From assembly GCA_021737145.1 (NCBI GenBank), contig JAIPEN010000004.1:124001-188000 (forward strand): DNA of 64,000 nt, read 5' to 3'. The notes below the pieces were generated by a model. The model had not been told where the DNA came from, did no database searches, and saw only the letters and a program-made list of their open reading frames with translations. Each line of letters starts with the position of its first letter. The stretch's first letter is position 1. Below, piece after piece: positions 1 to 64,000 of this stretch. The translations under genes and the position numbers were made by a program. This DNA comes from Desulfarculaceae bacterium (GTDB lineage: Bacteria; Desulfobacterota; Desulfarculia; Desulfarculales; Desulfarculaceae).

Positions 1-245
1 CGCGCGGCGGCAATGGCAAAATGAATAAAGGGGTCCAAACGGCGGATCTTCTTCTTGGGCACCCATTCCTCGGGGTCGAAGTCATGGACCTCGCCCGCTA
101 TCTGGGTCTTGAAGGAAGATGCGTCAAACCTGGTGATGGGACCAATGCCGCTCTTGCCGGCCTTGAGGCCCTCCCAGGTCTTTTCCAGGCCGGTGCCCAA
201 CGGCGTCACCAGCCCCAATCCAGTTACCACCACCCTGCGCTGCAC
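1..245 (-). CDS. fabF: beta-ketoacyl-ACP synthase II (5' part, cut by window edge)
   Basis: Only the first 81 codons are present; the gene runs off the left edge. The translation opens (V/M)QRRVVVTGLGLVTPLG, the standard N-terminus of FabF, which condenses malonyl-ACP with acyl-ACP in fatty acid elongation. The start is a GTG at 245-243, preceded by AAGGAG at 256-251 with a 5-base spacer; no in-frame ATG competes. It is the last visible gene of a minus-strand operon and follows acpP after about 90 bases, the usual acpP-fabF order. The catalytic Cys-His-His residues lie outside the window. Confidence 0.93.
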   Translation of the reverse strand, partial: MQRRVVVTGLGLVTPLGTGLEKTWEGLKAGKSGIGPITRFDASSFKTQIAGEVHDFDPEEWVPKKKIRRLDPFIHFAIAAA

Positions 246-336
246 GGTCACTCCTTAAACGCCCGAGGCTTCATCCCCGGACCGCGCATCCCTTGTGAGA
301 TCCCTCTGCGCCTGTCCGGGGCCATTTCCCGCGATG

Positions 337-573
337 TTATTGCTTCAGCTTCTCGATGTAGTCCCAGGCGTCCTGGACGGTCTTGATTTTTTCGGCGTCC
401 TCGTCGGCGATGGACACGTCAAAGGCCTCTTCCATGGCCATGATCATTTCCACCAGGTCCAGGGAGTCCGCCCCCAGGTCGTCGACAAAAGATGCTTCCG
501 GCACCACGTCTTCAGGGGCCACGGAAAGCTGCTCGCAGATGATCTCTTTGACTTTTGCCTTGATGTCGTCCAT
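337..573 (-). CDS. acpP: acyl carrier protein
   Basis: 78 residues, the normal ACP size. It is strongly acidic and carries the 4'-phosphopantetheine attachment motif GADSLDL, with the modified serine at residue 37. It carries growing acyl chains between the FAS II enzymes. The ATG is preceded by a GGGAG box about 12 bases upstream. It sits between fabG and fabF, as in most bacteria. Confidence 0.97.
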
Positions 574-682
574 GAAACCTTTTCTCCCAGTTTTGGTCCG
601 GGCCTTGGGGCCCGCCTTGTCCTTAATTCCTATGTCTCCGCCGCCCGGAGGCGGCGTTGCCTGTCCACAGCCCCGGGGGGCC

Positions 683-1429
683 TTACATCATCATGCCGCC
701 GTTGATGGCGATCACCTGTCCGGTGACGTAGCGGGCGGCGTCGGAGCACAGGAAGGCCACCACGTCGGCCACGTCCTCGGGCTGACCGGCCCGGCCCATG
801 GGGATCATGGCCTTCATGGCCTCCTGCAGCTTTTCGGGGATGGTGTTCACCATATCCGTTTCGATAAAGCCCGGAGCCACCGCGTTGACCCGCACCCCGC
901 GGGTGGCCAGTTCCTTGGCCGCGGTCTTGGTAAGGGCGATCACCCCCGCCTTGGAGGCGGCGTAGTTGGCCTGGCCCGGGTTGCCGATCTGGCCGGCGAT
1001 GGAGGCCAGGCTCACGATGGAGCCGAAGCGCTGCTTCATCATCAGCTTGGCCGCGGCCTGGGTGCAGTAGAACACGCCCACCAGATTGACCTGGATGACC
1101 TGGTTGAACTGCTCGGGGCTCATGCGCACCAGCAGGCCGTCCATGGTGATGCCCGCATTGTTGATCAAATTGTCGATGCGGCCCTGGGCCTCGAAGGCTT
1201 CCTTGACCCAGGCCTGCACCTGCCCGGCGTCGGTGACGTCGAACTTTTGGCCAAAGGCCTCGACACCGGCGTCCTCGAGCAGGCCGATGGTCTCATCCGC
1301 CGCGCTGTCGTCGGGGTCGTAATGATTGAAGTAGACCACGTCGCCGGCCGAGGCCAGAGCCAGGGCGATGGACCGCCCGATGCCCCGCGACCCGCCGGTT
1401 ACCAGATGCACCTTGCCTTGTTCGCTCAA
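683..1429 (-). CDS. fabG: 3-oxoacyl-ACP reductase
   Basis: 248-residue short-chain dehydrogenase. It shows the N-terminal cofactor motif TGGSRGIG (11-18), NNAG (90-93), and a catalytic Ser143-Tyr156-Lys160 triad in the YAASK context. FabG reduces 3-oxoacyl-ACP with NADPH. It lies between etfA and acpP in a run with the same direction; the neighbour acpP supports a role in synthesis rather than a generic SDR. It is slightly longer in the 35-60 region than E. coli FabG, which is common in the family. Confidence 0.93.
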
Positions 1430-1456
1430 GCTAAAACCCTCCCTTGGCGCGGCGCT

Positions 1457-2653
1457 CTAGGCCTGGCCGCGCAACTGCTTGAGGCGGGCCAGCATGGCCG
1501 GGGCCACCTCGAACAAGTCACCTACTATACCATAATGAGCCACGTCGAAAATGGGCGCGTTGGGGTCATTGTTGATCGCCACGATGGTGTCCGATCCCTG
1601 CATGCCCACCAGATGCTGCACCGCCCCGCTCACTCCCAGGGCCACATACAGCTTGGGAGCCACGGTGCGGCCGGTCTGGCCCACCTGATGGGCGTGGCCG
1701 ATCCATTCGGCATCCACCGCGCCACGGGTGGCGCCCACCACCCCGCCCAGGGCGGCGGCCATCTCGCGCACCAGGTCAAAGCCCTCGGCCTTGCCCAGGC
1801 CGCGGCCGCCGGTGACCACCACCTCGGCGCCCACCAGGTTCACCTGATCGTCGATGGCCCGCACCACCTCCATGACCTCGGTGGCCGCCTGGTCCTCCGG
1901 CTTAAGCTCCAGGGGCACCAGGCGTCCCTCGCGGCCTTCCACGCGCTCGCCGCGCTTCATAACCCGGGGACGCACCGTGGCCATCTGGGGCCGGGCGCTG
2001 GGACAGACGATGGTGGCCATGATGTTGCCGCCGAACGCCGGGCGGGTCTGCAAGAGCAGCCGCTTGTCCGGGTCGATGGCCAAGCCGGTGCAGTCGGCGG
2101 TCAGGCCGGTGGAAGCGGCCGTGGCCACCCGGGGGATGAGGCTGCGCCCCAGGGAGGTGGCTCCGGCCAAAAGTATCTCGGGCTGGTGCTCGGCGATGAG
2201 CCTGGCCAGCACCTCGCAATAAAGATCGTCGTTGAACAGCTCCAGGCGGGCATCGTCGGCCGCATAGACCACGTCCGCGCCCAGGGCGAACAGTTCGCCG
2301 CACAGGCCGTCCAGGCCCGCGCCCAGCAAAACCGCGCCCAGCTCCACTCCCAGCTCGTCGGCCAGGCGGCGTCCTTGGCCCAAAAGCTCGGCCACCACCT
2401 CGGGCATCTCGCCGCCGCGCTGCTCGGCATAGACCCAAACGCCCTTGGCGCTGGCGGTGCGCTCGTCAGCGGCGCGCTCCACCTCGGGCACGGTGATGGC
2501 CTCTTCGGGACACTCGTCCGCGCAGGCCCCGCACAGGGTGCAGGCGTCGTTCACCCGCGCCTGGTCGTCGATGAGCTCCAGGGCCTCGAAGGGGCAGGCG
2601 TCCACGCACTGGCCGCAGCCGGTGCACAACTCTTTGTCGATGATAACGCCCAT
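1457..2653 (-). CDS. etfA: electron transfer flavoprotein alpha subunit with N-terminal 2x[4Fe-4S] ferredoxin domain
   Basis: 398 residues. The start is the ATG at 2653, just before MGVIIDKELC; a longer open frame to 2689 overlaps etfB and has no coding support. Residues 1-55 hold two ferredoxin motifs (C10, C13, C16, C20 and C38, C41, C44, C48). The rest is EtfA, with the FAD-binding end ALGVSGAVQH and INNDPNAPIF. Such ferredoxin-fused EtfA proteins are known from anaerobes, for example LctC/CarE-type Etf complexes. EtfA/EtfB shuttle electrons to or from acyl-CoA dehydrogenases. It follows etfB by 4 bases and precedes fabG, so it lies inside a fatty acid synthesis operon. Confidence 0.93.
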   Translation of the reverse strand: MGVIIDKELCTGCGQCVDACPFEALELIDDQARVNDACTLCGACADECPEEAITVPEVERAADERTASAKGVWVYAEQRGGEMPEVVAELLGQGRRLADELGVELGAVLLGAGLDGLCGELFALGADVVYAADDARLELFNDDLYCEVLARLIAEHQPEILLAGATSLGRSLIPRVATAASTGLTADCTGLAIDPDKRLLLQTRPAFGGNIMATIVCPSARPQMATVRPRVMKRGERVEGREGRLVPLELKPEDQAATEVMEVVRAIDDQVNLVGAEVVVTGGRGLGKAEGFDLVREMAAALGGVVGATRGAVDAEWIGHAHQVGQTGRTVAPKLYVALGVSGAVQHLVGMQGSDTIVAINNDPNAPIFDVAHYGIVGDLFEVAPAMLARLKQLRGQA

Positions 2654-2657
2654 GGCC

Positions 2658-3455
2658 TCAGCTCCCCAGCATGATGACCTGGTTGTCAACCAGGGCGTCG
2701 ATTACTTGGGCGCCGGTCTCCTCGGGAGTGCCCTCGAGCATCCGGCGGTCGCCGGAAGCGCTGGGCGCGAAGACCTTGACCACCTGGGTGTAGGACCCGG
2801 CCAGGCCCACCTGCTCGGGCGTCAGGCCCAGCTCGGCCGCGCCCATCACCGGGGCCTGATATTTCTTGGCCCGCATCTTTCCCTTGAGCGAAGGCGGACG
2901 GGGCTCGCCCACCTCGCGCACCACGGTGATCAGACCGGGCAGGGGCAGAGCCACCACGTCGAAGCCGTCGTCCATCTGGCGCTCGAGTACCAAACGGCCC
3001 TCGGCCACCTCGCGGAAGCCCTTAACAAAGGCCACGTGGGGCAGGCCCAGGCGGCGGGCGATGCCCGGCCCCACCTGGGCGGTGTCGCCGTCCACCGCCT
3101 GCTTGCCGCAGACCACCAAGTCCACGTCTCCCAGGCTCTGGATGCCCGCGGCCAGGGCGGCGGTGGTGGCCCAGGTGTCGGCCCCGGCAAAGGCCCGGTC
3201 GCTGAGCAGCAGGCACTCGTCCACTCCGTAGCCGATGGCCTCCTTGAGCACCTCCTCGGCCTGGGGCGGACCCATGGACACGGCCACGATCTCGCCGCCG
3301 GCCTGCTCCTTGATGCGCAGGGCAGCCTCCAGGGCGAACAGGTCAAAGGGATTGATGATGCTCTCCACGCCCTCGCGCTTGAGGGTGTGGGTCTCCGGGT
3401 CCAGCTTGACGTTGGCCGTATCCGGGACCTGCTTGATGCAAACCGCTATCTTCAT
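2658..3455 (-). CDS. etfB: electron transfer flavoprotein beta subunit
   Basis: 265 residues, normal EtfB size. It opens MKIAVCIKQVPDT, typical of the family. The stretch SMGPPQAEEVLKEA with DRAFAGADTWATT resembles the N-terminal nucleotide-binding signature of electron-bifurcating EtfB proteins, where NADH binds the beta-FAD. It partners EtfA (4 bases downstream) and the acyl-CoA dehydrogenase (21 bases upstream). Assignment to EtfB is firm; assignment to the bifurcating group rests on motif likeness and needs an alignment. Confidence 0.93.
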   Translation of the reverse strand: MKIAVCIKQVPDTANVKLDPETHTLKREGVESIINPFDLFALEAALRIKEQAGGEIVAVSMGPPQAEEVLKEAIGYGVDECLLLSDRAFAGADTWATTAALAAGIQSLGDVDLVVCGKQAVDGDTAQVGPGIARRLGLPHVAFVKGFREVAEGRLVLERQMDDGFDVVALPLPGLITVVREVGEPRPPSLKGKMRAKKYQAPVMGAAELGLTPEQVGLAGSYTQVVKVFAPSASGDRRMLEGTPEETGAQVIDALVDNQVIMLGS

Positions 3456-3476
3456 TGATTCGCGCTCCAGCCGGCC

Positions 3477-4634
3477 CTACTTCTTGCGCCCGTACTCTTT
3501 GTTGAGCTCCTGGCCGATGACGTTGCGCTGGATCTGGTTGGTGCCTTCGTAGATCTGCAGAATCTTGGCGTCGCGCATCATCTTCTCCACCGGGTAGTCG
3601 CGCATGTAGCCGTGGCCGCCCAGTATCTGCACCGCGTTGGTGGTGGCCCGCATGGCCACGTCCGAGGGGAATACCTTGGCCATGGCGCTGACCTTGGAGA
3701 AGTCCTTGGCCCCGGAGTCGATGTAGCGGGCCGTGGCGTAGACCAGGGCCCGGGCCGCCTCGATCTCGGTGGCCATGTCGGCCAGCATGTGGGCCACGGC
3801 CTGGAAGGTGATGATGGGCTTGCCGAACTGCTTGCGGGTGCGGGCAAAGGCCGCGGCCTCGTCCAGGGAGCCCGCCGCCACGCCCACCGCCTGGGCCCCC
3901 ACCCCGGGGCGGGACTTGTCAAAGGTGCGCATGGCCACCACGAAGCCCAGGCCCTCGCGGCCCAGCAGGCGCGAGGCCGGGATGCGGCAGTCGTTGAAGA
4001 TCAGCTCGGCCGTGGCGCTGGCCCGGATGCCCAGCTTGGTCTCTTTTTTGCCCACGCTGAAGCCGGGGTCGCCGTCGCGCACGATAAAGGCGCTGGCCCC
4101 GCGGGGTCCCTTGGAGCGGTCGGTGATGGCCACCACGGTGTAGATGCCCGCCTCGCCGCCGTTGGTGATCCATTGCTTGGAGCCGTTGAGCACGTATTCG
4201 TCGCCGTCCTTCTTGGCCTCGGTGGCGATGGAGCCCGCGTCCGAGCCGGAGGCCGACTCGGTCAGGGCGAAGGCGCAGTACTCATCGCCGCTGCCGATGA
4301 GCGGCAGGTACTCCTGCTTTTGCTCCTCCGAGCCGTAGAGCAGGATGGGATAGGCGCCCAGGAAGGAAGCGGCGTAGCTGGTGGACACCCCGCAGCAGGC
4401 GCGGGAGAGCTCCTCCACCGCGATGCAGTTTTCCAGGCACCCGCCGCCCAGTCCGCCATACTCCTCGGGGATGATTATCTGGAACAAGTCGGCCTGGGCC
4501 AGGGCCTTCATTATCTCGCTGGGGAACTGCTCCTTTTCATCCAACTCGGCCCGAACCGGCTTGATGCGCTCTTCGGCGATCTGCCGGCAGAGGTCGCGGA
4601 TCATCTCCTGCTCTTCGGTGAAGAAATAGTCCAT
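3477..4634 (-). CDS. acyl-CoA dehydrogenase family protein
   Basis: 385 residues, the standard size for short/medium-chain acyl-CoA dehydrogenases. It has the FAD-binding segment FALTESASGSDA and the catalytic glutamate E363 in IYEGTNQIQRN. Family members take hydrogens from the alpha-beta bond of acyl-CoA and pass electrons to ETF; some clostridial Bcd types run as enoyl-CoA reductases with bifurcating ETF. It sits between plsX and etfB, where fabH-fabD are found in many bacteria. Whether it acts on CoA or ACP thioesters, and in which direction, cannot be read from the sequence. Confidence 0.93.
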   Translation of the reverse strand: MDYFFTEEQEMIRDLCRQIAEERIKPVRAELDEKEQFPSEIMKALAQADLFQIIIPEEYGGLGGGCLENCIAVEELSRACCGVSTSYAASFLGAYPILLYGSEEQKQEYLPLIGSGDEYCAFALTESASGSDAGSIATEAKKDGDEYVLNGSKQWITNGGEAGIYTVVAITDRSKGPRGASAFIVRDGDPGFSVGKKETKLGIRASATAELIFNDCRIPASRLLGREGLGFVVAMRTFDKSRPGVGAQAVGVAAGSLDEAAAFARTRKQFGKPIITFQAVAHMLADMATEIEAARALVYATARYIDSGAKDFSKVSAMAKVFPSDVAMRATTNAVQILGGHGYMRDYPVEKMMRDAKILQIYEGTNQIQRNVIGQELNKEYGRKK

Positions 4635-4683
4635 CGAATCGTTTCTCCCCAGTGATGTTGGCCGCGCCAGGAGGCGGCCCGGC

Positions 4684-5712
4684 TCAGTCGAGGGCCGCTT
4701 CGCCCAGCAGGCGGCCCCGGTATTGCTCCAGCCCCTCGGCCAGATGGCGGGTCACCTCGGCGCGCACCGTGTCGGCGGTCACCCTGACCGCGGTGGCGAT
4801 GGCCTTGGGCGAGGAGGCGCCGTGGGCGATGAGCCCCACTCCGTTGATGCCCAACAGCGGAGCCCCCCCGTAGTTGGAATAGTCCAGACGGCTGGCCACG
4901 TCGCGGAACTGCTCTCTTAGCAGCAGCCCGCCCAGGCGGCCCTTGATGCTGTGGGACATGTATTCCCGGAAAAAGTACTCAAAGGTGTCGGCAAAGCCTT
5001 CCACCAGCTTGATGCAGACGTTGCCCACGAAGCCGTCGCAAACGATGACCTGGGTGTCGCCCACGAACATGTCGCGGCCTTCCACGTTGCCGATGAAGTT
5101 CAGGCCGCTGCTGTTTAGATGGTCGGCCGCCTGTTTCACCGCGGTGTTGCCCTTGCCCGGCTCCTCGCCGATGGACAACAGCCCCACCTTGGGGTGGGTC
5201 AGGCCCATGACCTTTTCGGCGTACACGCTGCCCATGTAGCCGAACTGCATGAGCATCAGGGGGGTGCAGTCAACGTTGGCCCCCACGTCGATGAGCAGGG
5301 TGGGCCCTTTGAGGGCGGGGAACACCGAGGCCAGGGCCGGGCGGTCCACCTCGGCCAGGCGGCCCATGACCACCACTCCCAAGGCCATGGTGGCCCCGGA
5401 GTTGCCCGCGCTGATCACCGCGTCGGCCTCGCCGGATTTGTGCAGGTTGTAGCAGACCCGAATGCTGGAGTCGGGCAGGCGCCTGAGGGCGTGCCCCGGC
5501 GAGGCGTCCATGGCCACCACTTGGGTGGCCGGGTGCAGACGCAGCCGGTCGCTGGGCGCTCCCTCGCGCTCCAACAGGGGTTCGAGCACCTGGGGTTGAC
5601 CCACCAGGATCAGCTCCACGTCGGACGGGGTCTCGCCCAGGGCGCGCAGGGCACCCTTGACCACCGCCTCGGGAGCCTTGTCTCCTCCCATGCCATCCAG
5701 GGCGATGCGCAT
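4684..5712 (-). CDS. plsX: phosphate acyltransferase PlsX
   Basis: 342 residues beginning MRIALDGMGGDKAPEA, the PlsX signature. PlsX converts acyl-ACP and phosphate to acyl-phosphate, the acyl donor for PlsY in phosphatidic acid synthesis; plsY lies at 59.6 kb in this window. It starts 12 bases after the rpmF stop. The DUF177-rpmF-plsX order is conserved in many bacteria and ties lipid synthesis to ribosome production. Confidence 0.96.
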   Translation of the reverse strand: MRIALDGMGGDKAPEAVVKGALRALGETPSDVELILVGQPQVLEPLLEREGAPSDRLRLHPATQVVAMDASPGHALRRLPDSSIRVCYNLHKSGEADAVISAGNSGATMALGVVVMGRLAEVDRPALASVFPALKGPTLLIDVGANVDCTPLMLMQFGYMGSVYAEKVMGLTHPKVGLLSIGEEPGKGNTAVKQAADHLNSSGLNFIGNVEGRDMFVGDTQVIVCDGFVGNVCIKLVEGFADTFEYFFREYMSHSIKGRLGGLLLREQFRDVASRLDYSNYGGAPLLGINGVGLIAHGASSPKAIATAVRVTADTVRAEVTRHLAEGLEQYRGRLLGEAALD

Positions 5713-5724
5713 AAGCGCTAGTAC

Positions 5725-5904
5725 CTACTCTTCGGTTTGCACCGCTTGGCGGCCCTTGTAGGTGCCGCAGGACTGGCAAACCCGGTGAGGCATCTTGGGC
5801 TCGCCGCACTGGGGGCACAACACCGGGTTGGGCAGGGTGATGGCGTCGTGGGAGCGCCGCTTCTTGGAGCGGGTGGTGGAATGACGTCTTTTGGGAACAG
5901 CCAT
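5725..5904 (-). CDS. rpmF: 50S ribosomal protein bL32
   Basis: A 59-residue protein beginning MAVPKRRHSTTRSKKRRSH, as in bL32. It has a zinc-ribbon pair CPQC and CQSC (C30, C33, C43, C46), so it is a zinc-binding C+ form. The start is ATG at 5904 and the stop TAG at 5725-5727. A longer open frame over the same bases (to 5927) is in another frame and is not coding. Its place between DUF177 and plsX is the classic arrangement. Confidence 0.97.
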   Translation of the reverse strand: MAVPKRRHSTTRSKKRRSHDAITLPNPVLCPQCGEPKMPHRVCQSCGTYKGRQAVQTEE

Positions 5905-5955
5905 GGCTCTATATGTCTCCGGATCAATCGCGGACGTGCCGCGTGTTTTAAGAAC

Positions 5956-6474
5956 TCATTCTTTTTTTAGCTGGGCCAGCTTGGCCCAGCGGGGATCGAC
6001 GTTATCCGAGGCGCAACAGGCCCGGCCCTCCTGGAGCGGCTTGCCGCAGACGGGGCACAGGCCGGGGCAGTCCGTCCGGCACAGAGGCGCCATGGGCAGG
6101 GCCAGGCCCAGCTCATCGCGCAATGCCTGGGCCAGGTCGATGACTCCGTCCCGGTAAAAGGACAAATCCATTTCCTCGCCCGCCAGGTGCTGCTCGTCCG
6201 GGGCCTCGCCGGGCAAAGGCCGGAAGGACCAGTCCACCTCGCCCTCCAGGCTGAAGGGCATGGGGCCCAGGCAACGGCTGCAACTCAGCACCAGGCCGGC
6301 CGCATAGCTTCCCTGGGCGGTGACCAACTCGTCCAGTCGCTCCAGGCGAAGCTCCGCCCGGGGCGGCTCGGTGATGGCCTCCACCTGCGGTCCCAGGTCC
6401 CCGGGGGCGGCGGCTCCGTCGGTGAAGCTCACGGTCAGCCCTTCCGGCTGAATGTCGTTCACCTCCACCTTCAT
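5956..6474 (-). CDS. YceD/DUF177 family protein
   Basis: 172 residues from the ATG at 6474 (MKVEVNDIQPEG); the frame is open further upstream to 6531 but without coding character. It has the family's central CSRC motif and a C-terminal cysteine cluster (CRTDCPGLCPVCG) that suggests metal binding. DUF177/YceD proteins almost always precede rpmF and have been linked to 23S rRNA accumulation or processing. First gene of the lipid operon; a promoter lies at 6605-6633. Confidence 0.88.
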   Translation of the reverse strand: MKVEVNDIQPEGLTVSFTDGAAAPGDLGPQVEAITEPPRAELRLERLDELVTAQGSYAAGLVLSCSRCLGPMPFSLEGEVDWSFRPLPGEAPDEQHLAGEEMDLSFYRDGVIDLAQALRDELGLALPMAPLCRTDCPGLCPVCGKPLQEGRACCASDNVDPRWAKLAQLKKE

Positions 6475-6604
6475 GCTCCGCCCGCCTTTCGGGGTCAGGT
6501 GTTGACTATAGCAATCCGCCCCGGCTGTCAAGCCTCAGCCGGGGCAAAATGCTCCAGGGCTTTCAGGGGGTTCCCCGGTCCACCCCTCCGCGAACAGGTG
6601 GCCT

Positions 6605-6633
6605 AGTATAACATCGCCCCCCGGTCTTAACAA
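6605..6633 (-). promoter_or_regulatory. sigma70-type promoter for the DUF177-rpmF-plsX-acd-etfBA-fab operon
   Basis: On the minus strand TTGTTA (6633-6628) and TATACT (6610-6605) are separated by exactly 17 bases. The predicted transcription start is about 6598, some 125 bases upstream of the DUF177 ATG. No other strong promoter was noticed between here and fabF, so the whole nine-gene run may be one transcript. Confidence 0.7.
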
Positions 6634-6663
6634 GTTGGCCCCCGGCCTCGACAAATCGTGGCG

Positions 6664-6692
6664 TTGAGCAGCCGGGGTCTTGGTGATATACT
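6664..6692 (+). promoter_or_regulatory. sigma70-type promoter for greA
   Basis: TTGAGC (6664-6669) and TATACT (6687-6692) with a 17-base spacer, about 90 bases upstream of the greA start. It is arranged back to back with the lipid-operon promoter on the other strand. Confidence 0.65.
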
Positions 6693-6781
6693 CTGTTTCA
6701 CGGCGGCACGGGCGTTTGGGCCCGCGCCGCTTCTTGAACCCCGGCCGCCCCTTTTCCGGGCCGCCCCAGCAAGGAGCTACG

Positions 6782-7249
6782 GTGACGCGCATCCTCTTAA
6801 CCCGCGGGGGCCATGAGAGCCTGCATGAGCAATTGGCCCAACTGCGCAAGGTGGAGCTGCCGGCCAACGTCAAGGCCATCGAGGAGGCCCGGGCCCACGG
6901 CGACCTTTCGGAAAACGCCGAGTATCACGCCGCCAAAGAGCGCAACGCCATAATCATGGGCAAGATCGCCGAGATCAAGAACCTCTTGGCCGTGGCCGAG
7001 GTGGTGGACCCCCTGCCCGACCCCAACGGCCGGGTGGTCTTTGGTTGCAAAGCCACGGTCTACGACGTTGACGGCGACGAGGAGTTTTCCTATCAGATCG
7101 TGGGCGAGGCGGAAAGCGACGCCAACCTGGGCCGCATCTCCATGACCTCTCCCATCGGCCAGGCGCTCTTGGGCAAGGAAGAGGGCGACGAGGTCTCGGT
7201 GCGCACCCCGGGCGGGATGCGTCTGCTGGAGATCGTCAGCGTAGAGTGA
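6782..7249 (+). CDS. greA: transcription elongation factor GreA
   Basis: 155 residues. The start is GTG at 6782, 5 bases after AAGGAG (6771-6776). The N-terminal coiled coil contains the conserved EEARAHGDLSENAEYHAAKE stretch, whose acidic tip (D and E) enters the RNA polymerase secondary channel to trigger cleavage of backtracked RNA. The C-terminal FKBP-like domain ends with SPIGQALLGKEEGDEV. The length matches the family. The product is soluble and binds RNA polymerase. Confidence 0.96.
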   Translation: MTRILLTRGGHESLHEQLAQLRKVELPANVKAIEEARAHGDLSENAEYHAAKERNAIIMGKIAEIKNLLAVAEVVDPLPDPNGRVVFGCKATVYDVDGDEEFSYQIVGEAESDANLGRISMTSPIGQALLGKEEGDEVSVRTPGGMRLLEIVSVE

Positions 7250-7337
7250 TGAGGCCCTTCGCGCCCCAGAGCCAGCGCGCCCGCACCATCCCAGACTTTC
7301 GCACCCCCTGCCGGGACAGTTCACCGGGGAGCCCCGC

Positions 7338-8582
7338 GTGACCAGACTGATCCGCCAGATATTCAGCCCCCGCATGCTGGTGGCCCTGCTCATGGGCTTC
7401 AGCTGCGGCCTGCCCCTGCTGCTCACCATATCCCTGTTGCAGGCCTGGATGCGCTCCCAGGGCGTGGACCTGGCCACCATCGGGCTCATGGCCCTGGTGG
7501 GCCTGCCCTACACCCTCAAGTTCCTCTGGGCCCCCCTGGTGGACCGCTACACCCTGCCCTTCCTGGGCCGGCGGCGGGGATGGCTGCTGGTGACCCAGGT
7601 GCTCCTGGCCGGGGCCATAGTGGTCCTGGGCTTCAGCGAGCCGGCCAAGGCCCCCACCGTGCTGGCCCTGGTGGCCCTGCTGGTCACCTTTTTCAGCGCC
7701 TCCCAGGACATCGTGGTGGACGCCTACCGCCGGGAGGACCTGAGCGACCAGGAGCTGGGCCTGGGCTCGTCCCTGTACGTGAACGGCTATAGGGTGGGCA
7801 TGCTCCTGGCCAGCGGCGGGGGCATGATCATGGCCGACCACATCGGCTTCACCGAGGTGTACATGATCATGGCCGCGGCCATGGGAGTGGGCATCGTCAC
7901 CACCCTGCTCTGCCGGGAGCCGCCCCACCCCGGCGGAACCCCGGTCAGCCTGAAGCAGGCGGTGGTCGATCCCTTTGTGGAGTACTTCCAGCGCTCCGGC
8001 GCCCTGGGCCTGTTGGCCTTTGTGCTGCTGTACAAGATCGGCGATTCCATGGCCTCCACCATGACCATTCCCTTTTACCTGGACACCGGTTTCAGCAACA
8101 GCGAGATCGGGGCGGTGGTCAAGCTCTTCGGCTTCTGGGCCACGGTGGGCGGCGGGCTCATCGGCGGGGTGATCATCCTCAAGCTGGGCATCCGGCGCTG
8201 CTTGTGGATCTTCGGCCTTTTGCAGGCGGTGTCCACCGCGGGCTTCGCGGCCCTGGCCTACATCGGCCACCAGATATGGGCCCTGGCCGTGGTGATCGCC
8301 TTCGAGAACCTGGCCTCGGGCATGGGCACGGCCGCCTTTTTGGCCTTCATGGCCACCCTCACCGACAAGCGATTCACCGCCACCCAGTACGCCCTGCTCT
8401 CCTCGCTCATCGGAGTGCCCCGGGTGGTGGCCAGCGCGCCCACCGGCTGGCTGGCCCAGGCCATGGGCTGGCCGGGATTCTTCATCTTCTGCACCCTGGC
8501 CGCCATCCCCGGCCTGCTTCTACTATTGAAGTACGCCCCCTGGAGCCACGACCGCGCGGGCAACACCCCGGCCAACGCCTAA
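7338..8582 (+). CDS. AmpG-like MFS permease
   Basis: 414 residues with about 12 hydrophobic segments. It starts at GTG 7338. The N-terminal half resembles AmpG permeases (FSCGLPLLLTISLLQAWM, then GLPYTLKFLWAPLVDRY). AmpG imports anhydromuropeptides from the periplasm for peptidoglycan recycling. It lies 88 bases after greA. Its stop overlaps the convergent stop of the next gene by 3 bases. The family is clear, the substrate is inferred. Confidence 0.85.
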   Translation: MTRLIRQIFSPRMLVALLMGFSCGLPLLLTISLLQAWMRSQGVDLATIGLMALVGLPYTLKFLWAPLVDRYTLPFLGRRRGWLLVTQVLLAGAIVVLGFSEPAKAPTVLALVALLVTFFSASQDIVVDAYRREDLSDQELGLGSSLYVNGYRVGMLLASGGGMIMADHIGFTEVYMIMAAAMGVGIVTTLLCREPPHPGGTPVSLKQAVVDPFVEYFQRSGALGLLAFVLLYKIGDSMASTMTIPFYLDTGFSNSEIGAVVKLFGFWATVGGGLIGGVIILKLGIRRCLWIFGLLQAVSTAGFAALAYIGHQIWALAVVIAFENLASGMGTAAFLAFMATLTDKRFTATQYALLSSLIGVPRVVASAPTGWLAQAMGWPGFFIFCTLAAIPGLLLLLKYAPWSHDRAGNTPANA

Positions 8583-9418
8583 CCAGCCGCCTGGGCCGCC
8601 TCCCGGGCCAGCATCACCCTTTTGCGCCCGAGCCCCCAACGGTAGCCGCCCAGAGCCCCAGTGGCCCGGAGCACCCGGTGGCAGGGAATCAAATAGGCGA
8701 TGGGATTGGCCCCCGCCGCGCTGCCCACGGCCCGGGCCGCGCCCGGCCGCCCCAAACGCCGGGCCAGCTCGCCATAGGCAATGCAGGAGCCGGGCGGGAC
8801 GCGCAGCAGGGCCTGCCACACCTGTATCTGGAAGTTGCTCCCCTTGAGCAAAAGCGGCAGGGGGCGGGACGCGGTCTCTTGCATGGGCTGGAAAATGCGG
8901 CGGGCCACGGGCGAGGTTACCCGCTGGTCCCAGCGCAGGGCGGCCTTCGGCCAGTCCCGGCTCAAATCCTCCAGGGCCGCGTCCTCCTCTCCGCTGTTGA
9001 GAAACGAGAGCCAGCAGACCCCCCGGTCCGTGACCCCCAACAGGCAGCGGCCAAAAGGCGTGTCGTGATACCCGTGGCGAATCTCCAGGCCCTGGCCCCG
9101 CCGGGCCAGTTCCCCCGGGGTCAGGGCATACACCGCCAGGGTGAGATCGTGCAGCCGGCTGGGCGAGGAGAGCCCCAGATCGAAGGCCGCGTCCAGCACG
9201 GGACGGGACTCGTCCAACAGGCGGCGGGCCTCGCTGGCGGTGATGAATTGCAAAAAGCGTTTGGGGCTCACCCCGGCGTAGCGCTGGAAGAGCCGCTGAA
9301 AGTGAAACCGGCTCAGCCCCACTGCCCCGGCCACCTGGGCCAGGCTCGGCTGGTCCGGGGCGTTCTCCTCCAAATAGGCGATGGCCTGCTCGATGCGCTG
9401 ATAGTCCCGGTTAAGCAT
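8579..9418 (-). CDS. AraC-type HTH / methylated-DNA-protein cysteine methyltransferase (Ada-like)
   Basis: 279 residues from ATG 9418 (GGGAG box 8 bases upstream); a GTG at 9433 is the alternative. Residues 1-105 form an AraC helix-turn-helix domain (AGAVGLSRFHFQRLFQR). The C-terminal half is an MGMT domain with the methyl-acceptor cysteine in IPCHRVLRATGALGGYRWG. It removes alkyl groups from O6-methylguanine and probably activates repair genes when methylated. The zinc-binding N-terminal Ada domain that repairs phosphotriesters is missing, so this is the short Ada form. It is convergent with the permease and divergent from hflK. Confidence 0.9.
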   Translation of the reverse strand: MLNRDYQRIEQAIAYLEENAPDQPSLAQVAGAVGLSRFHFQRLFQRYAGVSPKRFLQFITASEARRLLDESRPVLDAAFDLGLSSPSRLHDLTLAVYALTPGELARRGQGLEIRHGYHDTPFGRCLLGVTDRGVCWLSFLNSGEEDAALEDLSRDWPKAALRWDQRVTSPVARRIFQPMQETASRPLPLLLKGSNFQIQVWQALLRVPPGSCIAYGELARRLGRPGAARAVGSAAGANPIAYLIPCHRVLRATGALGGYRWGLGRKRVMLAREAAQAAG

Positions 9419-9535
9419 TGCTCTGACTCCCACGGCGAGGTCTGAAGTTCGCTTCCTGGTGTCTCAGCATGCCCCTCCAGGCGGGCCGGGCCAACCCGAT
9501 TCTTGCTTTGCCGGGCCAAGGCGCCCCGGAATGCC

Positions 9536-9564
9536 TTGCCCCTATGCCAGGGGGCTGTTAGTAT
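9536..9564 (+). promoter_or_regulatory. probable promoter for hflKC
   Basis: TTGCCC (9536-9541) and TAGTAT (9559-9564) with a 17-base spacer, followed by an AT-rich stretch and the hflK start at 9617. The rest of the 198-base divergent gap shows nothing else. Confidence 0.55.
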
Positions 9565-9616
9565 TTCGTAATTGTAGATTATTTTAATTAACATCCACCA
9601 CCGATGAGGTGAGCTT

Positions 9617-10669
9617 ATGCCCATGGACTGGACTCCCCCACCTCGGGGGACCGGCCGGGAGCCAGACCTGAACAAGGTCATCGCCGATTTCAAGAGCAAA
9701 ATGCCGAATTTCAAGCGGGCCAAGGGCCTGTGGGTCGTAGTGTTGGTGGTTGCAGCCATCATCCTGGGCTCCACGGCCTATTACACCGTGGGCCCGGAGG
9801 AAACCGGCATTGTCCTGCGCTTGGGCGCTTTCAGCCGCGAGACCGGCCCGGGCCTGCACTTCAAGCTGCCATTCGGCATCGAGCAGGCCATCAACGTTAA
9901 GACCGGCCGCGTGTTCAAGGAGGAGTTCGGCTTCCGGGGCGTCAACCCCGGCATCCGCAGCCGCTTCACCGAGAAGGGCTTTTCCGACGAATCGCTCATG
10001 CTCACCGGCGACCTCAACGTAATCGAGGTCAAGTGGATCGTGCAGTACAAGATCCGCGATCCCCGCTTGTGGCTGTTCGCGGTGCGCGACCCCGTGGCCG
10101 CCATCCGCGACCTCTCCGAGTCGGTGATGCGCCAGATCGTGGGCAACCGCCTGAGCGACCAGGTGCTCACCCTTCAGCGGGTGGAGATCGCGGCCAAGGC
10201 CCAGAAGGAGTTGCAGTCCCTGTTGGATTCCTACAAGACCGGGGTGCAGGTGGTCACGGTCAAGCTGCAGGACGTGAACCCGCCCCCGCCGGTGCAGCCG
10301 GCCTTCAACGAGGTCAACGAGGCGCGCCAGCAAAAGGAACGCATGATCAACGAGGCTCAGGAAGCCTATAACCGCGAGATCCCCAAGGCCTTGGGCGAGG
10401 CTTCCCGTGTGGTCACCGAGGCCGAGGGCTACGCCACCGAGAAGATCAACCGGGCCCAGGGCGAGGCCAAGCGCTTCGAAGACGTGCTGGCCAGCTACCT
10501 CACGGCCAAGGACGTCACCCGCCGCCGCCTGTACCTGGAGGCCATGCAGCGCATGATCGACAAGGCTGACAAGGTCTACGTGGTGGATCAGAACGTGCGC
10601 AGCCTGCTGCCCATGCTGCCCCTGGGGCCCGGCGCCGGCCGGGCCGCGGCCGGAAAGGGGGTGAAGTGA
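9617..10669 (+). CDS. hflK: FtsH protease modulator HflK
   Basis: 350 residues. A short Pro-rich N-terminus is followed by one membrane segment (about 36-57) and a large periplasmic SPFH/band 7 domain. The typical motif YYTVGPEETGIVLRLGAF follows the anchor, and a long helical coiled-coil region (about 235-310) is rich in Glu/Arg. HflK and HflC form a membrane cage around FtsH and modulate its proteolysis. It is co-transcribed with hflC, whose start codon overlaps the stop. Confidence 0.95.
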   Translation: MPMDWTPPPRGTGREPDLNKVIADFKSKMPNFKRAKGLWVVVLVVAAIILGSTAYYTVGPEETGIVLRLGAFSRETGPGLHFKLPFGIEQAINVKTGRVFKEEFGFRGVNPGIRSRFTEKGFSDESLMLTGDLNVIEVKWIVQYKIRDPRLWLFAVRDPVAAIRDLSESVMRQIVGNRLSDQVLTLQRVEIAAKAQKELQSLLDSYKTGVQVVTVKLQDVNPPPPVQPAFNEVNEARQQKERMINEAQEAYNREIPKALGEASRVVTEAEGYATEKINRAQGEAKRFEDVLASYLTAKDVTRRRLYLEAMQRMIDKADKVYVVDQNVRSLLPMLPLGPGAGRAAAGKGVK

Positions 10670-11652
10670 TGAGCACCGCCAAAAAGGGACTACCCATCGT
10701 CGTCCTGCTGCTTATCGTATTGATGGCGGCTTCGGGCTCGTTCTTCATCGTCAAGGAAGGCAAGCAGGCCATCCTCACCCAGTTCGGCAAGCCGGTGGGC
10801 GGGCCTTATCAAAAGGCCGGCCTGTACTTCAAGATTCCCATGATCCAGGAGGTGCACGAGTTCGAAAAGCGCCTGTTGAAGTGGGACGGCTCGCCCAACC
10901 AGATACCCACCCGGGACAAAAAGTACATTTGGGTGGACACCACCGCCCGCTGGCGCATAACCGACCCCCTGCGCTTTTTGCAGACCGTGTCCAGCGAGCG
11001 CGGAGCCCTGAGCCGCCTGGACGACATCATCGACTCGGTGGTGCGCGACCAGGTCAGCTCCAACCTGTTGGTGGAGCTGGTGCGCTCCAGCGACTGGAAG
11101 CCGGTCTTCCGTTCCCAGACCTCGGGGTATGAAAAGTACATGCCCGAAAAGGGCACGAGCTCGGCCGAAGACGACCAGGCGCGCATCGACACCGAGGTCA
11201 AGCGAGGCCGCCAGACCATCACCCGGGCCATGCTGGCCGAGGCTTCCAAGCTGACTCCCCAGTACGGCATCCAGGTGGTGGACATCGAGATCAAGCGCAT
11301 CAACTACGTGGAAAGCGTGCAAAAGCAGGTGTTTGAGCGCATGATCTCCGAGCGCAAGCGCATCGCCAGCCAGTACCGCTCCGAGGGCGAGGGCCAGAAG
11401 CGGCGCATCATGGGCCAGATGCAAAAAGAGCTGGCCCGCATCCGCTCCGAGGCCTACAAGAAGGCCCAGAAGATCGAGGGCCAGGCCGACGCCAAGGCCA
11501 CCCGCATCTACGGCGATGCCTATGGCCGCGACGCGGAGTTCTTCGCCCTGTTCAAGACCCTGGAGGCCTATGGGGCCAAGGACGATCAGCGTACCGACCT
11601 GATCCTGTCCACGGACAGCGATTTCTACCGGTACCTCAGGAGCCCCAAGTAA
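10669..11652 (+). CDS. hflC: FtsH protease modulator HflC
   Basis: 327 residues from the ATG at 10669, which overlaps the hflK stop (TGATG); a GTG at 10666 is one codon upstream. A G-rich box inside the hflK end serves as ribosome site. It has one N-terminal membrane segment (about 7-25), then an SPFH domain (FIVKEGKQAILTQFGKP) and a helical tail. It is the partner of HflK. A strong hairpin terminator follows at 11673. Confidence 0.95.
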   Translation: MSTAKKGLPIVVLLLIVLMAASGSFFIVKEGKQAILTQFGKPVGGPYQKAGLYFKIPMIQEVHEFEKRLLKWDGSPNQIPTRDKKYIWVDTTARWRITDPLRFLQTVSSERGALSRLDDIIDSVVRDQVSSNLLVELVRSSDWKPVFRSQTSGYEKYMPEKGTSSAEDDQARIDTEVKRGRQTITRAMLAEASKLTPQYGIQVVDIEIKRINYVESVQKQVFERMISERKRIASQYRSEGEGQKRRIMGQMQKELARIRSEAYKKAQKIEGQADAKATRIYGDAYGRDAEFFALFKTLEAYGAKDDQRTDLILSTDSDFYRYLRSPK

Positions 11653-11672
11653 GGCCCGACAACAGCGACCCC

Positions 11673-11716
11673 AGCCGGGCCGCCGCCAAATCAGGCGGCG
11701 GCCCGGCTTATATTTT
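11673..11716 (+). terminator. Rho-independent terminator after hflC
   Basis: A perfect 15-base-pair GC-rich stem (11673-11687 with 11694-11708), a 6-base loop AAATCA and a T-rich tail. It separates hflKC from the ribosomal operon. Confidence 0.8.
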
Positions 11717-11792
11717 GGGGCCAGGCACTTGCGCGCCCCCTCCCCCTGGTGTATCAATGGCATTCACAGTGCCGCGTGGGGCGGCGCATCCC

Positions 11793-11820
11793 TTGACAGG
11801 GCCTAAACTTTTGCTATACT
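11793..11820 (+). promoter_or_regulatory. strong sigma70-type promoter for rplU-rpmA-obgE
   Basis: A consensus TTGACA (11793-11798) and TATACT (11815-11820) with a 16-base spacer, about 33 bases upstream of the rplU start. Confidence 0.85.
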
Positions 11821-11852
11821 TCACCTTCTAAATTTTTGGAGGTGCGTGTCCC

Positions 11853-12164
11853 ATGTACGCAGTAATCGCCACTGGCGGTAAGCAATACAAAGTTGAAGCG
11901 GGCCAGGTGCTCCGCCTGGAAAAACTCGCCGGCGAGGTGGGCGAAACGGTGGAGTTGGCACCGGTGCTCATGCTGGGCGGCGAAGGCGAGCCCACCATCG
12001 GCCAGCCCTATGTGGAAGGGGCCAGCATCAAGGCCACCATCCTGGAGCAGGGCAAGGCCAAGAAGATCACCGTCTTCAAGAAAAAGCGCCGCAAGGGCTA
12101 CCAGGTCAAGCGGGGCCACCGCCAGCATTTCACTGCTGTGCGCATCAACGATATCTCGGCTTAG
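11853..12164 (+). CDS. rplU: 50S ribosomal protein bL21
   Basis: 103 residues beginning MYAVIATGGKQYKVEAGQ, the bL21 N-terminus, with the basic loop KKKRRKGYQVKRGHRQ near the end that contacts 23S rRNA. Ribosome site GGAGG upstream. It is the first gene of the rplU-rpmA-obgE group, preceded by a consensus promoter. Confidence 0.98.
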   Translation: MYAVIATGGKQYKVEAGQVLRLEKLAGEVGETVELAPVLMLGGEGEPTIGQPYVEGASIKATILEQGKAKKITVFKKKRRKGYQVKRGHRQHFTAVRINDISA

Positions 12165-12192
12165 GCCGCGCTAGGACGCAAGGAGTCGAACC

Positions 12193-12447
12193 ATGGCTCA
12201 TAAAAAAGCAGGCGGCAGCTCGCGCAACGGCCGCGACACCGCGGGCAAGAGGCTGGGCATCAAGAGCGGCGAGGGCAAGCAGGTCTCGGCCGGTCACATC
12301 ATCGTGCGTCAGTGCGGCACCAAGATCCACCCCGGCAAGGGCGTGGGCATGGGCCGCGACTACACCATTTTCGCCACCATCGACGGTACGGTGAAGTTCG
12401 AAAGGCTGGGCCGCGACCGCAAGCAGGTCAGCGTCTACCCCGCTTAA
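12193..12447 (+). CDS. rpmA: 50S ribosomal protein bL27
   Basis: 84 residues beginning [19 protein letters not shown]. The N-terminus reaches the peptidyl transferase centre. There is no cleavable Firmicutes-type N-terminal extension. It starts 28 bases after rplU. Confidence 0.98.
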
Positions 12448-12460
12448 GAGGCCTTTATCC

Positions 12461-12510
12461 GGGCGGCCGTGGCGGCGCTGATGGCGCCCGGGCCGCCCTT
12501 GCCTTTTTTT
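12461..12510 (+). terminator. terminator-like hairpin between rpmA and obgE
   Basis: The outer stem 12461-12468 pairs with 12491-12498 (GGGCGGCC with GGCCGCCC), with a smaller inner GGCGC stem, and is followed by TTGCC and a run of seven Ts (12504-12510). It lies 24 bases before the obgE start, so it may lower read-through from the ribosomal genes into obgE-proBA. Confidence 0.65.
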
Positions 12511-12534
12511 AACCCCGGCGCCGGGGTGGTTGTC

Positions 12535-13572
12535 ATGCGCTTCGTGGACGAAGCCATCATCGAGGTGGCGGCAGGCGACGGCGGCAACGGCTGCGTCAGT
12601 TTCCTGCGCGAGCGCTTCCGGCCCAAGGGGGGCCCGGACGGCGGCAATGGCGGCCGGGGGGGCCACGTCATCCTGCGGGCCAGCAACCGGGTCACCACTC
12701 TCTCCGACCACAGCTATCTAAGACATTTTCGCGCCCAGCGCGGGGCCCACGGCCAAGGCAGCAACAAGTACGGCCGCGCCGGAGCCGACAAGCTGGTCAA
12801 GGTGCCGGTGGGCACCGAGGTCTACGACGTGGACACCGGCGAGCTGGTGGCCGACCTGAGCGCCGACGGCCAGGAGGTGGTGGTGGCCGCCGGCGGCCGG
12901 GGCGGCAAGGGCAACGCCCACTTCGCCACCAGCACCAACCGCGCCCCGCGCAACGCCCAGCCCGGCGAGGAAGGCGACAAGCTCACCCTTCGCCTGGAGC
13001 TTAAACTCCTGGCCGAGGTGGGGCTGGTGGGCCTGCCCAACGCGGGCAAATCCAGCCTGATCACCGCGGCCAGCGCGGCCCGGCCCAAGGTGGCGGATTA
13101 TCCATTTACCACCCTTTTCCCCAACCTGGGGGTGGTACAGTTGGAGGGGCGCGCGCCCTTCACCATGGCCGATGTGCCCGGCCTGGTGGCCGGCGCCCAC
13201 CAGGGCGCGGGCCTGGGGCTTCGGTTCCTCAAGCACGTGGAGCGCACCCACCTGTTTTTGTTCGTGGTGGACTTAAGCTCCGAGGACCCGGTGGCCGACC
13301 TGTGGACGGTCCGCGAAGAGCTAAAGGCCTATGACCCGTCCCTGGCCGAGCGCGGCGGGCTGGTGGCGGCCAACAAGATGGATTTGGAGGCGGCGGAGGC
13401 CAATCTGCCCGCCTTTGAGCGGGCCTGCCAAAAGGATGGCCTGGGGGTGTGGCCGGTGAGCGCCTTGAGCGGCCTTGGCGTGGCCGAGCTCATGCGAGAG
13501 GTGGCCGCGCGCCTGGATGCCATGGCGCCCCGGGACGCCGAGGAGGAGGTTGATAGCGGTGAAGCGGGCTGA
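12535..13572 (+). CDS. obgE: GTPase ObgE/CgtA
   Basis: 345 residues from ATG 12535 (MRFVDEAIIEV); the open frame upstream to 12469 overlaps the terminator and is not coding. Residues 1-158 are the glycine-rich Obg fold. The G domain shows G1 GLPNAGKS (166-173), G3 DVPG (213-216) and G4 NKMD (280-283). ObgE is an essential GTPase in 50S assembly and stress control. Only a short acidic tail follows the G domain. Its last 14 bases overlap proB. Confidence 0.96.
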   Translation: MRFVDEAIIEVAAGDGGNGCVSFLRERFRPKGGPDGGNGGRGGHVILRASNRVTTLSDHSYLRHFRAQRGAHGQGSNKYGRAGADKLVKVPVGTEVYDVDTGELVADLSADGQEVVVAAGGRGGKGNAHFATSTNRAPRNAQPGEEGDKLTLRLELKLLAEVGLVGLPNAGKSSLITAASAARPKVADYPFTTLFPNLGVVQLEGRAPFTMADVPGLVAGAHQGAGLGLRFLKHVERTHLFLFVVDLSSEDPVADLWTVREELKAYDPSLAERGGLVAANKMDLEAAEANLPAFERACQKDGLGVWPVSALSGLGVAELMREVAARLDAMAPRDAEEEVDSGEAG

Positions 13573-14722
13573 GCTGATAGCGGCCAGCCGCCGCGTGGTG
13601 GTCAAGGTGGGCTCCGGGGTGCTGACCAGCGCCCAGGGCCTGGACACCCGCCGGGTGGCCGAGCTGGCCGGGCAGATCGCCCGTTTGCTTGAGGGCGGCC
13701 GCCAGGTGGTGCTGGTCTCCTCCGGCGCGGTGGCCTCGGGCGCGGCCAAGCTGCGTCCTGGATTCACGCCCGCCTCCATTCCCGAAAAGCAGGCCGCCGC
13801 CGCCCTGGGCCAGTCCCGGCTCATGCAAGCCTATGAGGACGCCTTTGCCGCCCATGGGGTCAAGGTGGCCCAGGTGCTCTTGACCGGCGCGGACCTGCAC
13901 CGGCGCAAGCGCTACCTCAACGCGCGCAACACCCTGTTCACCCTGCTGGACTGGGGGGTGCTGCCCATAATCAACGAGAACGACACCGTGGCCGTGGCCG
14001 AGATAAAGCTGGGCGACAACGACAACCTGGCCGCCACCCTGACCAACCTGCTGGCCGCGGACCTGCTGATCAACCTGACCAACGTGGAGGGCATCCTGGA
14101 TGCCGACCCCCGGGCCAACCCCGGGGCCGAGCTGATCCCCCGGGTGGAAAAGGTGACCCCCGAGCTGCTCAAGGCTGCCAGCTCCCAGCCCGGCGCGGTG
14201 GGGCGTGGCGGGGTCTTGAGCAAGGTCAAGGCCGCGGAAAAGGCTGCCCGCTGCGGAGCGGCCACCATCGTGGCCAACGGCACGGTGGACGGCATTTTGG
14301 ACCAGCTGGCCGCCGGTGATGACCGGGGCACCCTGTTTTTGCCCCACGACGATCCCCTGACCCGGCGCAAGGCCTGGATCGCCTTTGACTCCGAGCCGGC
14401 CGGCGAGCTGGTGGTGGACGAGGGCGCGGTGCGGCCCCTGTGCGAAAAGGGCAAGAGCCTGCTGGCCGCGGGGATCGTCACGGTGCGCGGCTCCTTTTTG
14501 GCCGGCGCGGCGGTGCGGGTGCTGGGCCCGGGCGAGACGGTGATCGGGGTGGGCCTTTCCAACTACGCCAGCGAGGAGCTGGGCAAGATCCAGGGCCTGC
14601 GCTCGGACGAGATCGAGGGACGCCTGGGATACAAGGATTACGACGAGGTGATTCACCGCGACAATCTGGTGATGTTCGACCTGGAGGACGAGGAGAGCGT
14701 GGCATGTCTGTTGAGCAGCTAG
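13559..14722 (+). CDS. proB: glutamate 5-kinase
   Basis: 387 residues. The start is GTG 13559, about 9 bases after AGGAGG, inside the end of obgE. The amino-acid kinase domain has [10 protein letters not shown] near the start and the ATP/substrate motif [17 protein letters not shown]. The C-terminal about 80 residues form a PUA domain, as in E. coli ProB. It phosphorylates glutamate as the first step of proline synthesis and is usually feedback-inhibited by proline. It overlaps proA by 19 bases. Confidence 0.95.
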
Positions 14723-15960
14723 TAGCCGACCTTTGCCAGGAGGCCCGCCAAGCGGCGCGGGCCCTGGCCGTGGCCCCCAGCGGGGTGAAGGACCAGGCCC
14801 TTTTGACCCTGGCCGATGCCCTGGAGGCCAACGCTCCCGCCATACAGGAGGTCAACGCCAAGGACCTGGCCGCCGGCCGGGAAGAAGGCATGAGCGCGGC
14901 CTTTTTGGACCGTCTCACCCTGTCGGACAAGGTTATCGCCTCCATGGCCCAGGGCCTTCGGGAAGTGGCCTCCCTGCCCGACCCGGTGGGCGAGGTCACC
15001 GGCATGTGGCGGCGGCCCAACGGCCTGCTGGTGGGCCGCCAGCGCATCCCCCTGGGGGTGATCGGCTTCATCTACGAGTCGCGGCCCAACGTGACCGTGG
15101 ACGCGGCCGGGCTGTGCCTGAAAAGCGGCAACGCGGTGGTCTTGAAGGGCGGCAAGGAGGCCATCAACTCCAACTTGGCCCTGGCCGAATTGATCAGCCA
15201 GGCCCTGGAGGCCAACGGCCTGCCCGGCGCGGCGGCCCGGCTGATCCCCACCACCGACCGGGCGGCCACCATGGCCCTGCTCAAACAGGACGGCCTGGTG
15301 GACGTGATAATCCCCCGGGGCGGCGAGGGGCTTATCCGCTTCGTGGCCGAGAACAGCTCCATCCCGGTGCTCAAGCACTACAAGGGAGTGTGCCATCTGT
15401 ACGTGGACCAGGGCGCGGACCTGGACATGGCCGTGGAGATCGCGGTGAACGCCAAGTGCCAGCGCCCCGGGGTATGCAACGCCCTGGAGACCATGCTGGT
15501 GCACGCCGACGAGGCCGAGAGCTTTTTGCCCCGGGCGGCCGAGGCGCTCATGGCCCAAGGCACCGAGCTGCGCGGCTGCCAGCGCACCCTGGAGCTGGTC
15601 GGCGCCGCGGTGCCCGCCACCGAAGAGGACTGGCCCACCGAGTACGAGGACCTGATCCTGTCGGTGATGGTGGTGGACAGCATGGACCAGGCCATGGACC
15701 ATATCGCCCGCTACGGCAGCCAGCACACCGAGGCCATCGTAACCCGTGACTATGAGCGGGGACGGCGCTTCATCAACGGGGTGGACTCCTCCCTGGTGCT
15801 GGTAAACGCCTCCACCCGCTTCAACGACGGCAGCGAGCTGGGCCTGGGGGCCGAGATCGGCATCAACACCGGCAAGCTGCACGCCTTCGGCCCCATGGGC
15901 CTCACCGAGCTGACCACCACCAAGTTCATCGCCTACGGCGACGGCCAGGTGAGGAGATGA
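14704..15960 (+). CDS. proA: glutamate-5-semialdehyde dehydrogenase (gamma-glutamyl phosphate reductase)
   Basis: 418 residues from ATG 14704 ([12 protein letters not shown]). ALDH superfamily, with the ProA signature around the catalytic cysteine ([11 protein letters not shown]) and the conserved [16 protein letters not shown]. It reduces glutamyl phosphate to the semialdehyde in proline synthesis. It is translationally coupled to proB, and its stop overlaps nadD. Confidence 0.97.
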
Positions 15961-16619
15961 TGGCCAAAAGACTGGGTATCTGCGGGGGGACCTTTGATCC
16001 CATACATCTGGCCCATCTGCGTTCCGCCGAGGAGGTGAGCGAGGAGCTGGGCCTGGACCGGGTGCTGTTCATGCCCTGCGCCAGCCCGCCCCACAACAAG
16101 CGGGTCTGGGCCTCCACCACCCACCGGCTGGCCATGGTGCACTTGGCGGTGAAGGATCACCCCGTGTTCGAGGTTAGCGAGCTGGAGGTGGTGCGCGGCG
16201 GACACAGCCGCACGGTGGACACCCTGGAGGAGCTCAAGGCCAAATACCCGGGCAGCGAGCTGTTCTTCCTGTTGGGCACGGACCAGTTCTTTTACCTGCA
16301 CTCCTGGTACCGCCCCGAGCGCCTGTTGGAACTGGCCGATTTCGTGGTCATGGACCGGCCGGCCTCGCCCCGCTGGGACCTGCTGGACTATCTGCGCACC
16401 GAGCTGGACCCGGCCTTCGAGCCCGACGGCAACGGCTGGTTCCGCGTGCCGGGCGGGCACGGGGTGCGGCCCATGTCCACCACCCTGCTGGACATCTCCA
16501 GCACCGATATCAAGCGGCGGGTGGCCGACGGGCGCTCCATAAGCTTCCTTGTACCCCAAGCGGTGGAAGATTATATTAAGTCCATGAAGCTATACATCGA
16601 CCAGGGCGAAGACAGGTGA
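15960..16619 (+). CDS. nadD: nicotinate-nucleotide adenylyltransferase
   Basis: 219 residues. Two adjacent ATGs exist (15957 and 15960); the second has the better distance from GAGGAG. The nucleotidyltransferase motif GGTFDPIHLAHL and the C-terminal ISSTDIKRRV are diagnostic of NadD. It transfers AMP to NaMN in NAD synthesis. Its position right before rsfS is common across bacteria. Confidence 0.95.
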   Translation: MAKRLGICGGTFDPIHLAHLRSAEEVSEELGLDRVLFMPCASPPHNKRVWASTTHRLAMVHLAVKDHPVFEVSELEVVRGGHSRTVDTLEELKAKYPGSELFFLLGTDQFFYLHSWYRPERLLELADFVVMDRPASPRWDLLDYLRTELDPAFEPDGNGWFRVPGGHGVRPMSTTLLDISSTDIKRRVADGRSISFLVPQAVEDYIKSMKLYIDQGEDR

Positions 16620-17050
16620 GCAAAGCCGCGCGCACCCGCAACCGCCCTCCCCGCCCCTCCACCGCCAGGGAGCTGGCCCTGCTTTGCGCGGCCGCGGCCC
16701 TGGACAAAAAGGGCGAAGACCCCCTGCTGCTGGAGGTGGGCGAGCTCACCGGCTATGCCGATTACTTCCTGCTGGTCAGCGGACGCTCCACCCGCCAGGC
16801 CACGGCGGTGGGTGAAAACGTAACCCGCACCCTCAAGAAGGCGGGCCGCCCCGCCCTGGGCGTCGAGGGGCTCAAGGAAGGCACCTGGATTCTATTGGAC
16901 TTCGGCGAGGTGGTGGTGCACGTGTTTCACCAGCCGGTGCGCGAGTTCTACGACCTGGACTCCCTGTGGGGCGACGCGCCCCGGGTGGAGCTGGACCTCG
17001 CGGAGTTGGACGGCCTCATAATCCGCAAACCGGAATCGAGCGGCGACTAA
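16616..17050 (+). CDS. rsfS: ribosomal silencing factor RsfS (Iojap)
   Basis: 144 residues, start GTG 16616, overlapping the nadD stop by 4 bases. After a basic N-terminal tail of about 17 residues comes the RsfS core (YADYFLLVSGRSTRQ, then DFGEVVVHVFHQPVREFYDLDSLW). RsfS binds uL14 on the 50S subunit and blocks subunit joining during starvation. The nadD-rsfS pairing is conserved. Confidence 0.95.
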   Translation: MSKAARTRNRPPRPSTARELALLCAAAALDKKGEDPLLLEVGELTGYADYFLLVSGRSTRQATAVGENVTRTLKKAGRPALGVEGLKEGTWILLDFGEVVVHVFHQPVREFYDLDSLWGDAPRVELDLAELDGLIIRKPESSGD

Positions 17051-17067
17051 GGCACCTGGAGAAAACC

Positions 17068-18630
17068 ATGTCCGCACATGCCCCCGTGGCTCTGATAATC
17101 CTGGATGGTTGGGGCATTAACGAGAGCGAGGAAGGCAACGCGGTCCGTCTGGCCCACACCCCCTTCATGGACTCCCTGTTCGCCGACTACCCCCACACCC
17201 AGCTCCGTTGCTCCGGCGAGGCGGTGGGCCTGCCCGAGGGCCAGATGGGCAACTCCGAGGTGGGCCACTTGAACCTGGGGGCCGGGCGGGTGGTCTTTCA
17301 GGACATCACCCGCATCAACCGGGCGGTGGCCAGCGGAGAAATGGGCAAGAACCCCCAGTTCCAAAAGGCCTTTGGCGTGGCCAAGAGCGGTGGTCACGCC
17401 CTGCATCTGCTGGGCCTGGTCAGCGACGGGGGGGTGCACTCCCTGCTGACCCATCTGGAGGCCATCATCACCGCGGCCGAGACCGCCGGGGTGGAGCGCA
17501 TCTACATCCACGCCTTTTTGGACGGCCGCGACACTCCGCCCGACTCCGGGGCCGGTTATCTGAAGCAGCTCGAGGATTTCCTCAACCTGCACCCCGCGGG
17601 CATGATCGCCAGCGTGGGCGGCCGCTACTGGGGCATGGACCGCGACAAGCGCTGGGACCGGGTGAAAAAGGCCTACGACGCCCTGGTCAAGGGACAGGGG
17701 CGCCACTCCGGGGACCTGGCCACCTCGGTGGAGGAGGCCTATTCCCAGGGCGAGTACGACGAGTTCGTTCAGCCCACGGTGCGCATCGACGAGCACGACA
17801 ACCCGGTGGGCACCATCAAGGACGGGGACGCGGTGATCTTTTTCAACTTCCGGGCCGACCGCGCCCGGGAGCTTACCTGGGCCTTCAACGACCCGGACTT
17901 CGACCAGTTCGACGTGAGCGGCCGGCCCGAGCTGGGCTATTACGTGTGCATGACCCAGTATGACGAGCACCTGAAGGCGCCGGTGGCCTTCCCGCCCCAG
18001 ACGGTGGAGGACACCCTGGCCGAGGCGGTGGCCGCCGCGGGCAAGACCCAGCTGCACATAGCCGAGACCGAGAAGTACGCCCACGTGACGTTCTTTTTCA
18101 ACGGCGGCATGGAAGACCCGGTGCCCGGCGAGGACCGGGTGCTCGTCCCCTCGCCCAAGGAAGTGGACACCTACGACCAGAAGCCGGCCATGAGCGCGGT
18201 GGAGGTGACCGACGAGGTGCTGGCGCGCATCGCGGCCGACCGTTACGATTTAATCGTGATGAACTACGCCAACGGCGACATGGTGGGGCACACCGGGGTG
18301 CTGGAGGCGGCCATGGCGGCCATGGAGACCCTGGACCAATGCCTGGCCCGGGTGTTGCCCGCCCTGATGGCGGCCGGGGGCCGGGCCCTGGTCACCGCCG
18401 ACCACGGCAACGCCGAGCAGATGATCGACCCCCAGGGCGGCGGCCCCTACACCGCCCACACCGTGTCCAACCCGGTGCCCCTGATCCTGGTGGACTCCGC
18501 GCGCAAAGACGCCCGGCTGCGCGGCGACGGGGCCCTGTGCGACGTGGCTCCCACCGTTTTGGAACTGATGGGCCTGCCCCAGCCGCCGGTCATGACTGGC
18601 AAGAGCCTGCTCCTCAACCCTGGAGGCTAG
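17068..18630 (+). CDS. gpmI: 2,3-bisphosphoglycerate-independent phosphoglycerate mutase
   Basis: 520 residues from ATG 17068 (MSAHAPVALIILDGWG). An alkaline-phosphatase-fold enzyme with catalytic Ser63 in GQMGNSEVGH and the second metal site TADHGNAEQM. It interconverts 3- and 2-phosphoglycerate. It lies 17 bases after rsfS and directly before the M48 protease. An ApgM-type mutase is also present at 35.9 kb. Confidence 0.96.
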   Translation: MSAHAPVALIILDGWGINESEEGNAVRLAHTPFMDSLFADYPHTQLRCSGEAVGLPEGQMGNSEVGHLNLGAGRVVFQDITRINRAVASGEMGKNPQFQKAFGVAKSGGHALHLLGLVSDGGVHSLLTHLEAIITAAETAGVERIYIHAFLDGRDTPPDSGAGYLKQLEDFLNLHPAGMIASVGGRYWGMDRDKRWDRVKKAYDALVKGQGRHSGDLATSVEEAYSQGEYDEFVQPTVRIDEHDNPVGTIKDGDAVIFFNFRADRARELTWAFNDPDFDQFDVSGRPELGYYVCMTQYDEHLKAPVAFPPQTVEDTLAEAVAAAGKTQLHIAETEKYAHVTFFFNGGMEDPVPGEDRVLVPSPKEVDTYDQKPAMSAVEVTDEVLARIAADRYDLIVMNYANGDMVGHTGVLEAAMAAMETLDQCLARVLPALMAAGGRALVTADHGNAEQMIDPQGGGPYTAHTVSNPVPLILVDSARKDARLRGDGALCDVAPTVLELMGLPQPPVMTGKSLLLNPGG

Positions 18631-18631
18631 T

Positions 18632-20125
18632 ATGGCCTTGCGCCTGCTGTGCCTGCTATTGATCGTTTCGCTTATCGCGGGGATGGTGCCTCCGCCGGCG
18701 GGGGCGTTGATCACCTTGGAGGAGGAGCGCAAGATCGGACGCGACTCCTTTGACCAGGCGATGGCCCAGATCCCCCTGGTGGACGATCCGGACATAGTGA
18801 ACTACGTGCGGGACCTGGCCAAGCAGCTGGAGGCCTTTGTCCCGCAAAAGCCATTCCCCTTTCGCATCTACGTGGCCGACCTGCCGGACCTGAACGCCTT
18901 TGCCATCCCCGGCGGCTACATCTTCATGTTCCGGGGCATGATGACCTCCCTGGAGAGCGAGGGCGAGCTGGCCGGGGTCATGGCCCACGAGATGGGTCAC
19001 GTGTGGCGGCGGCACCTGGCCAAGCGCCTGCAAAAATCCACTCCCGTGAACATCGCCTCCCTGGCCGGCTTGCTGGCCGGCCTGCTCCTGGGCGGGGTGG
19101 TATCCCCGGCCCTGGGCCAGGCGGTGACCATGGGTTCGATTGCCGGCGGGGTGCAGCAGCAGCTCGCCTTCAGCCGGGAGGACGAGCAGGAGGCCGACTG
19201 GGCCGCCTTCAAGACCATCACCGCGGCGGGCTATCCCCCCAAGGAGATGGAAAAGAGCTTCCACCGCATCTGGAAGCAGGAGCAATACCTGGGCGGCGAC
19301 GTGCCGGTGTATCTGCGAACCCACCCCACCAGCCCCCAGCGCATCGAGAACATGGCCAACATGACCCGGGTGTGGGGGGGCAAGCCCGGCACCTACGACA
19401 ACCACCGCTTCATGCTGGTGCAGACCCGCCTCATCTCCCTCTACGACGCCGAGGGCCAGGCCAAGACCATTTTGGCCCGGCGCCGCCTGAACGACCCCAA
19501 GGATCCCTTTCCCATCTACGGCCTGGCCCTGCTGGCCATGCGCCAGCACCAGTACGACATGGCCTTGGGCTTTTTGCAGGCCCTGGCCAAGTATTGGCCC
19601 AACGACCTGTACCAGCTCCGGGCCCAAGGGGTGTGCCTGCTGTTGATGGGGCAAAACCAACAGGCCGAGCGGGTGCTGCAGCAGGCCCTGGACCTAAGGC
19701 CCGACGACCAGGACTCCCTGTTGGCCCTGGGCCAGGCTTATCAGCGCGAGGGCAAGCTGGCCCAGGCCCGCGGCGTACTGGACAAGCTGGTCAAGCTGGA
19801 CGTGACCAACCACGCGGCCATGTATGAGCTGGGGGTCACCTACGGCCGCCTGGGTCAGGTGGGAGAGGCATCGCTGTACCTGGGCCTGGCCTTCAAGCAC
19901 CGGCGGAACTACCGCTCGGCCCGCTATCACCTCAACCGGGCGGTGGACCAGTTGGCCGGCAAGCCTCAGTTGCAGCAAAAGGCCCAAAACGCCCTGGAAG
20001 AGATTGACGACACCGCCGATCGCCGAAAGAAAAAGAAATTGAAGGAAGAGGAAGAGCAACAGGGCTCGCCAGGGCCGAATTGGAGTTCTCTTTTTCCCGC
20101 CTTAGACCAACCCGCGCGCCGCTGA
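18632..20125 (+). CDS. periplasmic M48 family metalloprotease with TPR repeats (BepA-like)
   Basis: 497 residues. A signal peptide (about 1-25) is followed by an M48 peptidase domain with HEMGH (H119, E120, H123) and a later EDEQEAD motif giving the glutamate ligand. Residues about 290-450 are tetratricopeptide-like repeats. The domain order matches BepA, which handles outer-membrane assembly proteins such as LptD. The C-terminal 40 residues are charged and low complexity. It starts 1 base after gpmI ends, with a GGAGG box. Confidence 0.9.
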   Translation: MALRLLCLLLIVSLIAGMVPPPAGALITLEEERKIGRDSFDQAMAQIPLVDDPDIVNYVRDLAKQLEAFVPQKPFPFRIYVADLPDLNAFAIPGGYIFMFRGMMTSLESEGELAGVMAHEMGHVWRRHLAKRLQKSTPVNIASLAGLLAGLLLGGVVSPALGQAVTMGSIAGGVQQQLAFSREDEQEADWAAFKTITAAGYPPKEMEKSFHRIWKQEQYLGGDVPVYLRTHPTSPQRIENMANMTRVWGGKPGTYDNHRFMLVQTRLISLYDAEGQAKTILARRRLNDPKDPFPIYGLALLAMRQHQYDMALGFLQALAKYWPNDLYQLRAQGVCLLLMGQNQQAERVLQQALDLRPDDQDSLLALGQAYQREGKLAQARGVLDKLVKLDVTNHAAMYELGVTYGRLGQVGEASLYLGLAFKHRRNYRSARYHLNRAVDQLAGKPQLQQKAQNALEEIDDTADRRKKKKLKEEEEQQGSPGPNWSSLFPALDQPARR

Positions 20126-20149
20126 GAGAGCGGCAAAGGACGTTGAACA

Positions 20150-20668
20150 ATGAAAAGACTGCTCACTGTTTTGCTTGCCCTGGTATGCCTGGCCGCCCTG
20201 CCTCTTAGCGCCGGAGCCGCCGCCAAACCGGACTCCAAGGAGCTGGCCCAGCGCATCAAGGCGGCCGGGGCCTATTGGCAGCTCACCAACACCCATGAGC
20301 GCATTATCGAGACCCTGGAAAAGGTCTCGGCCCAGCTTCCCCAGGACAAGCGCAAGGGCTTCCTGGATCGGGCCAACAAGTACTTCGGCAAGACCCGCAT
20401 GGCCGGGATCAAAAAGCAGTGGCTGGTCATGGCCGCCCAGGTCTTCACCGCCGACGAGCTCAAGGCCTTGGTGGCCTTTTACAGCTCCAAGCAGGGCATG
20501 GCCATCCGCGACAAGATGCCCGAGCTGTTGCAGGGCAACGCCAAGATAGTGGGCGCCGAGATGACCGCCTTTATCCAGACCGAGCGGGAGCGCATGGCCA
20601 AGGAAGCCGCCGCCGCCGCCAAGACGGCCCCGGCCCCGGCCCCGGCCAAGAAGCAAGACAAGAAGTAA
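20150..20668 (+). CDS. exported DUF2059 family protein
   Basis: 172 residues with a signal peptide (cleavage near A24). The central part (about 60-130) has the DUF2059 pattern of a short helical domain ending FTADELKALVAFYSSKQGMAI. The C-terminal tail is Ala/Pro/Lys-rich low complexity. The function of DUF2059 is unknown. It follows the M48 protease by 24 bases, so both may act in the envelope. It is convergent with fusA. Confidence 0.8.
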   Translation: MKRLLTVLLALVCLAALPLSAGAAAKPDSKELAQRIKAAGAYWQLTNTHERIIETLEKVSAQLPQDKRKGFLDRANKYFGKTRMAGIKKQWLVMAAQVFTADELKALVAFYSSKQGMAIRDKMPELLQGNAKIVGAEMTAFIQTERERMAKEAAAAAKTAPAPAPAKKQDKK

Positions 20669-20675
20669 GCGCGGC

Positions 20676-22721
<2,046 letters not shown>

Positions 22722-22749
22722 GCCGGGGTGCTCCTTGCTTGCGCGATGC

Positions 22750-22782
22750 AAAAAATCCGCCGCCTTTTTTGCCGGGCGGCGG
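22750..22782 (-). terminator. terminator-like hairpin in the fusA leader
   Basis: Read on the minus strand: CCGCCGCC (22782-22775), a 10-base loop, GGCGGCGG (22764-22757), then A and six Ts (22755-22750). This is a standard intrinsic terminator shape, placed 28 bases upstream of the fusA ATG and just downstream of a good promoter. There is no minus-strand gene upstream that it could end. Confidence 0.65.
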
Positions 22783-22793
22783 CGGTTTTAAAC

Positions 22794-22820
22794 GTTATAC
22801 GGGGCCAGGGTGCTTGTCAA
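22794..22820 (-). promoter_or_regulatory. probable promoter for fusA
   Basis: Minus strand TTGACA (22820-22815) and TATAAC (22799-22794), spacer 15 bases, slightly short. The predicted start is near 22787, so the transcript would begin directly with the leader hairpin. Confidence 0.55.
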
Positions 22821-22893
22821 GCCGGAGGCCCTTGGCGCTGGGGCCCGGAGCGTGCTAGGCTTGGCTCCCAAACCTGGCAAAGAGGCCGTTTTC

Positions 22894-23556
22894 ATGTCCA
22901 CCCGCACCCTATTGAATGAGCTTTACCAGTGCCTGCTCGCCGCCTATGGCCCCCAGGGCTGGTGGCCGGGGGAGACGCCCTTCGAGGTCATGGTGGGCGC
23001 GGTGCTCACCCAGAACACCAACTGGGGCAACGTGGAGAAGGCCATCGCCAACCTGAAGCAGGCCGGGGTCTTGAGCCTGGCCGGACTGAGCGCCCTGCCC
23101 CCCGCCAAGCTGGCCGGGTTGATCCGCCCGGCGGGCTACTACAACCTCAAGGCAGGCCGCCTGAGCAACCTGCTGGCCATGATCAACCAGCGCTGGGAGG
23201 GCGACCTGGAGTGGTTTTTCAGCCAGTCCATGGAGACCATCCGCCGCAGCCTGCTGGAGGTGAAGGGAGTGGGGCCGGAGACCGCGGACAGCATCACCCT
23301 GTACGCGGCCAATCAGCCGGTGTTCGTGGTGGACGCCTACACCTTCCGCATCCTGGGCCGCCATGGCCTGGCCGAGCCGGACATGGGCTACTTCGAGCTG
23401 CAAGAGGTGTTCATGGACGCCCTGCCCTCGGAGGTTCCCCTGTTCAACGAGTTCCACGCCCTGTTGGTCAGGCTCGGCAAGGAGCGCTGCAAAAAGACGG
23501 GCCCCCGCTGCGAGGGCTGCCCTGCCCAGGGCTGGCTGCCGGTGGTGGAGCTGTGA
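22894..23556 (+). CDS. HhH-GPD DNA glycosylase (endonuclease III / MagIII-like)
   Basis: 220 residues from ATG 22894. It has an HhH-GPD fold with the hairpin LLEVKGVGPETADSI and the catalytic aspartate D147 in VVDAYTFRI. The lysine that endonuclease III has just after the GVG turn is absent (ET instead), so a monofunctional glycosylase such as MagIII (3-methyladenine) is more likely than a lyase. The C-terminus has C199-x6-C206-x2-C209, but the fourth cluster cysteine is replaced by Leu. It is divergent from fusA. Confidence 0.8.
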   Translation: MSTRTLLNELYQCLLAAYGPQGWWPGETPFEVMVGAVLTQNTNWGNVEKAIANLKQAGVLSLAGLSALPPAKLAGLIRPAGYYNLKAGRLSNLLAMINQRWEGDLEWFFSQSMETIRRSLLEVKGVGPETADSITLYAANQPVFVVDAYTFRILGRHGLAEPDMGYFELQEVFMDALPSEVPLFNEFHALLVRLGKERCKKTGPRCEGCPAQGWLPVVEL

Positions 23557-23984
23557 GGCGCGGCTAGGCTCCCGCTCGCCAGAAAAGAGAAAACAAGGCG
23601 GGAGTTGTTCCGTGCCGCTTGCCTTGCGCCCGGCCCTTATCCGCTGCCCGTGACGCCACCTCGCCATCTGGGCACGAGGCCGAGAGTTTAAGCCCCATTG
23701 CCCGCGCCGTTAGCCTAATCTCGCCTGCCTGCCCCCGCTCCCCGGACGTAACGCTCCCATTACCTCGGCATCATGCAAGGCTCGATCCCATCCGCGCTGC
23801 CCAAGCAGGAAGCAACCCGCTGGTCCACCTCGTTGCCGATCTTCTTTTTACCAACTGCCTTCATCTTTCTTTTCTTCCGTCAACATCCCACCTTCGCGCC
23901 CCTGCCCAGCCTCTTTGATCTTAATCGCCAATAAAAAGCGCCTCTCCCGGAGGAGAGGCGCTTGGCTTTTGGCAGGGCCCCGTT
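23557..23984. other. 428-base intergenic region
   Basis: No gene is supported here. A weak hairpin (23569-23575 with 23598-23604, 22-base loop) follows the glycosylase stop and could be its terminator. The middle is C/T-rich on the plus strand with several short T runs. The right end holds the terminator of the minus-strand gene. The composition is less GC-rich than the neighbours. Confidence 0.6.
23931..23963 (-). terminator. Rho-independent terminator after the RACo-like gene
   Basis: A 12-base-pair stem, 23963-23952 with 23947-23936 on the minus strand, a 4-base loop and a TTT-ATT tail. It lies 22 bases after the stop of the RACo-like gene. Confidence 0.8.
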
Positions 23985-25937
23985 CTAGGCGGCCGCCTCC
24001 TTGAGAGCTGCCTTGGCCTCGTTGAGGCGCCGGTAGGTCTCGGGGAACAGGGTCTTGGCCTCGGTGTGGGGCAGGAACTGGCTGCCGGTGTAGTTGTCCA
24101 TATAGCCCGGGGCCACCGAGAGTTCGAAGTTGGTCATCTGATCCACGATGCCGCCCACCTCGGCCCGGAGCGGGTTGCTCATGGCCACCAGGCGGCAGCC
24201 CAACAGGGAGCCGTTGCCCACGAAGGTGTACTTGTCCAGGGGCAGCTCGGGCAGCAGGCCGATGAGGATGGCCCGTTCCAGGTTGATGGACTGGCCGAAG
24301 CCGCCGGCCAGGATGACCCGCTCCAGGTCGTGGATGGTCAGCCCCACTCCCTCGAGCAGGGTCATGTAGGCGGCGTACATGGCCGCCTTGGCCCGCATGA
24401 GGTTGTCCACGTCCGGCTCGGTGAGGGCGAGGTCGCGGTCGATGGCCGTGTCCTTGGCCCAGGCCAGCACGTACTCCGGCCCGTCTTCCCCTTCCCGCAG
24501 GCGGTCGCTGGGGTGGTCGATGTTGAAGCGGCCCCGCTCGTCGATGATGCCGCTCATGAGCAGGCTGGCCACTATGGCGATGAGGCCGGAGCCGCAGATG
24601 CCCCGGGGCTTGGCATGGCCCACGGTGATCAGGGCGGGCTCGCCGGTGAAGGGGTCCACCGAGAAGTTTTCGATGGCTCCCCGCGCGGCGCGCATGCCGA
24701 ACTTGATGCCCCCGCCCTCAAAGGCCGGCCCAGCGCTGGCCGCGGCGCAGGCCATCCAGTCCTGGTTGCCCACCACCACCTCGCCGTTGGTGCCCATGTC
24801 GATGAACAGGGTAAGGGCCTCGGAGCGGTGCATGCCCACGCCCATGACCCCGGCCACCACGTCGCCGCCCACATAAGAGGCCACGGACGGGAAGACCAAG
24901 GTGGATACGTGGTCAGGCAGGTCCAGGCCGAAGTCGGCCGCCTTGACCGGGGGATAGTAGGCCGCGCTGGGCACGTAGGGCTCCAGGCGCAGCCACTTGG
25001 GCTCCACGCCCAAAAAGAGCTGGGTCATGGTGGTGTTGCCGGCCAGGGTGGCCAGGCTCACCTCGCTGAAGTCCACCCCGGTGCGCTTGGAGAGCTGGCC
25101 CAGCACCTTGTTGATGGAGTCGGCCGCGGCTTTGTGCAGTTTTTCCATGCCGCCGGGCTTGGCCGCGTAGACGATGCGGCTGATCACGTCCTCGCCAAAG
25201 GAGATCTGGCCGTTGAAGTCGCCCTCGGTGCCCACGATCTCGCCGGTGTGCAGGTCCAGAAGCTGGGCCCATACGGTGGTGGTGCCCAGGTCGATGGCCA
25301 CGGCCAGGTTCTTGGAGGTGGTGTCGCCGGGCTCCACCCGGATCACGTGGTTGCGCCCCTTGGTGGGGTCCACCGGGCGGTTGATGGTGGTGGTCACGTT
25401 CCACTCGCCGTCCCGCCAGGCCGACGGCAGGTCGCGTATGGCCTCGAAGTCGAAGACGAAGTGGTTTTCCCCGGCCTGCTTCAGGGCGCTGAGCAGGCGG
25501 GCCACGTCGTTGCGGTTGTCCTCCAGGGAAGGCGGCGGCGCGCTGACCATCAACTTGGACAGGGAGGGATCGAAGCGGCCCTCGGCCTTGAGCTCCTCGG
25601 ACCCGATGAGCTTGGCCACCTGGGCCGAGCCCGCGGCCAGGGCGTTGAGCCCCACCTTGTCCATGCCCGACTGCACCGGGATGCGCACGGTAACGTCTTC
25701 GATGATGGTGCTCTGGCAGGCCAGACGGACCCCGGCTTCGGCGTCCTCGGCGCTTATCTTCTCGCTGAGGCCGCCCTCCACCGAGCCTTCTTCCACGTTG
25801 ATGCGGCACTTGCCGCACACCCCTTCGCCGCCACAGGAGGCGTTGATGTGCACGCCTGCCTCCAGGGCCAGGTCCAGCAGGCGGTCGCCCGCCTGGCTTT
25901 CAACCTCAACCCCGAAGGGCTCAAAGCGAACTTTCAT
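23985..25937 (-). CDS. RACo-like [2Fe-2S] ferredoxin / ASKHA ATPase-fold protein (DUF4445)
   Basis: 650 residues from ATG 25937, with GGGAG 5 bases upstream. Residues 1-90 are a plant-type ferredoxin (C35, C41, C44, C74). The rest has the actin-like fold of corrinoid activators, with phosphate-binding AIDLGTTTVWAQL and DMGTNGEVV. Family members (RACo) use ATP and a low-potential electron to re-reduce Co(II) corrinoid proteins for methyl transfer. No corrinoid protein or methyltransferase is nearby, so the partner is unknown. It is a single-gene transcript with its own terminator. Confidence 0.88.
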   Translation of the reverse strand: MKVRFEPFGVEVESQAGDRLLDLALEAGVHINASCGGEGVCGKCRINVEEGSVEGGLSEKISAEDAEAGVRLACQSTIIEDVTVRIPVQSGMDKVGLNALAAGSAQVAKLIGSEELKAEGRFDPSLSKLMVSAPPPSLEDNRNDVARLLSALKQAGENHFVFDFEAIRDLPSAWRDGEWNVTTTINRPVDPTKGRNHVIRVEPGDTTSKNLAVAIDLGTTTVWAQLLDLHTGEIVGTEGDFNGQISFGEDVISRIVYAAKPGGMEKLHKAAADSINKVLGQLSKRTGVDFSEVSLATLAGNTTMTQLFLGVEPKWLRLEPYVPSAAYYPPVKAADFGLDLPDHVSTLVFPSVASYVGGDVVAGVMGVGMHRSEALTLFIDMGTNGEVVVGNQDWMACAAASAGPAFEGGGIKFGMRAARGAIENFSVDPFTGEPALITVGHAKPRGICGSGLIAIVASLLMSGIIDERGRFNIDHPSDRLREGEDGPEYVLAWAKDTAIDRDLALTEPDVDNLMRAKAAMYAAYMTLLEGVGLTIHDLERVILAGGFGQSINLERAILIGLLPELPLDKYTFVGNGSLLGCRLVAMSNPLRAEVGGIVDQMTNFELSVAPGYMDNYTGSQFLPHTEAKTLFPETYRRLNEAKAALKEAAA

Positions 25938-26294
25938 ATCTACTCCCAACTACTAGGGTTTTACCTCCCCCACTATAGACCTCCTGCGCGGACATCTCCT
26001 TAAAACCTGGTAACACAGGGGTCTGGGGGTGTCAACAGCGGCAGCCGGAGCCCGGGCACCGCCGGCCGCGGACCCATGGAGTCAACAGCACAATATCCGT
26101 TGGTTTCTGGTCAAAAAAGTCCTAATAATATCAGGACATGGTTTTTCGGGCCGAGCCGCCCCGAATCGCCCAGCGCCTTGCGCCCTGCCCCGGCCGGGCC
26201 GGTTTGTAACTCAATTGACCTTCGACGAGGCGGCTGGTTTGTGATTCAATAGATAGGTGCATTTTTTGTCGGAACCCAACCGGAGCAGACGAAC
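25938..26294. other. 357-base divergent intergenic region with repeats
   Basis: No gene is supported. It lies between two divergent genes. It holds an imperfect 15-base direct repeat, GGTTTGTAACTCAAT at 26201-26215 and GGTTTGTGATTCAAT at 26236-26250 (13 of 15 identical), and an inverted repeat GTCCT/AGGAC at 26119-26137 around an AT-rich core. A TTGACA on the minus strand (26035-26030) may be a -35 box for the RACo-like gene, but the -10 is poor. Confidence 0.55.
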
Positions 26295-26810
26295 ATGACC
26301 CTGCCACGCAGGATAATCGCTTTGGCCAGCATGCTGGTCATGGTCCTGGCCTTGTGCGCCGGACCCGCCCATGCGGCATCCAAAAAAGTTCTCATCAAGT
26401 CGGTCAAGGAAGTGGGCACCCTGGTCATCCTCATGGATGGCAGCCAATGGCGCATCGACAACCCCGAGGACCAGGAACTGGTCTATGACTGGCTGCCCTT
26501 CCAGACGGTGGTGGTCAAGGACAACAAGGTGCTGGTGAACATATACCGGGGCGACATCGTGGACGCCCGCATGACCGAGAAGCCGGTCAAGAAGGTGGTC
26601 GCTTCATCCACGCCCATGTACAAGCCCGGCTCGGTGGGCGCGGGCAGCGCCCCGGCGGCGTCCGCGGCGGGCGGCCAGGTGGTGGTGCCCGAGGATTTGG
26701 TCAAGCGCCTGGACAAGATCCTCAAGCGGCTGGAGGACCTGGAGTTCAGCCTCAAGTCGGTGGAGATGCGCCTGCTGCGCCTGGAGCGCATGGCCGGCGT
26801 GGGGCCATAG
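26295..26810 (+). CDS. exported hypothetical protein with C-terminal coiled coil
   Basis: 171 residues. A clear signal peptide (about 1-27, ending AHA) precedes a small beta-rich domain (about 30-95, SVKEVGTLVILMDGSQWRI) that could be a compact beta barrel. An Ala/Ser/Gly linker (105-128) leads to a helical end with heptad-like Leu spacing (130-168), probably a coiled coil. I do not recognise the family. A GGAG box lies upstream of the ATG. It is convergent with lpdA. Confidence 0.75.
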   Translation: MTLPRRIIALASMLVMVLALCAGPAHAASKKVLIKSVKEVGTLVILMDGSQWRIDNPEDQELVYDWLPFQTVVVKDNKVLVNIYRGDIVDARMTEKPVKKVVASSTPMYKPGSVGAGSAPAASAAGGQVVVPEDLVKRLDKILKRLEDLEFSLKSVEMRLLRLERMAGVGP

Positions 26811-26827
26811 GCCAAAACAAGCTTCCC

Positions 26828-26870
26828 AAAAAACAAGCGGCCGCCGGTGGGAGCCTTCCCTCCGGCGGCC
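26828..26870 (-). terminator. terminator after lpdA, possibly bidirectional
   Basis: A 9-base-pair GC stem, 26870-26862 with 26847-26839 on the minus strand, followed by GCTTG and six Ts (26833-26828). It lies 24 bases after the lpdA stop. In the plus direction the T tract is poor, but the hairpin may still serve the convergent gene. Confidence 0.75.
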
Positions 26871-26894
26871 TCGCTTTGGGCGGGCGCGGCGGCC

Positions 26895-28331
26895 CTATTT
26901 GGGCGGCGGGCCGTGCAGGCACTGGCCCAGGGCGGCGTCGGCCGCCTCGGCCAGGGCCTCGCTCATGGTGGGGTGGGCGTGGATGGTGTGGGCCATGTCG
27001 CTCACCGTGGACCCCAGCTTGAGGGCCAGGGCGCACTCGTGCACCATCTCCCCGGCATGGGCCCCCATGAGGTGGGCGCCCAAAAGCTTGCCGCTGTTCT
27101 TCTCGTGGATCAATTTCATAACCCCGGACAGCTCGCCCAGGGCCTGGGCCATGCCCAGGCCGCGCGGCAGGAAAGAGGAAGTCTCGGCCTCCAGGCCCTG
27201 CTCCAGGGCCTGCTCCAGACTGAGGCCCACCCAGGCCACCTCGGGCGCGGTGAAGGCCACGGCCGGGACCACCCGGTAGTCGACCTCCGCCACTTGGCCC
27301 AGGGCGTTGGCCGCGGCCGCCTTGCCCTCGGCCGAAGCCATGTGGGCCAGCAGCGGCCGCCCCGGCCCCAGCACGTCGCCCACCGCATATACCCCGGGCG
27401 CGGCAGCCAGATGGTCATCCACCCGCACCGCGCCCTGGTCCAGGACGAGCCCGGCCTCGGCCAGGCCCATGCCCCCGCCCGCCGGGCGGCGCCCCACCGA
27501 GACCAGCACCTTGGCCGCTTTCAGTTCCAGGGGCTTGCCCGGCTTGGCCGGGGGCTCCAGCCAGGGAGGCGGCTCCAGCACGGCGGTCACGCCATCCGCG
27601 CCGCGCTCCAAACGGGAGACCACCTTGTTGGTGTGCACCGCGATCTTGCGCTTTTTCATCTCCCGGAGCAGCAGCTTGGATATCTCGGGGTCCAGGGAGG
27701 GGATGGGCAGCAGCCGGTCCAGGGCCTCCACCACGGTGACCGCGCAGCCAAAGGTGGAGAGGATGTAGGCCAGCTCGCAGCCGATCACCCCGCCGCCCAC
27801 GATGATCAGAGAGGCCGGGACCTCGCTCAGGTGCAGGGCGTCGTCCGAGTTGAGCACCACCTCGCCGTCGCGCTCCAGGCCGGGCAGATCGGCCGGCGAA
27901 GAGCCTGGGGCCAGGATCAGGCGGTCGCAGTCCAGGGCCTGGGCTCCGCCCTCGGGCGAAGTCACCTCCACCCGGTCGGGCTCCAGCAGGCGGGCGCGGC
28001 CGGTCACCAGCTCCACTCCCCAGGCCGCCAGCAGGCGCCCCAGGCCCGTGGTCTGGGTGGCCACGATCTTGTCCTTGCGGGCCATTACCGCACTCAGGTT
28101 TGCCCGGGGCTCGCCGCCCGCCTGGATGCCGTACTCCTCCAGGCGGCGGGCCTGGTCCAGGGCCATGGCGCTGGCCCTGAGGGCCTTGGTGGGAATGCAG
28201 CCCCAGTGCAGGCAGGTGCCGCCCGCCTCGGCCTGTTCGATCAGCTTGACTTCCGCGCCCAGGGAGGCGGCCTTGAGAGCGGCCACGTAGCCGCCCGGCC
28301 CGGCACCCACCACGATCACCCGATTTGCCAT
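26895..28331 (-). CDS. lpdA: dihydrolipoyl dehydrogenase
   Basis: 478 residues from ATG 28331 (MANRVIVVGAGPGG). Residues 36-50 hold the redox disulfide in GGTCLHWGCIPTKA (C40, C45). The C-terminal dimer domain ends with the His-Glu pair in HAHPTMSEAL. It oxidises dihydrolipoamide with NAD+. No 2-oxoacid dehydrogenase or glycine-cleavage gene is next to it; instead it ends an operon with thiol/sulfur enzymes, so it may serve an unusual disulfide partner. Confidence 0.92.
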   Translation of the reverse strand: MANRVIVVGAGPGGYVAALKAASLGAEVKLIEQAEAGGTCLHWGCIPTKALRASAMALDQARRLEEYGIQAGGEPRANLSAVMARKDKIVATQTTGLGRLLAAWGVELVTGRARLLEPDRVEVTSPEGGAQALDCDRLILAPGSSPADLPGLERDGEVVLNSDDALHLSEVPASLIIVGGGVIGCELAYILSTFGCAVTVVEALDRLLPIPSLDPEISKLLLREMKKRKIAVHTNKVVSRLERGADGVTAVLEPPPWLEPPAKPGKPLELKAAKVLVSVGRRPAGGGMGLAEAGLVLDQGAVRVDDHLAAAPGVYAVGDVLGPGRPLLAHMASAEGKAAAANALGQVAEVDYRVVPAVAFTAPEVAWVGLSLEQALEQGLEAETSSFLPRGLGMAQALGELSGVMKLIHEKNSGKLLGAHLMGAHAGEMVHECALALKLGSTVSDMAHTIHAHPTMSEALAEAADAALGQCLHGPPPK

Positions 28332-28345
28332 GCTATATATTTCCG

Positions 28346-28525
28346 CTAATCCAGCCGGACGATCTTCACCCGTTTGCCCACCCAATTGGGCGGCAGGTAG
28401 ATGCGGCCCGAGTTGCCGCTCTGCTTGACCTGCTTCTCCAGGACTTCTGCCCCGTGCACCTCGAACTTGACCGAGCCGCGCGGAGAGGCGCCGTCTTGGG
28501 TGCTTTGCCTTTTTTCTTCTGGCAC
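28346..28525 (-). CDS. DUF2080 family small protein
   Basis: 59 residues starting at GTG 28525, with GGGAAAAGG about 6 bases upstream. Residues 19-59 (VKFEVHGAEVLEKQ, then SGNSGRIYLPPNWVGKRV) match the DUF2080 pattern, a small AbrB/SpoVT-like beta fold named in archaea as transposase-associated. The first 18 residues are charged and probably flexible. It lies 14 bases after the MBL gene and 14 bases before lpdA, so it belongs to that operon. No transposon is visible. DNA binding is an inference from the fold. Confidence 0.75.
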   Translation of the reverse strand: MPEEKRQSTQDGASPRGSVKFEVHGAEVLEKQVKQSGNSGRIYLPPNWVGKRVKIVRLD

Positions 28526-28539
28526 TAGCCTTTTCCCGT

Positions 28540-29271
28540 TCAGGCGATGACGCCTTGTTGTCCCGGCCACAGGGCGTGGCAGGGCACGATGAGGTCTATT
28601 TCCCCGGCCTCGGCCATGGCCTTGACCCGGTTTACCGTGTCCCAGGCGGTCAGGGCGTCGGTGTGCACCCCCGGGCACACCGCCGGACCGGCGCTGGGGA
28701 AGTTTTTCTCGTTGCAGCAGAACCCGGTGATGAACACCTTGCCGCTACCCTCGGTGTCCACGATCACCGACTGGCCCCCGGGGGTGTGGCCCGGGGTGGG
28801 GACCACCTTGACGCCGGGCGCGATCTCGGCCTCGCCCTCCAGAACCTCCACCTCCATGCCCTCAAGGTAGTCGGGATCGTAGCGGTGGTCCAGGGCGTGG
28901 GGGTCGTTCATGAACTCGACCTCGTCCTTTTGCACGTAGACCTTGGCCTTGGTGCACAGGGCGTCGTTCTCGCAGTGGTCGTTGTGCAGGTGGGTGTGGA
29001 TGATGATGTCGATCTCCTCGGGCTTGACCCCCAGGCGGGCCAGGCCGTCCTCGAAGTACTCGGACTTGAGGCCCAGCTCATCCTCCAGGCCCTCGGGCAG
29101 CATGAAGTCTTCCAGGCCGGTGTCGATAAGGATCTTCCGGTCCCCGCCTTCCAGATAAAAGACATAGATGGGGATGTGGATGGCCTGGCCGTAGCCCCGC
29201 ATATAGGTCATGACCCCCTGGTCCGTGGCGTTGAGGCCCACCACGATGGGATGAATCTTGTAAGTGCTCAT
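28540..29271 (-). CDS. metallo-beta-lactamase fold hydrolase, AHL-lactonase-like
   Basis: 243 residues from ATG 29271, overlapping the upstream stop by 4 bases (ATGA). Zinc motif HxHxDH is present as HTHLHNDH (H94, H96, D98, H99), with a later GHTPGG. The shape resembles the N-acyl homoserine lactonase branch, but many such proteins act on other esters or thioesters. Its tight coupling to a CoA-disulfide reductase/rhodanese suggests a thioester or persulfide substrate. Confidence 0.85.
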   Translation of the reverse strand: MSTYKIHPIVVGLNATDQGVMTYMRGYGQAIHIPIYVFYLEGGDRKILIDTGLEDFMLPEGLEDELGLKSEYFEDGLARLGVKPEEIDIIIHTHLHNDHCENDALCTKAKVYVQKDEVEFMNDPHALDHRYDPDYLEGMEVEVLEGEAEIAPGVKVVPTPGHTPGGQSVIVDTEGSGKVFITGFCCNEKNFPSAGPAVCPGVHTDALTAWDTVNRVKAMAEAGEIDLIVPCHALWPGQQGVIA

Positions 29272-31004
29272 TGCTCCTCGTCCTCGGGCAGGATGGGCTC
29301 GCCCCATTTCTTGACCGCGGCCACGCCGCCGGAGAGATTGTAGGTGTTGTTTATGCCCGCCCCGTCCAGCATGACCTGAGCCTCATAGGAGCGCACTCCG
29401 GAGTTGCACACCAGGACCACGTCCTTGTCCCGGGGCACCTCGTCCAGGCGCTGCATGAGCGTCTCCTGGGGCAGGTGGCACCACTGGGGGGCCAGGCACT
29501 CCAGGAAGGGCTTGGCATTGTCAATGGCCCGCATGTCCAGGATGACCGTGTTGCCGCCGGGGCCCTCGGCCAAACGGCGGGAGAACTCCTCGGGGCTCAG
29601 GGGCCGAAGCTTGCCGGCCAGCATGTTGTCGCAGCTGTTGGCCGCCGCGTTTAGCACGTCCACCGCCGAGCCCAGGGGCGGGCTGTAGGCCAGCTCCAGG
29701 TTGCTGATGTCGTCCAACAGGGCGCCCTGGGCCAAGAGCCCGGCCACCGCGTTTACCCGCCCCACCACTGCGTCGCCGTTCTCGCCCAGGGCGGTGAGGC
29801 CCAGCACCTTGCGGGTGCCCCGTTCCACCACCAGCTTCAAATACATGAGCTGGTTGTCCGGGTGGAAGTGGGCCCTGTCGGCCTGCACCACCAGGGGGGC
29901 CACGCACTCCCGGCCCAGGTCCTGGACCGCGGCCTGGTTTAGCCCGGTGCGGGCCAGGGACAGGCCGAAGAGCTTGATGCACCAGGAGCCCACCGCGCCG
30001 GGGAACCTGGCCGAGCCGCCGCACACGTTGCTCCCGATAACCCGGCCCTGGCGGTTGGCCAGGGAGCCGGCAGGCAGGTACATGGGCTGGCCGCTCACCA
30101 GGTTGGCGATGCTCACGCAGTCGCCGCCCGCGTAGATGTCCGGATCGCTGGTCCGCATGAACTCGTCGACCTGGATGCCGCCGTTGCCGGCCAGGTCCAG
30201 GCCGGCCTCCTGGGCCAGGGCCGCGTTGGGCCGCACTCCGGTGGCCAGGATCACCTGCTCCACCTCATAGGTCTGGCCGTCGGCCTTGATGGCCTTTACC
30301 TTGCCGTCCTCGCCGCCCTCGATGGCCTGCACCTTGGCGCCCAGGTGCAGGTGGATGTCCTCCTGGGCCTGAAGATGGCACTCCATCATGCGGGCCATCT
30401 CCGCGTCGACCAGGCCGGGCAAAATCTGGGGGGCCATCTCGAATAGGTGCACCTCCACGCCCCAGAGGTCGGCCAGGGCCTCGGCCATCTCCAGGCCGGT
30501 GGCCCCGGCCCCGATCACCGCGGCCGCGCCCACCTGGCCTTGGGCCACGGCCTCCTTGATAGCCTGGGCCTGGTGCAAATTGGCCACCGGAGTGACGCCC
30601 TCCAGGTCCGCGCCGGGGATGGGCGGCACCATGGGGTTGCTGCCCGTGGCGATGACCAGCTTGTCATAGGGCAGATCGCTCTGATCGCCGGTGGCCAGAT
30701 CCTTGACCCGCACCGTCTTGGCCGTGCGGTCGATGCTCAGGGCCTCGGTGGAGGAGCGCACCTCGATGCCCTTGGCGCCGGCGAAAAAGGCGGGGTCGCG
30801 CTCCATGTGGAAGCTGGTGGAGGTGAGTTCTTTAAGGTCGGCCACGTCGCCCGATACGTAAAAGGGGATGCCGCAGCCGCCGTAGGAAATAATGGAATCC
30901 CGGTCCAGCATAATGACCGAGGCGGAAGGCTCCAGGCGCTTGATGCGGCAGCCGGCCTTGGGTCCGGCCGCCACCGCGCCGATGATGACTACTTGCAGAC
31001 TCAC
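29268..31004 (-). CDS. CoA-disulfide reductase / NAD(P)H polysulfide reductase with C-terminal rhodanese domain
   Basis: 578 residues. GTG 31004 is the start, with a GAGG box 8 bases upstream; the frame extends to 31076 without support. The FAD/NAD domains carry the CoADR-type single active cysteine C44 in SYGGCGIPFYVSGD. Residues about 475-578 are a rhodanese domain with active C533 in CNSGVRS. Relatives include Npsr of Shewanella, which reduces polysulfide or CoA persulfide, and CoADR-RHD of Bacillus. It is the first gene of a four-gene operon. Confidence 0.9.
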   Translation of the reverse strand: MSLQVVIIGAVAAGPKAGCRIKRLEPSASVIMLDRDSIISYGGCGIPFYVSGDVADLKELTSTSFHMERDPAFFAGAKGIEVRSSTEALSIDRTAKTVRVKDLATGDQSDLPYDKLVIATGSNPMVPPIPGADLEGVTPVANLHQAQAIKEAVAQGQVGAAAVIGAGATGLEMAEALADLWGVEVHLFEMAPQILPGLVDAEMARMMECHLQAQEDIHLHLGAKVQAIEGGEDGKVKAIKADGQTYEVEQVILATGVRPNAALAQEAGLDLAGNGGIQVDEFMRTSDPDIYAGGDCVSIANLVSGQPMYLPAGSLANRQGRVIGSNVCGGSARFPGAVGSWCIKLFGLSLARTGLNQAAVQDLGRECVAPLVVQADRAHFHPDNQLMYLKLVVERGTRKVLGLTALGENGDAVVGRVNAVAGLLAQGALLDDISNLELAYSPPLGSAVDVLNAAANSCDNMLAGKLRPLSPEEFSRRLAEGPGGNTVILDMRAIDNAKPFLECLAPQWCHLPQETLMQRLDEVPRDKDVVLVCNSGVRSYEAQVMLDGAGINNTYNLSGGVAAVKKWGEPILPEDEEQ

Positions 31005-31216
31005 GCTGGGTTCCTCGCTGATATGTCTGGAATAAACAAAGTTCGCCGTGCGGCCCACGGGCCGCCTATTGAACATAACCCCGGCCGCGCACGGGGCGCA
31101 AGAGTAGATAGCTGTTTTGCAGCCGTGGGGCCTCTTCCGGCGGGCGGGGCCGAAGCGGTTGGGGCAAGGGGCGGCGGACGGAGTTCGGCGGCCCGTTTCG
31201 GGGCCGGGCCAGGGGA

Positions 31217-31570
31217 TCAGGCGGAGGAGTTTTTGACCTTGTTGTGGCGGTAGTGGATGACCTGGGCCTTTTCCAGGGTGACCAGGCCCTCGGCGATCAC
31301 CCCGTCCAGCCAGGGCAAAAAGGCGTTGATCTTTTCCTCGCTGTCCACGATCTCCACCACCATGGGCAGGTCCTCGCTCAGGCGCAGGATCTTGTCGGTG
31401 TGGATGCGGCTGTTGGCCCCGAAGCCCAGGATGCCCCGATAGACCGTGGCTCCGGCCAGGCCGTCCTGGCGCGCCTTTTCCACGATGAGCTCATAGAGCA
31501 GGCGGCCGTCGTGCTTGTCGCTCTCGCCCACGAAGATCCTGAGCAGCTTGGCTTCCTCGGGCAGCGTCAT
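31217..31570 (-). CDS. DUF190 domain protein
   Basis: 117 residues from ATG 31570 (GGGAGG box upstream). It has the DUF190 pattern: LLRIFVGESDKHDGRLLYELIVEKAR, GATVYRGILGFG, then a PMVVEIVDSEEKI strand, a PII-like ferredoxin fold. DUF190 genes commonly sit beside crcB, as here (20 bases). It may sense a ligand to modulate fluoride export; this is inferred from context. Confidence 0.88.
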   Translation of the reverse strand: MTLPEEAKLLRIFVGESDKHDGRLLYELIVEKARQDGLAGATVYRGILGFGANSRIHTDKILRLSEDLPMVVEIVDSEEKINAFLPWLDGVIAEGLVTLEKAQVIHYRHNKVKNSSA

Positions 31571-31590
31571 GATCCTTGCCTCCCTTTGGC

Positions 31591-31965
31591 TTATAGGGCG
31601 CGGGCCAGGGCCCAGCCGGCGAATACCGCGGCCAGGCCGGCGATGTTTTGCAGGGCCAGGTTGCCCACGGCCAGCATCCACTGCGAGTTCCTGAGCAGCT
31701 CGCCGCTTTCGAACATTAAGGTGGAAAAGGTGGTGAAGGCGCCCATGAAGCCGGTGAGCACGATGATGCGTGCCTCGCCGCTGATGATGGAGCGCTCGGC
31801 GGCCAGGGCCCAGACCAGGCCGAAGAGAAAGCTGCCCACCAGGTTGACCGTGAGGGTGCCCCAGGGAAAGGGCCAGGGCAGCAGGCGGTGCATCAGTCCG
31901 CCCAGGCCGTAGCGGGCCAGGGTTCCCAGGGAACCGGCCAGGGCTATCAAGAGAAGTTTGCTCAA
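31591..31965 (-). CDS. crcB: fluoride channel CrcB/Fluc
   Basis: 124 residues with four membrane helices. Family marks are GTLARY (R18), N41 in TVNLVGSF and the phenylalanine-box stretch GFMGAFTTFST (72-82). Dimers of CrcB export fluoride through a double-barrelled pore. It is followed by DUF190. I see no fluoride riboswitch in the 120 bases upstream. Confidence 0.95.
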   Translation of the reverse strand: MSKLLLIALAGSLGTLARYGLGGLMHRLLPWPFPWGTLTVNLVGSFLFGLVWALAAERSIISGEARIIVLTGFMGAFTTFSTLMFESGELLRNSQWMLAVGNLALQNIAGLAAVFAGWALARAL

Positions 31966-32086
31966 AACAGGATCAGGACCTTTACCGCTGTTTCCGGCGA
32001 AATCCGGGGCCCGGAAAGTGGGAGATCAATTTGTTTCGAGGATATACCAGAAGGGTGCAAAACACAAAATGGCGCCTGGCCCTGAA

Positions 32087-33058
32087 CTACTCCGCCTCGT
32101 CCAGCCCTTGGATCACCACCTGGTTGCGGCCCGCTTCCTTGGCCCGGTACAGGGCCGCGTCGGCCAGGGACAAGAGGTGGTTGTGGTCTGGTTCGTCTTC
32201 TGCACTGGGATCATAGACCGCGCCGCCGATGCTCACCGTGACCTTCACGGAACCCTTGGAGGTGGCGCAAGGCTCCAGCATGGACTGGCGCAGGCGCTCG
32301 GCCAGGAGCTGGAGCCCGGCCGGATCGGCCTCCGGGGCCAGGATGGTGAACTCCTCGCCGCCGTAGCGGGCCACCAGGTCGCTGCGCCGGGCCGCGTGCT
32401 GGGCGCGGCGGGCGAACTCCTTGAGCACCTCGTCGCCCACCAGGTGGCCGTGTTGGTCGTTGACCAGCTTGAAGCGGTCCAGGTCCGCGAACAACAGGCC
32501 CACCGGAGCGCCGCTGCGCTGGGAGCGGGAAAGCTCCCGCTGCAGGGTCTCCACGAACACCCGGTGATTGTAGAGCCCGGTGAGGGGGTCGCGGTGGGCC
32601 AGGGAGGTCAGGTTTTGCAGGGTGCGGTTCAGGGCCAGGGCGTTGCGCACCCGGAGCACCATCTCCTCGGGGTAAAAGGGCTTGCGCACGAAATCCATGG
32701 CCCCGTGGGAGAGGCAGCCCACCACCCGCTCCATGTCGTCCACCGAGCTGATGATCAGCACCGGGTGCCGCCTGAGTTCGCCCCGCGAAGCCAGCATGCG
32801 CAGCATGCCCAGGCCGTCGAGCACGGGCATCACCAGGTCGCAGAGGATCAGCTCCACCTCGGGGTGGCGGTCCAGCAAACGCAGGGCCTCCATGCCGTTG
32901 GCCGCGGTGCGCACCGAATGGCCCTGTTGGCCCAGCAGGCGGGCCAGCTCGGAGCGGGCCGTGGCGCTGTCGTCCACCACCAGCAGGCGGCCGGCCGGCT
33001 GACGGGCCTCGCCCTTGGACTCCGGCGCGGCGTAGTCTTCGGGAAGCGGCTGCGGCAT
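32087..33058 (-). CDS. response regulator diguanylate cyclase (REC-GGDEF)
   Basis: 323 residues from ATG 33058. The receiver domain (about 24-140) has D29/D30, phosphoacceptor D74 and K126. The GGDEF domain has an active GGEEF (233-237) and an inhibitory RxxD site just upstream (R224-D227). It should make cyclic-di-GMP when phosphorylated. The start is uncertain: the frame stays open upstream, with TTG candidates at 33145 and 33217, but the latter coincides with the predicted transcription start. No histidine kinase is adjacent. Confidence 0.85.
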   Translation of the reverse strand: MPQPLPEDYAAPESKGEARQPAGRLLVVDDSATARSELARLLGQQGHSVRTAANGMEALRLLDRHPEVELILCDLVMPVLDGLGMLRMLASRGELRRHPVLIISSVDDMERVVGCLSHGAMDFVRKPFYPEEMVLRVRNALALNRTLQNLTSLAHRDPLTGLYNHRVFVETLQRELSRSQRSGAPVGLLFADLDRFKLVNDQHGHLVGDEVLKEFARRAQHAARRSDLVARYGGEEFTILAPEADPAGLQLLAERLRQSMLEPCATSKGSVKVTVSIGGAVYDPSAEDEPDHNHLLSLADAALYRAKEAGRNQVVIQGLDEAE

Positions 33059-33223
33059 CGGGGAGGAAAAGGCCTGCTGCTCTTGGGGGTCTGCCTGGAG
33101 TTGCGCCTCAATAAGCCTTTTATTTTGTAAGGTTGCGCTTTTCAATTTGTCTGCTTGCTTCAAGCGGGGATGCGGGGCATCCGTGGGTGCAATGCACCGG
33201 GCAGGTCGAGGTGCCAATTGGTT

Positions 33224-33253
33224 ATATTAGGATTGGCCGAAGGACGGGGTCAA
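33224..33253 (-). promoter_or_regulatory. promoter for the diguanylate cyclase
   Basis: Minus strand TTGACC (33253-33248) and TAATAT (33229-33224), spacer 18 bases; predicted start about 33217. Confidence 0.55.
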
Positions 33254-33316
33254 GTGTCATTTTTGTAAACAAGCCCCAGCGGACCGGAAAGGCGAATTCT
33301 TGGTCACCAGGCCGCC

Positions 33317-33345
33317 TTGACACACCGGGGGGGGTGGGATAGATT
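33317..33345 (+). promoter_or_regulatory. promoter for the aminotransferase-hom-apgM run
   Basis: TTGACA (33317-33322) and TAGATT (33340-33345) with a 17-base, G-rich spacer; predicted start about 33352, giving a 70-base leader. Confidence 0.65.
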
Positions 33346-33421
33346 TCGTGATTCAACGGAAGTTAGCGCTATTTAGGCGTCCAGGCACACTCTTAATCAC
33401 ACTTTCACTTGGGAACTAAAC

Positions 33422-34600
33422 ATGCAAGAGTTCCGCCGTATGAAGCGACTGCCGCCCTATGTGTTCGCGGTGGTCAATGAGCTCAAAATGGAGGCCCGCC
33501 ATCGTGGCGAGGATATTATCGACCTGGGGATGGGCAACCCTGATCTGGCGACCCCCCCTCACGTAGTGGAGAAGTTGGTGGAGGCGGCCCGCAAGGCTAC
33601 CAATCACCGCTACTCAGCCTCCAAGGGCATCACCAAGCTGCGCCATGCCATCTGCGACTGGTATGGACGCCGTTACGGCGTGGACCTGGACCCTGACAAC
33701 GAGGCCGTGGCCACCATCGGAGCCAAGGAGGGCCTGAGCCACCTGGTGCTGGCCACCATCAGCCCCGGCGACGTGGTGCTGGTGCCCAGCCCCACCTACC
33801 CCATTCACCCCTACAGCGTGGTTATCGCGGGCGGCGACTTGCGCTCGGTGCCCCTGCTGCCCGGGCGGGACTTCTTCGACGACCTGCTCACCGCCTTCCG
33901 GCAGACCTGGCCCCAGCCCAAGATGCTGATCATCAGCTTCCCGCACAACCCCACCTGCACGGTGGTGGACCTGGAGTTCATGGCCAAGATCGTGGACTTC
34001 TGCCGGCAGCACGAGATATGGATCGTGCACGACTTCGCCTACGCCGACCTGACCTTCGACGGCTACGAAGCTCCCTCCATCCTCCAGGTGCCCGGGGCCA
34101 AGGAGATCGCGGTGGAGCTGTTTAGCATGTCCAAGTCCTACTCCATGGCCGGCTGGCGGCTGGGCTACTGCGTGGGCAACCCGGAGATGATCCAGGCCCT
34201 GACCCGCATCAAGAGCTATCTGGACTACGGCGTGTTCCAGCCCATCCAGATCGCGGGCATCATCGCCCTGAACGAGGACCAGAGCTGCGTGTCGGAGATC
34301 GTGGACACCTACAAGGTGCGCCGCGACGCTCTGGTCAGCGGTCTTAACCGCATCGGCTGGGAGGTGGACAATCCCCTGGCCACCATGTTCCTATGGGCCA
34401 AGATTCCCGACAAGTGGGCCCACATGGGTTCGGTGGAGTTCGCCAAGATGCTCATCCGCGAGGCCAAGGTGGCGGTTAGCCCGGGCCTGGGCTTCGGCGA
34501 GTACGGCGACGAGTACGTGCGCTTCGCCCTGGTGGAAAACGAGCAGCGCATCAACCAGGCCATTAGAGGGCTGAGGAGGTTCTTCCAATCAGCCGAGTGA
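33422..34600 (+). CDS. PLP-dependent aminotransferase, class I/II (AlaC-like)
   Basis: 392 residues. Fold-type I aminotransferase with the PLP lysine in [26 protein letters not shown] near the start and the C-terminal YVRFALVEN. The closest pattern is the AlaC/YfdZ group (glutamate-pyruvate aminotransferase); aspartate or methionine-related use cannot be ruled out. It is followed 7 bases later by homoserine dehydrogenase and then ApgM, so it could supply or drain the aspartate family pathway. Confidence 0.87.
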
Positions 34601-34607
34601 GGCGGTG

Positions 34608-35912
34608 ATGGCCCCTGAAAAGATAAGAGTGGGCCTATTGGGCCTGGGCATCGTGGGCGGCGGGGTGGCCCGTCTGCTGCTGGACAAGAAGGACCGGCTC
34701 TCGGCCTATCTGGGGGCGGAGCTGGTGTTGGCCAAGGCGGCGGACCTGGAGCCCGCCCGGGCCCAGGAGCTGGGCCTGGACGACAGCGTGTTCGTGGACG
34801 ACGCCTGGCCGGTGGTGGAAGACCCGGAGATCGACCTCATCGTGGAGACGGTGGGCGGCCTGGAGCCGGCCCGTTCCCTGGTGTTGGCCGCCCTGAACCA
34901 CGGCAAGGGCGTGGCCACGGCCAACAAGGCCCTTCTGGCCAGCCACGGGGTGGAGATATTCCAGGCGGCCCGGCGCCACGGGGTGGGCATCTCCTTCGAG
35001 GCCTCGGTGGGCGGGGGCATACCCCTGGTGCGCCCCTTGCGCGACAGCCTGGCGGCCAACCGCATCAACTCCTGCCTGGGTATTCTCAACGGCACCTGCA
35101 ACTTCATCCTCAGCCGCATGACCGCGGCCGGGGAGCCCTTTGGCAAGGTGCTGGCCGAGGCCCAGGCCAAGGGCTATGCCGAGGCCGATCCCACCTTTGA
35201 CATCGAGGGCACCGACACCGCCCACAAGCTGGCCATTGTGGCCGCGTTGGTCACCGGGGCCCAGCCGCGCCTGGAGGCGGTGCCCACCGAGGGCATCACC
35301 GGCATCACCCCCCTGGACATCGGCTACGCCGGGGAGTTCGGCTTCAAGATAAAGCTGCTGGCGGTGCTCAACAACCAGGGCGAGCGGGTGGAGGCCCGGG
35401 TGCATCCGGCCCTGGTGCCCCACGACCATCCCCTGGCCTCGGTGGACGGGGCCTACAACGCCCTGCACATCGACGGCGACTGGGTGGGCCAGGTGCTCTT
35501 GTACGGCAAGGGAGCCGGCCGGCGCCCGACCGCCTCGGCGGTGATGGGCGACGTGTTGGAGCTGGCCCGCGACAAGCTGGCCGGGGTGCCCGGCCGGGTG
35601 CCGCCCCTGGGCACTCAGGCCGACGCGGGCCGCCGCCTGGAGCTGACTCCCCTGGACGAGGCGGTGTGCCAGTATTACTGCCGCTTCGCGGCCCAGGACC
35701 AGCCCGGCGTGCTGGCGGCCATCGCCCGGGAGCTGGGCGAGTACGGCATCAGCATCGAGAAGGTGACCCAAAAGGGCCGCCAGGACCAGGGGCCGGTGGC
35801 CATCGTGATGCTGACCCACACCGCCCGGGAGGCCTCCCTGCGCCGGGCCCTCAAACAGATCGACGCCCTGCCGGTCATCGCCGAACCCACCGTGGTCATC
35901 CGGGTGGCCTGA
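34608..35912 (+). CDS. hom: homoserine dehydrogenase
   Basis: 434 residues from ATG 34608; GTG 34605 is one codon upstream. NAD(P)-binding GLLGLGIVGGGVARLL, then the catalytic region GGGIPLVRPLRDSLAANRI with LNGTCNFIL. The last about 80 residues form an ACT domain, giving likely feedback control by threonine. It makes homoserine from aspartate semialdehyde. Single-function form without aspartokinase. Confidence 0.96.
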   Translation: MAPEKIRVGLLGLGIVGGGVARLLLDKKDRLSAYLGAELVLAKAADLEPARAQELGLDDSVFVDDAWPVVEDPEIDLIVETVGGLEPARSLVLAALNHGKGVATANKALLASHGVEIFQAARRHGVGISFEASVGGGIPLVRPLRDSLAANRINSCLGILNGTCNFILSRMTAAGEPFGKVLAEAQAKGYAEADPTFDIEGTDTAHKLAIVAALVTGAQPRLEAVPTEGITGITPLDIGYAGEFGFKIKLLAVLNNQGERVEARVHPALVPHDHPLASVDGAYNALHIDGDWVGQVLLYGKGAGRRPTASAVMGDVLELARDKLAGVPGRVPPLGTQADAGRRLELTPLDEAVCQYYCRFAAQDQPGVLAAIARELGEYGISIEKVTQKGRQDQGPVAIVMLTHTAREASLRRALKQIDALPVIAEPTVVIRVA

Positions 35913-35935
35913 GCCGGGCAAAGGTTATTAGCGCC

Positions 35936-37129
35936 ATGAAGTATCTCATCCTGGTGGGTGACGGCATGGGCGACGAGCCCCTGGCCGAGCTGGATAACCG
36001 CACTCCCTTGCAGGCGGCGGCCACCCCCAACATGGACCGCCTGGCCAGCCAGGGCCTGTTGGGCCGGGCCCAGACCATTCCCCCGGACAAGGACCCGGGC
36101 TCGGACACGGCCAACATGTCCCTGCTGGGCTACGACCCGGCGGTGTATCACACCGGGCGCTCGCCCATCGAGGCCGCGGCCATGGGCGTGGACCTGGTCC
36201 CGGGCGAAATATCCTTCCGCTGCAACCTGGTCAACCTAGACCTGAACGGCGGCCAGGCGGTGATGGCCGAATATTCGGCCGGGCACATCGACACCCCCAC
36301 CGCGGCCCGTCTCATCGAGACCCTGCAGCGGGAGCTGGGGCGCGACGGCCTTACCTTTCACCCCGGGGTGAGCTACCGCCACCTTCTGGTGTGGCGCGAC
36401 GGCCCCCTGGACGCGGCCACGGTGCCCCCCCACGACCGCTCCGGCCAGAGCGTGGACGACGTGCTGGGCGGCGGCGGCCTGGAGCGCATAACCGAGCTGA
36501 CCCGGGCCTCCTGGCCCATCTTGGCCGATCATCCGGCCAATGCCGAGCGCGTGGCCCAGGGCCTGGTGCCGGCCAACTCCATCTGGCTGTGGGGCCAGGG
36601 CACCAAGCCCGAATATCCCACCTTTGAGCAGCGCTTCGGCCTGGGCGGGGTGGTGGTGAGCGCGGTGGACCTGATCAAGGGGCTGGGGGTGCTGGCCGGG
36701 CTGAGCGTGGTGGATGTGCCCGGAGCCACCGGCTGGCTGGACACCAACTACGCCGGCAAGGTGGCGGCCGCCCTCAAGGGCCTGGAGCACGGCCAGGTGG
36801 CCTATGTGCACGTGGAAGCCCCGGACGAGGCCAGCCACTCGGGCAAGCTGGATCTGAAAATGGAGGCCATCGAGGCCTTTGACGCCCAGGTGGTGGGTCC
36901 GCTCATGGCCGGCCTGGCCGGGCTGGGGCCCCACCGGGTGCTGTTGGTCACGGACCACTTCACTCCCCTGTCCACCCGCACCCACGGCAGGCAGCCGGTG
37001 CCCTACGTGCTCTACGATTCGCTCAAGCCCCGCTCGTCCAACCAGGGCTACAACGAGGCGGACGCGGCCAAGGGCGATCTGGAGAGCCAGGCCCACCGGC
37101 TGGTGGAGCGGCTGGTGGAGGGCTTCTGA
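35936..37129 (+). CDS. cofactor-independent phosphoglycerate mutase, ApgM type
   Basis: 397 residues from ATG 35936 (MKYLILVGDGMGDEP). The metal-binding alkaline-phosphatase-fold motifs include DKDPGSDTANMSLLGYDP and TDHFTPLSTRTHG. The family includes archaeal-type PGMs, but copies next to hom in bacteria have been suggested to act as homoserine kinases in threonine synthesis; the position here, 23 bases after hom and with gpmI already present, fits that idea. It overlaps the thioesterase start by 1 base. Confidence 0.88.
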   Translation: MKYLILVGDGMGDEPLAELDNRTPLQAAATPNMDRLASQGLLGRAQTIPPDKDPGSDTANMSLLGYDPAVYHTGRSPIEAAAMGVDLVPGEISFRCNLVNLDLNGGQAVMAEYSAGHIDTPTAARLIETLQRELGRDGLTFHPGVSYRHLLVWRDGPLDAATVPPHDRSGQSVDDVLGGGGLERITELTRASWPILADHPANAERVAQGLVPANSIWLWGQGTKPEYPTFEQRFGLGGVVVSAVDLIKGLGVLAGLSVVDVPGATGWLDTNYAGKVAAALKGLEHGQVAYVHVEAPDEASHSGKLDLKMEAIEAFDAQVVGPLMAGLAGLGPHRVLLVTDHFTPLSTRTHGRQPVPYVLYDSLKPRSSNQGYNEADAAKGDLESQAHRLVERLVEGF

Positions 37130-37548
37130 TGCACCGGGTGGCGGCAAGGCCCCTGTTCGGCGACGTGGACGCCATGAACGTGGTGTATTACGGCAACTAC
37201 CTCCGCTTTTTCGAGTTAGGCCGGGCCGAGCTGATGCGCTCCACCGGCCGACCCTACACCGAACTGGCCGACGAGGGCCTGCATCTGGCGGTCACCGAAG
37301 CCCACTTGCGTTATCACCAGCCGGCACTTTATGATCAGCTAATTTTCGTGGAAGCCTCGGTGGCCTGGCTGAAAAAGGCCTCCCTGCGCTTCAATTACCG
37401 GATACTGGCCAAGGCCGCCGATGACGGCCAAGACGAAACTCTACTGGCCACCGGATACACGGTGCACGGCTGCGTGGATGCCGAGGGCAAAGTCCGCCCC
37501 CTTCCCGGCTGGGTGGGACCTCTGCTGCAACCGCACCTGGATGGATAA
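37129..37548 (+). CDS. acyl-CoA thioesterase, YbgC/4HBT hot-dog fold
   Basis: 139 residues, start ATG overlapping the previous stop. The hot-dog signature FGDVDAMNVVYYGNYLRFFELGR includes the catalytic aspartate in DVDAMN. It hydrolyses acyl-CoA thioesters. No tol-pal genes are adjacent, so the Tol-linked role of YbgC is not supported by context. Confidence 0.87.
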   Translation: MHRVAARPLFGDVDAMNVVYYGNYLRFFELGRAELMRSTGRPYTELADEGLHLAVTEAHLRYHQPALYDQLIFVEASVAWLKKASLRFNYRILAKAADDGQDETLLATGYTVHGCVDAEGKVRPLPGWVGPLLQPHLDG

Positions 37549-37697
37549 ACCCGGCTTGGTGGTAGGCCAAGCAAGGCGTGTGTTATACTGCATCGATTGT
37601 GTGTCAATAGCCGCCCGCAACCGGCGTAATTCCCAAAGGGCCTCGCCGGGCCCTGCGGGCTTTCTTGTTGTGTTATCAATGTCCTAGGAGGACTACC
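37549..37697 (+). promoter_or_regulatory. leader region of ppdK
   Basis: It contains a clear -10 element TATACT at 37584-37589 without a good -35, then GCCC-TGC-GGGC followed by TTTCTTGTTG near 37650-37671, which resembles a weak terminator. The ribosome site is AGGAGG at 37686-37691. Confidence 0.4.
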
Positions 37698-40445
<2,748 letters not shown>

Positions 40446-40459
40446 CCCTTGCACCAAGC

Positions 40460-40494
40460 GCGGGCCGCACCCTCCTTTGGAGGGTGCGGCCCGC
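40460..40494 (+). terminator. perfect hairpin after ppdK without T tract
   Basis: A perfect 16-base-pair stem with a TTT loop (40460-40475 with 40479-40494). No T run follows, so it may be an mRNA-stabilising or Rho-linked element rather than an intrinsic terminator. It ends 24 bases before the fabH start. Confidence 0.55.
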
Positions 40495-40518
40495 TAGCGC
40501 ATTGCCGCGGAGAGTCCG

Positions 40519-41505
40519 ATGGTCCCCATCCATCTTGCGGGTACCGGTTATTATCTGCCCGAAAAGGTACTGACCAACTACGACCTCGAGCAGACCCTGG
40601 ACACCACCCACGACTGGATCGTCAAGCGAACCGGCGTGAGCGAGCGCCGGGTGGCCGCGCCCGACCAGGCGGCCAGCGATCTGGCTCTGCCCGCCGCCCG
40701 CCAGGCCATGGAAATGGCCGGGGTGGGCGATGGCGACCTGGACTTCATCATCGTGGCCACCATCACCCCGGACACCCACTGCCCCTCGGCGGCCAACTGG
40801 CTGCAGGCCAAGATGGACGCGCCCCAGGCGGTAAGCTTTGACGTGACCGCCGCGTGCAGCGGTTTCGTCTTTGGCCTGGACGTGGCCACCCGCTACATCC
40901 AGACCGGCATGGCCAAGACCGTGCTGGTGGCGGCCAGCGAGGTGATGAGCCGGGTGCAGGACTGGACCGACCGCTCCAACTGCATCCTGTGGGGCGACGG
41001 GGCCGGCGCGGCGGTGCTGACCGCCGGCGAGGGCAACCCTTGCCTGGTGGACACCTATCTGGGAACCGACGGGGCCAACGGACAGAACCTCTTGATGCCC
41101 GGCGGCGGCTCCAAGACCACCCCCATCACCCACGACTCGGTGGACGCCAAGCTGCACAGCCTGAAGATGATCGAGGCCTCGGCCTCGGTGCGGGTGGCGG
41201 TGAAGTACTTCGCCGACTCGGTGACCCTGATGCTGGAGCGCCACGGCCTGACCCTGGACGACGTGGACCACTTCATCCCTCACCAGGCCAACCTGCGCAT
41301 GCTCCAGGCCGTGGCCAAGCGGCTGGGGGTGGACTTCGAGCGTTTCGTCATCACCGTGGAGCGCTACGGCAACATCTCCTCGGCCTCCAGCGCCATCGCC
41401 CTGGCCGAGGCCATGGCCACCGGCCGCATCAAGCCCGGCGACAAGGCGGTAATCACCGTGTTCGGCGGCGGGCTCACCTGGGGCAGCGCCCTGATCCAGT
41501 TCTAG
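40519..41505 (+). CDS. fabH: beta-ketoacyl-ACP synthase III
   Basis: 328 residues. The thiolase fold has active C113 in TAACSGF, H255 in PHQAN and N285 in GNISSAS, the FabH Cys-His-Asn triad. It condenses acetyl-CoA with malonyl-ACP to start fatty acid synthesis. It lies outside the fab operon, between ppdK and an unrelated gene on the other strand. A related KAS III with another acyl starter is possible. Confidence 0.92.
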   Translation: MVPIHLAGTGYYLPEKVLTNYDLEQTLDTTHDWIVKRTGVSERRVAAPDQAASDLALPAARQAMEMAGVGDGDLDFIIVATITPDTHCPSAANWLQAKMDAPQAVSFDVTAACSGFVFGLDVATRYIQTGMAKTVLVAASEVMSRVQDWTDRSNCILWGDGAGAAVLTAGEGNPCLVDTYLGTDGANGQNLLMPGGGSKTTPITHDSVDAKLHSLKMIEASASVRVAVKYFADSVTLMLERHGLTLDDVDHFIPHQANLRMLQAVAKRLGVDFERFVITVERYGNISSASSAIALAEAMATGRIKPGDKAVITVFGGGLTWGSALIQF

Positions 41506-41526
41506 CCGCCCCGCCCCAAGGCATCT

Positions 41527-41560
41527 TAGCCCCGTCCGCTCAGCGCGGCGGGGCTATTGC
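41527..41560 (+). terminator. probable terminator after fabH
   Basis: An 8-base-pair stem TAGCCCCG (41527-41534) with CGGGGCTA (41549-41556), then TTGC-ATTTC. A second, AT-rich hairpin GTTTAT-CGA-ATAAAC lies at 41601-41615 before the convergent DHH gene. Confidence 0.5.
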
Positions 41561-41673
41561 ATTTCATGCCATACTGTTCTTTTAATTTAGCCAGTTAAGA
41601 GTTTATCGAATAAACTACTTTAACTTTTATTGGCTGCTGAATCGGGGCTCTGGAGCTTGCCGGAGAGGGCGGA

Positions 41674-42711
41674 TCAGCTTTTTTTGGCTGGAGCGGCCGC
41701 CTTGCTCAGGCGGCGCATGACAAAGCGGGCCATGGACTCGTCGGTGACTTCCTTGCAGGATTTTTTTACCGCCGCGATGGGTATCTCGGCCCGGGCCATG
41801 GCCTTGTGCCCCCCGGCCGGGCCCACGTCGCCAAAGGCGGCCTCGGCGATGGTGCCCACGTTGGTGCGGTAGGCCGCGCTGCGCATGATCACCACCAGCT
41901 TGTCCTGGTGCACCCCGCTCACCGCGCAGGTGTCCACCGAATCCACTCGCAGGAAAAAGTCCGCGATCTGCACCAGGTTGTCCGGGGAGGACACGTTGCC
42001 CAGGTGCACGTACATGGAGTGCTTGCGCACCACGAAGCGGTCCAGGGCCAAATGCAACAGGGCCAGGTCCTTGAGGCGCATCTCGCTGAACTCGATCTTG
42101 CGCAGCACCGAGCCGTTGGCCTTGGGGAACAAATATTGGAAGGCCTGCACGTCTTCGAGCAGGGAGGGACGGCCGAAGCTGGCCGTGTCGGTCTTGATGC
42201 CGTAGGTCAGGGCCGTGGCCAGGCGGCTGGAGGGCTTGATGCGCGCGCCCCTGAGATACTCGGTCATCATGCTGGAGGTGGCCCCGTAACGGGGGCGAAT
42301 GTCCACCAGGCCGGCCGCGCCCGAGGCGTCGCCCAGGGGATGGTGATCGATGATCACATCCAGCTTGAGGGAGGCGAAGGACTCATGGTGGTGGGGCTGG
42401 CTGTCGAGCATCACCTTCTTGCTGAAGGCCTCGGGGTCCACCTCGTCCAGGGGGGTCAAGGGAATGGAGAGCAGGCGCACCATGGCCAGGTTGTCCGGCC
42501 GGGTGATGGTGTTCACGTGGGCGATGGTCAGGTTGGCCACCCTGCGCCACAGCAGGCGCTTGAAGGCCAGGGCCGAGGCCAGGGCGTCGGGATCGGCCGC
42601 GATGACGATGAGCACGCGGTCCTCGGCCTCGAAGCGCCCCAGCAGGCGCTTGGCCAGATCAGCCGGGCGGCGGCTTTTGGCCGCAGTTTTGCCATTGGCC
42701 TTTTTGGCCAT
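41674..42711 (-). CDS. DHH family phosphoesterase
   Basis: 345 residues from ATG 42711 (GGGGAG 5 bases upstream). Motifs: AADPDALASALA near the start, DVIIDHHPLGD for metal binding, and the C-terminal DHHA1 motif GGHKAMARAEIP. Family members hydrolyse small phosphodiesters or nanoRNAs (NrnA, GdpP-like). The first motif reads DPDALAS instead of the usual DPDAIGS, within family variation. The N-terminus is basic. Single gene, convergent with fabH. The substrate is unknown. Confidence 0.85.
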   Translation of the reverse strand: MAKKANGKTAAKSRRPADLAKRLLGRFEAEDRVLIVIAADPDALASALAFKRLLWRRVANLTIAHVNTITRPDNLAMVRLLSIPLTPLDEVDPEAFSKKVMLDSQPHHHESFASLKLDVIIDHHPLGDASGAAGLVDIRPRYGATSSMMTEYLRGARIKPSSRLATALTYGIKTDTASFGRPSLLEDVQAFQYLFPKANGSVLRKIEFSEMRLKDLALLHLALDRFVVRKHSMYVHLGNVSSPDNLVQIADFFLRVDSVDTCAVSGVHQDKLVVIMRSAAYRTNVGTIAEAAFGDVGPAGGHKAMARAEIPIAAVKKSCKEVTDESMARFVMRRLSKAAAPAKKS

Positions 42712-42819
42712 GCGCACTCCCCTTGAAAATACAAATGCCCCTCATCAAGACGATCGGGGCGAGTAAAACCATATCACCCGCGCGGCGCCCAAACAAGAGC
42801 CCCGCGCACAACCTGTCGC

Positions 42820-42848
42820 TTGACTGGAGCTTCGTCCACGATTAAAGT
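42820..42848 (+). promoter_or_regulatory. promoter for the carboxyltransferase gene
   Basis: TTGACT (42820-42825) and TAAAGT (42843-42848), spacer 17 bases, in an AT-rich stretch; about 100 bases of leader before the start at 42955. Confidence 0.6.
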
Positions 42849-42954
42849 AGTAATTTTTGTATTTGGCCATATTCGGGCGAGGATGGCCAGATTGGCAATG
42901 CTAATCCTCAACACAGTCCGGACCAAGGCCGGAACTAATAAGGAGGGGACACAA

Positions 42955-44451
42955 GTGGCGCAAGAATCGGATTGGGGGGGTAACCCAACCCCGCTGAAAA
43001 TTGAAGATCTCACTCTGCGCGACGGCACCCAAAGCCTGTTCGCCACCCGCATGCGCACCGAGGACATGATCCCGGCCATCGAGCTGATGGACGAGGCCGG
43101 TTTCTGGGCCATGGAGGTGTGGGGCGGGGCCACCTTTGACTCCATGAGCCGTTTCCTGGGAGAAGACCCCTGGGAACGCCCCCGCACCCTGCGAAAATAC
43201 GCTCCCAAGACTCCCTTTGCCATGCTGCTGCGCGGCCAGAACCTGGTGGGCTACCGCAACTACGCCGACGACGTGGCCAAGGAGTTCGTGGACCTGTCTT
43301 GCGAGGCGGGCATCAATGTGTTCCGCGTGTTCGACGCGCTCAACGACTACCGCAACTTCGAGACGGTGGTGGAGCGCATCAAGGCCAACGGCGAGCACTT
43401 CCAGGGCACCATCTGCTATTCCCTGACCGAGCGCAAGATGGGCGGCCCGGTGTTCAACCTGGAGTACTACCTGGACAAGGCCAAGCAGCTCGAGGCCATG
43501 GGCGCGGACAGCATCTGCATCAAGGACATGGCCGGGCTCATTGCGCCTTATGACGCCTACAACCTGGTCAGCGCCCTCAAAAAAGCCACCGACACCCCCA
43601 TTCACCTGCACAGCCACTACACCAGCGGCATGGCCTGCATGAGCATGCTCAAGGCGGCCGAGGCGGGCGTGGACATCATCGACACCTGCGTGGCGCCTTT
43701 TGCCCTGCGCACCAGCCACCCGGCGGTGGAGCCGATCATGGTGGCCCTGGAAGGCACCCCGCGCGACACCGGCCTGGACCTGGGGCTGATGCTCAAGGTG
43801 GCCCACGAGTTGGAGAAGGTGGCTCCCAAGTACCGCGACTACTGGATGCCCAACAAGATGTCGCCCATCGACACCGGCGTGCTGGTGCACCAGGTGCCCG
43901 GCGGCATGATCTCCAACCTGCAAAGCCAGCTCCGCGATGCCAACGCCCTGGACCGCATCGACGAGGTGTACGAGGAAGTGGCCCACACCCGCGACGAGCT
44001 GGGCACCCCTCCCCTGGTGACTCCCACCAGCCAAATCGTGGGCGTGCAGGCGGTCTTGAACGTCTTGTTCGGCAAGTACAAGATGGTGACCAACGAGACC
44101 AAGGGCCTGGCCTACGGCCTCTACGGCAAGACCCCCACCAAGGTGGACCCCGAGCTTCGCGCCAAGATCCTCAAGGGCTACAAGTACGGCAAGGACCCCT
44201 TTGACGCCCGGCCGGCCGACATCCTGGATCCGGAGATGGACGCGGCCAAGGAGCGGGTAAAGGACATCCCGGACACGGACAAGTTCGACGTGATGACCGC
44301 GGCCATCTACGACCAGACCGGCACCGAGTTCGTCAAGATCAAGCACGGGGTCATCCCCCGGCCCCCGGCCATGGAGCCCAAGACCCTGGAGCAGGTCAAG
44401 GCCGAGGATGAGGCCCTGGCCAAGTGCAAGAAGGAGCTGCTGGCCAAGTAA
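42955..44451 (+). CDS. pyruvate carboxylase subunit B / oxaloacetate decarboxylase alpha-type carboxyltransferase
   Basis: 498 residues from GTG 42955 behind AAGGAGG; the open frame upstream to 42820 overlaps the promoter. HMGL-like TIM barrel with LTLRDGTQS (19-27), the carbamylated-lysine type region DSICIKDMAGL and the metal site HLHSHYTSG, followed by the PycB/OadA C-terminal conserved domain. There is no biotinyl domain (no AMKM motif), so the biotin carrier must be a separate protein. No biotin carboxylase or membrane decarboxylase subunit is adjacent. A strong terminator follows. Confidence 0.9.
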   Translation: MAQESDWGGNPTPLKIEDLTLRDGTQSLFATRMRTEDMIPAIELMDEAGFWAMEVWGGATFDSMSRFLGEDPWERPRTLRKYAPKTPFAMLLRGQNLVGYRNYADDVAKEFVDLSCEAGINVFRVFDALNDYRNFETVVERIKANGEHFQGTICYSLTERKMGGPVFNLEYYLDKAKQLEAMGADSICIKDMAGLIAPYDAYNLVSALKKATDTPIHLHSHYTSGMACMSMLKAAEAGVDIIDTCVAPFALRTSHPAVEPIMVALEGTPRDTGLDLGLMLKVAHELEKVAPKYRDYWMPNKMSPIDTGVLVHQVPGGMISNLQSQLRDANALDRIDEVYEEVAHTRDELGTPPLVTPTSQIVGVQAVLNVLFGKYKMVTNETKGLAYGLYGKTPTKVDPELRAKILKGYKYGKDPFDARPADILDPEMDAAKERVKDIPDTDKFDVMTAAIYDQTGTEFVKIKHGVIPRPPAMEPKTLEQVKAEDEALAKCKKELLAK

Positions 44452-44481
44452 TCAAGGCCCCGGCTTTGCGAAAAAGCGACA

Positions 44482-44518
44482 CCCGCCGCCCCGGCCATCC
44501 GGGGCGGCGGGTTTTTTT
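44482..44518 (+). terminator. Rho-independent terminator after the carboxyltransferase
   Basis: A 13-base-pair GC stem (44482-44494 with 44499-44511), loop CCAT, then seven Ts (44512-44518). One of the best terminators in the window. Confidence 0.92.
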
Positions 44519-44627
44519 GTGTCCCGCTTCGGGTTGGCAAAAGCCTTACAATGGAATCAGGGCTGAGTGCGTATAGCTCCCGGCACTGCCCACAGCGGAA
44601 TTTCCCGCCTCAACCCAAGGAAGCCCC

Positions 44628-45407
44628 ATGAAAACGAAATACGCGATAACTCTGGCAGCGGCCCTGTTCCTGGCCCTTTCCTGCCTGGCCCCGGCCCTGG
44701 CCGCCGGCCGGCCGGACAAGCCTTCGCCTGAAAAGGTTTTGCAAATGCTCCAGGCGGGCAACGCCCGTTTCGTGGCGGGAAAGATGCACCGGATCAACCA
44801 GGACCAGGCCCGCATCGAGATGGCCAACGCGGCCGACCAGGGCGAGCACGCCTTTGCCACCATCCTGAGCTGCTCGGACTCGCGGGTGCCGGTGGAGCTT
44901 ATCTTCGACACCGGCATCATGGACCTGTTCGTGGTGCGGGTGGCGGGCAACGTGGTGCGCACCGATGAGGCCGGCTCCATCGAGTACGGCCTGGCCCATG
45001 TGCACACCCCGGTGCTGGTGGTGCTGGGGCACACCCGCTGCGGCGCGGTGACCGCGGTGGCCCAGGAGGTCCAGGGCCACGGCCACGCCCTGGAGCGCAA
45101 CATCCCGCCCCTGGTGGCGCCCATCGTCCCGGCGGTCAAGGCGGCCATGCAGGCACACCCCTCGGCCAAGGGCGCGGCCATCGTGCCCTATGCCATTGAG
45201 CAGAACGTGTGGCAGGCCATCAGCGACCTGTTCGTGATGAGCCCGGCCACCCGCGATCTGGTCAAGGCCAACAAGGTCATGGTGGTGGGGGCCATCTACG
45301 ACCTGGCCGACGGCAAGGTCCACTGGCTGCCCCAGGATCAGGTGGGGCGGATATTGGCCGCGGCCGAGAAAAACCCCCAGCGGGCCACCGAGGCCATGGC
45401 CAAGTAG
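44628..45407 (+). CDS. beta-class carbonic anhydrase, exported
   Basis: 259 residues with a signal peptide (about 1-26, ALAA cleavage). Zinc ligands C82 in CSDSRVP, H135 and C138 in GHTRCGA; the D84-R86 dyad is present. It interconverts CO2 and bicarbonate, here outside the cytoplasm. Single gene between two terminators. An exported beta-CA can help bicarbonate/CO2 balance at the envelope in a CO2-using or CO2-producing anaerobe. Confidence 0.93.
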   Translation: MKTKYAITLAAALFLALSCLAPALAAGRPDKPSPEKVLQMLQAGNARFVAGKMHRINQDQARIEMANAADQGEHAFATILSCSDSRVPVELIFDTGIMDLFVVRVAGNVVRTDEAGSIEYGLAHVHTPVLVVLGHTRCGAVTAVAQEVQGHGHALERNIPPLVAPIVPAVKAAMQAHPSAKGAAIVPYAIEQNVWQAISDLFVMSPATRDLVKANKVMVVGAIYDLADGKVHWLPQDQVGRILAAAEKNPQRATEAMAK

Positions 45408-45435
45408 CCAGGCGGCAATCTGGCGAGACGACCAC

Positions 45436-45466
45436 CGCCGTCCCGGCCAACCGGGGCGGCGTTTTT
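45436..45466 (+). terminator. Rho-independent terminator after carbonic anhydrase
   Basis: An 11-base-pair stem (45436-45446 with 45451-45461, one G-T pair), loop CCAA, then five Ts. Confidence 0.85.
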
Positions 45467-45572
45467 GTGAATTATCTCCGCTTGTGCCGGGCAGGGGAAA
45501 TAGGTAGTTTTTAGATAAGCGTTCTCCCCGGCGAGGCGCGGCCAAACCCAACCAAACACCCAGGAGCCGGTT

Positions 45573-46088
45573 ATGCTCGACCAAAAAATGGAGGCCGCCA
45601 TCAACGGCCAGATCAACGCCGAGATCTATTCGGCCTATCTGTACATGTCCATGGCCACCTGGTTCGACGCCCAGCAGCTCCCGGGCATGTCCCACTGGAT
45701 GCGGGTGCAGGCCCAGGAGGAATGGTCCCACACCTTCAAGTTCTACAAGTACGTGAACGAGCGCGGCGGACGGGTGACCCTGGGGGCCATCGACGGACCG
45801 CCCACCGAGTGGGACTCCCCCCTGGCCGTGTTCGAGGCCGTGGCCGCCCACGAGGCCAAGGTGACCGGGCTGATCAACGGCCTGATGGACCTGGCCCTGG
45901 AGATCCGCGACCACGCCAGCAGCAGCTTTTTGCAGTGGTTCATTGACGAGCAGGTGGAGGAGGAGGCCTCGGCCGCGGACATGGTGGGCAAGATGAAGCA
46001 CGCCGCGACCAATCCGGGCACCATCCTCATGCTGGACAACGAGCTGGCCGCCCGGGTCTTCAATCCACCCGTCTGGCTGAATATCTAA
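45573..46088 (+). CDS. ferritin
   Basis: 171 residues, FtnA-type four-helix protein. Ferroxidase residues are visible: E17, E50, H53, E94 and Q127. There is no haem-binding Met pattern of bacterioferritin. It stores iron as a 24-mer in the cytoplasm and protects against oxygen stress. It precedes the multihaem cytochrome by 19 bases and may share its transcript. Confidence 0.94.
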   Translation: MLDQKMEAAINGQINAEIYSAYLYMSMATWFDAQQLPGMSHWMRVQAQEEWSHTFKFYKYVNERGGRVTLGAIDGPPTEWDSPLAVFEAVAAHEAKVTGLINGLMDLALEIRDHASSSFLQWFIDEQVEEEASAADMVGKMKHAATNPGTILMLDNELAARVFNPPVWLNI

Positions 46089-46107
46089 ACGCGCCCGAGG
46101 AGTCGCC

Positions 46108-47598
46108 ATGCGCCCCCTGCTTTGCCTGTTGGCCTGTCTCTGTCTGCTGGTTTTGCTGAGCGCGCCGGCCGCCCGAGCCGGGGCTCCCATTAGCGAGGCC
46201 ACCCAGGCCTGCCTGGACTGTCACAACGAGGCCACCCCGGGCATCGTGGCTGACTGGAAACGGGGGCGCATGTCCAGCAAGACCCCGGCCCAGGCCCTCA
46301 AGGAGCCGGAGGCGGCCCGCCGGGTGTCGGCCAAAAGCATCCCGGCCAAGCTGATGAAGGTGGCCGTGGGCTGCGCCGAGTGCCACACCCTGAACCCCAA
46401 GACCCACGCCGACACCTTTGAGCACGGCGACGCGCAGGTTCACGTGGTGGTGAGTCCCAAGGACTGCGCCACCTGCCACCCCACCGAAGAAAAGCAGTAC
46501 GGCAAGAACCTCATGGCCCACGCCCGGGGCAACCTCATCAACAACCCGATTTACATGAACCTGGCTGACCAGGTGAACGGGGTGATGAGCGTGAAGGGGC
46601 GCAAGGTGGCCATGGCCAAGCCCCACCCGGCCAGCGAGGCCGAGTCGTGTTTGTATTGCCACGGCACCGAGGTGAAGGTGCTGGGCAAGGTGACCCGCGA
46701 GGATCCCAACTTTGGAGAAATGAGCTTTCCCAAGCTCTCCGGCTGGCCCAACCGGGGGGTGGGGCGCAAGAACCCGGACAACAGCCTGGGCTCCTGCTCG
46801 GCCTGCCACACCCGCCACCAGTTCGCCATCGAGATGGCCCGCTCGCCCTACACCTGCTCCGAGTGCCACAAGGGGCCCGACGTGCCGGTGTACAAGGTCT
46901 ATCAGGTGTCCAAGCACGGCAACATCTTTTACGCCATGCACAAGCAGTGGGACATGGCCAAGGTGCCCTGGACTCCGGGCAAGGACTTCAGCGCGCCCAC
47001 CTGCGCGGCCTGCCACGCCAGCCTGCTGGTGGACGCGGCGGGCAACCAGATCGCCGCCCGCAGCCACCAGATGACCGACCGCATCTGGGTGCGCCTGCTG
47101 GGCCTGATCTACTCCCACCCCATGCCCAAGGAACCCGAGACCTGGAAGATCAAGAACGCGGGCGGTGTGACCCTGGCCACCACCCTGGGCGGCCAGCCGG
47201 CATCCAAGTTCCTCATCGGCCCGGCCGAACAGGCCAAGCGCAAGGCGGCCATGGCCAAGGTCTGCGGCTCCTGCCACAGCCAGGGATGGGTGCAGGGGCA
47301 GTTCGCCCGCCTGGAGCAGAGCAACAAGGACGCGGACGCCATGGTGCTGGCCGCCACCCGCCTGATGCAGGAGGCCTGGGACCAGGGCCTGGCCTCGGGC
47401 CCGGCCCAGGGCAAGAGCCCGTTCGACGAGTTCATCGAGCGGGTGTGGACCCAGCAGTGGCTCTTTTACGCCAACTCCACCCGCTTCGCCTCGGCCATGA
47501 TGGGCGCGGACATGGGGGTGTTTGACCAAGGGCGCTGGGAGCTGGGCAAAACCGTGCTTCAGATGCACGACTGGATCAAGATTCGCCAGAAGAAGTAG
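46108..47598 (+). CDS. octaheme c-type cytochrome of the hydroxylamine oxidoreductase (HAO) family
   Basis: 496 residues with a signal peptide (about 1-25). Eight CxxCH haem sites are at C35, C89, C120, C181, C230, C250, C299 and C386. The spacing and segments such as SKHGNIFYAMH, SAPTCAACH and the end SAMMGADMGVFDQGRWEL fit HAO-like cytochromes. The position that carries the cross-linking Tyr of true HAO appears to be Met (GADM), which argues for the reductive epsilon-HAO type (nitrite or hydroxylamine reduction). This is a memory-based comparison and needs an alignment. It is periplasmic. Confidence 0.88.
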   Translation: MRPLLCLLACLCLLVLLSAPAARAGAPISEATQACLDCHNEATPGIVADWKRGRMSSKTPAQALKEPEAARRVSAKSIPAKLMKVAVGCAECHTLNPKTHADTFEHGDAQVHVVVSPKDCATCHPTEEKQYGKNLMAHARGNLINNPIYMNLADQVNGVMSVKGRKVAMAKPHPASEAESCLYCHGTEVKVLGKVTREDPNFGEMSFPKLSGWPNRGVGRKNPDNSLGSCSACHTRHQFAIEMARSPYTCSECHKGPDVPVYKVYQVSKHGNIFYAMHKQWDMAKVPWTPGKDFSAPTCAACHASLLVDAAGNQIAARSHQMTDRIWVRLLGLIYSHPMPKEPETWKIKNAGGVTLATTLGGQPASKFLIGPAEQAKRKAAMAKVCGSCHSQGWVQGQFARLEQSNKDADAMVLAATRLMQEAWDQGLASGPAQGKSPFDEFIERVWTQQWLFYANSTRFASAMMGADMGVFDQGRWELGKTVLQMHDWIKIRQKK

Positions 47599-47914
47599 GC
47601 CTGTGATCAATTAAGACCAAAGCGCCTCGCCGGAAATGGCGGGGCGCTTTTGATTGGGCCCAGATAAAAGCAGTTGGGAAAGGATAAATAAGCTGGGGCG
47701 CGGGCGGGCCGCTCGGCCGTGCATGTGTGGCAGAGGTGATTGCGCGGCTATGTCAGGCCAGCACCAGGGATGGCAGCCTGGTTGCGACGTGAAAAGCGGG
47801 CTTCGGTACAGACCGGCCAAAGTCTAAATCCAGTCTCCGTGGAGCAGGGCCCCTCCCCTCTTCCCTTTTCCCCAACCTCTTCTTTCTTAATTTCTTAATT
47901 TTTCTTCCCCTGCC
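47599..47914. other. 316-base intergenic region between convergent genes
   Basis: It begins with the cytochrome terminator (47620-47651). The right part (about 47848-47912) is a nearly pure C/T tract on the plus strand, a purine run on the minus strand just after the queE stop. No gene is supported. Confidence 0.6.
47620..47651 (+). terminator. terminator after the octaheme cytochrome
   Basis: A 12-base-pair stem (47620-47631 with 47638-47649; one G-T pair) with loop GGAAAT; the stem itself ends in Ts and TTTTG follows. Confidence 0.8.
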
Positions 47915-48556
47915 TCACACGCCGCGATCCTTATCCGGCCAGAGCTGCTTGTGCAGGGGCATTTGAAAACGCGCCTCCAGGCGATCGGCCAGCATCCACC
48001 CCGCAACCTGGGCCGGGTCCACCGCGCGGTGCACGCAGGAGATGAGCACCTGGGCCCTCTGGGACAGGCCGTGGCGCTCGATGATGGCGCGGGCGTAGTC
48101 ATAATCCTCGCGCCCGGCCAACACGAACTTAATCTGGTGGTGCTCCCGCAGCAGGCTTAGGTTGGGCCAATGCATGCGCTCGGCCATGCCCGAGGAGGGG
48201 CATTTGATGTCCATGATCACATGCACCGCCTCGGGCACCGGCGCGATGCTTATGGCCCCGCTGGTCTCCAACAGCACGGTGTAGCCCTGCTCGCTGAGCC
48301 CGGCCATGAGTTCGGGCGCGGCCAGTTGCACCAGGGGCTCGCCGCCGGTTATCTCCACCAGGCCCACCCCGTGGCGCTCCACCTTTTTGGTTATCTCGGG
48401 CAGGGACATCATCTCGCCGGGCGCCTTGGCATAGGCGGTGTCGCACCAGGCGCAGTCCAGAGGGCAGCCGGACAGGCGCACGAACACGCAGGGCAGGCCC
48501 ATGAAGCTGGACTCGCCTTGCAGGCTGTGGAATATTTCGCACACTTCCAAAAGCAC
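47915..48556 (-). CDS. queE: 7-carboxy-7-deazaguanine synthase (radical SAM)
   Basis: 213 residues; start GTG 48556 behind AAGGAAGG. The radical SAM cluster motif is CPLDCAWC (C31, C35, C38; Cx3Cx2C), preceded by the QueE mark SLQGESSFMGLP. It makes CDG from carboxy-tetrahydropterin for queuosine or other 7-deazaguanines. No queC or queD is nearby. Single gene. Confidence 0.94.
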   Translation of the reverse strand: MLLEVCEIFHSLQGESSFMGLPCVFVRLSGCPLDCAWCDTAYAKAPGEMMSLPEITKKVERHGVGLVEITGGEPLVQLAAPELMAGLSEQGYTVLLETSGAISIAPVPEAVHVIMDIKCPSSGMAERMHWPNLSLLREHHQIKFVLAGREDYDYARAIIERHGLSQRAQVLISCVHRAVDPAQVAGWMLADRLEARFQMPLHKQLWPDKDRGV

Positions 48557-48585
48557 GCCGGCCTTCCTTGCTGGGATCTGAGTGC

Positions 48586-48614
48586 ATTGTATATTACCCC
48601 CGGGCTCCGCCCAA
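48586..48614 (-). promoter_or_regulatory. possible promoter for queE
   Basis: Minus strand TTGGGC (48614-48609) and TACAAT (48591-48586), spacer 17 bases, about 30 bases upstream of the GTG. I see no preQ1 riboswitch pattern. Confidence 0.4.
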
Positions 48615-48742
48615 GGGCCGCGCGCACCACCCCCTTGGCGCGAACGGCTATTTTAAGATAGCATTAGTAGGTAAGAATTATTTTCCGGTTCTCCACGGGG
48701 AGGCCGCGCAAGCTGGGGAGCGCTCTTTTGCCCTACCAAGCC

Positions 48743-49498
48743 ATGGACAAGAAATTTTTCAACAAGGGCACCATCGCCCTGGGCCTGCTGGCCATATCCG
48801 GTGTCTTCTACGTGGGGTTCTGGCTCTACACCGGCGAGCTGGCCTACATATCCAAATATTTTTATATTCACCTGGCGTTCCTGCCTATCCACGCCCTGGT
48901 TTTGGGCCTGATCCTGGACGAACTTATTCAAGCCAGGGAAAAGATCGAGCGCCGCAAGCGGCTGAACATGTTCCTGGGCATTTTCTTCCGCCAGATGGGC
49001 CTGGACATCATGCTCAACATGCTCCCCCTGGTGGACAACCGCGACGATTTGGAAGAGCGCCTATTGGTGGACAAGACCTGGAAGGCGCGTCATTTCCGGC
49101 TGGCCCGGCGGGACCTGGCCCACTTCAGCCCCAAGATGCGGGCCGATCGGGAGGAGCTGGCCAACCTGCTGGACCTGTTGGCCGGGCGGGAAGAAGACAT
49201 CATCGCCATGACCCGCAACCCGCTGATGCTGGAGTTCGAAAGTCTGTACCGCTGCCTGCTGGCCCTGTTCCACCTCATCGAGGAAACCCAGTTCCGGGGT
49301 CCGGTGGAGGGTCTGGCCGAAGGCGCGGTGAAGCACCTGGCCTCGGACACCGGCAAGGCCCTGACCCGTTTGTCCAGCCTGTGGCTTGCCTATCTGGAGC
49401 ATCTCAAGGGCGAGCACCCGGTGCTCTTCGGCTTCCAGGTGGGCCTGCACAACACCATCCAGCCGGTGATGCTGGGTGAAGAGACCCGCTCTTCGTAG
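48743..49498 (+). CDS. hypothetical membrane protein
   Basis: 251 residues from ATG 48743 (a TTG five codons upstream is possible). Two membrane helices (about 10-29 and 38-60) are followed by a long, charged, probably all-helical cytoplasmic domain with no motif I recognise. The Arg/Lys-rich stretch after the second helix (REKIERRKR) suggests the C-terminus is inside. It lies 20 bases before the glycosyltransferase and may be in one transcript with it. Confidence 0.7.
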   Translation: MDKKFFNKGTIALGLLAISGVFYVGFWLYTGELAYISKYFYIHLAFLPIHALVLGLILDELIQAREKIERRKRLNMFLGIFFRQMGLDIMLNMLPLVDNRDDLEERLLVDKTWKARHFRLARRDLAHFSPKMRADREELANLLDLLAGREEDIIAMTRNPLMLEFESLYRCLLALFHLIEETQFRGPVEGLAEGAVKHLASDTGKALTRLSSLWLAYLEHLKGEHPVLFGFQVGLHNTIQPVMLGEETRSS

Positions 49499-49518
49499 GG
49501 GCCGCCCCCGGGCACAGC

Positions 49519-50241
49519 ATGGACAAGAGCACGGCCAGCCGCACCCAAGGGAACGGCCTCCCGGCCGCAGCCATCAGCGTGATCATCCCCGCGCTTAACG
49601 AAGAAAAAACCATCGCCGCCACGGTGGCCTCCGCCCTGGGCGCATCCGGAGCGGAGGTGCTGGTGGTGGACGGCGGCAGCCGCGACGCCACCATGCAGCA
49701 GGCCGAGGCGGCCGGGGCCAAGGTGATGCGGGCATCCCGGGGCCGGGCCTCGCAGATGAACGCCGGGGCGGCCCGGGCCCGGGGCGACGTGTTGCTGTTC
49801 CTGCACGCGGACACCCGCCTGCCCTTGGGCTGGCAGCGCGAGGTGGCGCGCATCCTGGCCCTGCCCAACGTGGCGGCCGGGGCCTTCGCCTTTCGCCTGG
49901 ACCACCGCCCGGCCGGGCTGCGCTTCATCGAGCTGAGCGTGGCCGCCCGTTGCCGTTGGGCCGGCCTGCCTTATGGCGACCAGGGCCTGTTCCTGACCCA
50001 CCGCGTGTTCCAACGGGCCGGCGGATTCCCGAACCTGCCCATCATGGAAGACTGCGAGATGATCCGCCGCTTGCGCGCCCTGGGCCGGGTGGCGCTCTCT
50101 CCCGCCCCGGCGGTCACCTCGGCCCGGCGCTGGCAACGCCGGGGCGCCCTGGCCACCACGGGCCTGAACTTTCTGGTGGTGGGCGCCTTCTACCTGGGAT
50201 TTTCCCCCGCCTTTTTGCGCCGTTTCTACGACCGCCTCTGA
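49519..50241 (+). CDS. family 2 glycosyltransferase (TIGR04283 type)
   Basis: 240 residues. GT-A fold with ISVIIPALNEEKTI, the donor-binding region VVDGGSRDAT and the DxD-type HADTRLP, plus the family end MEDCEMIRRLRALG. TIGR04283 enzymes (rSAM/selenodomain-associated transferase 2) are often found with other transferases; none is adjacent here except the unknown membrane protein. The acceptor is unknown. A hydrophobic segment near 215-230 may touch the membrane. Confidence 0.88.
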   Translation: MDKSTASRTQGNGLPAAAISVIIPALNEEKTIAATVASALGASGAEVLVVDGGSRDATMQQAEAAGAKVMRASRGRASQMNAGAARARGDVLLFLHADTRLPLGWQREVARILALPNVAAGAFAFRLDHRPAGLRFIELSVAARCRWAGLPYGDQGLFLTHRVFQRAGGFPNLPIMEDCEMIRRLRALGRVALSPAPAVTSARRWQRRGALATTGLNFLVVGAFYLGFSPAFLRRFYDRL

Positions 50242-50301
50242 CCCTCGGCCCCTCCTAAATATCCGCCTGGCTGAATTTTGCTCACAAGCTCCCAAGCGGG
50301 G

Positions 50302-50331
50302 TTGACACTGAGGGGGCGGATGGATACTAAT
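50302..50331 (+). promoter_or_regulatory. promoter for the fumarase-fumarate reductase run
   Basis: Consensus TTGACA (50302-50307), then TACTAAT (50325-50331) at a 17-18 base spacing. The -35 is strong and the -10 moderate. It implies a start near 50337, which makes upstream ATG 50320 unlikely as start codon. Confidence 0.55.
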
Positions 50332-50351
50332 TGTAGTTCAATTGAGGTTTT

Positions 50352-50392
50352 GCGGGCCCAGTCCGCCAGAATTCAGCGGGCCCAGTCCGCCA
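50352..50392 (+). repeat. 17-base tandem direct repeat in the fumarase leader
   Basis: GCGGGCCCAGTCCGCCA occurs at 50352-50368 and again at 50376-50392, with a 24-base period. Each copy can form a small GCGG/CCGC hairpin. It lies between the predicted transcription start and the ribosome site of the fumarase alpha gene. Confidence 0.7.
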
Positions 50393-50409
50393 AAAAATGG
50401 GAGTTAGAA

Positions 50410-51258
50410 TTGGCAAGTCCACGCACCGTTGAGGTGTCGGCTGTTGCCGATGCCGTGGCCCGTCTATGCGGCGAGGCCGATTTATATTTACCCGAGGATG
50501 TGCGCCAGGCGTTCACCCGGGCCCAGGCCGAGGAGCCTTCCTTGGTGGGCCAGGAGGTCCTGGGGCGACTTTTGGAAAACGCAGACATAGCCGCCGAAGA
50601 GAAGATGCCCATTTGCCAGGATTGCGGCCTGGCGGTGATTTTCATGGACATCGGCCAGGACGCGCACCTGGTGGGGGGCGACCTTATCGAGGCCGTCAAC
50701 GACGGGGTGCGCCGCGGCTATGAGGAGAACTATTTGCGCAAGAGCGCCTGTCATCCTTTCACCCGGACCAACACCGGCGACAACACCCCGGCGGTGGTCC
50801 ACACCCAAATCGTCCCCGGCGACAAGGTCCACCTGTGGGTGGTGCCCAAGGGCGGGGGCAGCGAAAACATGTCCAAGGTCTTTTTGCTCACCCCGGCGGT
50901 GGGCCTGGCCGGCGTCAAAAAAGCGGTCATGGACACCGTGGAGGCGGCCGGCCCCAACCCCTGCCCCCCCATCATCCTGGGGGTGGCCATTGGCGGCACC
51001 TTTGATCACGCGGCGGTTCGCGCCAAGCGCACCCTGCTCCGGGAGCTGGACTCGGTGAACCCCGATCCCGAGGCGGCCGAGCTGGAGCAGGTTCTTTTGG
51101 AGGACGTGAACACCCTGGGCATCGGCCCGGCCGGATTGGGCGGGGCCACCACCTGCCTGAAGGTATTTGTGGACATCAAGCCCTGCCACATCGCCAGCCT
51201 GCCGGTGGCGGTGAACGTGCAGTGCCACGCCGCCCGCCACAAGGAGGCCGTGCTATGA
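50410..51258 (+). CDS. class I fumarate hydratase alpha subunit
   Basis: 282 residues from TTG 50410, 6 bases after GGGAG. The frame is open to 50278, but that includes the promoter and repeat, and family members begin at this point (RTVEVSAVADAV). Cluster cysteines are visible in ICQDCGLA, ACHPF and GATTCLK. With the beta subunit it forms the oxygen-labile [4Fe-4S] fumarase that hydrates fumarate to malate. A tartrate dehydratase role is possible, but the frd genes next door favour fumarase. Confidence 0.9.
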   Translation: MASPRTVEVSAVADAVARLCGEADLYLPEDVRQAFTRAQAEEPSLVGQEVLGRLLENADIAAEEKMPICQDCGLAVIFMDIGQDAHLVGGDLIEAVNDGVRRGYEENYLRKSACHPFTRTNTGDNTPAVVHTQIVPGDKVHLWVVPKGGGSENMSKVFLLTPAVGLAGVKKAVMDTVEAAGPNPCPPIILGVAIGGTFDHAAVRAKRTLLRELDSVNPDPEAAELEQVLLEDVNTLGIGPAGLGGATTCLKVFVDIKPCHIASLPVAVNVQCHAARHKEAVL

Positions 51259-51812
51259 GCGAACTCATCAAGCTGAATCCGCCTCTGGTGGACCAGGACG
51301 TGACCGCCCTGACCGCGGGCGACAAGGTGCTGGTCAGCGGCACCATCTACACCGGCCGCGACGCGGCCCACAAGCGCATCGTGGAGACCCTGGCCGCGGG
51401 CGGGGAGCCTCCCTTCCCCCTGCAAGGGGCCGTGATCTTTTACGTGGGCCCCTCGCCGCCCCCTCCTGGCCGGGTCATCGGCGCGGCCGGACCCACCACC
51501 AGCTACCGCATGGACGCCTACGCCCCCACCCTCATGGCCGAGGGGCTCAAGGCCATGATCGGCAAGGGCAAGCGCAACCCCGAGGTCAAGCAGGCCATGG
51601 CCGATTACAAGGCGGTCTACCTGGCGGCCATCGGCGGGGCGGGAGCCCTCATGGCCCGTTGCATCAAACAGGCCGAGGTCATCGCCTACCCCGAGCTGGG
51701 GCCCGAGGCGGTGCGCCGCCTGGTGGTTGAAGACATGCCCCTATTCGTAGTCAACGACGTGCACGGCGGCGACCTGTATGAGCAGGGACGCCAGGCCTAC
51801 GCGCGCACATAA
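51255..51812 (+). CDS. class I fumarate hydratase beta subunit
   Basis: 185 residues from ATG 51255, overlapping the alpha stop by 4 bases (ATGA). Conserved stretches: LVSGTIYTGRDAAHKRI, PTTSYRMD and FVVNDVHGGDLY. It supplies the C-terminal domain of the split class I fumarase. Confidence 0.93.
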   Translation: MSELIKLNPPLVDQDVTALTAGDKVLVSGTIYTGRDAAHKRIVETLAAGGEPPFPLQGAVIFYVGPSPPPPGRVIGAAGPTTSYRMDAYAPTLMAEGLKAMIGKGKRNPEVKQAMADYKAVYLAAIGGAGALMARCIKQAEVIAYPELGPEAVRRLVVEDMPLFVVNDVHGGDLYEQGRQAYART

Positions 51813-51871
51813 TCCATAACCGCCGCTTCTCCCGGGGGGGGAGCGATACAGCAAGCGAGGCGAGAACAATC

Positions 51872-52534
51872 ATGAGTAGCGTAGACACCGCTATATTCGT
51901 TAAACCGCCCAGCCGGGCGAGCGCCTATCTGGACTGGATCCAGATGCTCACCGGGGCCGGCTTGGTTCTTTTTATGTGGAGCCACATGGTTTTGGTGGCC
52001 AGCGTGAACATCGGCCCCAACGTGATGAACACCATCGCCTATTTCTTCGAGGCCACCTACATGGCCCAGGTGGGCGGTCCGATCATCGGCATCACCATGA
52101 TCATCCACTTCATCCTGGCCGCCCGCAAGATTCCCTACACCACCGACGAGCAGGGAGTCATCTGGCGGCACGCCAGGATGCTGCGCCACACCGACACCTG
52201 GCTGTGGGTCATCCAGGCGGTGACGGCCATGGTCATCCTGATCATGGGCTCGATCCACATTTGGACCGTGCTGACCGACCTGCCCATCACCGCGGCCAAG
52301 AGCGCCATGCGGGTGCAGGGCGGCTTCTGGGGCGTGTTCTACTTGATCCTGCTGCCCTGCGTGGAGCTGCACGTGGGTATCGGCTTCTACCGCATCGCGG
52401 TTAAGTGGGGATTCGTAAAGCGGTCCACCCGCAAGGGCTTCCACCGCTTCGAGAACATCTGGACCGGGGTTTTCATCCTCATCGGCTTGATCACCATCAT
52501 TCGGCTGTGGACCCTGCCGATTGCGGGCAATTAA
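51872..52534 (+). CDS. frdC: fumarate reductase / succinate dehydrogenase cytochrome b subunit
   Basis: 220 residues with five membrane helices. Histidines H38, H79, H100/H106, H129 and H167 lie in or near the helices, consistent with the dihaem (type B) cytochrome b of Wolinella FrdC. It anchors FrdAB and links to menaquinone. Together with frdA and frdB it forms a single operon about 60 bases after fumarase. Confidence 0.92.
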   Translation: MSSVDTAIFVKPPSRASAYLDWIQMLTGAGLVLFMWSHMVLVASVNIGPNVMNTIAYFFEATYMAQVGGPIIGITMIIHFILAARKIPYTTDEQGVIWRHARMLRHTDTWLWVIQAVTAMVILIMGSIHIWTVLTDLPITAAKSAMRVQGGFWGVFYLILLPCVELHVGIGFYRIAVKWGFVKRSTRKGFHRFENIWTGVFILIGLITIIRLWTLPIAGN

Positions 52535-52546
52535 GGAGGACACCCC

Positions 52547-54391
52547 ATGGAATACGAAACTTTCTACACTGATCTGCTCTGTGTGGGGGCCGGCCTGGCC
52601 GGCGAGCGCGTGGCCATCGAGGCCGCCGCGGCCGGGTTCGACGCCATCCTCCTTAGTTTGGTTCCCGCCCGCCGGTCCCACTCCTGCGCGGCCGAGGGCG
52701 GCATGCAGGCGGCCCTGGGCAACTGCGCCATGGGCGAGGGCGACAGCCCGGACGTGCACTTCGCCGACACGGTGAAGGGCTCGGACTGGGGCTGCGACCA
52801 GGAATGCGCCCGCATCTTCGCCGACACCGCGCCCATCGCGGTGCGCGAGGCGGCCCACTGGGGCATGCCCTGGAACCGGGTGGTGGCCGGCAAGGCCAAG
52901 TACTGGAAAGGCGGCGAGGAGTTCGAGGCCGAGGAAAAGAAGGAAAAGCACGGCCTGATCACCGCCCGCGCCTTTGGCGGCACCGCCAAGTGGCGCACCT
53001 GCTACACCGCCGACGGCACGGGCCACACTCTCCTGTACACCCTGGACAACAAGATCACCCAGCTGGGGGTCAGGGTGCACGACCGGGTGGAGGCCATCAG
53101 CCTGATCCACGACGGCGAAAACTGCATGGGCTGCGTGGCCCGCGACCTGAAGACCGGCAAGCTGCGGGTCTACCTGGCCAAGGCCACCCTCATCGCCACC
53201 GGCGGCTACGGCCGCATCTACTCCGAGACCACCAACACGGTGATCAACGAGGGTGGCGGTCACATCATCGCCCTGGACACCGGCCTGGTGCCTTTCGGCA
53301 ACCCCGAGGCGGTGCAGTTCCATCCCACCGGCGTGGTGCCCACCAACATCCTGGTGACCGAGGGTTGCCGGGGCGACGGCGGCACCCTGCTGGACGTGGA
53401 TGAAAAGCGCTTCATGGACAAGTACGAGCCGGCCAAGGCCGAGCTGGCCTCCCGCGACGTGGTGAGCCGCTGGATGATGTACCACATCGCCCAGGGCAAG
53501 GGCGTGCCCTCCCCCTACGGCGACCACCTCTGGCTGGACATCCGCCACCTGGGCGAGCAGCACATCACCACCAAGCTCCGCGAAGTCTACGACCTCTGCC
53601 GCCACTTCCTGGGGGTCAACCCCATCACCCAGCTCATCCCGGTGCGTCCGGCCCAGCACTATTCCATGGGCGGGGTGCGCACCAACAGCGACGGCGCGGC
53701 CTACGGCCTCAAGGGGCTGTTCTCGGCCGGCGAGTCCTCCTGTTGGGACATGCACGGCTTCAACCGCCTGGGCGGCAACTCCCTGGCCGAGACCATCGTG
53801 GCCGGCCGCCACGTGGGCATCAAGGTGGCCGAGTTCCTCAAGGGCGCCGAAGTGAGCTTCAGCACCGACCTGGCCGCCTCGGCGGTGGCCGCCGACGCCA
53901 ACCGCATCGCCCGCCTGGTGCGCGGGGCCGACGGCGAAGAGAACGTCTACGCCATCAAGGACGCCATGCAGCAGGTGATGATGGACAAGGTGGGCATCTT
54001 CCGCAACGGCGACGACCTGCAAGCCGCGGTGGACGAGCTCAGGGCCATCTACGCCAAGGCCCTCAAGATCGGCCTGAAGTCCAACGGCATCGGGGCCAAC
54101 CCCGAGCTGGCCCTGGCGCTCAAGATGCCGGGCATGGTGCGTCTGGCCATCTGCGCGGCCTACGGCGCGTTGATGCGCACCGAGAGCCGAGGCTGCCACG
54201 CCCGCGACGACTACCCGGCGCGCAACGACCGCGACTGGCTCAACCGGACCCTGGCCTACTGGAAAGACCTGGAGGCCGATCTGCCCGAGCTTCAGTACGA
54301 GCCGTCCACCCAGGTCGTGTACCTGCCGCCGGGCGACCGCGGCTACGGCAAGACCGAGATTATTCCCATGGACGAGCCGAAAGAGGACTAG
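52547..54391 (+). CDS. frdA: fumarate reductase / succinate dehydrogenase flavoprotein subunit
   Basis: 614 residues from ATG 52547 behind AAGGAGG. FAD-binding CVGAGLAGERVA, the covalent-FAD histidine H45 in RRSHSCAAEGG and the active-site QFHPTG; HYSMGGVRTN follows. The order C-A-B is that of epsilon/deltaproteobacterial enzymes that work in both directions. The active site faces the cytoplasm. No Tat signal is present, unlike the periplasmic MFR type. Confidence 0.96.
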   Translation: MEYETFYTDLLCVGAGLAGERVAIEAAAAGFDAILLSLVPARRSHSCAAEGGMQAALGNCAMGEGDSPDVHFADTVKGSDWGCDQECARIFADTAPIAVREAAHWGMPWNRVVAGKAKYWKGGEEFEAEEKKEKHGLITARAFGGTAKWRTCYTADGTGHTLLYTLDNKITQLGVRVHDRVEAISLIHDGENCMGCVARDLKTGKLRVYLAKATLIATGGYGRIYSETTNTVINEGGGHIIALDTGLVPFGNPEAVQFHPTGVVPTNILVTEGCRGDGGTLLDVDEKRFMDKYEPAKAELASRDVVSRWMMYHIAQGKGVPSPYGDHLWLDIRHLGEQHITTKLREVYDLCRHFLGVNPITQLIPVRPAQHYSMGGVRTNSDGAAYGLKGLFSAGESSCWDMHGFNRLGGNSLAETIVAGRHVGIKVAEFLKGAEVSFSTDLAASAVAADANRIARLVRGADGEENVYAIKDAMQQVMMDKVGIFRNGDDLQAAVDELRAIYAKALKIGLKSNGIGANPELALALKMPGMVRLAICAAYGALMRTESRGCHARDDYPARNDRDWLNRTLAYWKDLEADLPELQYEPSTQVVYLPPGDRGYGKTEIIPMDEPKED

Positions 54392-54393
54392 CC

Positions 54394-55158
54394 ATGAGCA
54401 GGAAACTTAAATTCAATATATTCCGGTTCAATCCCGAGGACCCCAACTCGGTCCCCCATACCGACACCTTCACCCTGGAGGAGACCCCCAGCCTCACCTT
54501 GTTCATCGCCTTGAACAAGATCCGCGAGGAGCAGGACCCCTCCTTGATGTTCGACTTCGCCTGCCGCATGGCCATCTGCGGCTCCTGCGGCATGGTCATC
54601 AACGGCCGGCCCGGCCTGGCCTGCAAGACCCTGACCTCGGAGCTTCCCGACGAGATCACCCTCATGCCCCTGCCGGTGTTCAAGCTGGTGGGCGACCTGG
54701 CGGTGGACACGGGCACCTGGTTCCGCGAGACCAACACCAAGATCGAGTCCTGGATCCACTCGGGCCAGGACTTCGACCCCGAGGCCATCGAAGAGCGCAT
54801 GGAAAACGACCTGGCCAACGCCATCTTCGAGCTGGAGCGCTGCATCGAGTGCGGCTGCTGCGTGGCCTCCTGCGGCACGGCCAACATGCGCCCCGACTTC
54901 GTGGGCGCCTTTGCCCTCAACCGCATCGCCCGCTTCATCATGGACCCGCGCGACCAGCGCAGCGACGGCGAGTACTTCGAGGTGGTGGGCAATGACCAGG
55001 GCGTGTTCGGCTGCATGGGCCTGCTGGCCTGCGAGGATGTCTGCCCCCGGGAGATCCCCCTGCAGGATCAGCTGGGCATCCTTCGGCGCAAGATGGCCTT
55101 CGTAGGCCTGAAGAACCTGTTCAAGCCCAAGAAGCCGGCCCGCGAGCGCCGCTTCTAG
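54394..55158 (+). CDS. frdB: fumarate reductase / succinate dehydrogenase iron-sulfur subunit
   Basis: 254 residues; ATG 54394 lies 2 bases after the frdA stop. [2Fe-2S] ligands C57, C62, C65, C77; the ferredoxin part has CIECGCCVASC (150-160) and C207, C213, C217 for the [4Fe-4S] and [3Fe-4S] clusters. It carries electrons between FrdA and FrdC. Confidence 0.96.
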   Translation: MSRKLKFNIFRFNPEDPNSVPHTDTFTLEETPSLTLFIALNKIREEQDPSLMFDFACRMAICGSCGMVINGRPGLACKTLTSELPDEITLMPLPVFKLVGDLAVDTGTWFRETNTKIESWIHSGQDFDPEAIEERMENDLANAIFELERCIECGCCVASCGTANMRPDFVGAFALNRIARFIMDPRDQRSDGEYFEVVGNDQGVFGCMGLLACEDVCPREIPLQDQLGILRRKMAFVGLKNLFKPKKPARERRF

Positions 55159-55178
55159 GCAACTCTATAGGCATATCC

Positions 55179-55209
55179 GGGGCCGCCCTCATGGGGCGGC
55201 CCCTTTTTT
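55179..55209 (+). terminator. Rho-independent terminator after frdB
   Basis: A 10-base-pair stem (55179-55188 with 55194-55203) followed by six Ts (55204-55209). Confidence 0.9.
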
Positions 55210-55253
55210 ATGGCCCCTCCGCCAGGGCCCGGGGGTTTTGTGTTTGACAGCCT

Positions 55254-55282
55254 TGGCGGGACTGGTCTAGCCTTGGTAAAGT
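55254..55282 (+). promoter_or_regulatory. possible promoter for hpt
   Basis: TTGGCG (55254-55259) and TAAAGT (55277-55282), spacer 17 bases. A consensus TTGACA at 55244-55249 with a weaker TAGCCT at 55268-55273 is an alternative. Confidence 0.45.
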
Positions 55283-55344
55283 AAACACCATTGAAACCGG
55301 GCGTTTGTGGAGCAACACCAACCTGGGACGCGTAGGGGCGGCAA

Positions 55345-55884
55345 TTGTCCGGACAATCATCCATCAAACTGGTCTTTTCGCCGGAGGTCATCCAGCGCAG
55401 GGTCCAGGAACTGGCCGCCCATCTGGCCGAGGACTACGCCGACACCGAACCAGTGGTGCTGGGGGTGCTCAAGGGTTGCTTCATCTTCATGAGCGACTTG
55501 GTGCGGCGCTTGAACCTGCCGGTGGAGGTCGACTTCGTGCGCTTGTCGTCCTACGGCGCCTCGGACACCTCCAGCGGCACGGTGGAGATGACCACCCCGC
55601 CCAGCATTTCCCTGGAAGGCAGGCCGGTGCTGGTGGTGGAGGACATCGTGGACACCGGGCGCACCTTGTCCTGGCTCCAGCAATACCTGGAGTCTCTGGG
55701 CCCCAGTTCAGTGCGCTTCTGCGTGCTGGTGGACAAGGCCGAGCGCCGCGAGTTGGATTTTGACGCGGATTACGTGGGCTTCCACGTGCCCAAGGGTTTT
55801 TTGGTGGGCTACGGCCTGGACTATGACGAACGTTACCGTTTTTTGCCGGGGATATACGAGATAACCGGCCAGGAATCCAGTTGA
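55345..55884 (+). CDS. hpt: hypoxanthine phosphoribosyltransferase
   Basis: 179 residues; start TTG 55345 with AGGGGCGG just upstream, as the next in-frame ATG is too far inside. The PRPP-binding motif is VLVVEDIVDTGRTLSWL and the early loop VLKGCFIFMSDL. It salvages hypoxanthine/guanine to IMP/GMP. It is followed 7 bases later by the zinc-ribbon protein. Confidence 0.93.
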   Translation: MSGQSSIKLVFSPEVIQRRVQELAAHLAEDYADTEPVVLGVLKGCFIFMSDLVRRLNLPVEVDFVRLSSYGASDTSSGTVEMTTPPSISLEGRPVLVVEDIVDTGRTLSWLQQYLESLGPSSVRFCVLVDKAERRELDFDADYVGFHVPKGFLVGYGLDYDERYRFLPGIYEITGQESS

Positions 55885-55891
55885 TACGCTT

Positions 55892-56998
55892 ATGAAAGTC
55901 CATTGCAACACCTGCGGAACCAATTTCAGCCTGGATGAGTCCAAGCTCCCCTCCCAGGGCGCCTGGGTGCGTTGCGGCATCTGCGGCGAGGTGTTCCAGG
56001 TGCTCCCGCCCGGCGAGGAGGAGACCCCGCCCCCCGAGCCCCAGGTCCCGGATCAGGAGCCGTTCGAGGGCGAACCAGAGCCGGGCGCGGAGCCGGACCA
56101 GCCGCCCGTGCCGGGCGAATTCCCGGAGCCTCCGGAGGAGCCGGCCGAGGACGGCGAGACGATCATCGCCGAGGAGCAGGCCGAGGTTGACCAGCGGGCC
56201 GAGGACAGCGAACCGGAGCAGGCCCAGGAGACCGAACCCGAGTGGACGCCGCCCAAGCCGGACCCGGCCCACGGACCGCCCCGGTTGGGCTCCCTCGATC
56301 TGAACCAGGTGCAGGGAGCCGAGACCGCCAAGGCCAGGGAACGGGCCGACTTCGGTCTGGAGGAGCGGCCGGTAGAAGCCGAGCGCCCTCCCCGCAGCCC
56401 CCTGTTCAAGCTGACCTTCTGGTTGATCGGCCTGCTGCTGTTGGCCATGGTCACCGCCCTGGGCGCGGTGGTGGTGATGGCCCGCCTGGGCGTGGGCCCC
56501 GGGGTGGTGGACCAGTTGGCCTCCCTGCCGGGCATGGCCGCCCTGGTGGGCAGGGATGCCGGCATGTCCATGCCGGCCAGCCAGCCGGGGCAGCCTCCAC
56601 GCATGAGCCTGGTGGAGGTGAAAAACCTCCTGCTGGACAACGAGACCGTGGGTCAGATCTTCGTGATCCAGGGCAAGGTGATCAACAACCACCGGCGACC
56701 CCAGCGCTCGGTGCTGGTGCAGGTCACCCTGCGCGACACCATGGGCAAGATGATCAAGCGGGCCAGCTCCTACGCGGGCAGCGTGTTCACCTCCGCGGAG
56801 CTGAAGTTCATGAGCCTGGGGGTCATCGAACGGCGTCTGGCCAGCGACCTGGCCCTGGACGGGCGCCCCTACGTGGCCGGGCCCGGCGAGGCCCTGCCCT
56901 TCATGATCGTGGTGGCCAACCTACCCAAGGAGGGGCTCCAGTTCACCGCCGAGGTGATAAGCTCCGAGCCCCTGGCCGACAAGCCGGTGCTGCGATAG
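55892..56998 (+). CDS. zinc-ribbon and DUF3426 membrane protein
   Basis: 368 residues. An MJ0042-type zinc ribbon (C5, C8, C28, C31) is followed by a long Pro/Glu-rich linker (40-165), one membrane helix (about 174-198) and a C-terminal DUF3426 domain (about 205-365), placed outside the cytoplasm. The role is unknown; in many proteobacteria such proteins sit near translation or cell-cycle genes. The linker is strongly acidic, unlike its neighbours. Confidence 0.82.
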   Translation: MKVHCNTCGTNFSLDESKLPSQGAWVRCGICGEVFQVLPPGEEETPPPEPQVPDQEPFEGEPEPGAEPDQPPVPGEFPEPPEEPAEDGETIIAEEQAEVDQRAEDSEPEQAQETEPEWTPPKPDPAHGPPRLGSLDLNQVQGAETAKARERADFGLEERPVEAERPPRSPLFKLTFWLIGLLLLAMVTALGAVVVMARLGVGPGVVDQLASLPGMAALVGRDAGMSMPASQPGQPPRMSLVEVKNLLLDNETVGQIFVIQGKVINNHRRPQRSVLVQVTLRDTMGKMIKRASSYAGSVFTSAELKFMSLGVIERRLASDLALDGRPYVAGPGEALPFMIVVANLPKEGLQFTAEVISSEPLADKPVLR

Positions 56999-57045
56999 AG
57001 CCCATCAGCCCAGCCCCGGCCGGTCCCGTCAAGCGGGTGTAAGGC

Positions 57046-58050
57046 ATGTTCTCGCGGATTATCCTGGGAATAGCCGGCGGCATCGGGGTGATCGTCATGG
57101 GCACCCTGGGCTACCGCTTGCTGGAAAACTACACCTGGCTGGAAGCCCTGTACATGACCGTTATCACCGTGACCACGGTGGGCTTCGGCGAGGTGCGCCC
57201 CCTGGGCCCCGAAGGCCGCATCTTCACCATCATCCTCATGCTCACCGGCGTGGGCACCATCTTTTACCTGCTAACCGCCTTCACCCAGTTCGTGGTGGAA
57301 GGCAAGCTGAGGCAGGTCATGGGGAGGCGAAGCTTGGAACGCACCATTCGCTCCATCAAGGACCACTACATCGTCTGCGGCTACGGCCGCATCGGCGCCC
57401 TGGTCACCGAGATGATCATGGAGTCGGGCCGCGAGGTGGTGGTCATCGACGACAAGGAGGAGGTGACCCGCCGCCTGGAGTCCGAGGGCATCAACTACGT
57501 GCTCGGCTCGGCCACCGAGGACGAGAGCCTGCTGGCCGCGGGGGTGGAGCGGGCCAAGGGGCTCATCGCCTCGGTGAGCTCGGACGCGGGCAACGTGTAC
57601 ATCGTCCTGACCGCCAAGGACATGCGCCCCGATCTGTTCATCATCGCCCGGGCCACCGAGCCGGGCAGCGAACGCAAGCTCAAGCACGCCGGGGCCGACA
57701 AGGTGGTGAGCCCCTATTTCATCGGGGCGCGGCGCATGGCCCAGACCGTGCTCCGGCCCACGGTGGCCGACTTCATCGACCTGACCTTTCACAGCGCCAC
57801 GGACCAGCCCCTGCGCATGGAGGAGCTGCCCGTGGGGCCCCAGGCCCCCCTGGCCGGGGTGAGCCTGAAGGACTCGGGCATCCGCCAGAAGCTGGACCTG
57901 ATCGTCTTGGCCGTTAAAAAGCCCGACGGCACCATGCGCTTCAACCCGCCGGCCGACACGCTGGTGGAGGTGGGAGACACCCTGGTGGCCATGGGCCCGG
58001 GCACCTCCATGAGCAAGCTGGGCAAGATCCTCAAGGGCGATTCCGCCTAG
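57046..58050 (+). CDS. potassium channel with RCK (TrkA-N and TrkA-C) domains
   Basis: 334 residues. Two membrane helices flank a selectivity filter TVGFGE (44-49; a GFG variant of GYG). An RCK N-domain follows with YIVCGYGRIG (Rossmann), then a TrkA-C domain at about 250-330. The layout is that of MthK-type channels gated by ligand binding. The substrate is probably K+. Single gene. Confidence 0.9.
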   Translation: MFSRIILGIAGGIGVIVMGTLGYRLLENYTWLEALYMTVITVTTVGFGEVRPLGPEGRIFTIILMLTGVGTIFYLLTAFTQFVVEGKLRQVMGRRSLERTIRSIKDHYIVCGYGRIGALVTEMIMESGREVVVIDDKEEVTRRLESEGINYVLGSATEDESLLAAGVERAKGLIASVSSDAGNVYIVLTAKDMRPDLFIIARATEPGSERKLKHAGADKVVSPYFIGARRMAQTVLRPTVADFIDLTFHSATDQPLRMEELPVGPQAPLAGVSLKDSGIRQKLDLIVLAVKKPDGTMRFNPPADTLVEVGDTLVAMGPGTSMSKLGKILKGDSA

Positions 58051-58103
58051 CCCCCCTCGGAACAGCCGGGCGTCCGGGGCGCCGGGCGAGGCTCCCACTC
58101 TGC

Positions 58104-58153
58104 TAAAAAAAGGAACGCGCCCACGAACCGGCCATGACCGGCTCAAGGGCGCG
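58104..58153 (-). terminator. terminator after the minus-strand MBL gene
   Basis: On the minus strand GGGCGCG is preceded by CGCGCCC (58153-58147 with 58122-58116), with an inner GCCGGT-CATG-GCCGGT hairpin, then TTCC and a run of seven Ts (58111-58105). It probably also ends the convergent channel transcript. Confidence 0.75.
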
Positions 58154-58204
58154 CCGCGCCGAGGGGCCCGCGCCTAAAAGGCCGGGCGCCTGGCGGATAA
58201 GAGC

Positions 58205-58852
58205 CTATTCTTCCTTGGGCAGGATGCGCACCTCCACCATGCCCTCCAGGGCCTGGGCGAATTTCTTGGCGTCGTTGTCGTCGCCCACGATGGCGCCGTA
58301 GTGCATGGGGATGGCCACCTTGGGCCCGATGGCCTGGGCCGCGCGCACCGCCTCCTCGGAGGTCATTACATAGGTGCCGCTCACCGGCAGCAGGGCCACG
58401 TCCACCCGCAGGTGGTCCATCTCCGGGATGTAGTCCGTATCCCCGGCATGGTAGATGCTCACCCCGTCCACGGTGAGGATGAAGCCCAGCCACTCGTTGG
58501 CCCGGGGGTGGAACTCCTTGTCCAGGTTGTAGGCGGGCACGGTGTTGACCTTGATCTTGCCCAGCTTGACTTCCTGGCCCGGCACCAGGGCCTTCACCTT
58601 GCCGGTGAGCTTGCCCGCGCTGTCGGACTCGGTGAGGATCACCGTGTCCTCGCCCTGGATCTTGGCGACGTCCTCGGGCACGCAGTGGTCGAAGTGGTCG
58701 TGACTCACCAAAATCAGCGCGGCCTCGGGCCCCTGTTTTATCTCATAGGGGTCGAAGTAGATGGCCCCTTGGCTGGAGTCCAGGCGAAAGCTGTCGTGCC
58801 CCAGCCAGTGCAGGGAGCCCACCACCTTGTCAATGGCGGCTTGGTCGGCCAT
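58205..58852 (-). CDS. metallo-beta-lactamase fold metal-dependent hydrolase
   Basis: 215 residues. Zinc motif VSHDHFDH (H51, H53, D55, H56), AGDTDYIPEM and a C-terminal IPMHYG. It belongs to the UlaG/YtkL-like group of MBL hydrolases, whose substrates are mostly unknown. It starts 37 bases after the CooT-like gene and may be in the same transcript. Confidence 0.88.
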   Translation of the reverse strand: MADQAAIDKVVGSLHWLGHDSFRLDSSQGAIYFDPYEIKQGPEAALILVSHDHFDHCVPEDVAKIQGEDTVILTESDSAGKLTGKVKALVPGQEVKLGKIKVNTVPAYNLDKEFHPRANEWLGFILTVDGVSIYHAGDTDYIPEMDHLRVDVALLPVSGTYVMTSEEAVRAAQAIGPKVAIPMHYGAIVGDDNDAKKFAQALEGMVEVRILPKEE

Positions 58853-58889
58853 GATTCCTTCCTCTCTTGAATTTTTTGCGGCGAACGCT

Positions 58890-59084
58890 CTAATCCGCTG
58901 ACAGCACCACCCGGTGGTTGACCAGGGACATGGACTTGATGCGCCCGGCCAGGGTCTTCTGCTCGCCGTAAATGGAAACCAGGCGGAGCTTGCCGTCGTC
59001 GGTGGGCTCGATCAGGTCCACGTCGGACAGGTAAAGCTCTTCCTCGCCGTTGTTATTGAGCAAATAAGCGGTAGCTTCACACAT
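58890..59084 (-). CDS. CooT family nickel-binding protein
   Basis: 64 residues beginning MCEATAYLL. The CooT family is small (about 61-66 residues) and binds one nickel per dimer through the conserved Cys2. CooT helps CO dehydrogenase maturation in Rhodospirillum. The start overlaps the DUF3842 stop by 8 bases. No CODH gene is in the window. Confidence 0.85.
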   Translation of the reverse strand: MCEATAYLLNNNGEEELYLSDVDLIEPTDDGKLRLVSIYGEQKTLAGRIKSMSLVNHRVVLSAD

Positions 59085-59496
59085 GGTTCAACATCTCCTT
59101 GAGGCGGACCCCCACGATGTGGTCCACCTGATGGGGCAGCGGTTCGCGGATGACGCTGGCCACCTCCACATTTTCCTGGGTGAGGGGCAGCAGAAATTTC
59201 CGGGCCTTGCAACTGGCCACCGCGGCGGCCACCTTGGGGGTGATCTCGCCCATCATGGCATTGGCCAGCACGATGCTGATGGGACCGATGATCACGTCGG
59301 CGTCCTGGATGCTCCAGATTATGGCGTTTTCGCCGGTAGCCCCCCGGTTGGCGCCAGCCTTCATCATCTGGGCGGTGGCGATGGCGTTGCTGCCCAGGGC
59401 CAATGCCTGGACCTTTTCGCCGAACTCCTCTTTGATGCGGCGTATGATGACGCTGCCGATGCCGCCACCCTGTCCGTCGATAACACAGATGCGCAA
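59077..59496 (-). CDS. DUF3842 family protein
   Basis: 139 residues from TTG 59496, 5 bases after AAGGAGG; the frame runs on upstream without support. It begins (M)RICVIDGQGGGIGSVIIRRI, a Rossmann-like glycine motif, then GANRGATGENAI and DVIIGPISIVLANAMMGEI. The function is unknown. It is translationally coupled to the CooT gene, which suggests a shared role in nickel use or one-carbon metabolism. Confidence 0.85.
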   Translation of the reverse strand: MRICVIDGQGGGIGSVIIRRIKEEFGEKVQALALGSNAIATAQMMKAGANRGATGENAIIWSIQDADVIIGPISIVLANAMMGEITPKVAAAVASCKARKFLLPLTQENVEVASVIREPLPHQVDHIVGVRLKEMLNHV

Positions 59497-59596
59497 GGTT
59501 GCCTCCTTGATTAAATGAGAATACACTGAGCTACATCCGCTAGCAAGCCTGAGCAAAGGGGTTGTGAATGCACCTAACGGCCGAAGGAGGCAAACA

Positions 59597-60181
59597 ATGA
59601 CCAGCAGTGGGCTGGGTCTTGTATTGGGGGGATACCTCCTGGGCGCGGTGCCCTTCGGGCTTTTGGTGGCCCGCTTTCTGGGCGGGGTGGACCCCCGCCA
59701 GGGGGGGTCGGGCAACATCGGAGCCACCAACGTGTCGCGTCAGGCGGGCAGGGCCGCCGGGGTTCTGACCCTTGTCCTGGACGTGGCCAAGGGAGCGGTG
59801 CCCACCGCCCTGGCCCTGGATTTGCTCAACCCGGCCTGGGCCGCGGCCGTTGGCCTGGCCGCGTTCGTGGGCCACTGCTGGCCGGTCTATCTGCGCTTCA
59901 AGGGGGGCAAGGGGGTGGCCACCTTCCTGGGGGCCCTGTTGGGCATGGCGCCCTGGGCGGCCCTGGCCTCGGGCCTGGTGCTCATCCTGGTGGCCATAAT
60001 CAGCCGGCACATGTCCCTGGGCTCCATGGCGGGCGGGGTCAGCTCAGTGTTCTGGCTGTGGCTGCTGGGAGCGCCGGTGGCCTTCATGGCCTGCGCCTCG
60101 CTTATGAGCCTGATGATCATCTACAAGCACCGCACCAACATCACCCGCCTCAAGGCCGGGGAAGAGCACGGCTGGCGCTGA
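59597..60181 (+). CDS. plsY: glycerol-3-phosphate acyltransferase PlsY
   Basis: 194 residues from ATG 59597, right after AAGGAGG. The family motifs are present: GSGNIGATNVSR (motif 1), RFKGGKGVATFLG (motif 2) and the C-terminal KHRTNITRLKAG (motif 3), with 6-7 membrane helices. It acylates glycerol-3-phosphate with the acyl-phosphate made by PlsX (4.7 kb). Convergent with yacP by 10 bases. Confidence 0.96.
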   Translation: MTSSGLGLVLGGYLLGAVPFGLLVARFLGGVDPRQGGSGNIGATNVSRQAGRAAGVLTLVLDVAKGAVPTALALDLLNPAWAAAVGLAAFVGHCWPVYLRFKGGKGVATFLGALLGMAPWAALASGLVLILVAIISRHMSLGSMAGGVSSVFWLWLLGAPVAFMACASLMSLMIIYKHRTNITRLKAGEEHGWR

Positions 60182-60191
60182 GCTTCCGGGG

Positions 60192-60692
60192 TTAGAGCCG
60201 GTTTTTGCGGCGGGCCTTCTTGCGCTTGGCCTTGGGCAGGCGCTTGGAAGGCCCCTTCTTCTTGGTGCTGAAGTCCCAGCCCTGATCCTCGTCCCCGCCC
60301 ATGCCCGCGCCGCCCATGACCACCTCCAGCAGGCGGTCGCCGAACTCCTCGGAGGAGAGCACCACCGCGCCGTGCACCCGGCAGCGGCCGGCCAGCTCCC
60401 GGTCACTGGTCACCACGGTGAGGCCGCCCCCGTCCTGGGCAGCGATGGCGGCGATCACGTCGTCGGCCGAGCGGCCGACCCCGGAGAACTTCACCGGCAC
60501 CCCGGCCGCCCGGGTGTCCTTGCCTCCGGGCTCCAGGCCGCCGTCGAACACCACCGATATCTTGTGGGAGCGTTTTTTGCGGTACAGGCGCAGGGCCTCG
60601 ATCAGGGCCTCGCGGCCCTGGCCCCGGTCCGAGGCAAAGGCCAGCTCGGGCACGGTGTGGATGAGGTTGTAGCCGTCTATGACCAGACGCAT
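60192..60692 (-). CDS. NYN domain protein (YacP-like RNase)
   Basis: 166 residues. PIN-like NYN fold with MRLVIDGYNLIH (D6), SVVFDG and TSDRELAGR. YacP/Rae1-type proteins are ribosome-associated mRNA endonucleases. The final 25 residues are Lys/Arg-rich. It starts 4 bases after parB and forms one transcript with it. Confidence 0.85.
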   Translation of the reverse strand: MRLVIDGYNLIHTVPELAFASDRGQGREALIEALRLYRKKRSHKISVVFDGGLEPGGKDTRAAGVPVKFSGVGRSADDVIAAIAAQDGGGLTVVTSDRELAGRCRVHGAVVLSSEEFGDRLLEVVMGGAGMGGDEDQGWDFSTKKKGPSKRLPKAKRKKARRKNRL

Positions 60693-60696
60693 GAGG

Positions 60697-61602
60697 TTAG
60701 CTGGAGAGCAGCTCTAGCAGGCGTTCCAGCTCCTTGCCGGATGAGAAGCGGATGGTGATGGAGCCCTTTTTGCCCTTGCGCTTAATCTCCACCGGCGCGC
60801 CCAGGCGGTAGCGCAGGTTTTCGGCCAGGCTGCCCAAGTGCACCTCTTCCTGGCTGGGCGGCTTGGGCGGGGTGGGCGCGGAGCTCATCTTCTTGACCAG
60901 GGCCTCGGCCGCGCGCACCGACAGTCCCTTGGACACGATCTCGTCGCGGGCCACGCGCATGGCCTGCTCGTTGCCCAACGACAGCAGGGCCCGGGCATGC
61001 CCCGCGCTCATCAGGCCGGTGGCCAGGTCCTTTTGCATTTCGGCCGGCAGCTTTAAAAGGCGCAGGCTGTTGGCCACGGTGGAGCGGTCCCGGCCCACGC
61101 CAGAGGCGATGTCCTCCTGGCTCAGCTCGAACTCGGCAGCCAGGCGGCGGTAGGCATGGGCTTCTTCCAGGGGATTCAGGTCCTCGCGCTGCAGGTTCTC
61201 CAACAGGGCCAGCAAAAGCGCCTGCTGATCCGTGGCCCGGCGCACCACCACCGGCACCGCCAGGAGGCCGGCCATCTGGCTGGCCCTGAGGCGGCGCTCG
61301 CCGGCGATGACCTGATAGCCGCCGTCAACCGGCCGCACCACCAGCGGCTGCAACACCCCGTGTTCGGCGATGGAGTCGGCCAGGGCCTTCAGAGCGTCCT
61401 TGTCGAACAGGCGGCGCGGCTGGAAGGGGTTGGGCTCCAGGCGCTCCAGGGGCAGTTCCACCACCCGCTCGCCGGGTCCCGGCTCGTTGGCCAGGCCGCC
61501 GTCGGGATAATCGTCGTCGCCCAGCAGGGCGGCCAGACCCCGGCCCAGGGCCGGAGCCTTGCGCCGCTGGGGCTTTTTCTTTTCCTCGAAATTGTCGCTC
61601 AT
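60697..61602 (-). CDS. parB: chromosome partitioning protein ParB
   Basis: 301 residues. The ParB/Srx CTPase domain has GERRLRA, then ENLQREDLNPLEEA and the helix-turn-helix LSQEDIASGVGRDRSTVAN; the C-terminal dimer domain ends LERLLELL. It loads on parS DNA and spreads as a CTP clamp. It overlaps parA by 4 bases. Confidence 0.96.
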   Translation of the reverse strand: MSDNFEEKKKPQRRKAPALGRGLAALLGDDDYPDGGLANEPGPGERVVELPLERLEPNPFQPRRLFDKDALKALADSIAEHGVLQPLVVRPVDGGYQVIAGERRLRASQMAGLLAVPVVVRRATDQQALLLALLENLQREDLNPLEEAHAYRRLAAEFELSQEDIASGVGRDRSTVANSLRLLKLPAEMQKDLATGLMSAGHARALLSLGNEQAMRVARDEIVSKGLSVRAAEALVKKMSSAPTPPKPPSQEEVHLGSLAENLRYRLGAPVEIKRKGKKGSITIRFSSGKELERLLELLSS

Positions 61603-62399
61603 GCCGCCCTGCCCTCGGCCGGCGCGCCGCTGTTGCCCCGAGGCCCGGCCATGACCTCTTGGGCCAGTTGCTCATAACTCTGGGCCCCGGCGCAGCGGGG
61701 ATCGTATAGCAGCACCGGCAGGCCGTGGCTGGGCGCTTCCGACAGCCGCACGTTGCGCGGCACCACCGTGTCGTAAACCATATCCTTGAAATGCCCCCGC
61801 ACGTCCTCGCTCACCTGATGTGAGAGGTTGTTGCGCTGATCGAACATGGTCAGCAGGATGCCCTCCAGGCGCATGGCCGGGTTGAGGGTGCGCCGCACCC
61901 GGGCAATGGTGTGCAGGAGCTGGGTGAGCCCTTCCAGGGCGTAATACTCGGTTTGCAGGGGCACCAGGACCCCCTGGCAGGCGGTGAGCGCGTTGAGGGT
62001 CAACAGGCCCAGGGAGGGGGGGCAATCCAAGAGGATGAAACGGTAGCGCCCGGCCAGGGAGGCCAGGGCCTCGCCCAAAAGGCGCTCGCGGCCGGCCCGC
62101 CCGGCCAGCTCCACCTCGGCCCCGAAAAGGTTCACGTCAGAACCCAGGAGGTGCAGGTGCTCCAGGTCAGTGGGGCGGACCGCCTGGTCGGCCGTGGCCT
62201 GGCCGATCATCACGTGATACAGGGTGGCGTTCTCGGGCTGGATCTCCACGCCCAATCCGCTGGTGGCGTTGCCCTGGGGGTCGCAGTCCACCAGCAGGGT
62301 GGGCTGGCCTTCCATGGCCAGGCTGGCGGCCAGATTGACCGCCGTGGTGGTCTTGCCCACCCCGCCCTTCTGATTGGCAATGGTAATGATCCGGCCCAT
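61599..62399 (-). CDS. parA: chromosome partitioning ATPase ParA/Soj
   Basis: 266 residues. Deviant Walker A KGGVGKTTT (11-19), DCDPQGN and DCPPSLG. It binds DNA as an ATP dimer and moves ParB-parS complexes. It is placed after secF, not next to rsmG/mnmG as in many genomes. No clear parS is visible nearby. Confidence 0.96.
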   Translation of the reverse strand: MGRIITIANQKGGVGKTTTAVNLAASLAMEGQPTLLVDCDPQGNATSGLGVEIQPENATLYHVMIGQATADQAVRPTDLEHLHLLGSDVNLFGAEVELAGRAGRERLLGEALASLAGRYRFILLDCPPSLGLLTLNALTACQGVLVPLQTEYYALEGLTQLLHTIARVRRTLNPAMRLEGILLTMFDQRNNLSHQVSEDVRGHFKDMVYDTVVPRNVRLSEAPSHGLPVLLYDPRCAGAQSYEQLAQEVMAGPRGNSGAPAEGRAA

Positions 62400-62460
62400 G
62401 ACCTACCACGTTAGCTGGCTCGCGCCTGTGTATCAAGCCCCAATACGGTGGCTTCCTCCC

Positions 62461-62481
62461 GGCGGGGCCAGAGGCCCCGCC
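62461..62481 (-). other. intercistronic hairpin between secF and parA
   Basis: A perfect 9-base-pair GC stem with a 3-base loop, 12 bases after the secF stop. No T tract follows, so termination is doubtful; it may stabilise the secF message. Confidence 0.5.
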
Positions 62482-62492
62482 TCACGGCCCGG

Positions 62493-63704
62493 CTAGCGCT
62501 TGCGGCGCTTCTTGCCGGACTTCTTGCCCTTGCGCTTGCGCGCGCTGGCCTGCTTGGCCGGGCTCACCGGTATGGCCGGAACCGGCTCGGGCGTGGGCTC
62601 GGGCCGGGGCTGGGCCGCGGGCCGGGAAGCCCGCCGGGTGAATACGGAGTCTCCTTCGGGCAGCAGCAGCAGAATGGGGCTGGCCACGAAGATGGAGGAG
62701 TAGGTGCCCACCACCACGCCCACCAGCAGGGCCAGGGCGAAGTCCTGGATCACCCCGCCGCCCAGGATGTAGAGGCTGCCCAGCACCACCAGGGTGGTGC
62801 TCGAAGTCAGGATGGTGCGGCTCAAGGTCTGGTTGACCGAGGAGTTGATCACCTCTCCCAGCTCCAGCTTGCCCGCCCGCTTGAGGTTCTCGCGGATGCG
62901 GTCGTAGACGATGATGGTGTCGTTGAGCGAGTAACCGATGATGGTCAGCAGGGCGGCCACCGTGGCCAGGGTGAATTCCTTGTCCAGCAGGCTGAACACG
63001 CCCACGGTGATGGCCACGTCGTGGATCAGGGCCACGATGGCCCCCAAGGCGTAGCGCAGCTTCAGAAGCCAGCAAAGACCCACCGTGACCACCAGCGAGG
63101 TCAAGATGAGCCAGACCGTGCCGCCTCCCGGCTGGCCTCCCGCCGCGCTTATGAGGGTCTGCACCAGCAGGGTGGCCCCCACCAGCACCGCGGCCATGAC
63201 CGCGGCCAACCCCCACTTCTGCTCAAAACGGCCGGAGATGTACACCACGATCAACAGGATGGCGTAGAAGATGGCCAGCAGGGCCTTTTCGCGCAAGTCG
63301 GCCCCCACCTTGGGGCCCACCATCTCCACCCGGCGCACCTCCACCTTGCCCTTGCCATAAGTGGCGGACAGGGTTTCGCGCACCCGGTCGGAAAGGCCTT
63401 GCAGCTTGAGGCCTTGGTTCTCGTCGCGGACGAGGAACTCCTTGCGTCCCTCCCCTCCGAAGCTCTGCACCAGGGCCTGGCCCATGCCGATGGGCTCCAG
63501 GGCCTTTTTGATGGACGCCGCGTCGGTGGATTCGGTGAAGCGGACCTGCACCAGGATGCCGCCGGCGAAATCGATGCCCAGGTTGGGGCCGCCTTGCACG
63601 AACAGGCTCACCACCGTGGCCAAAATAAGCAGGCCGCTGAGGATGAACGCCTTGAAGCGCTGCCCAACGAAATTGATATTTACATCCGGTTTTATGAATT
63701 GCAT
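62493..63704 (-). CDS. secF: protein translocase subunit SecF
   Basis: 403 residues. An N-terminal membrane helix, the periplasmic loop with GIDFAGG, then five helices with the conserved SLNDTIIVYDRIREN. SecDF uses proton flow to pull proteins out of the Sec channel. The C-terminal 60 residues are a Pro-rich then Lys/Arg-rich tail (AKQASARKRKGKKSGKKRRKR), longer than usual. It starts 22 bases after secD. Confidence 0.95.
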   Translation of the reverse strand: MQFIKPDVNINFVGQRFKAFILSGLLILATVVSLFVQGGPNLGIDFAGGILVQVRFTESTDAASIKKALEPIGMGQALVQSFGGEGRKEFLVRDENQGLKLQGLSDRVRETLSATYGKGKVEVRRVEMVGPKVGADLREKALLAIFYAILLIVVYISGRFEQKWGLAAVMAAVLVGATLLVQTLISAAGGQPGGGTVWLILTSLVVTVGLCWLLKLRYALGAIVALIHDVAITVGVFSLLDKEFTLATVAALLTIIGYSLNDTIIVYDRIRENLKRAGKLELGEVINSSVNQTLSRTILTSSTTLVVLGSLYILGGGVIQDFALALLVGVVVGTYSSIFVASPILLLLPEGDSVFTRRASRPAAQPRPEPTPEPVPAIPVSPAKQASARKRKGKKSGKKRRKR

Positions 63705-63726
63705 GGGTGCTCCGGGTTGGGCAAAC

Positions 63727-64000
63727 CTAGATCAGAAGCCGCTTGGGCCTGAACTGGTGCAGATAAAGATCGAACAACAGCCGGGTGAAGGTGATGGCCG
63801 TGAACAGGGAGCTGGCGATACCTATGGACAGGGTCACCGCGAAGCCCCTGATGGGCCCGGTCCCGAACTGGAACAGCACCAGGGCGGCGATCAAGGTGGT
63901 TATGTTGGCGTCCAGAATGGTCAGGGTGGCCTTGCCGTAGCCGGCCTCCACCGCCGCGTAGGGCGTCTTGCCCAGCCTGAGCTCTTCGCGCACCCTCTCG
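63727..64000 (-). CDS. secD: protein translocase subunit SecD (3' part, cut by window edge)
   Basis: The last about 90 residues of SecD run in from the right edge. They include [17 protein letters not shown] and [27 protein letters not shown], typical of the last SecD membrane helices. It partners SecF. The gene continues beyond the window. Confidence 0.93.

Follow-up and report, generated by a model that had tools for sequence, protein, structure and literature searches.

An acyl-CoA dehydrogenase with a bifurcating-type electron-transfer flavoprotein as a putative enoyl-ACP reductase in a bacterial fatty-acid synthesis operon

The window analysed here, a 64,000-nucleotide stretch of the genome of a Desulfarculaceae bacterium (G000), carries on its minus strand the nine genes yceD-rpmF-plsX-acd-etfB-etfA-fabG-acpP-fabF, in the order given by an initial annotation of this DNA and with an intergenic spacing of 4 to about 110 bases (Table 1). 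Apart from rpmF and fabF, which were both read from the sequence, the operon genes were assigned to families by Pfam. The start of the window truncates fabF, and the whole gene is found in L056 at 5999-7252. An N-terminal domain of EtfA with two CxxCxxCxxxC motifs was absent from the earlier description. The "one clear promoter" claimed for the operon did not hold up, as the TTGACA/TATAGT pair upstream of yceD, identified by reading, is spaced by 15 bases (the promoter scanner covers 16-18), and the scanner returned an alternative candidate, a 9-of-12 site at 6633-6605.

Table 1. Genes of the operon, and fabH, in window coordinates.
Feature	Position	Strand	Basis
yceD (DUF177)	5956..6474	-	Pfam PF02620, 100 bits
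rpmF (ribosomal protein L32), 59 aa	5725..5904	-	sequence reading; matching relatives adjoin plsX
plsX	4684..5712	-	TIGR00182, 350 bits (cut-off 243)
acd, acyl-CoA dehydrogenase family, putative enoyl-ACP reductase	3477..4634	-	PF00441/02770/02771
etfB, electron-transfer flavoprotein beta	2658..3455	-	PF01012
etfA, N-terminal two-cluster ferredoxin domain	1457..2653	-	PF00037, PF01012, PF00766
fabG	683..1429	-	TIGR01830, 315 bits (cut-off 298)
acpP	337..573	-	TIGR00517, 105 bits (cut-off 70)
fabF, 5' part (start ~251)	1..251	-	sequence reading; relatives match at same place
fabH, outside the operon	40519..41505	+	TIGR00747 above cut-off (G000:C28:164531-165502)

The idea that acd-etfBA replaces fabH-fabD is true in a local sense only, and both genes are encoded elsewhere in the window's genome; some relatives, however, keep the order plsX-fabH-acd-etfB-etfA-fabD-fabG-acpP-fabF. 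Across 151 loci, a number that includes six locus pairs with the same protein, fabD lay on the same strand at most 6 kb away in 37, mostly directly behind acd or etfA, and we therefore dropped a replacement of fabD by Acd. Since some operons read fabH-acd-etfBA-fabD, acd-etfBA looks like an insertion into the operon, with fabH and fabD moved out or lost from it in the window's genome.

Acd has the three acyl-CoA dehydrogenase domains and is not a member of the SDR family to which FabI and FabL belong. Its best NCBIfam match was the acryloyl-CoA reductase model NF042972 (449 bits, under the cut-off of 640), and all Acr-type equivalog models remained below their cut-offs (449/640, 361/600 and 225/475 bits). 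Against solved chains it scored 406 bits with 3pfd, 390 with 5ol2, 367 with 4l1f and 309 with CarC. A YEGT motif with the catalytic Glu was found in 143 of 145 distinct Acd orthologs, one of the two exceptions being truncated by its contig and the other a YEGA variant in which the Glu is retained. The Acd clade also carries marker residues, such as R178, that are lacking or seldom seen in 9 outgroup rows.

For the flavoprotein subunits, the closest solved chains were CarE (6fah, 425 bits) for EtfA and CarD of the caffeyl-CoA reductase 6fah (252 bits, with canonical ETFs at about 90) for EtfB. For both subunits, 6fah, 7qh2, 4kpu, 7koe and 5ol2, which we take to be bifurcating ETFs, outranked the canonical ETFs; judged by its nearest relatives in sequence, the window's EtfAB is a bifurcating-type ETF. 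The two [4Fe-4S]-type CxxCxxCxxxC motifs were present in 81 of 96 distinct EtfA proteins adjoining Acd orthologs. The closest parallel among these systems, the caffeyl-CoA reductase CarCDE (6fah), a bifurcating enzyme of Acetobacterium woodii, shares with the locus the Acd-EtfB-EtfA set and the two-cluster ferredoxin domain on EtfA. Unlike CarCDE, the window's Acd is encoded in a fatty-acid synthesis operon, is nearer to 3pfd, 5ol2 and 4l1f than to CarC, and has enoyl-ACP as its proposed substrate. The Bcd-Etf complexes (5ol2, 4l1f/4kpu) resemble the window's system in the dehydrogenase fold, in the catalytic YEGT motif and in having an ETF of the bifurcating type, whereas the window's Acd forms a separate clade with its own marker residues, in a setting of synthesis and not of fermentation. 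The NADH-driven reduction of crotonyl-CoA and ferredoxin by Bcd-Etf is described in one report (PMC5691135).

The order around acd proved to be maintained among relatives, over many families and beyond the phylum. An Acd ortholog was present in 24 of 40 close genomes (the window's genome counted), and in all 24 acd lies in the fab operon as far as the contigs extend, which excludes a coincidental gene order; G012 shows a partial loss, with plsX and etfBA missing at the operon site, and several close-genome contigs are cut. At the level of the phylum, 144 of 297 genomes bear Acd, and acd was in the operon at 54 of the 55 loci opened from these bearers (8 of the 55 overlap the 24), being kept there across 41 of 42 families. 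Among 80 named loci, at least one fab gene adjoined acd in 60, while the other 20, of which 15 are from Nitrospirota, had acd apart from the fab genes sought. Of 121 fab loci, 30 had no etf gene within 2.5 kb, in some cases at the end of a contig, and would draw their ETF partner from elsewhere.

This stability also bears on whether the substrates of Acd might be acyl-CoA or enoyl-CoA in free form, in degradation or in the making of short starter CoA esters for FabH, its place in the operon reflecting regulation only. The sequence is indeed nearest to CoA-type dehydrogenases and acd adjoins fabH in some operons, but the operon position is stable where the operon has no fabH, and in a first look, in which the best few candidates per genome were scored, 15 Acd bearers had a single Acd-family candidate. 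Ten of these single-candidate loci were opened, and nine lie inside the fab operon (G055, G060, G111 via its named copy L132, G189, G190, G236, G278, G298 and G318); the tenth, in G136, is outside it and adjoins a ketoacyl synthase gene. We regard a role on free CoA esters as most improbable.

The initial annotation had seen no enoyl-ACP reductase gene in the operon. The survey for fabI, fabK, fabL and fabV that it suggested gave, for the window's genome and 39 close genomes, no protein scoring at the level of FabI or FabL, no FabV, and FabK (TIGR03151) above the cut-off in 0 of 40. With all candidates scored, the top FabI-query score in these 40 genomes was 75.5 bits, compared with yardsticks of 196-285 bits for clear FabI and 95-106 bits for two confirmed FabL proteins. 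Across the phylum, FabI and Acd occurred together in 3 of 297 genomes where 25.7 were expected (Fisher p 3e-13) and, counted by family, in 1 of 95 against 8.8 expected (p 3e-5), p values that are too small because the genomes are related to each other. In counts that scored the best few Acd, FabI and FabK candidates per genome, so that rare misses are possible, the 144 bearers included 3 with FabI and none with FabK over the cut-off, and FabK exceeded it in 4 of the 297 genomes, none of them with Acd. One bearer has a clear FabV: the PF12242 search returned G170 at 116 bits, and G152 and G313, both without Acd, marginally over the cut-off. This search gave no signal in any control genome, and the clear signal in G170 indicates that it can work. 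The Acd bearers also having FabI are G233, G255, G314 and G330, and another, G347, encodes a divergent FabI-like SDR. In Desulfotalea psychrophila, FabI is located outside the fab clusters displayed in PMC2649909.

In other families, FabI-query matches scoring about 95-121 bits might have come from generic SDRs, a reading that we rejected when two extracted proteins turned out to be FabL over its cut-off; we thus took this whole level (10 genomes, 7 with Acd) as FabL, against our own case. Confirmed FabL occurs in the Acd bearers G055 and G346, the latter also having a second, unclassified FabI-query match of 82 bits, and 7 more bearers have FabL-strength scores.

A further explanation is that an unrecognised enoyl-ACP reductase does the work while the operon's Acd-ETF has a side job, for instance in producing or editing particular acyl chains. 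At the thresholds used, 98 of the 297 genomes had neither Acd nor a recognised reductase in a survey of FabI, FabK and FabV and, in part, of FabL. Other reductases must therefore be at work in the phylum, and the lack of a known enzyme does not by itself identify Acd as the reductase. In addition, FabK-like proteins below the cut-off but at E 1e-70 or better were present in 37 of the 144 Acd bearers, and G000 itself has two FabK-like NMO proteins weaker than that level. The one of these two that was compared scores 255 bits with PA1024/nitronate monooxygenase and 188 bits with FabK, however, and the near-complete sister genomes G010 and G013 have, respectively, no such protein and a match of only 27 bits, which makes a FabK-like NMO unlikely as the window's enoyl reductase. 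With all candidates scored, moreover, the sole FabI-query match in G298, G190 and G328 (a Desulfobacca MAG) is the fabG of the acd operon, a result that includes a one-contig genome. A side job would need both retention in the fab operon over 41 of 42 families and the near-exclusion of FabI, and we consider it unlikely.

The initial annotation had suggested that Acd might run in reverse as an ETF-linked enoyl reductase, or might desaturate or proofread acyl chains. The first idea gained from the conserved order and from the lack of a recognised reductase in the 40 close genomes, and the other two now appear less likely. As an acyl-ACP dehydrogenase, Acd would insert a double bond and so yield unsaturated fatty acids independently of O2, with the ETF removing the electrons; oxidation is the normal direction of acyl-CoA dehydrogenase folds, and FabX, of another fold, offers a precedent for a dehydrogenase within fatty-acid synthesis, according to PMC8626469. 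We hold this to be very unlikely nonetheless, because it leaves the near-exclusion of FabI unexplained and a bifurcating-type ETF with a ferredoxin domain favours reduction.

Taken together, acd is grouped with core genes of type II fatty-acid synthesis and its distribution is, with exceptions, complementary to that of the known reductases. From gene content, order, conservation, the near-exclusion of FabI and the family identity of the ETF, we infer the reaction direction, the ACP carrier and bifurcation, with differing confidence. A role of Acd in reducing enoyl thioesters during fatty-acid synthesis appears quite likely, and it is probably the enoyl-ACP reductase of the organism's type II pathway, fed by EtfAB and presumably coupled to ferredoxin reduction; for reduction by way of bifurcation as such, the prospects seem to us evenly balanced. 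In such a round, FabF would condense, FabG would reduce the keto group and a dehydratase would remove water, whereupon Acd, through its FAD, would convert trans-2-enoyl-ACP to acyl-ACP with electrons supplied by EtfB-EtfA. With a bifurcating-type ETF that bears a ferredoxin domain, the likely reaction would couple the oxidation of 2 NADH to ferredoxin reduction (2 NADH + enoyl-ACP + oxidised ferredoxin -> 2 NAD+ + acyl-ACP + reduced ferredoxin), and the exergonic enoyl reduction would drive the supply of low-potential electrons rather than go to waste.

Each round of fatty-acid synthesis ends with enoyl reduction, a main target of drugs, which normally wastes a redox drop of about 0.3 V. The known enoyl-ACP reductases have SDR or TIM-barrel folds; FabI, FabK, FabL and FabV catalyse the reaction proposed for Acd but are unrelated in fold to this candidate, an FAD-dependent acyl-CoA dehydrogenase with an ETF partner. 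Among the matches listed from the open-licence PMC literature, we found no report of an acyl-CoA dehydrogenase acting as enoyl-ACP reductase in such an operon. More tentatively, and with a chance that we put a little below even, an acyl-CoA dehydrogenase with a bifurcating, ferredoxin-bearing ETF may constitute a new class of enoyl-ACP reductase, the main one in some Nitrospirota and in roughly half of the phylum as sampled, making synthesis energy-conserving, with reduced ferredoxin gained in each round. Acd is a concrete candidate for many genomes without a recognised enoyl-ACP reductase. If it is indeed the reductase, the fatty-acid pathway is mis-annotated in a large set of anaerobes, triclosan and other FabI-directed inhibitors would be expected to leave the enoyl step there unaffected, and the drop of about 0.3 V could be paying for ferredoxin reduction. 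ACP-bound substrates have also been assigned to MbtN/FadE14 (NF037942), a protein of the acyl-CoA dehydrogenase fold that is only distantly related to Acd (71 bits, cut-off 700) and that, unlike the proposed reductase, belongs to a siderophore pathway and runs in the oxidising direction.

In the window, yceD-rpmF-plsX-acd-etfB-etfA-fabG-acpP-fabF lie in this order on one strand, as the initial annotation had stated; outside the window, fabF is followed by genes that we take, from their sequences, to be comEB-nrdR-ribD-ribE-ribBA-ribH. The operon had also been said to stand behind one clear promoter. This is unproven, since the spacing of the TTGACA-15 bases-TATAGT element 5' of yceD is outside the range of the promoter scanner, which picks a different 9-of-12 site. 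Both fabH and fabD are located away from the operon in the window's genome.

Coordinates of the operon, of separate window features and of two loci in other genomes
Feature	Position	Strand	Remarks
fab operon	window, first 6.5 kb	minus	yceD to fabF
Promoter scanner site	window 6633-6605		9 of 12
fabH	window 40519-41505	+	distant from fab operon, behind putative pyruvate phosphate dikinase gene (read from sequence)
L207 (genome G084)	2-3621		other, larger Acd (580 aa, PF12186) and EtfBA directly upstream of rpmF-plsX-fabD-fabG-acpP-fabF
L254 (genome G136, 1.63 Mb)	2816-8782		acd-etfB-etfA divergent from adjoining ketoacyl synthase and AMP-binding acyl ligase

An Acd ortholog was found in 24 of the 40 close genomes (own genome included), with 66-96% identity outside the latter, and the same operon surrounds acd in all 24, to the extent of the contigs. 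In the 2.4-Mb genome G012, acd overlaps fabG by 4 bases, and plsX and etfBA were not found at this locus. The 16 close genomes without an ortholog all belong to one family of the class (f4), in which we detected neither FabH nor FabK over the cut-off nor a FabI-strength match; plsX was absent from both f4 genomes searched for it. Across the phylum sample, an ortholog scores at least 495 bits in 142 of 297 genomes and 450 bits in two further ones; the next matches listed (447 bits or less) all come from genomes already counted. We opened 55 of these 144 loci, representing each of the 42 bearer families at least once, and acd lay within the fab operon in 54. The exception was G066, in whose relative G136 (opened in addition) acd-etfBA adjoins an oppositely oriented ketoacyl synthase gene. 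Among named genomes, the best 80 Acd loci came from Desulfobacterota (e.g. Desulfacinum, Desulfobacca, Desulfopila, Desulfobulbaceae and Desulfofervidaceae), Nitrospirota, Omnitrophota and MAGs labelled Bacillota and Lentisphaerae. Of yceD, rpmF, plsX, fabH, fabG, acpP and fabF, sought on the same strand within 6 kb, at least two were present at 51 loci and exactly one at two; with seven more carrying fabD behind etfA, 60 of these 80 have a fab context. None of the sought neighbours was found by acd at the other 20, 15 of them from Nitrospirota.

The proposal that acd-etfBA replaces fabH-fabD describes the window's genome, where both genes lie elsewhere, but not the fullest operons (e.g. loci L128 and L151), which read yceD-rpmF-plsX-fabH-acd-etfB-etfA-fabD-fabG-acpP-fabF; acd therefore appears to have been added to the operon. 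Some other operons read acd-fabD-fabG, without etfBA. In a quick tree of 145 distinct orthologs and six paralogs (SH-aLRT support only), all the paralogs lay on the same side of one branch, and operon-borne Acds clustered, with 7 label changes versus 31 in shuffles, at least five of the seven being forced by well-supported branches. Every one of 137 aligned ortholog rows carries R178 and K351; in the nine outgroup rows (six paralogs, three solved chains), position 351 is Arg and position 178 is His, Lys or Asn. W155 likewise shows no variation among orthologs but occurs in one outgroup row too; H282, M344, L359 and N371 are each present in at least 95% of ortholog rows, and the catalytic Glu is retained.

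Clear FabI proteins (40-54% identity to the E. coli query) occur in 53 of the 297 phylum genomes, and together with Acd in only three (G233, G255 and G314, all family f58) versus 25.7 expected (Fisher p 3e-13), or by family in one of 95 versus 8.8 (p 3e-5), both p values being too small owing to kinship among genomes. FabK exceeded the curated cut-off in four of the 297, none with Acd; FabV gave one clear match, in G170, which carries Acd, and two marginal matches in genomes lacking Acd. Of the 144 bearers, 96 showed no FabI, FabL-level match, FabV or FabK-like protein at E <=1e-70, a count for which G055 was classed among the FabL genomes and in which FabL-level matches weaker than 1e-30 would escape in the other genomes; some bearers do have FabI, FabL or FabV. 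Two weak FabI matches in bearers are FabL over the curated cut-off, and seven further Acd genomes have FabI-query matches of FabL strength. These two FabL proteins, each from a Desulfobacterota genome, and a divergent FabI-like SDR that falls below the cut-off in a Desulfocapsa MAG come from loci L221, L222 and L223.

When all first-look candidates down to E 0.001 were scored in the 40 close genomes, the best FabI-query match reached 75.5 bits (G009); the top match in the window's genome (69 bits) is a glucose-dehydrogenase-like SDR. In a further set (30 handles with two identical pairs, hence 28 distinct genomes), 24 genomes had no match above 58 bits; the others were G330 (FabI), G346 (FabL and a second match of 82 bits), G055 (FabL) and G347 (FabI-like SDR below cut-off). 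Nothing but fabG of the acd operon itself matched in G298 (a single contig, 100% complete), in G190 or in the Desulfobacca MAG G328. Because acd sits in the fab operon, does so across many genomes and almost never co-occurs with FabI, Acd is best read as a predicted ETF-linked enoyl-ACP reductase, one of the roles first suggested.

The closest solved chains to EtfA and EtfB are CarE and CarD of the Acetobacterium woodii caffeyl-CoA reductase (6fah), and the next four ETFs, which we take to be of the bifurcating kind as well, rank far above canonical ETFs. The N-terminal domain of the window's EtfA carries two CxxCxxCxxxC motifs; among 96 distinct EtfA proteins adjoining the Acd orthologs, 81 have both ferredoxin motifs, one has one and 14 have none. 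Bcd-EtfAB is reported to couple NADH oxidation to the reduction of crotonyl-CoA and ferredoxin (PMC5691135). By analogy, we infer that Acd-EtfBA would run in the reductive direction, with NADH reducing both an ACP-borne enoyl group and ferredoxin. Bearers without nearby etf genes would need to borrow an ETF from elsewhere.

Against this reading of Acd stand 98 of the 297 phylum genomes, which at the thresholds used have neither Acd nor a recognised enoyl-ACP reductase; further, putative enoyl-ACP reductases must therefore exist in the phylum. We searched 29 such genomes, plus G068 with its FabL-strength match, for plsX, which was not found in 19 of the 30. None of the 11 plsX loci taken from them holds an Acd of the operon type. 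A fabD gene lies between plsX (or fabH) and fabG at L202, L203, L204, L206, L208 and L209 (the last stopping inside fabG) and likewise at L207, and is not present at L205, L210 and L211; L212 is cut inside plsX. The genome of L207 has no FabI match, and the larger Acd with EtfBA at this locus is possibly an independent recruitment for enoyl reduction, seen in this one genome.
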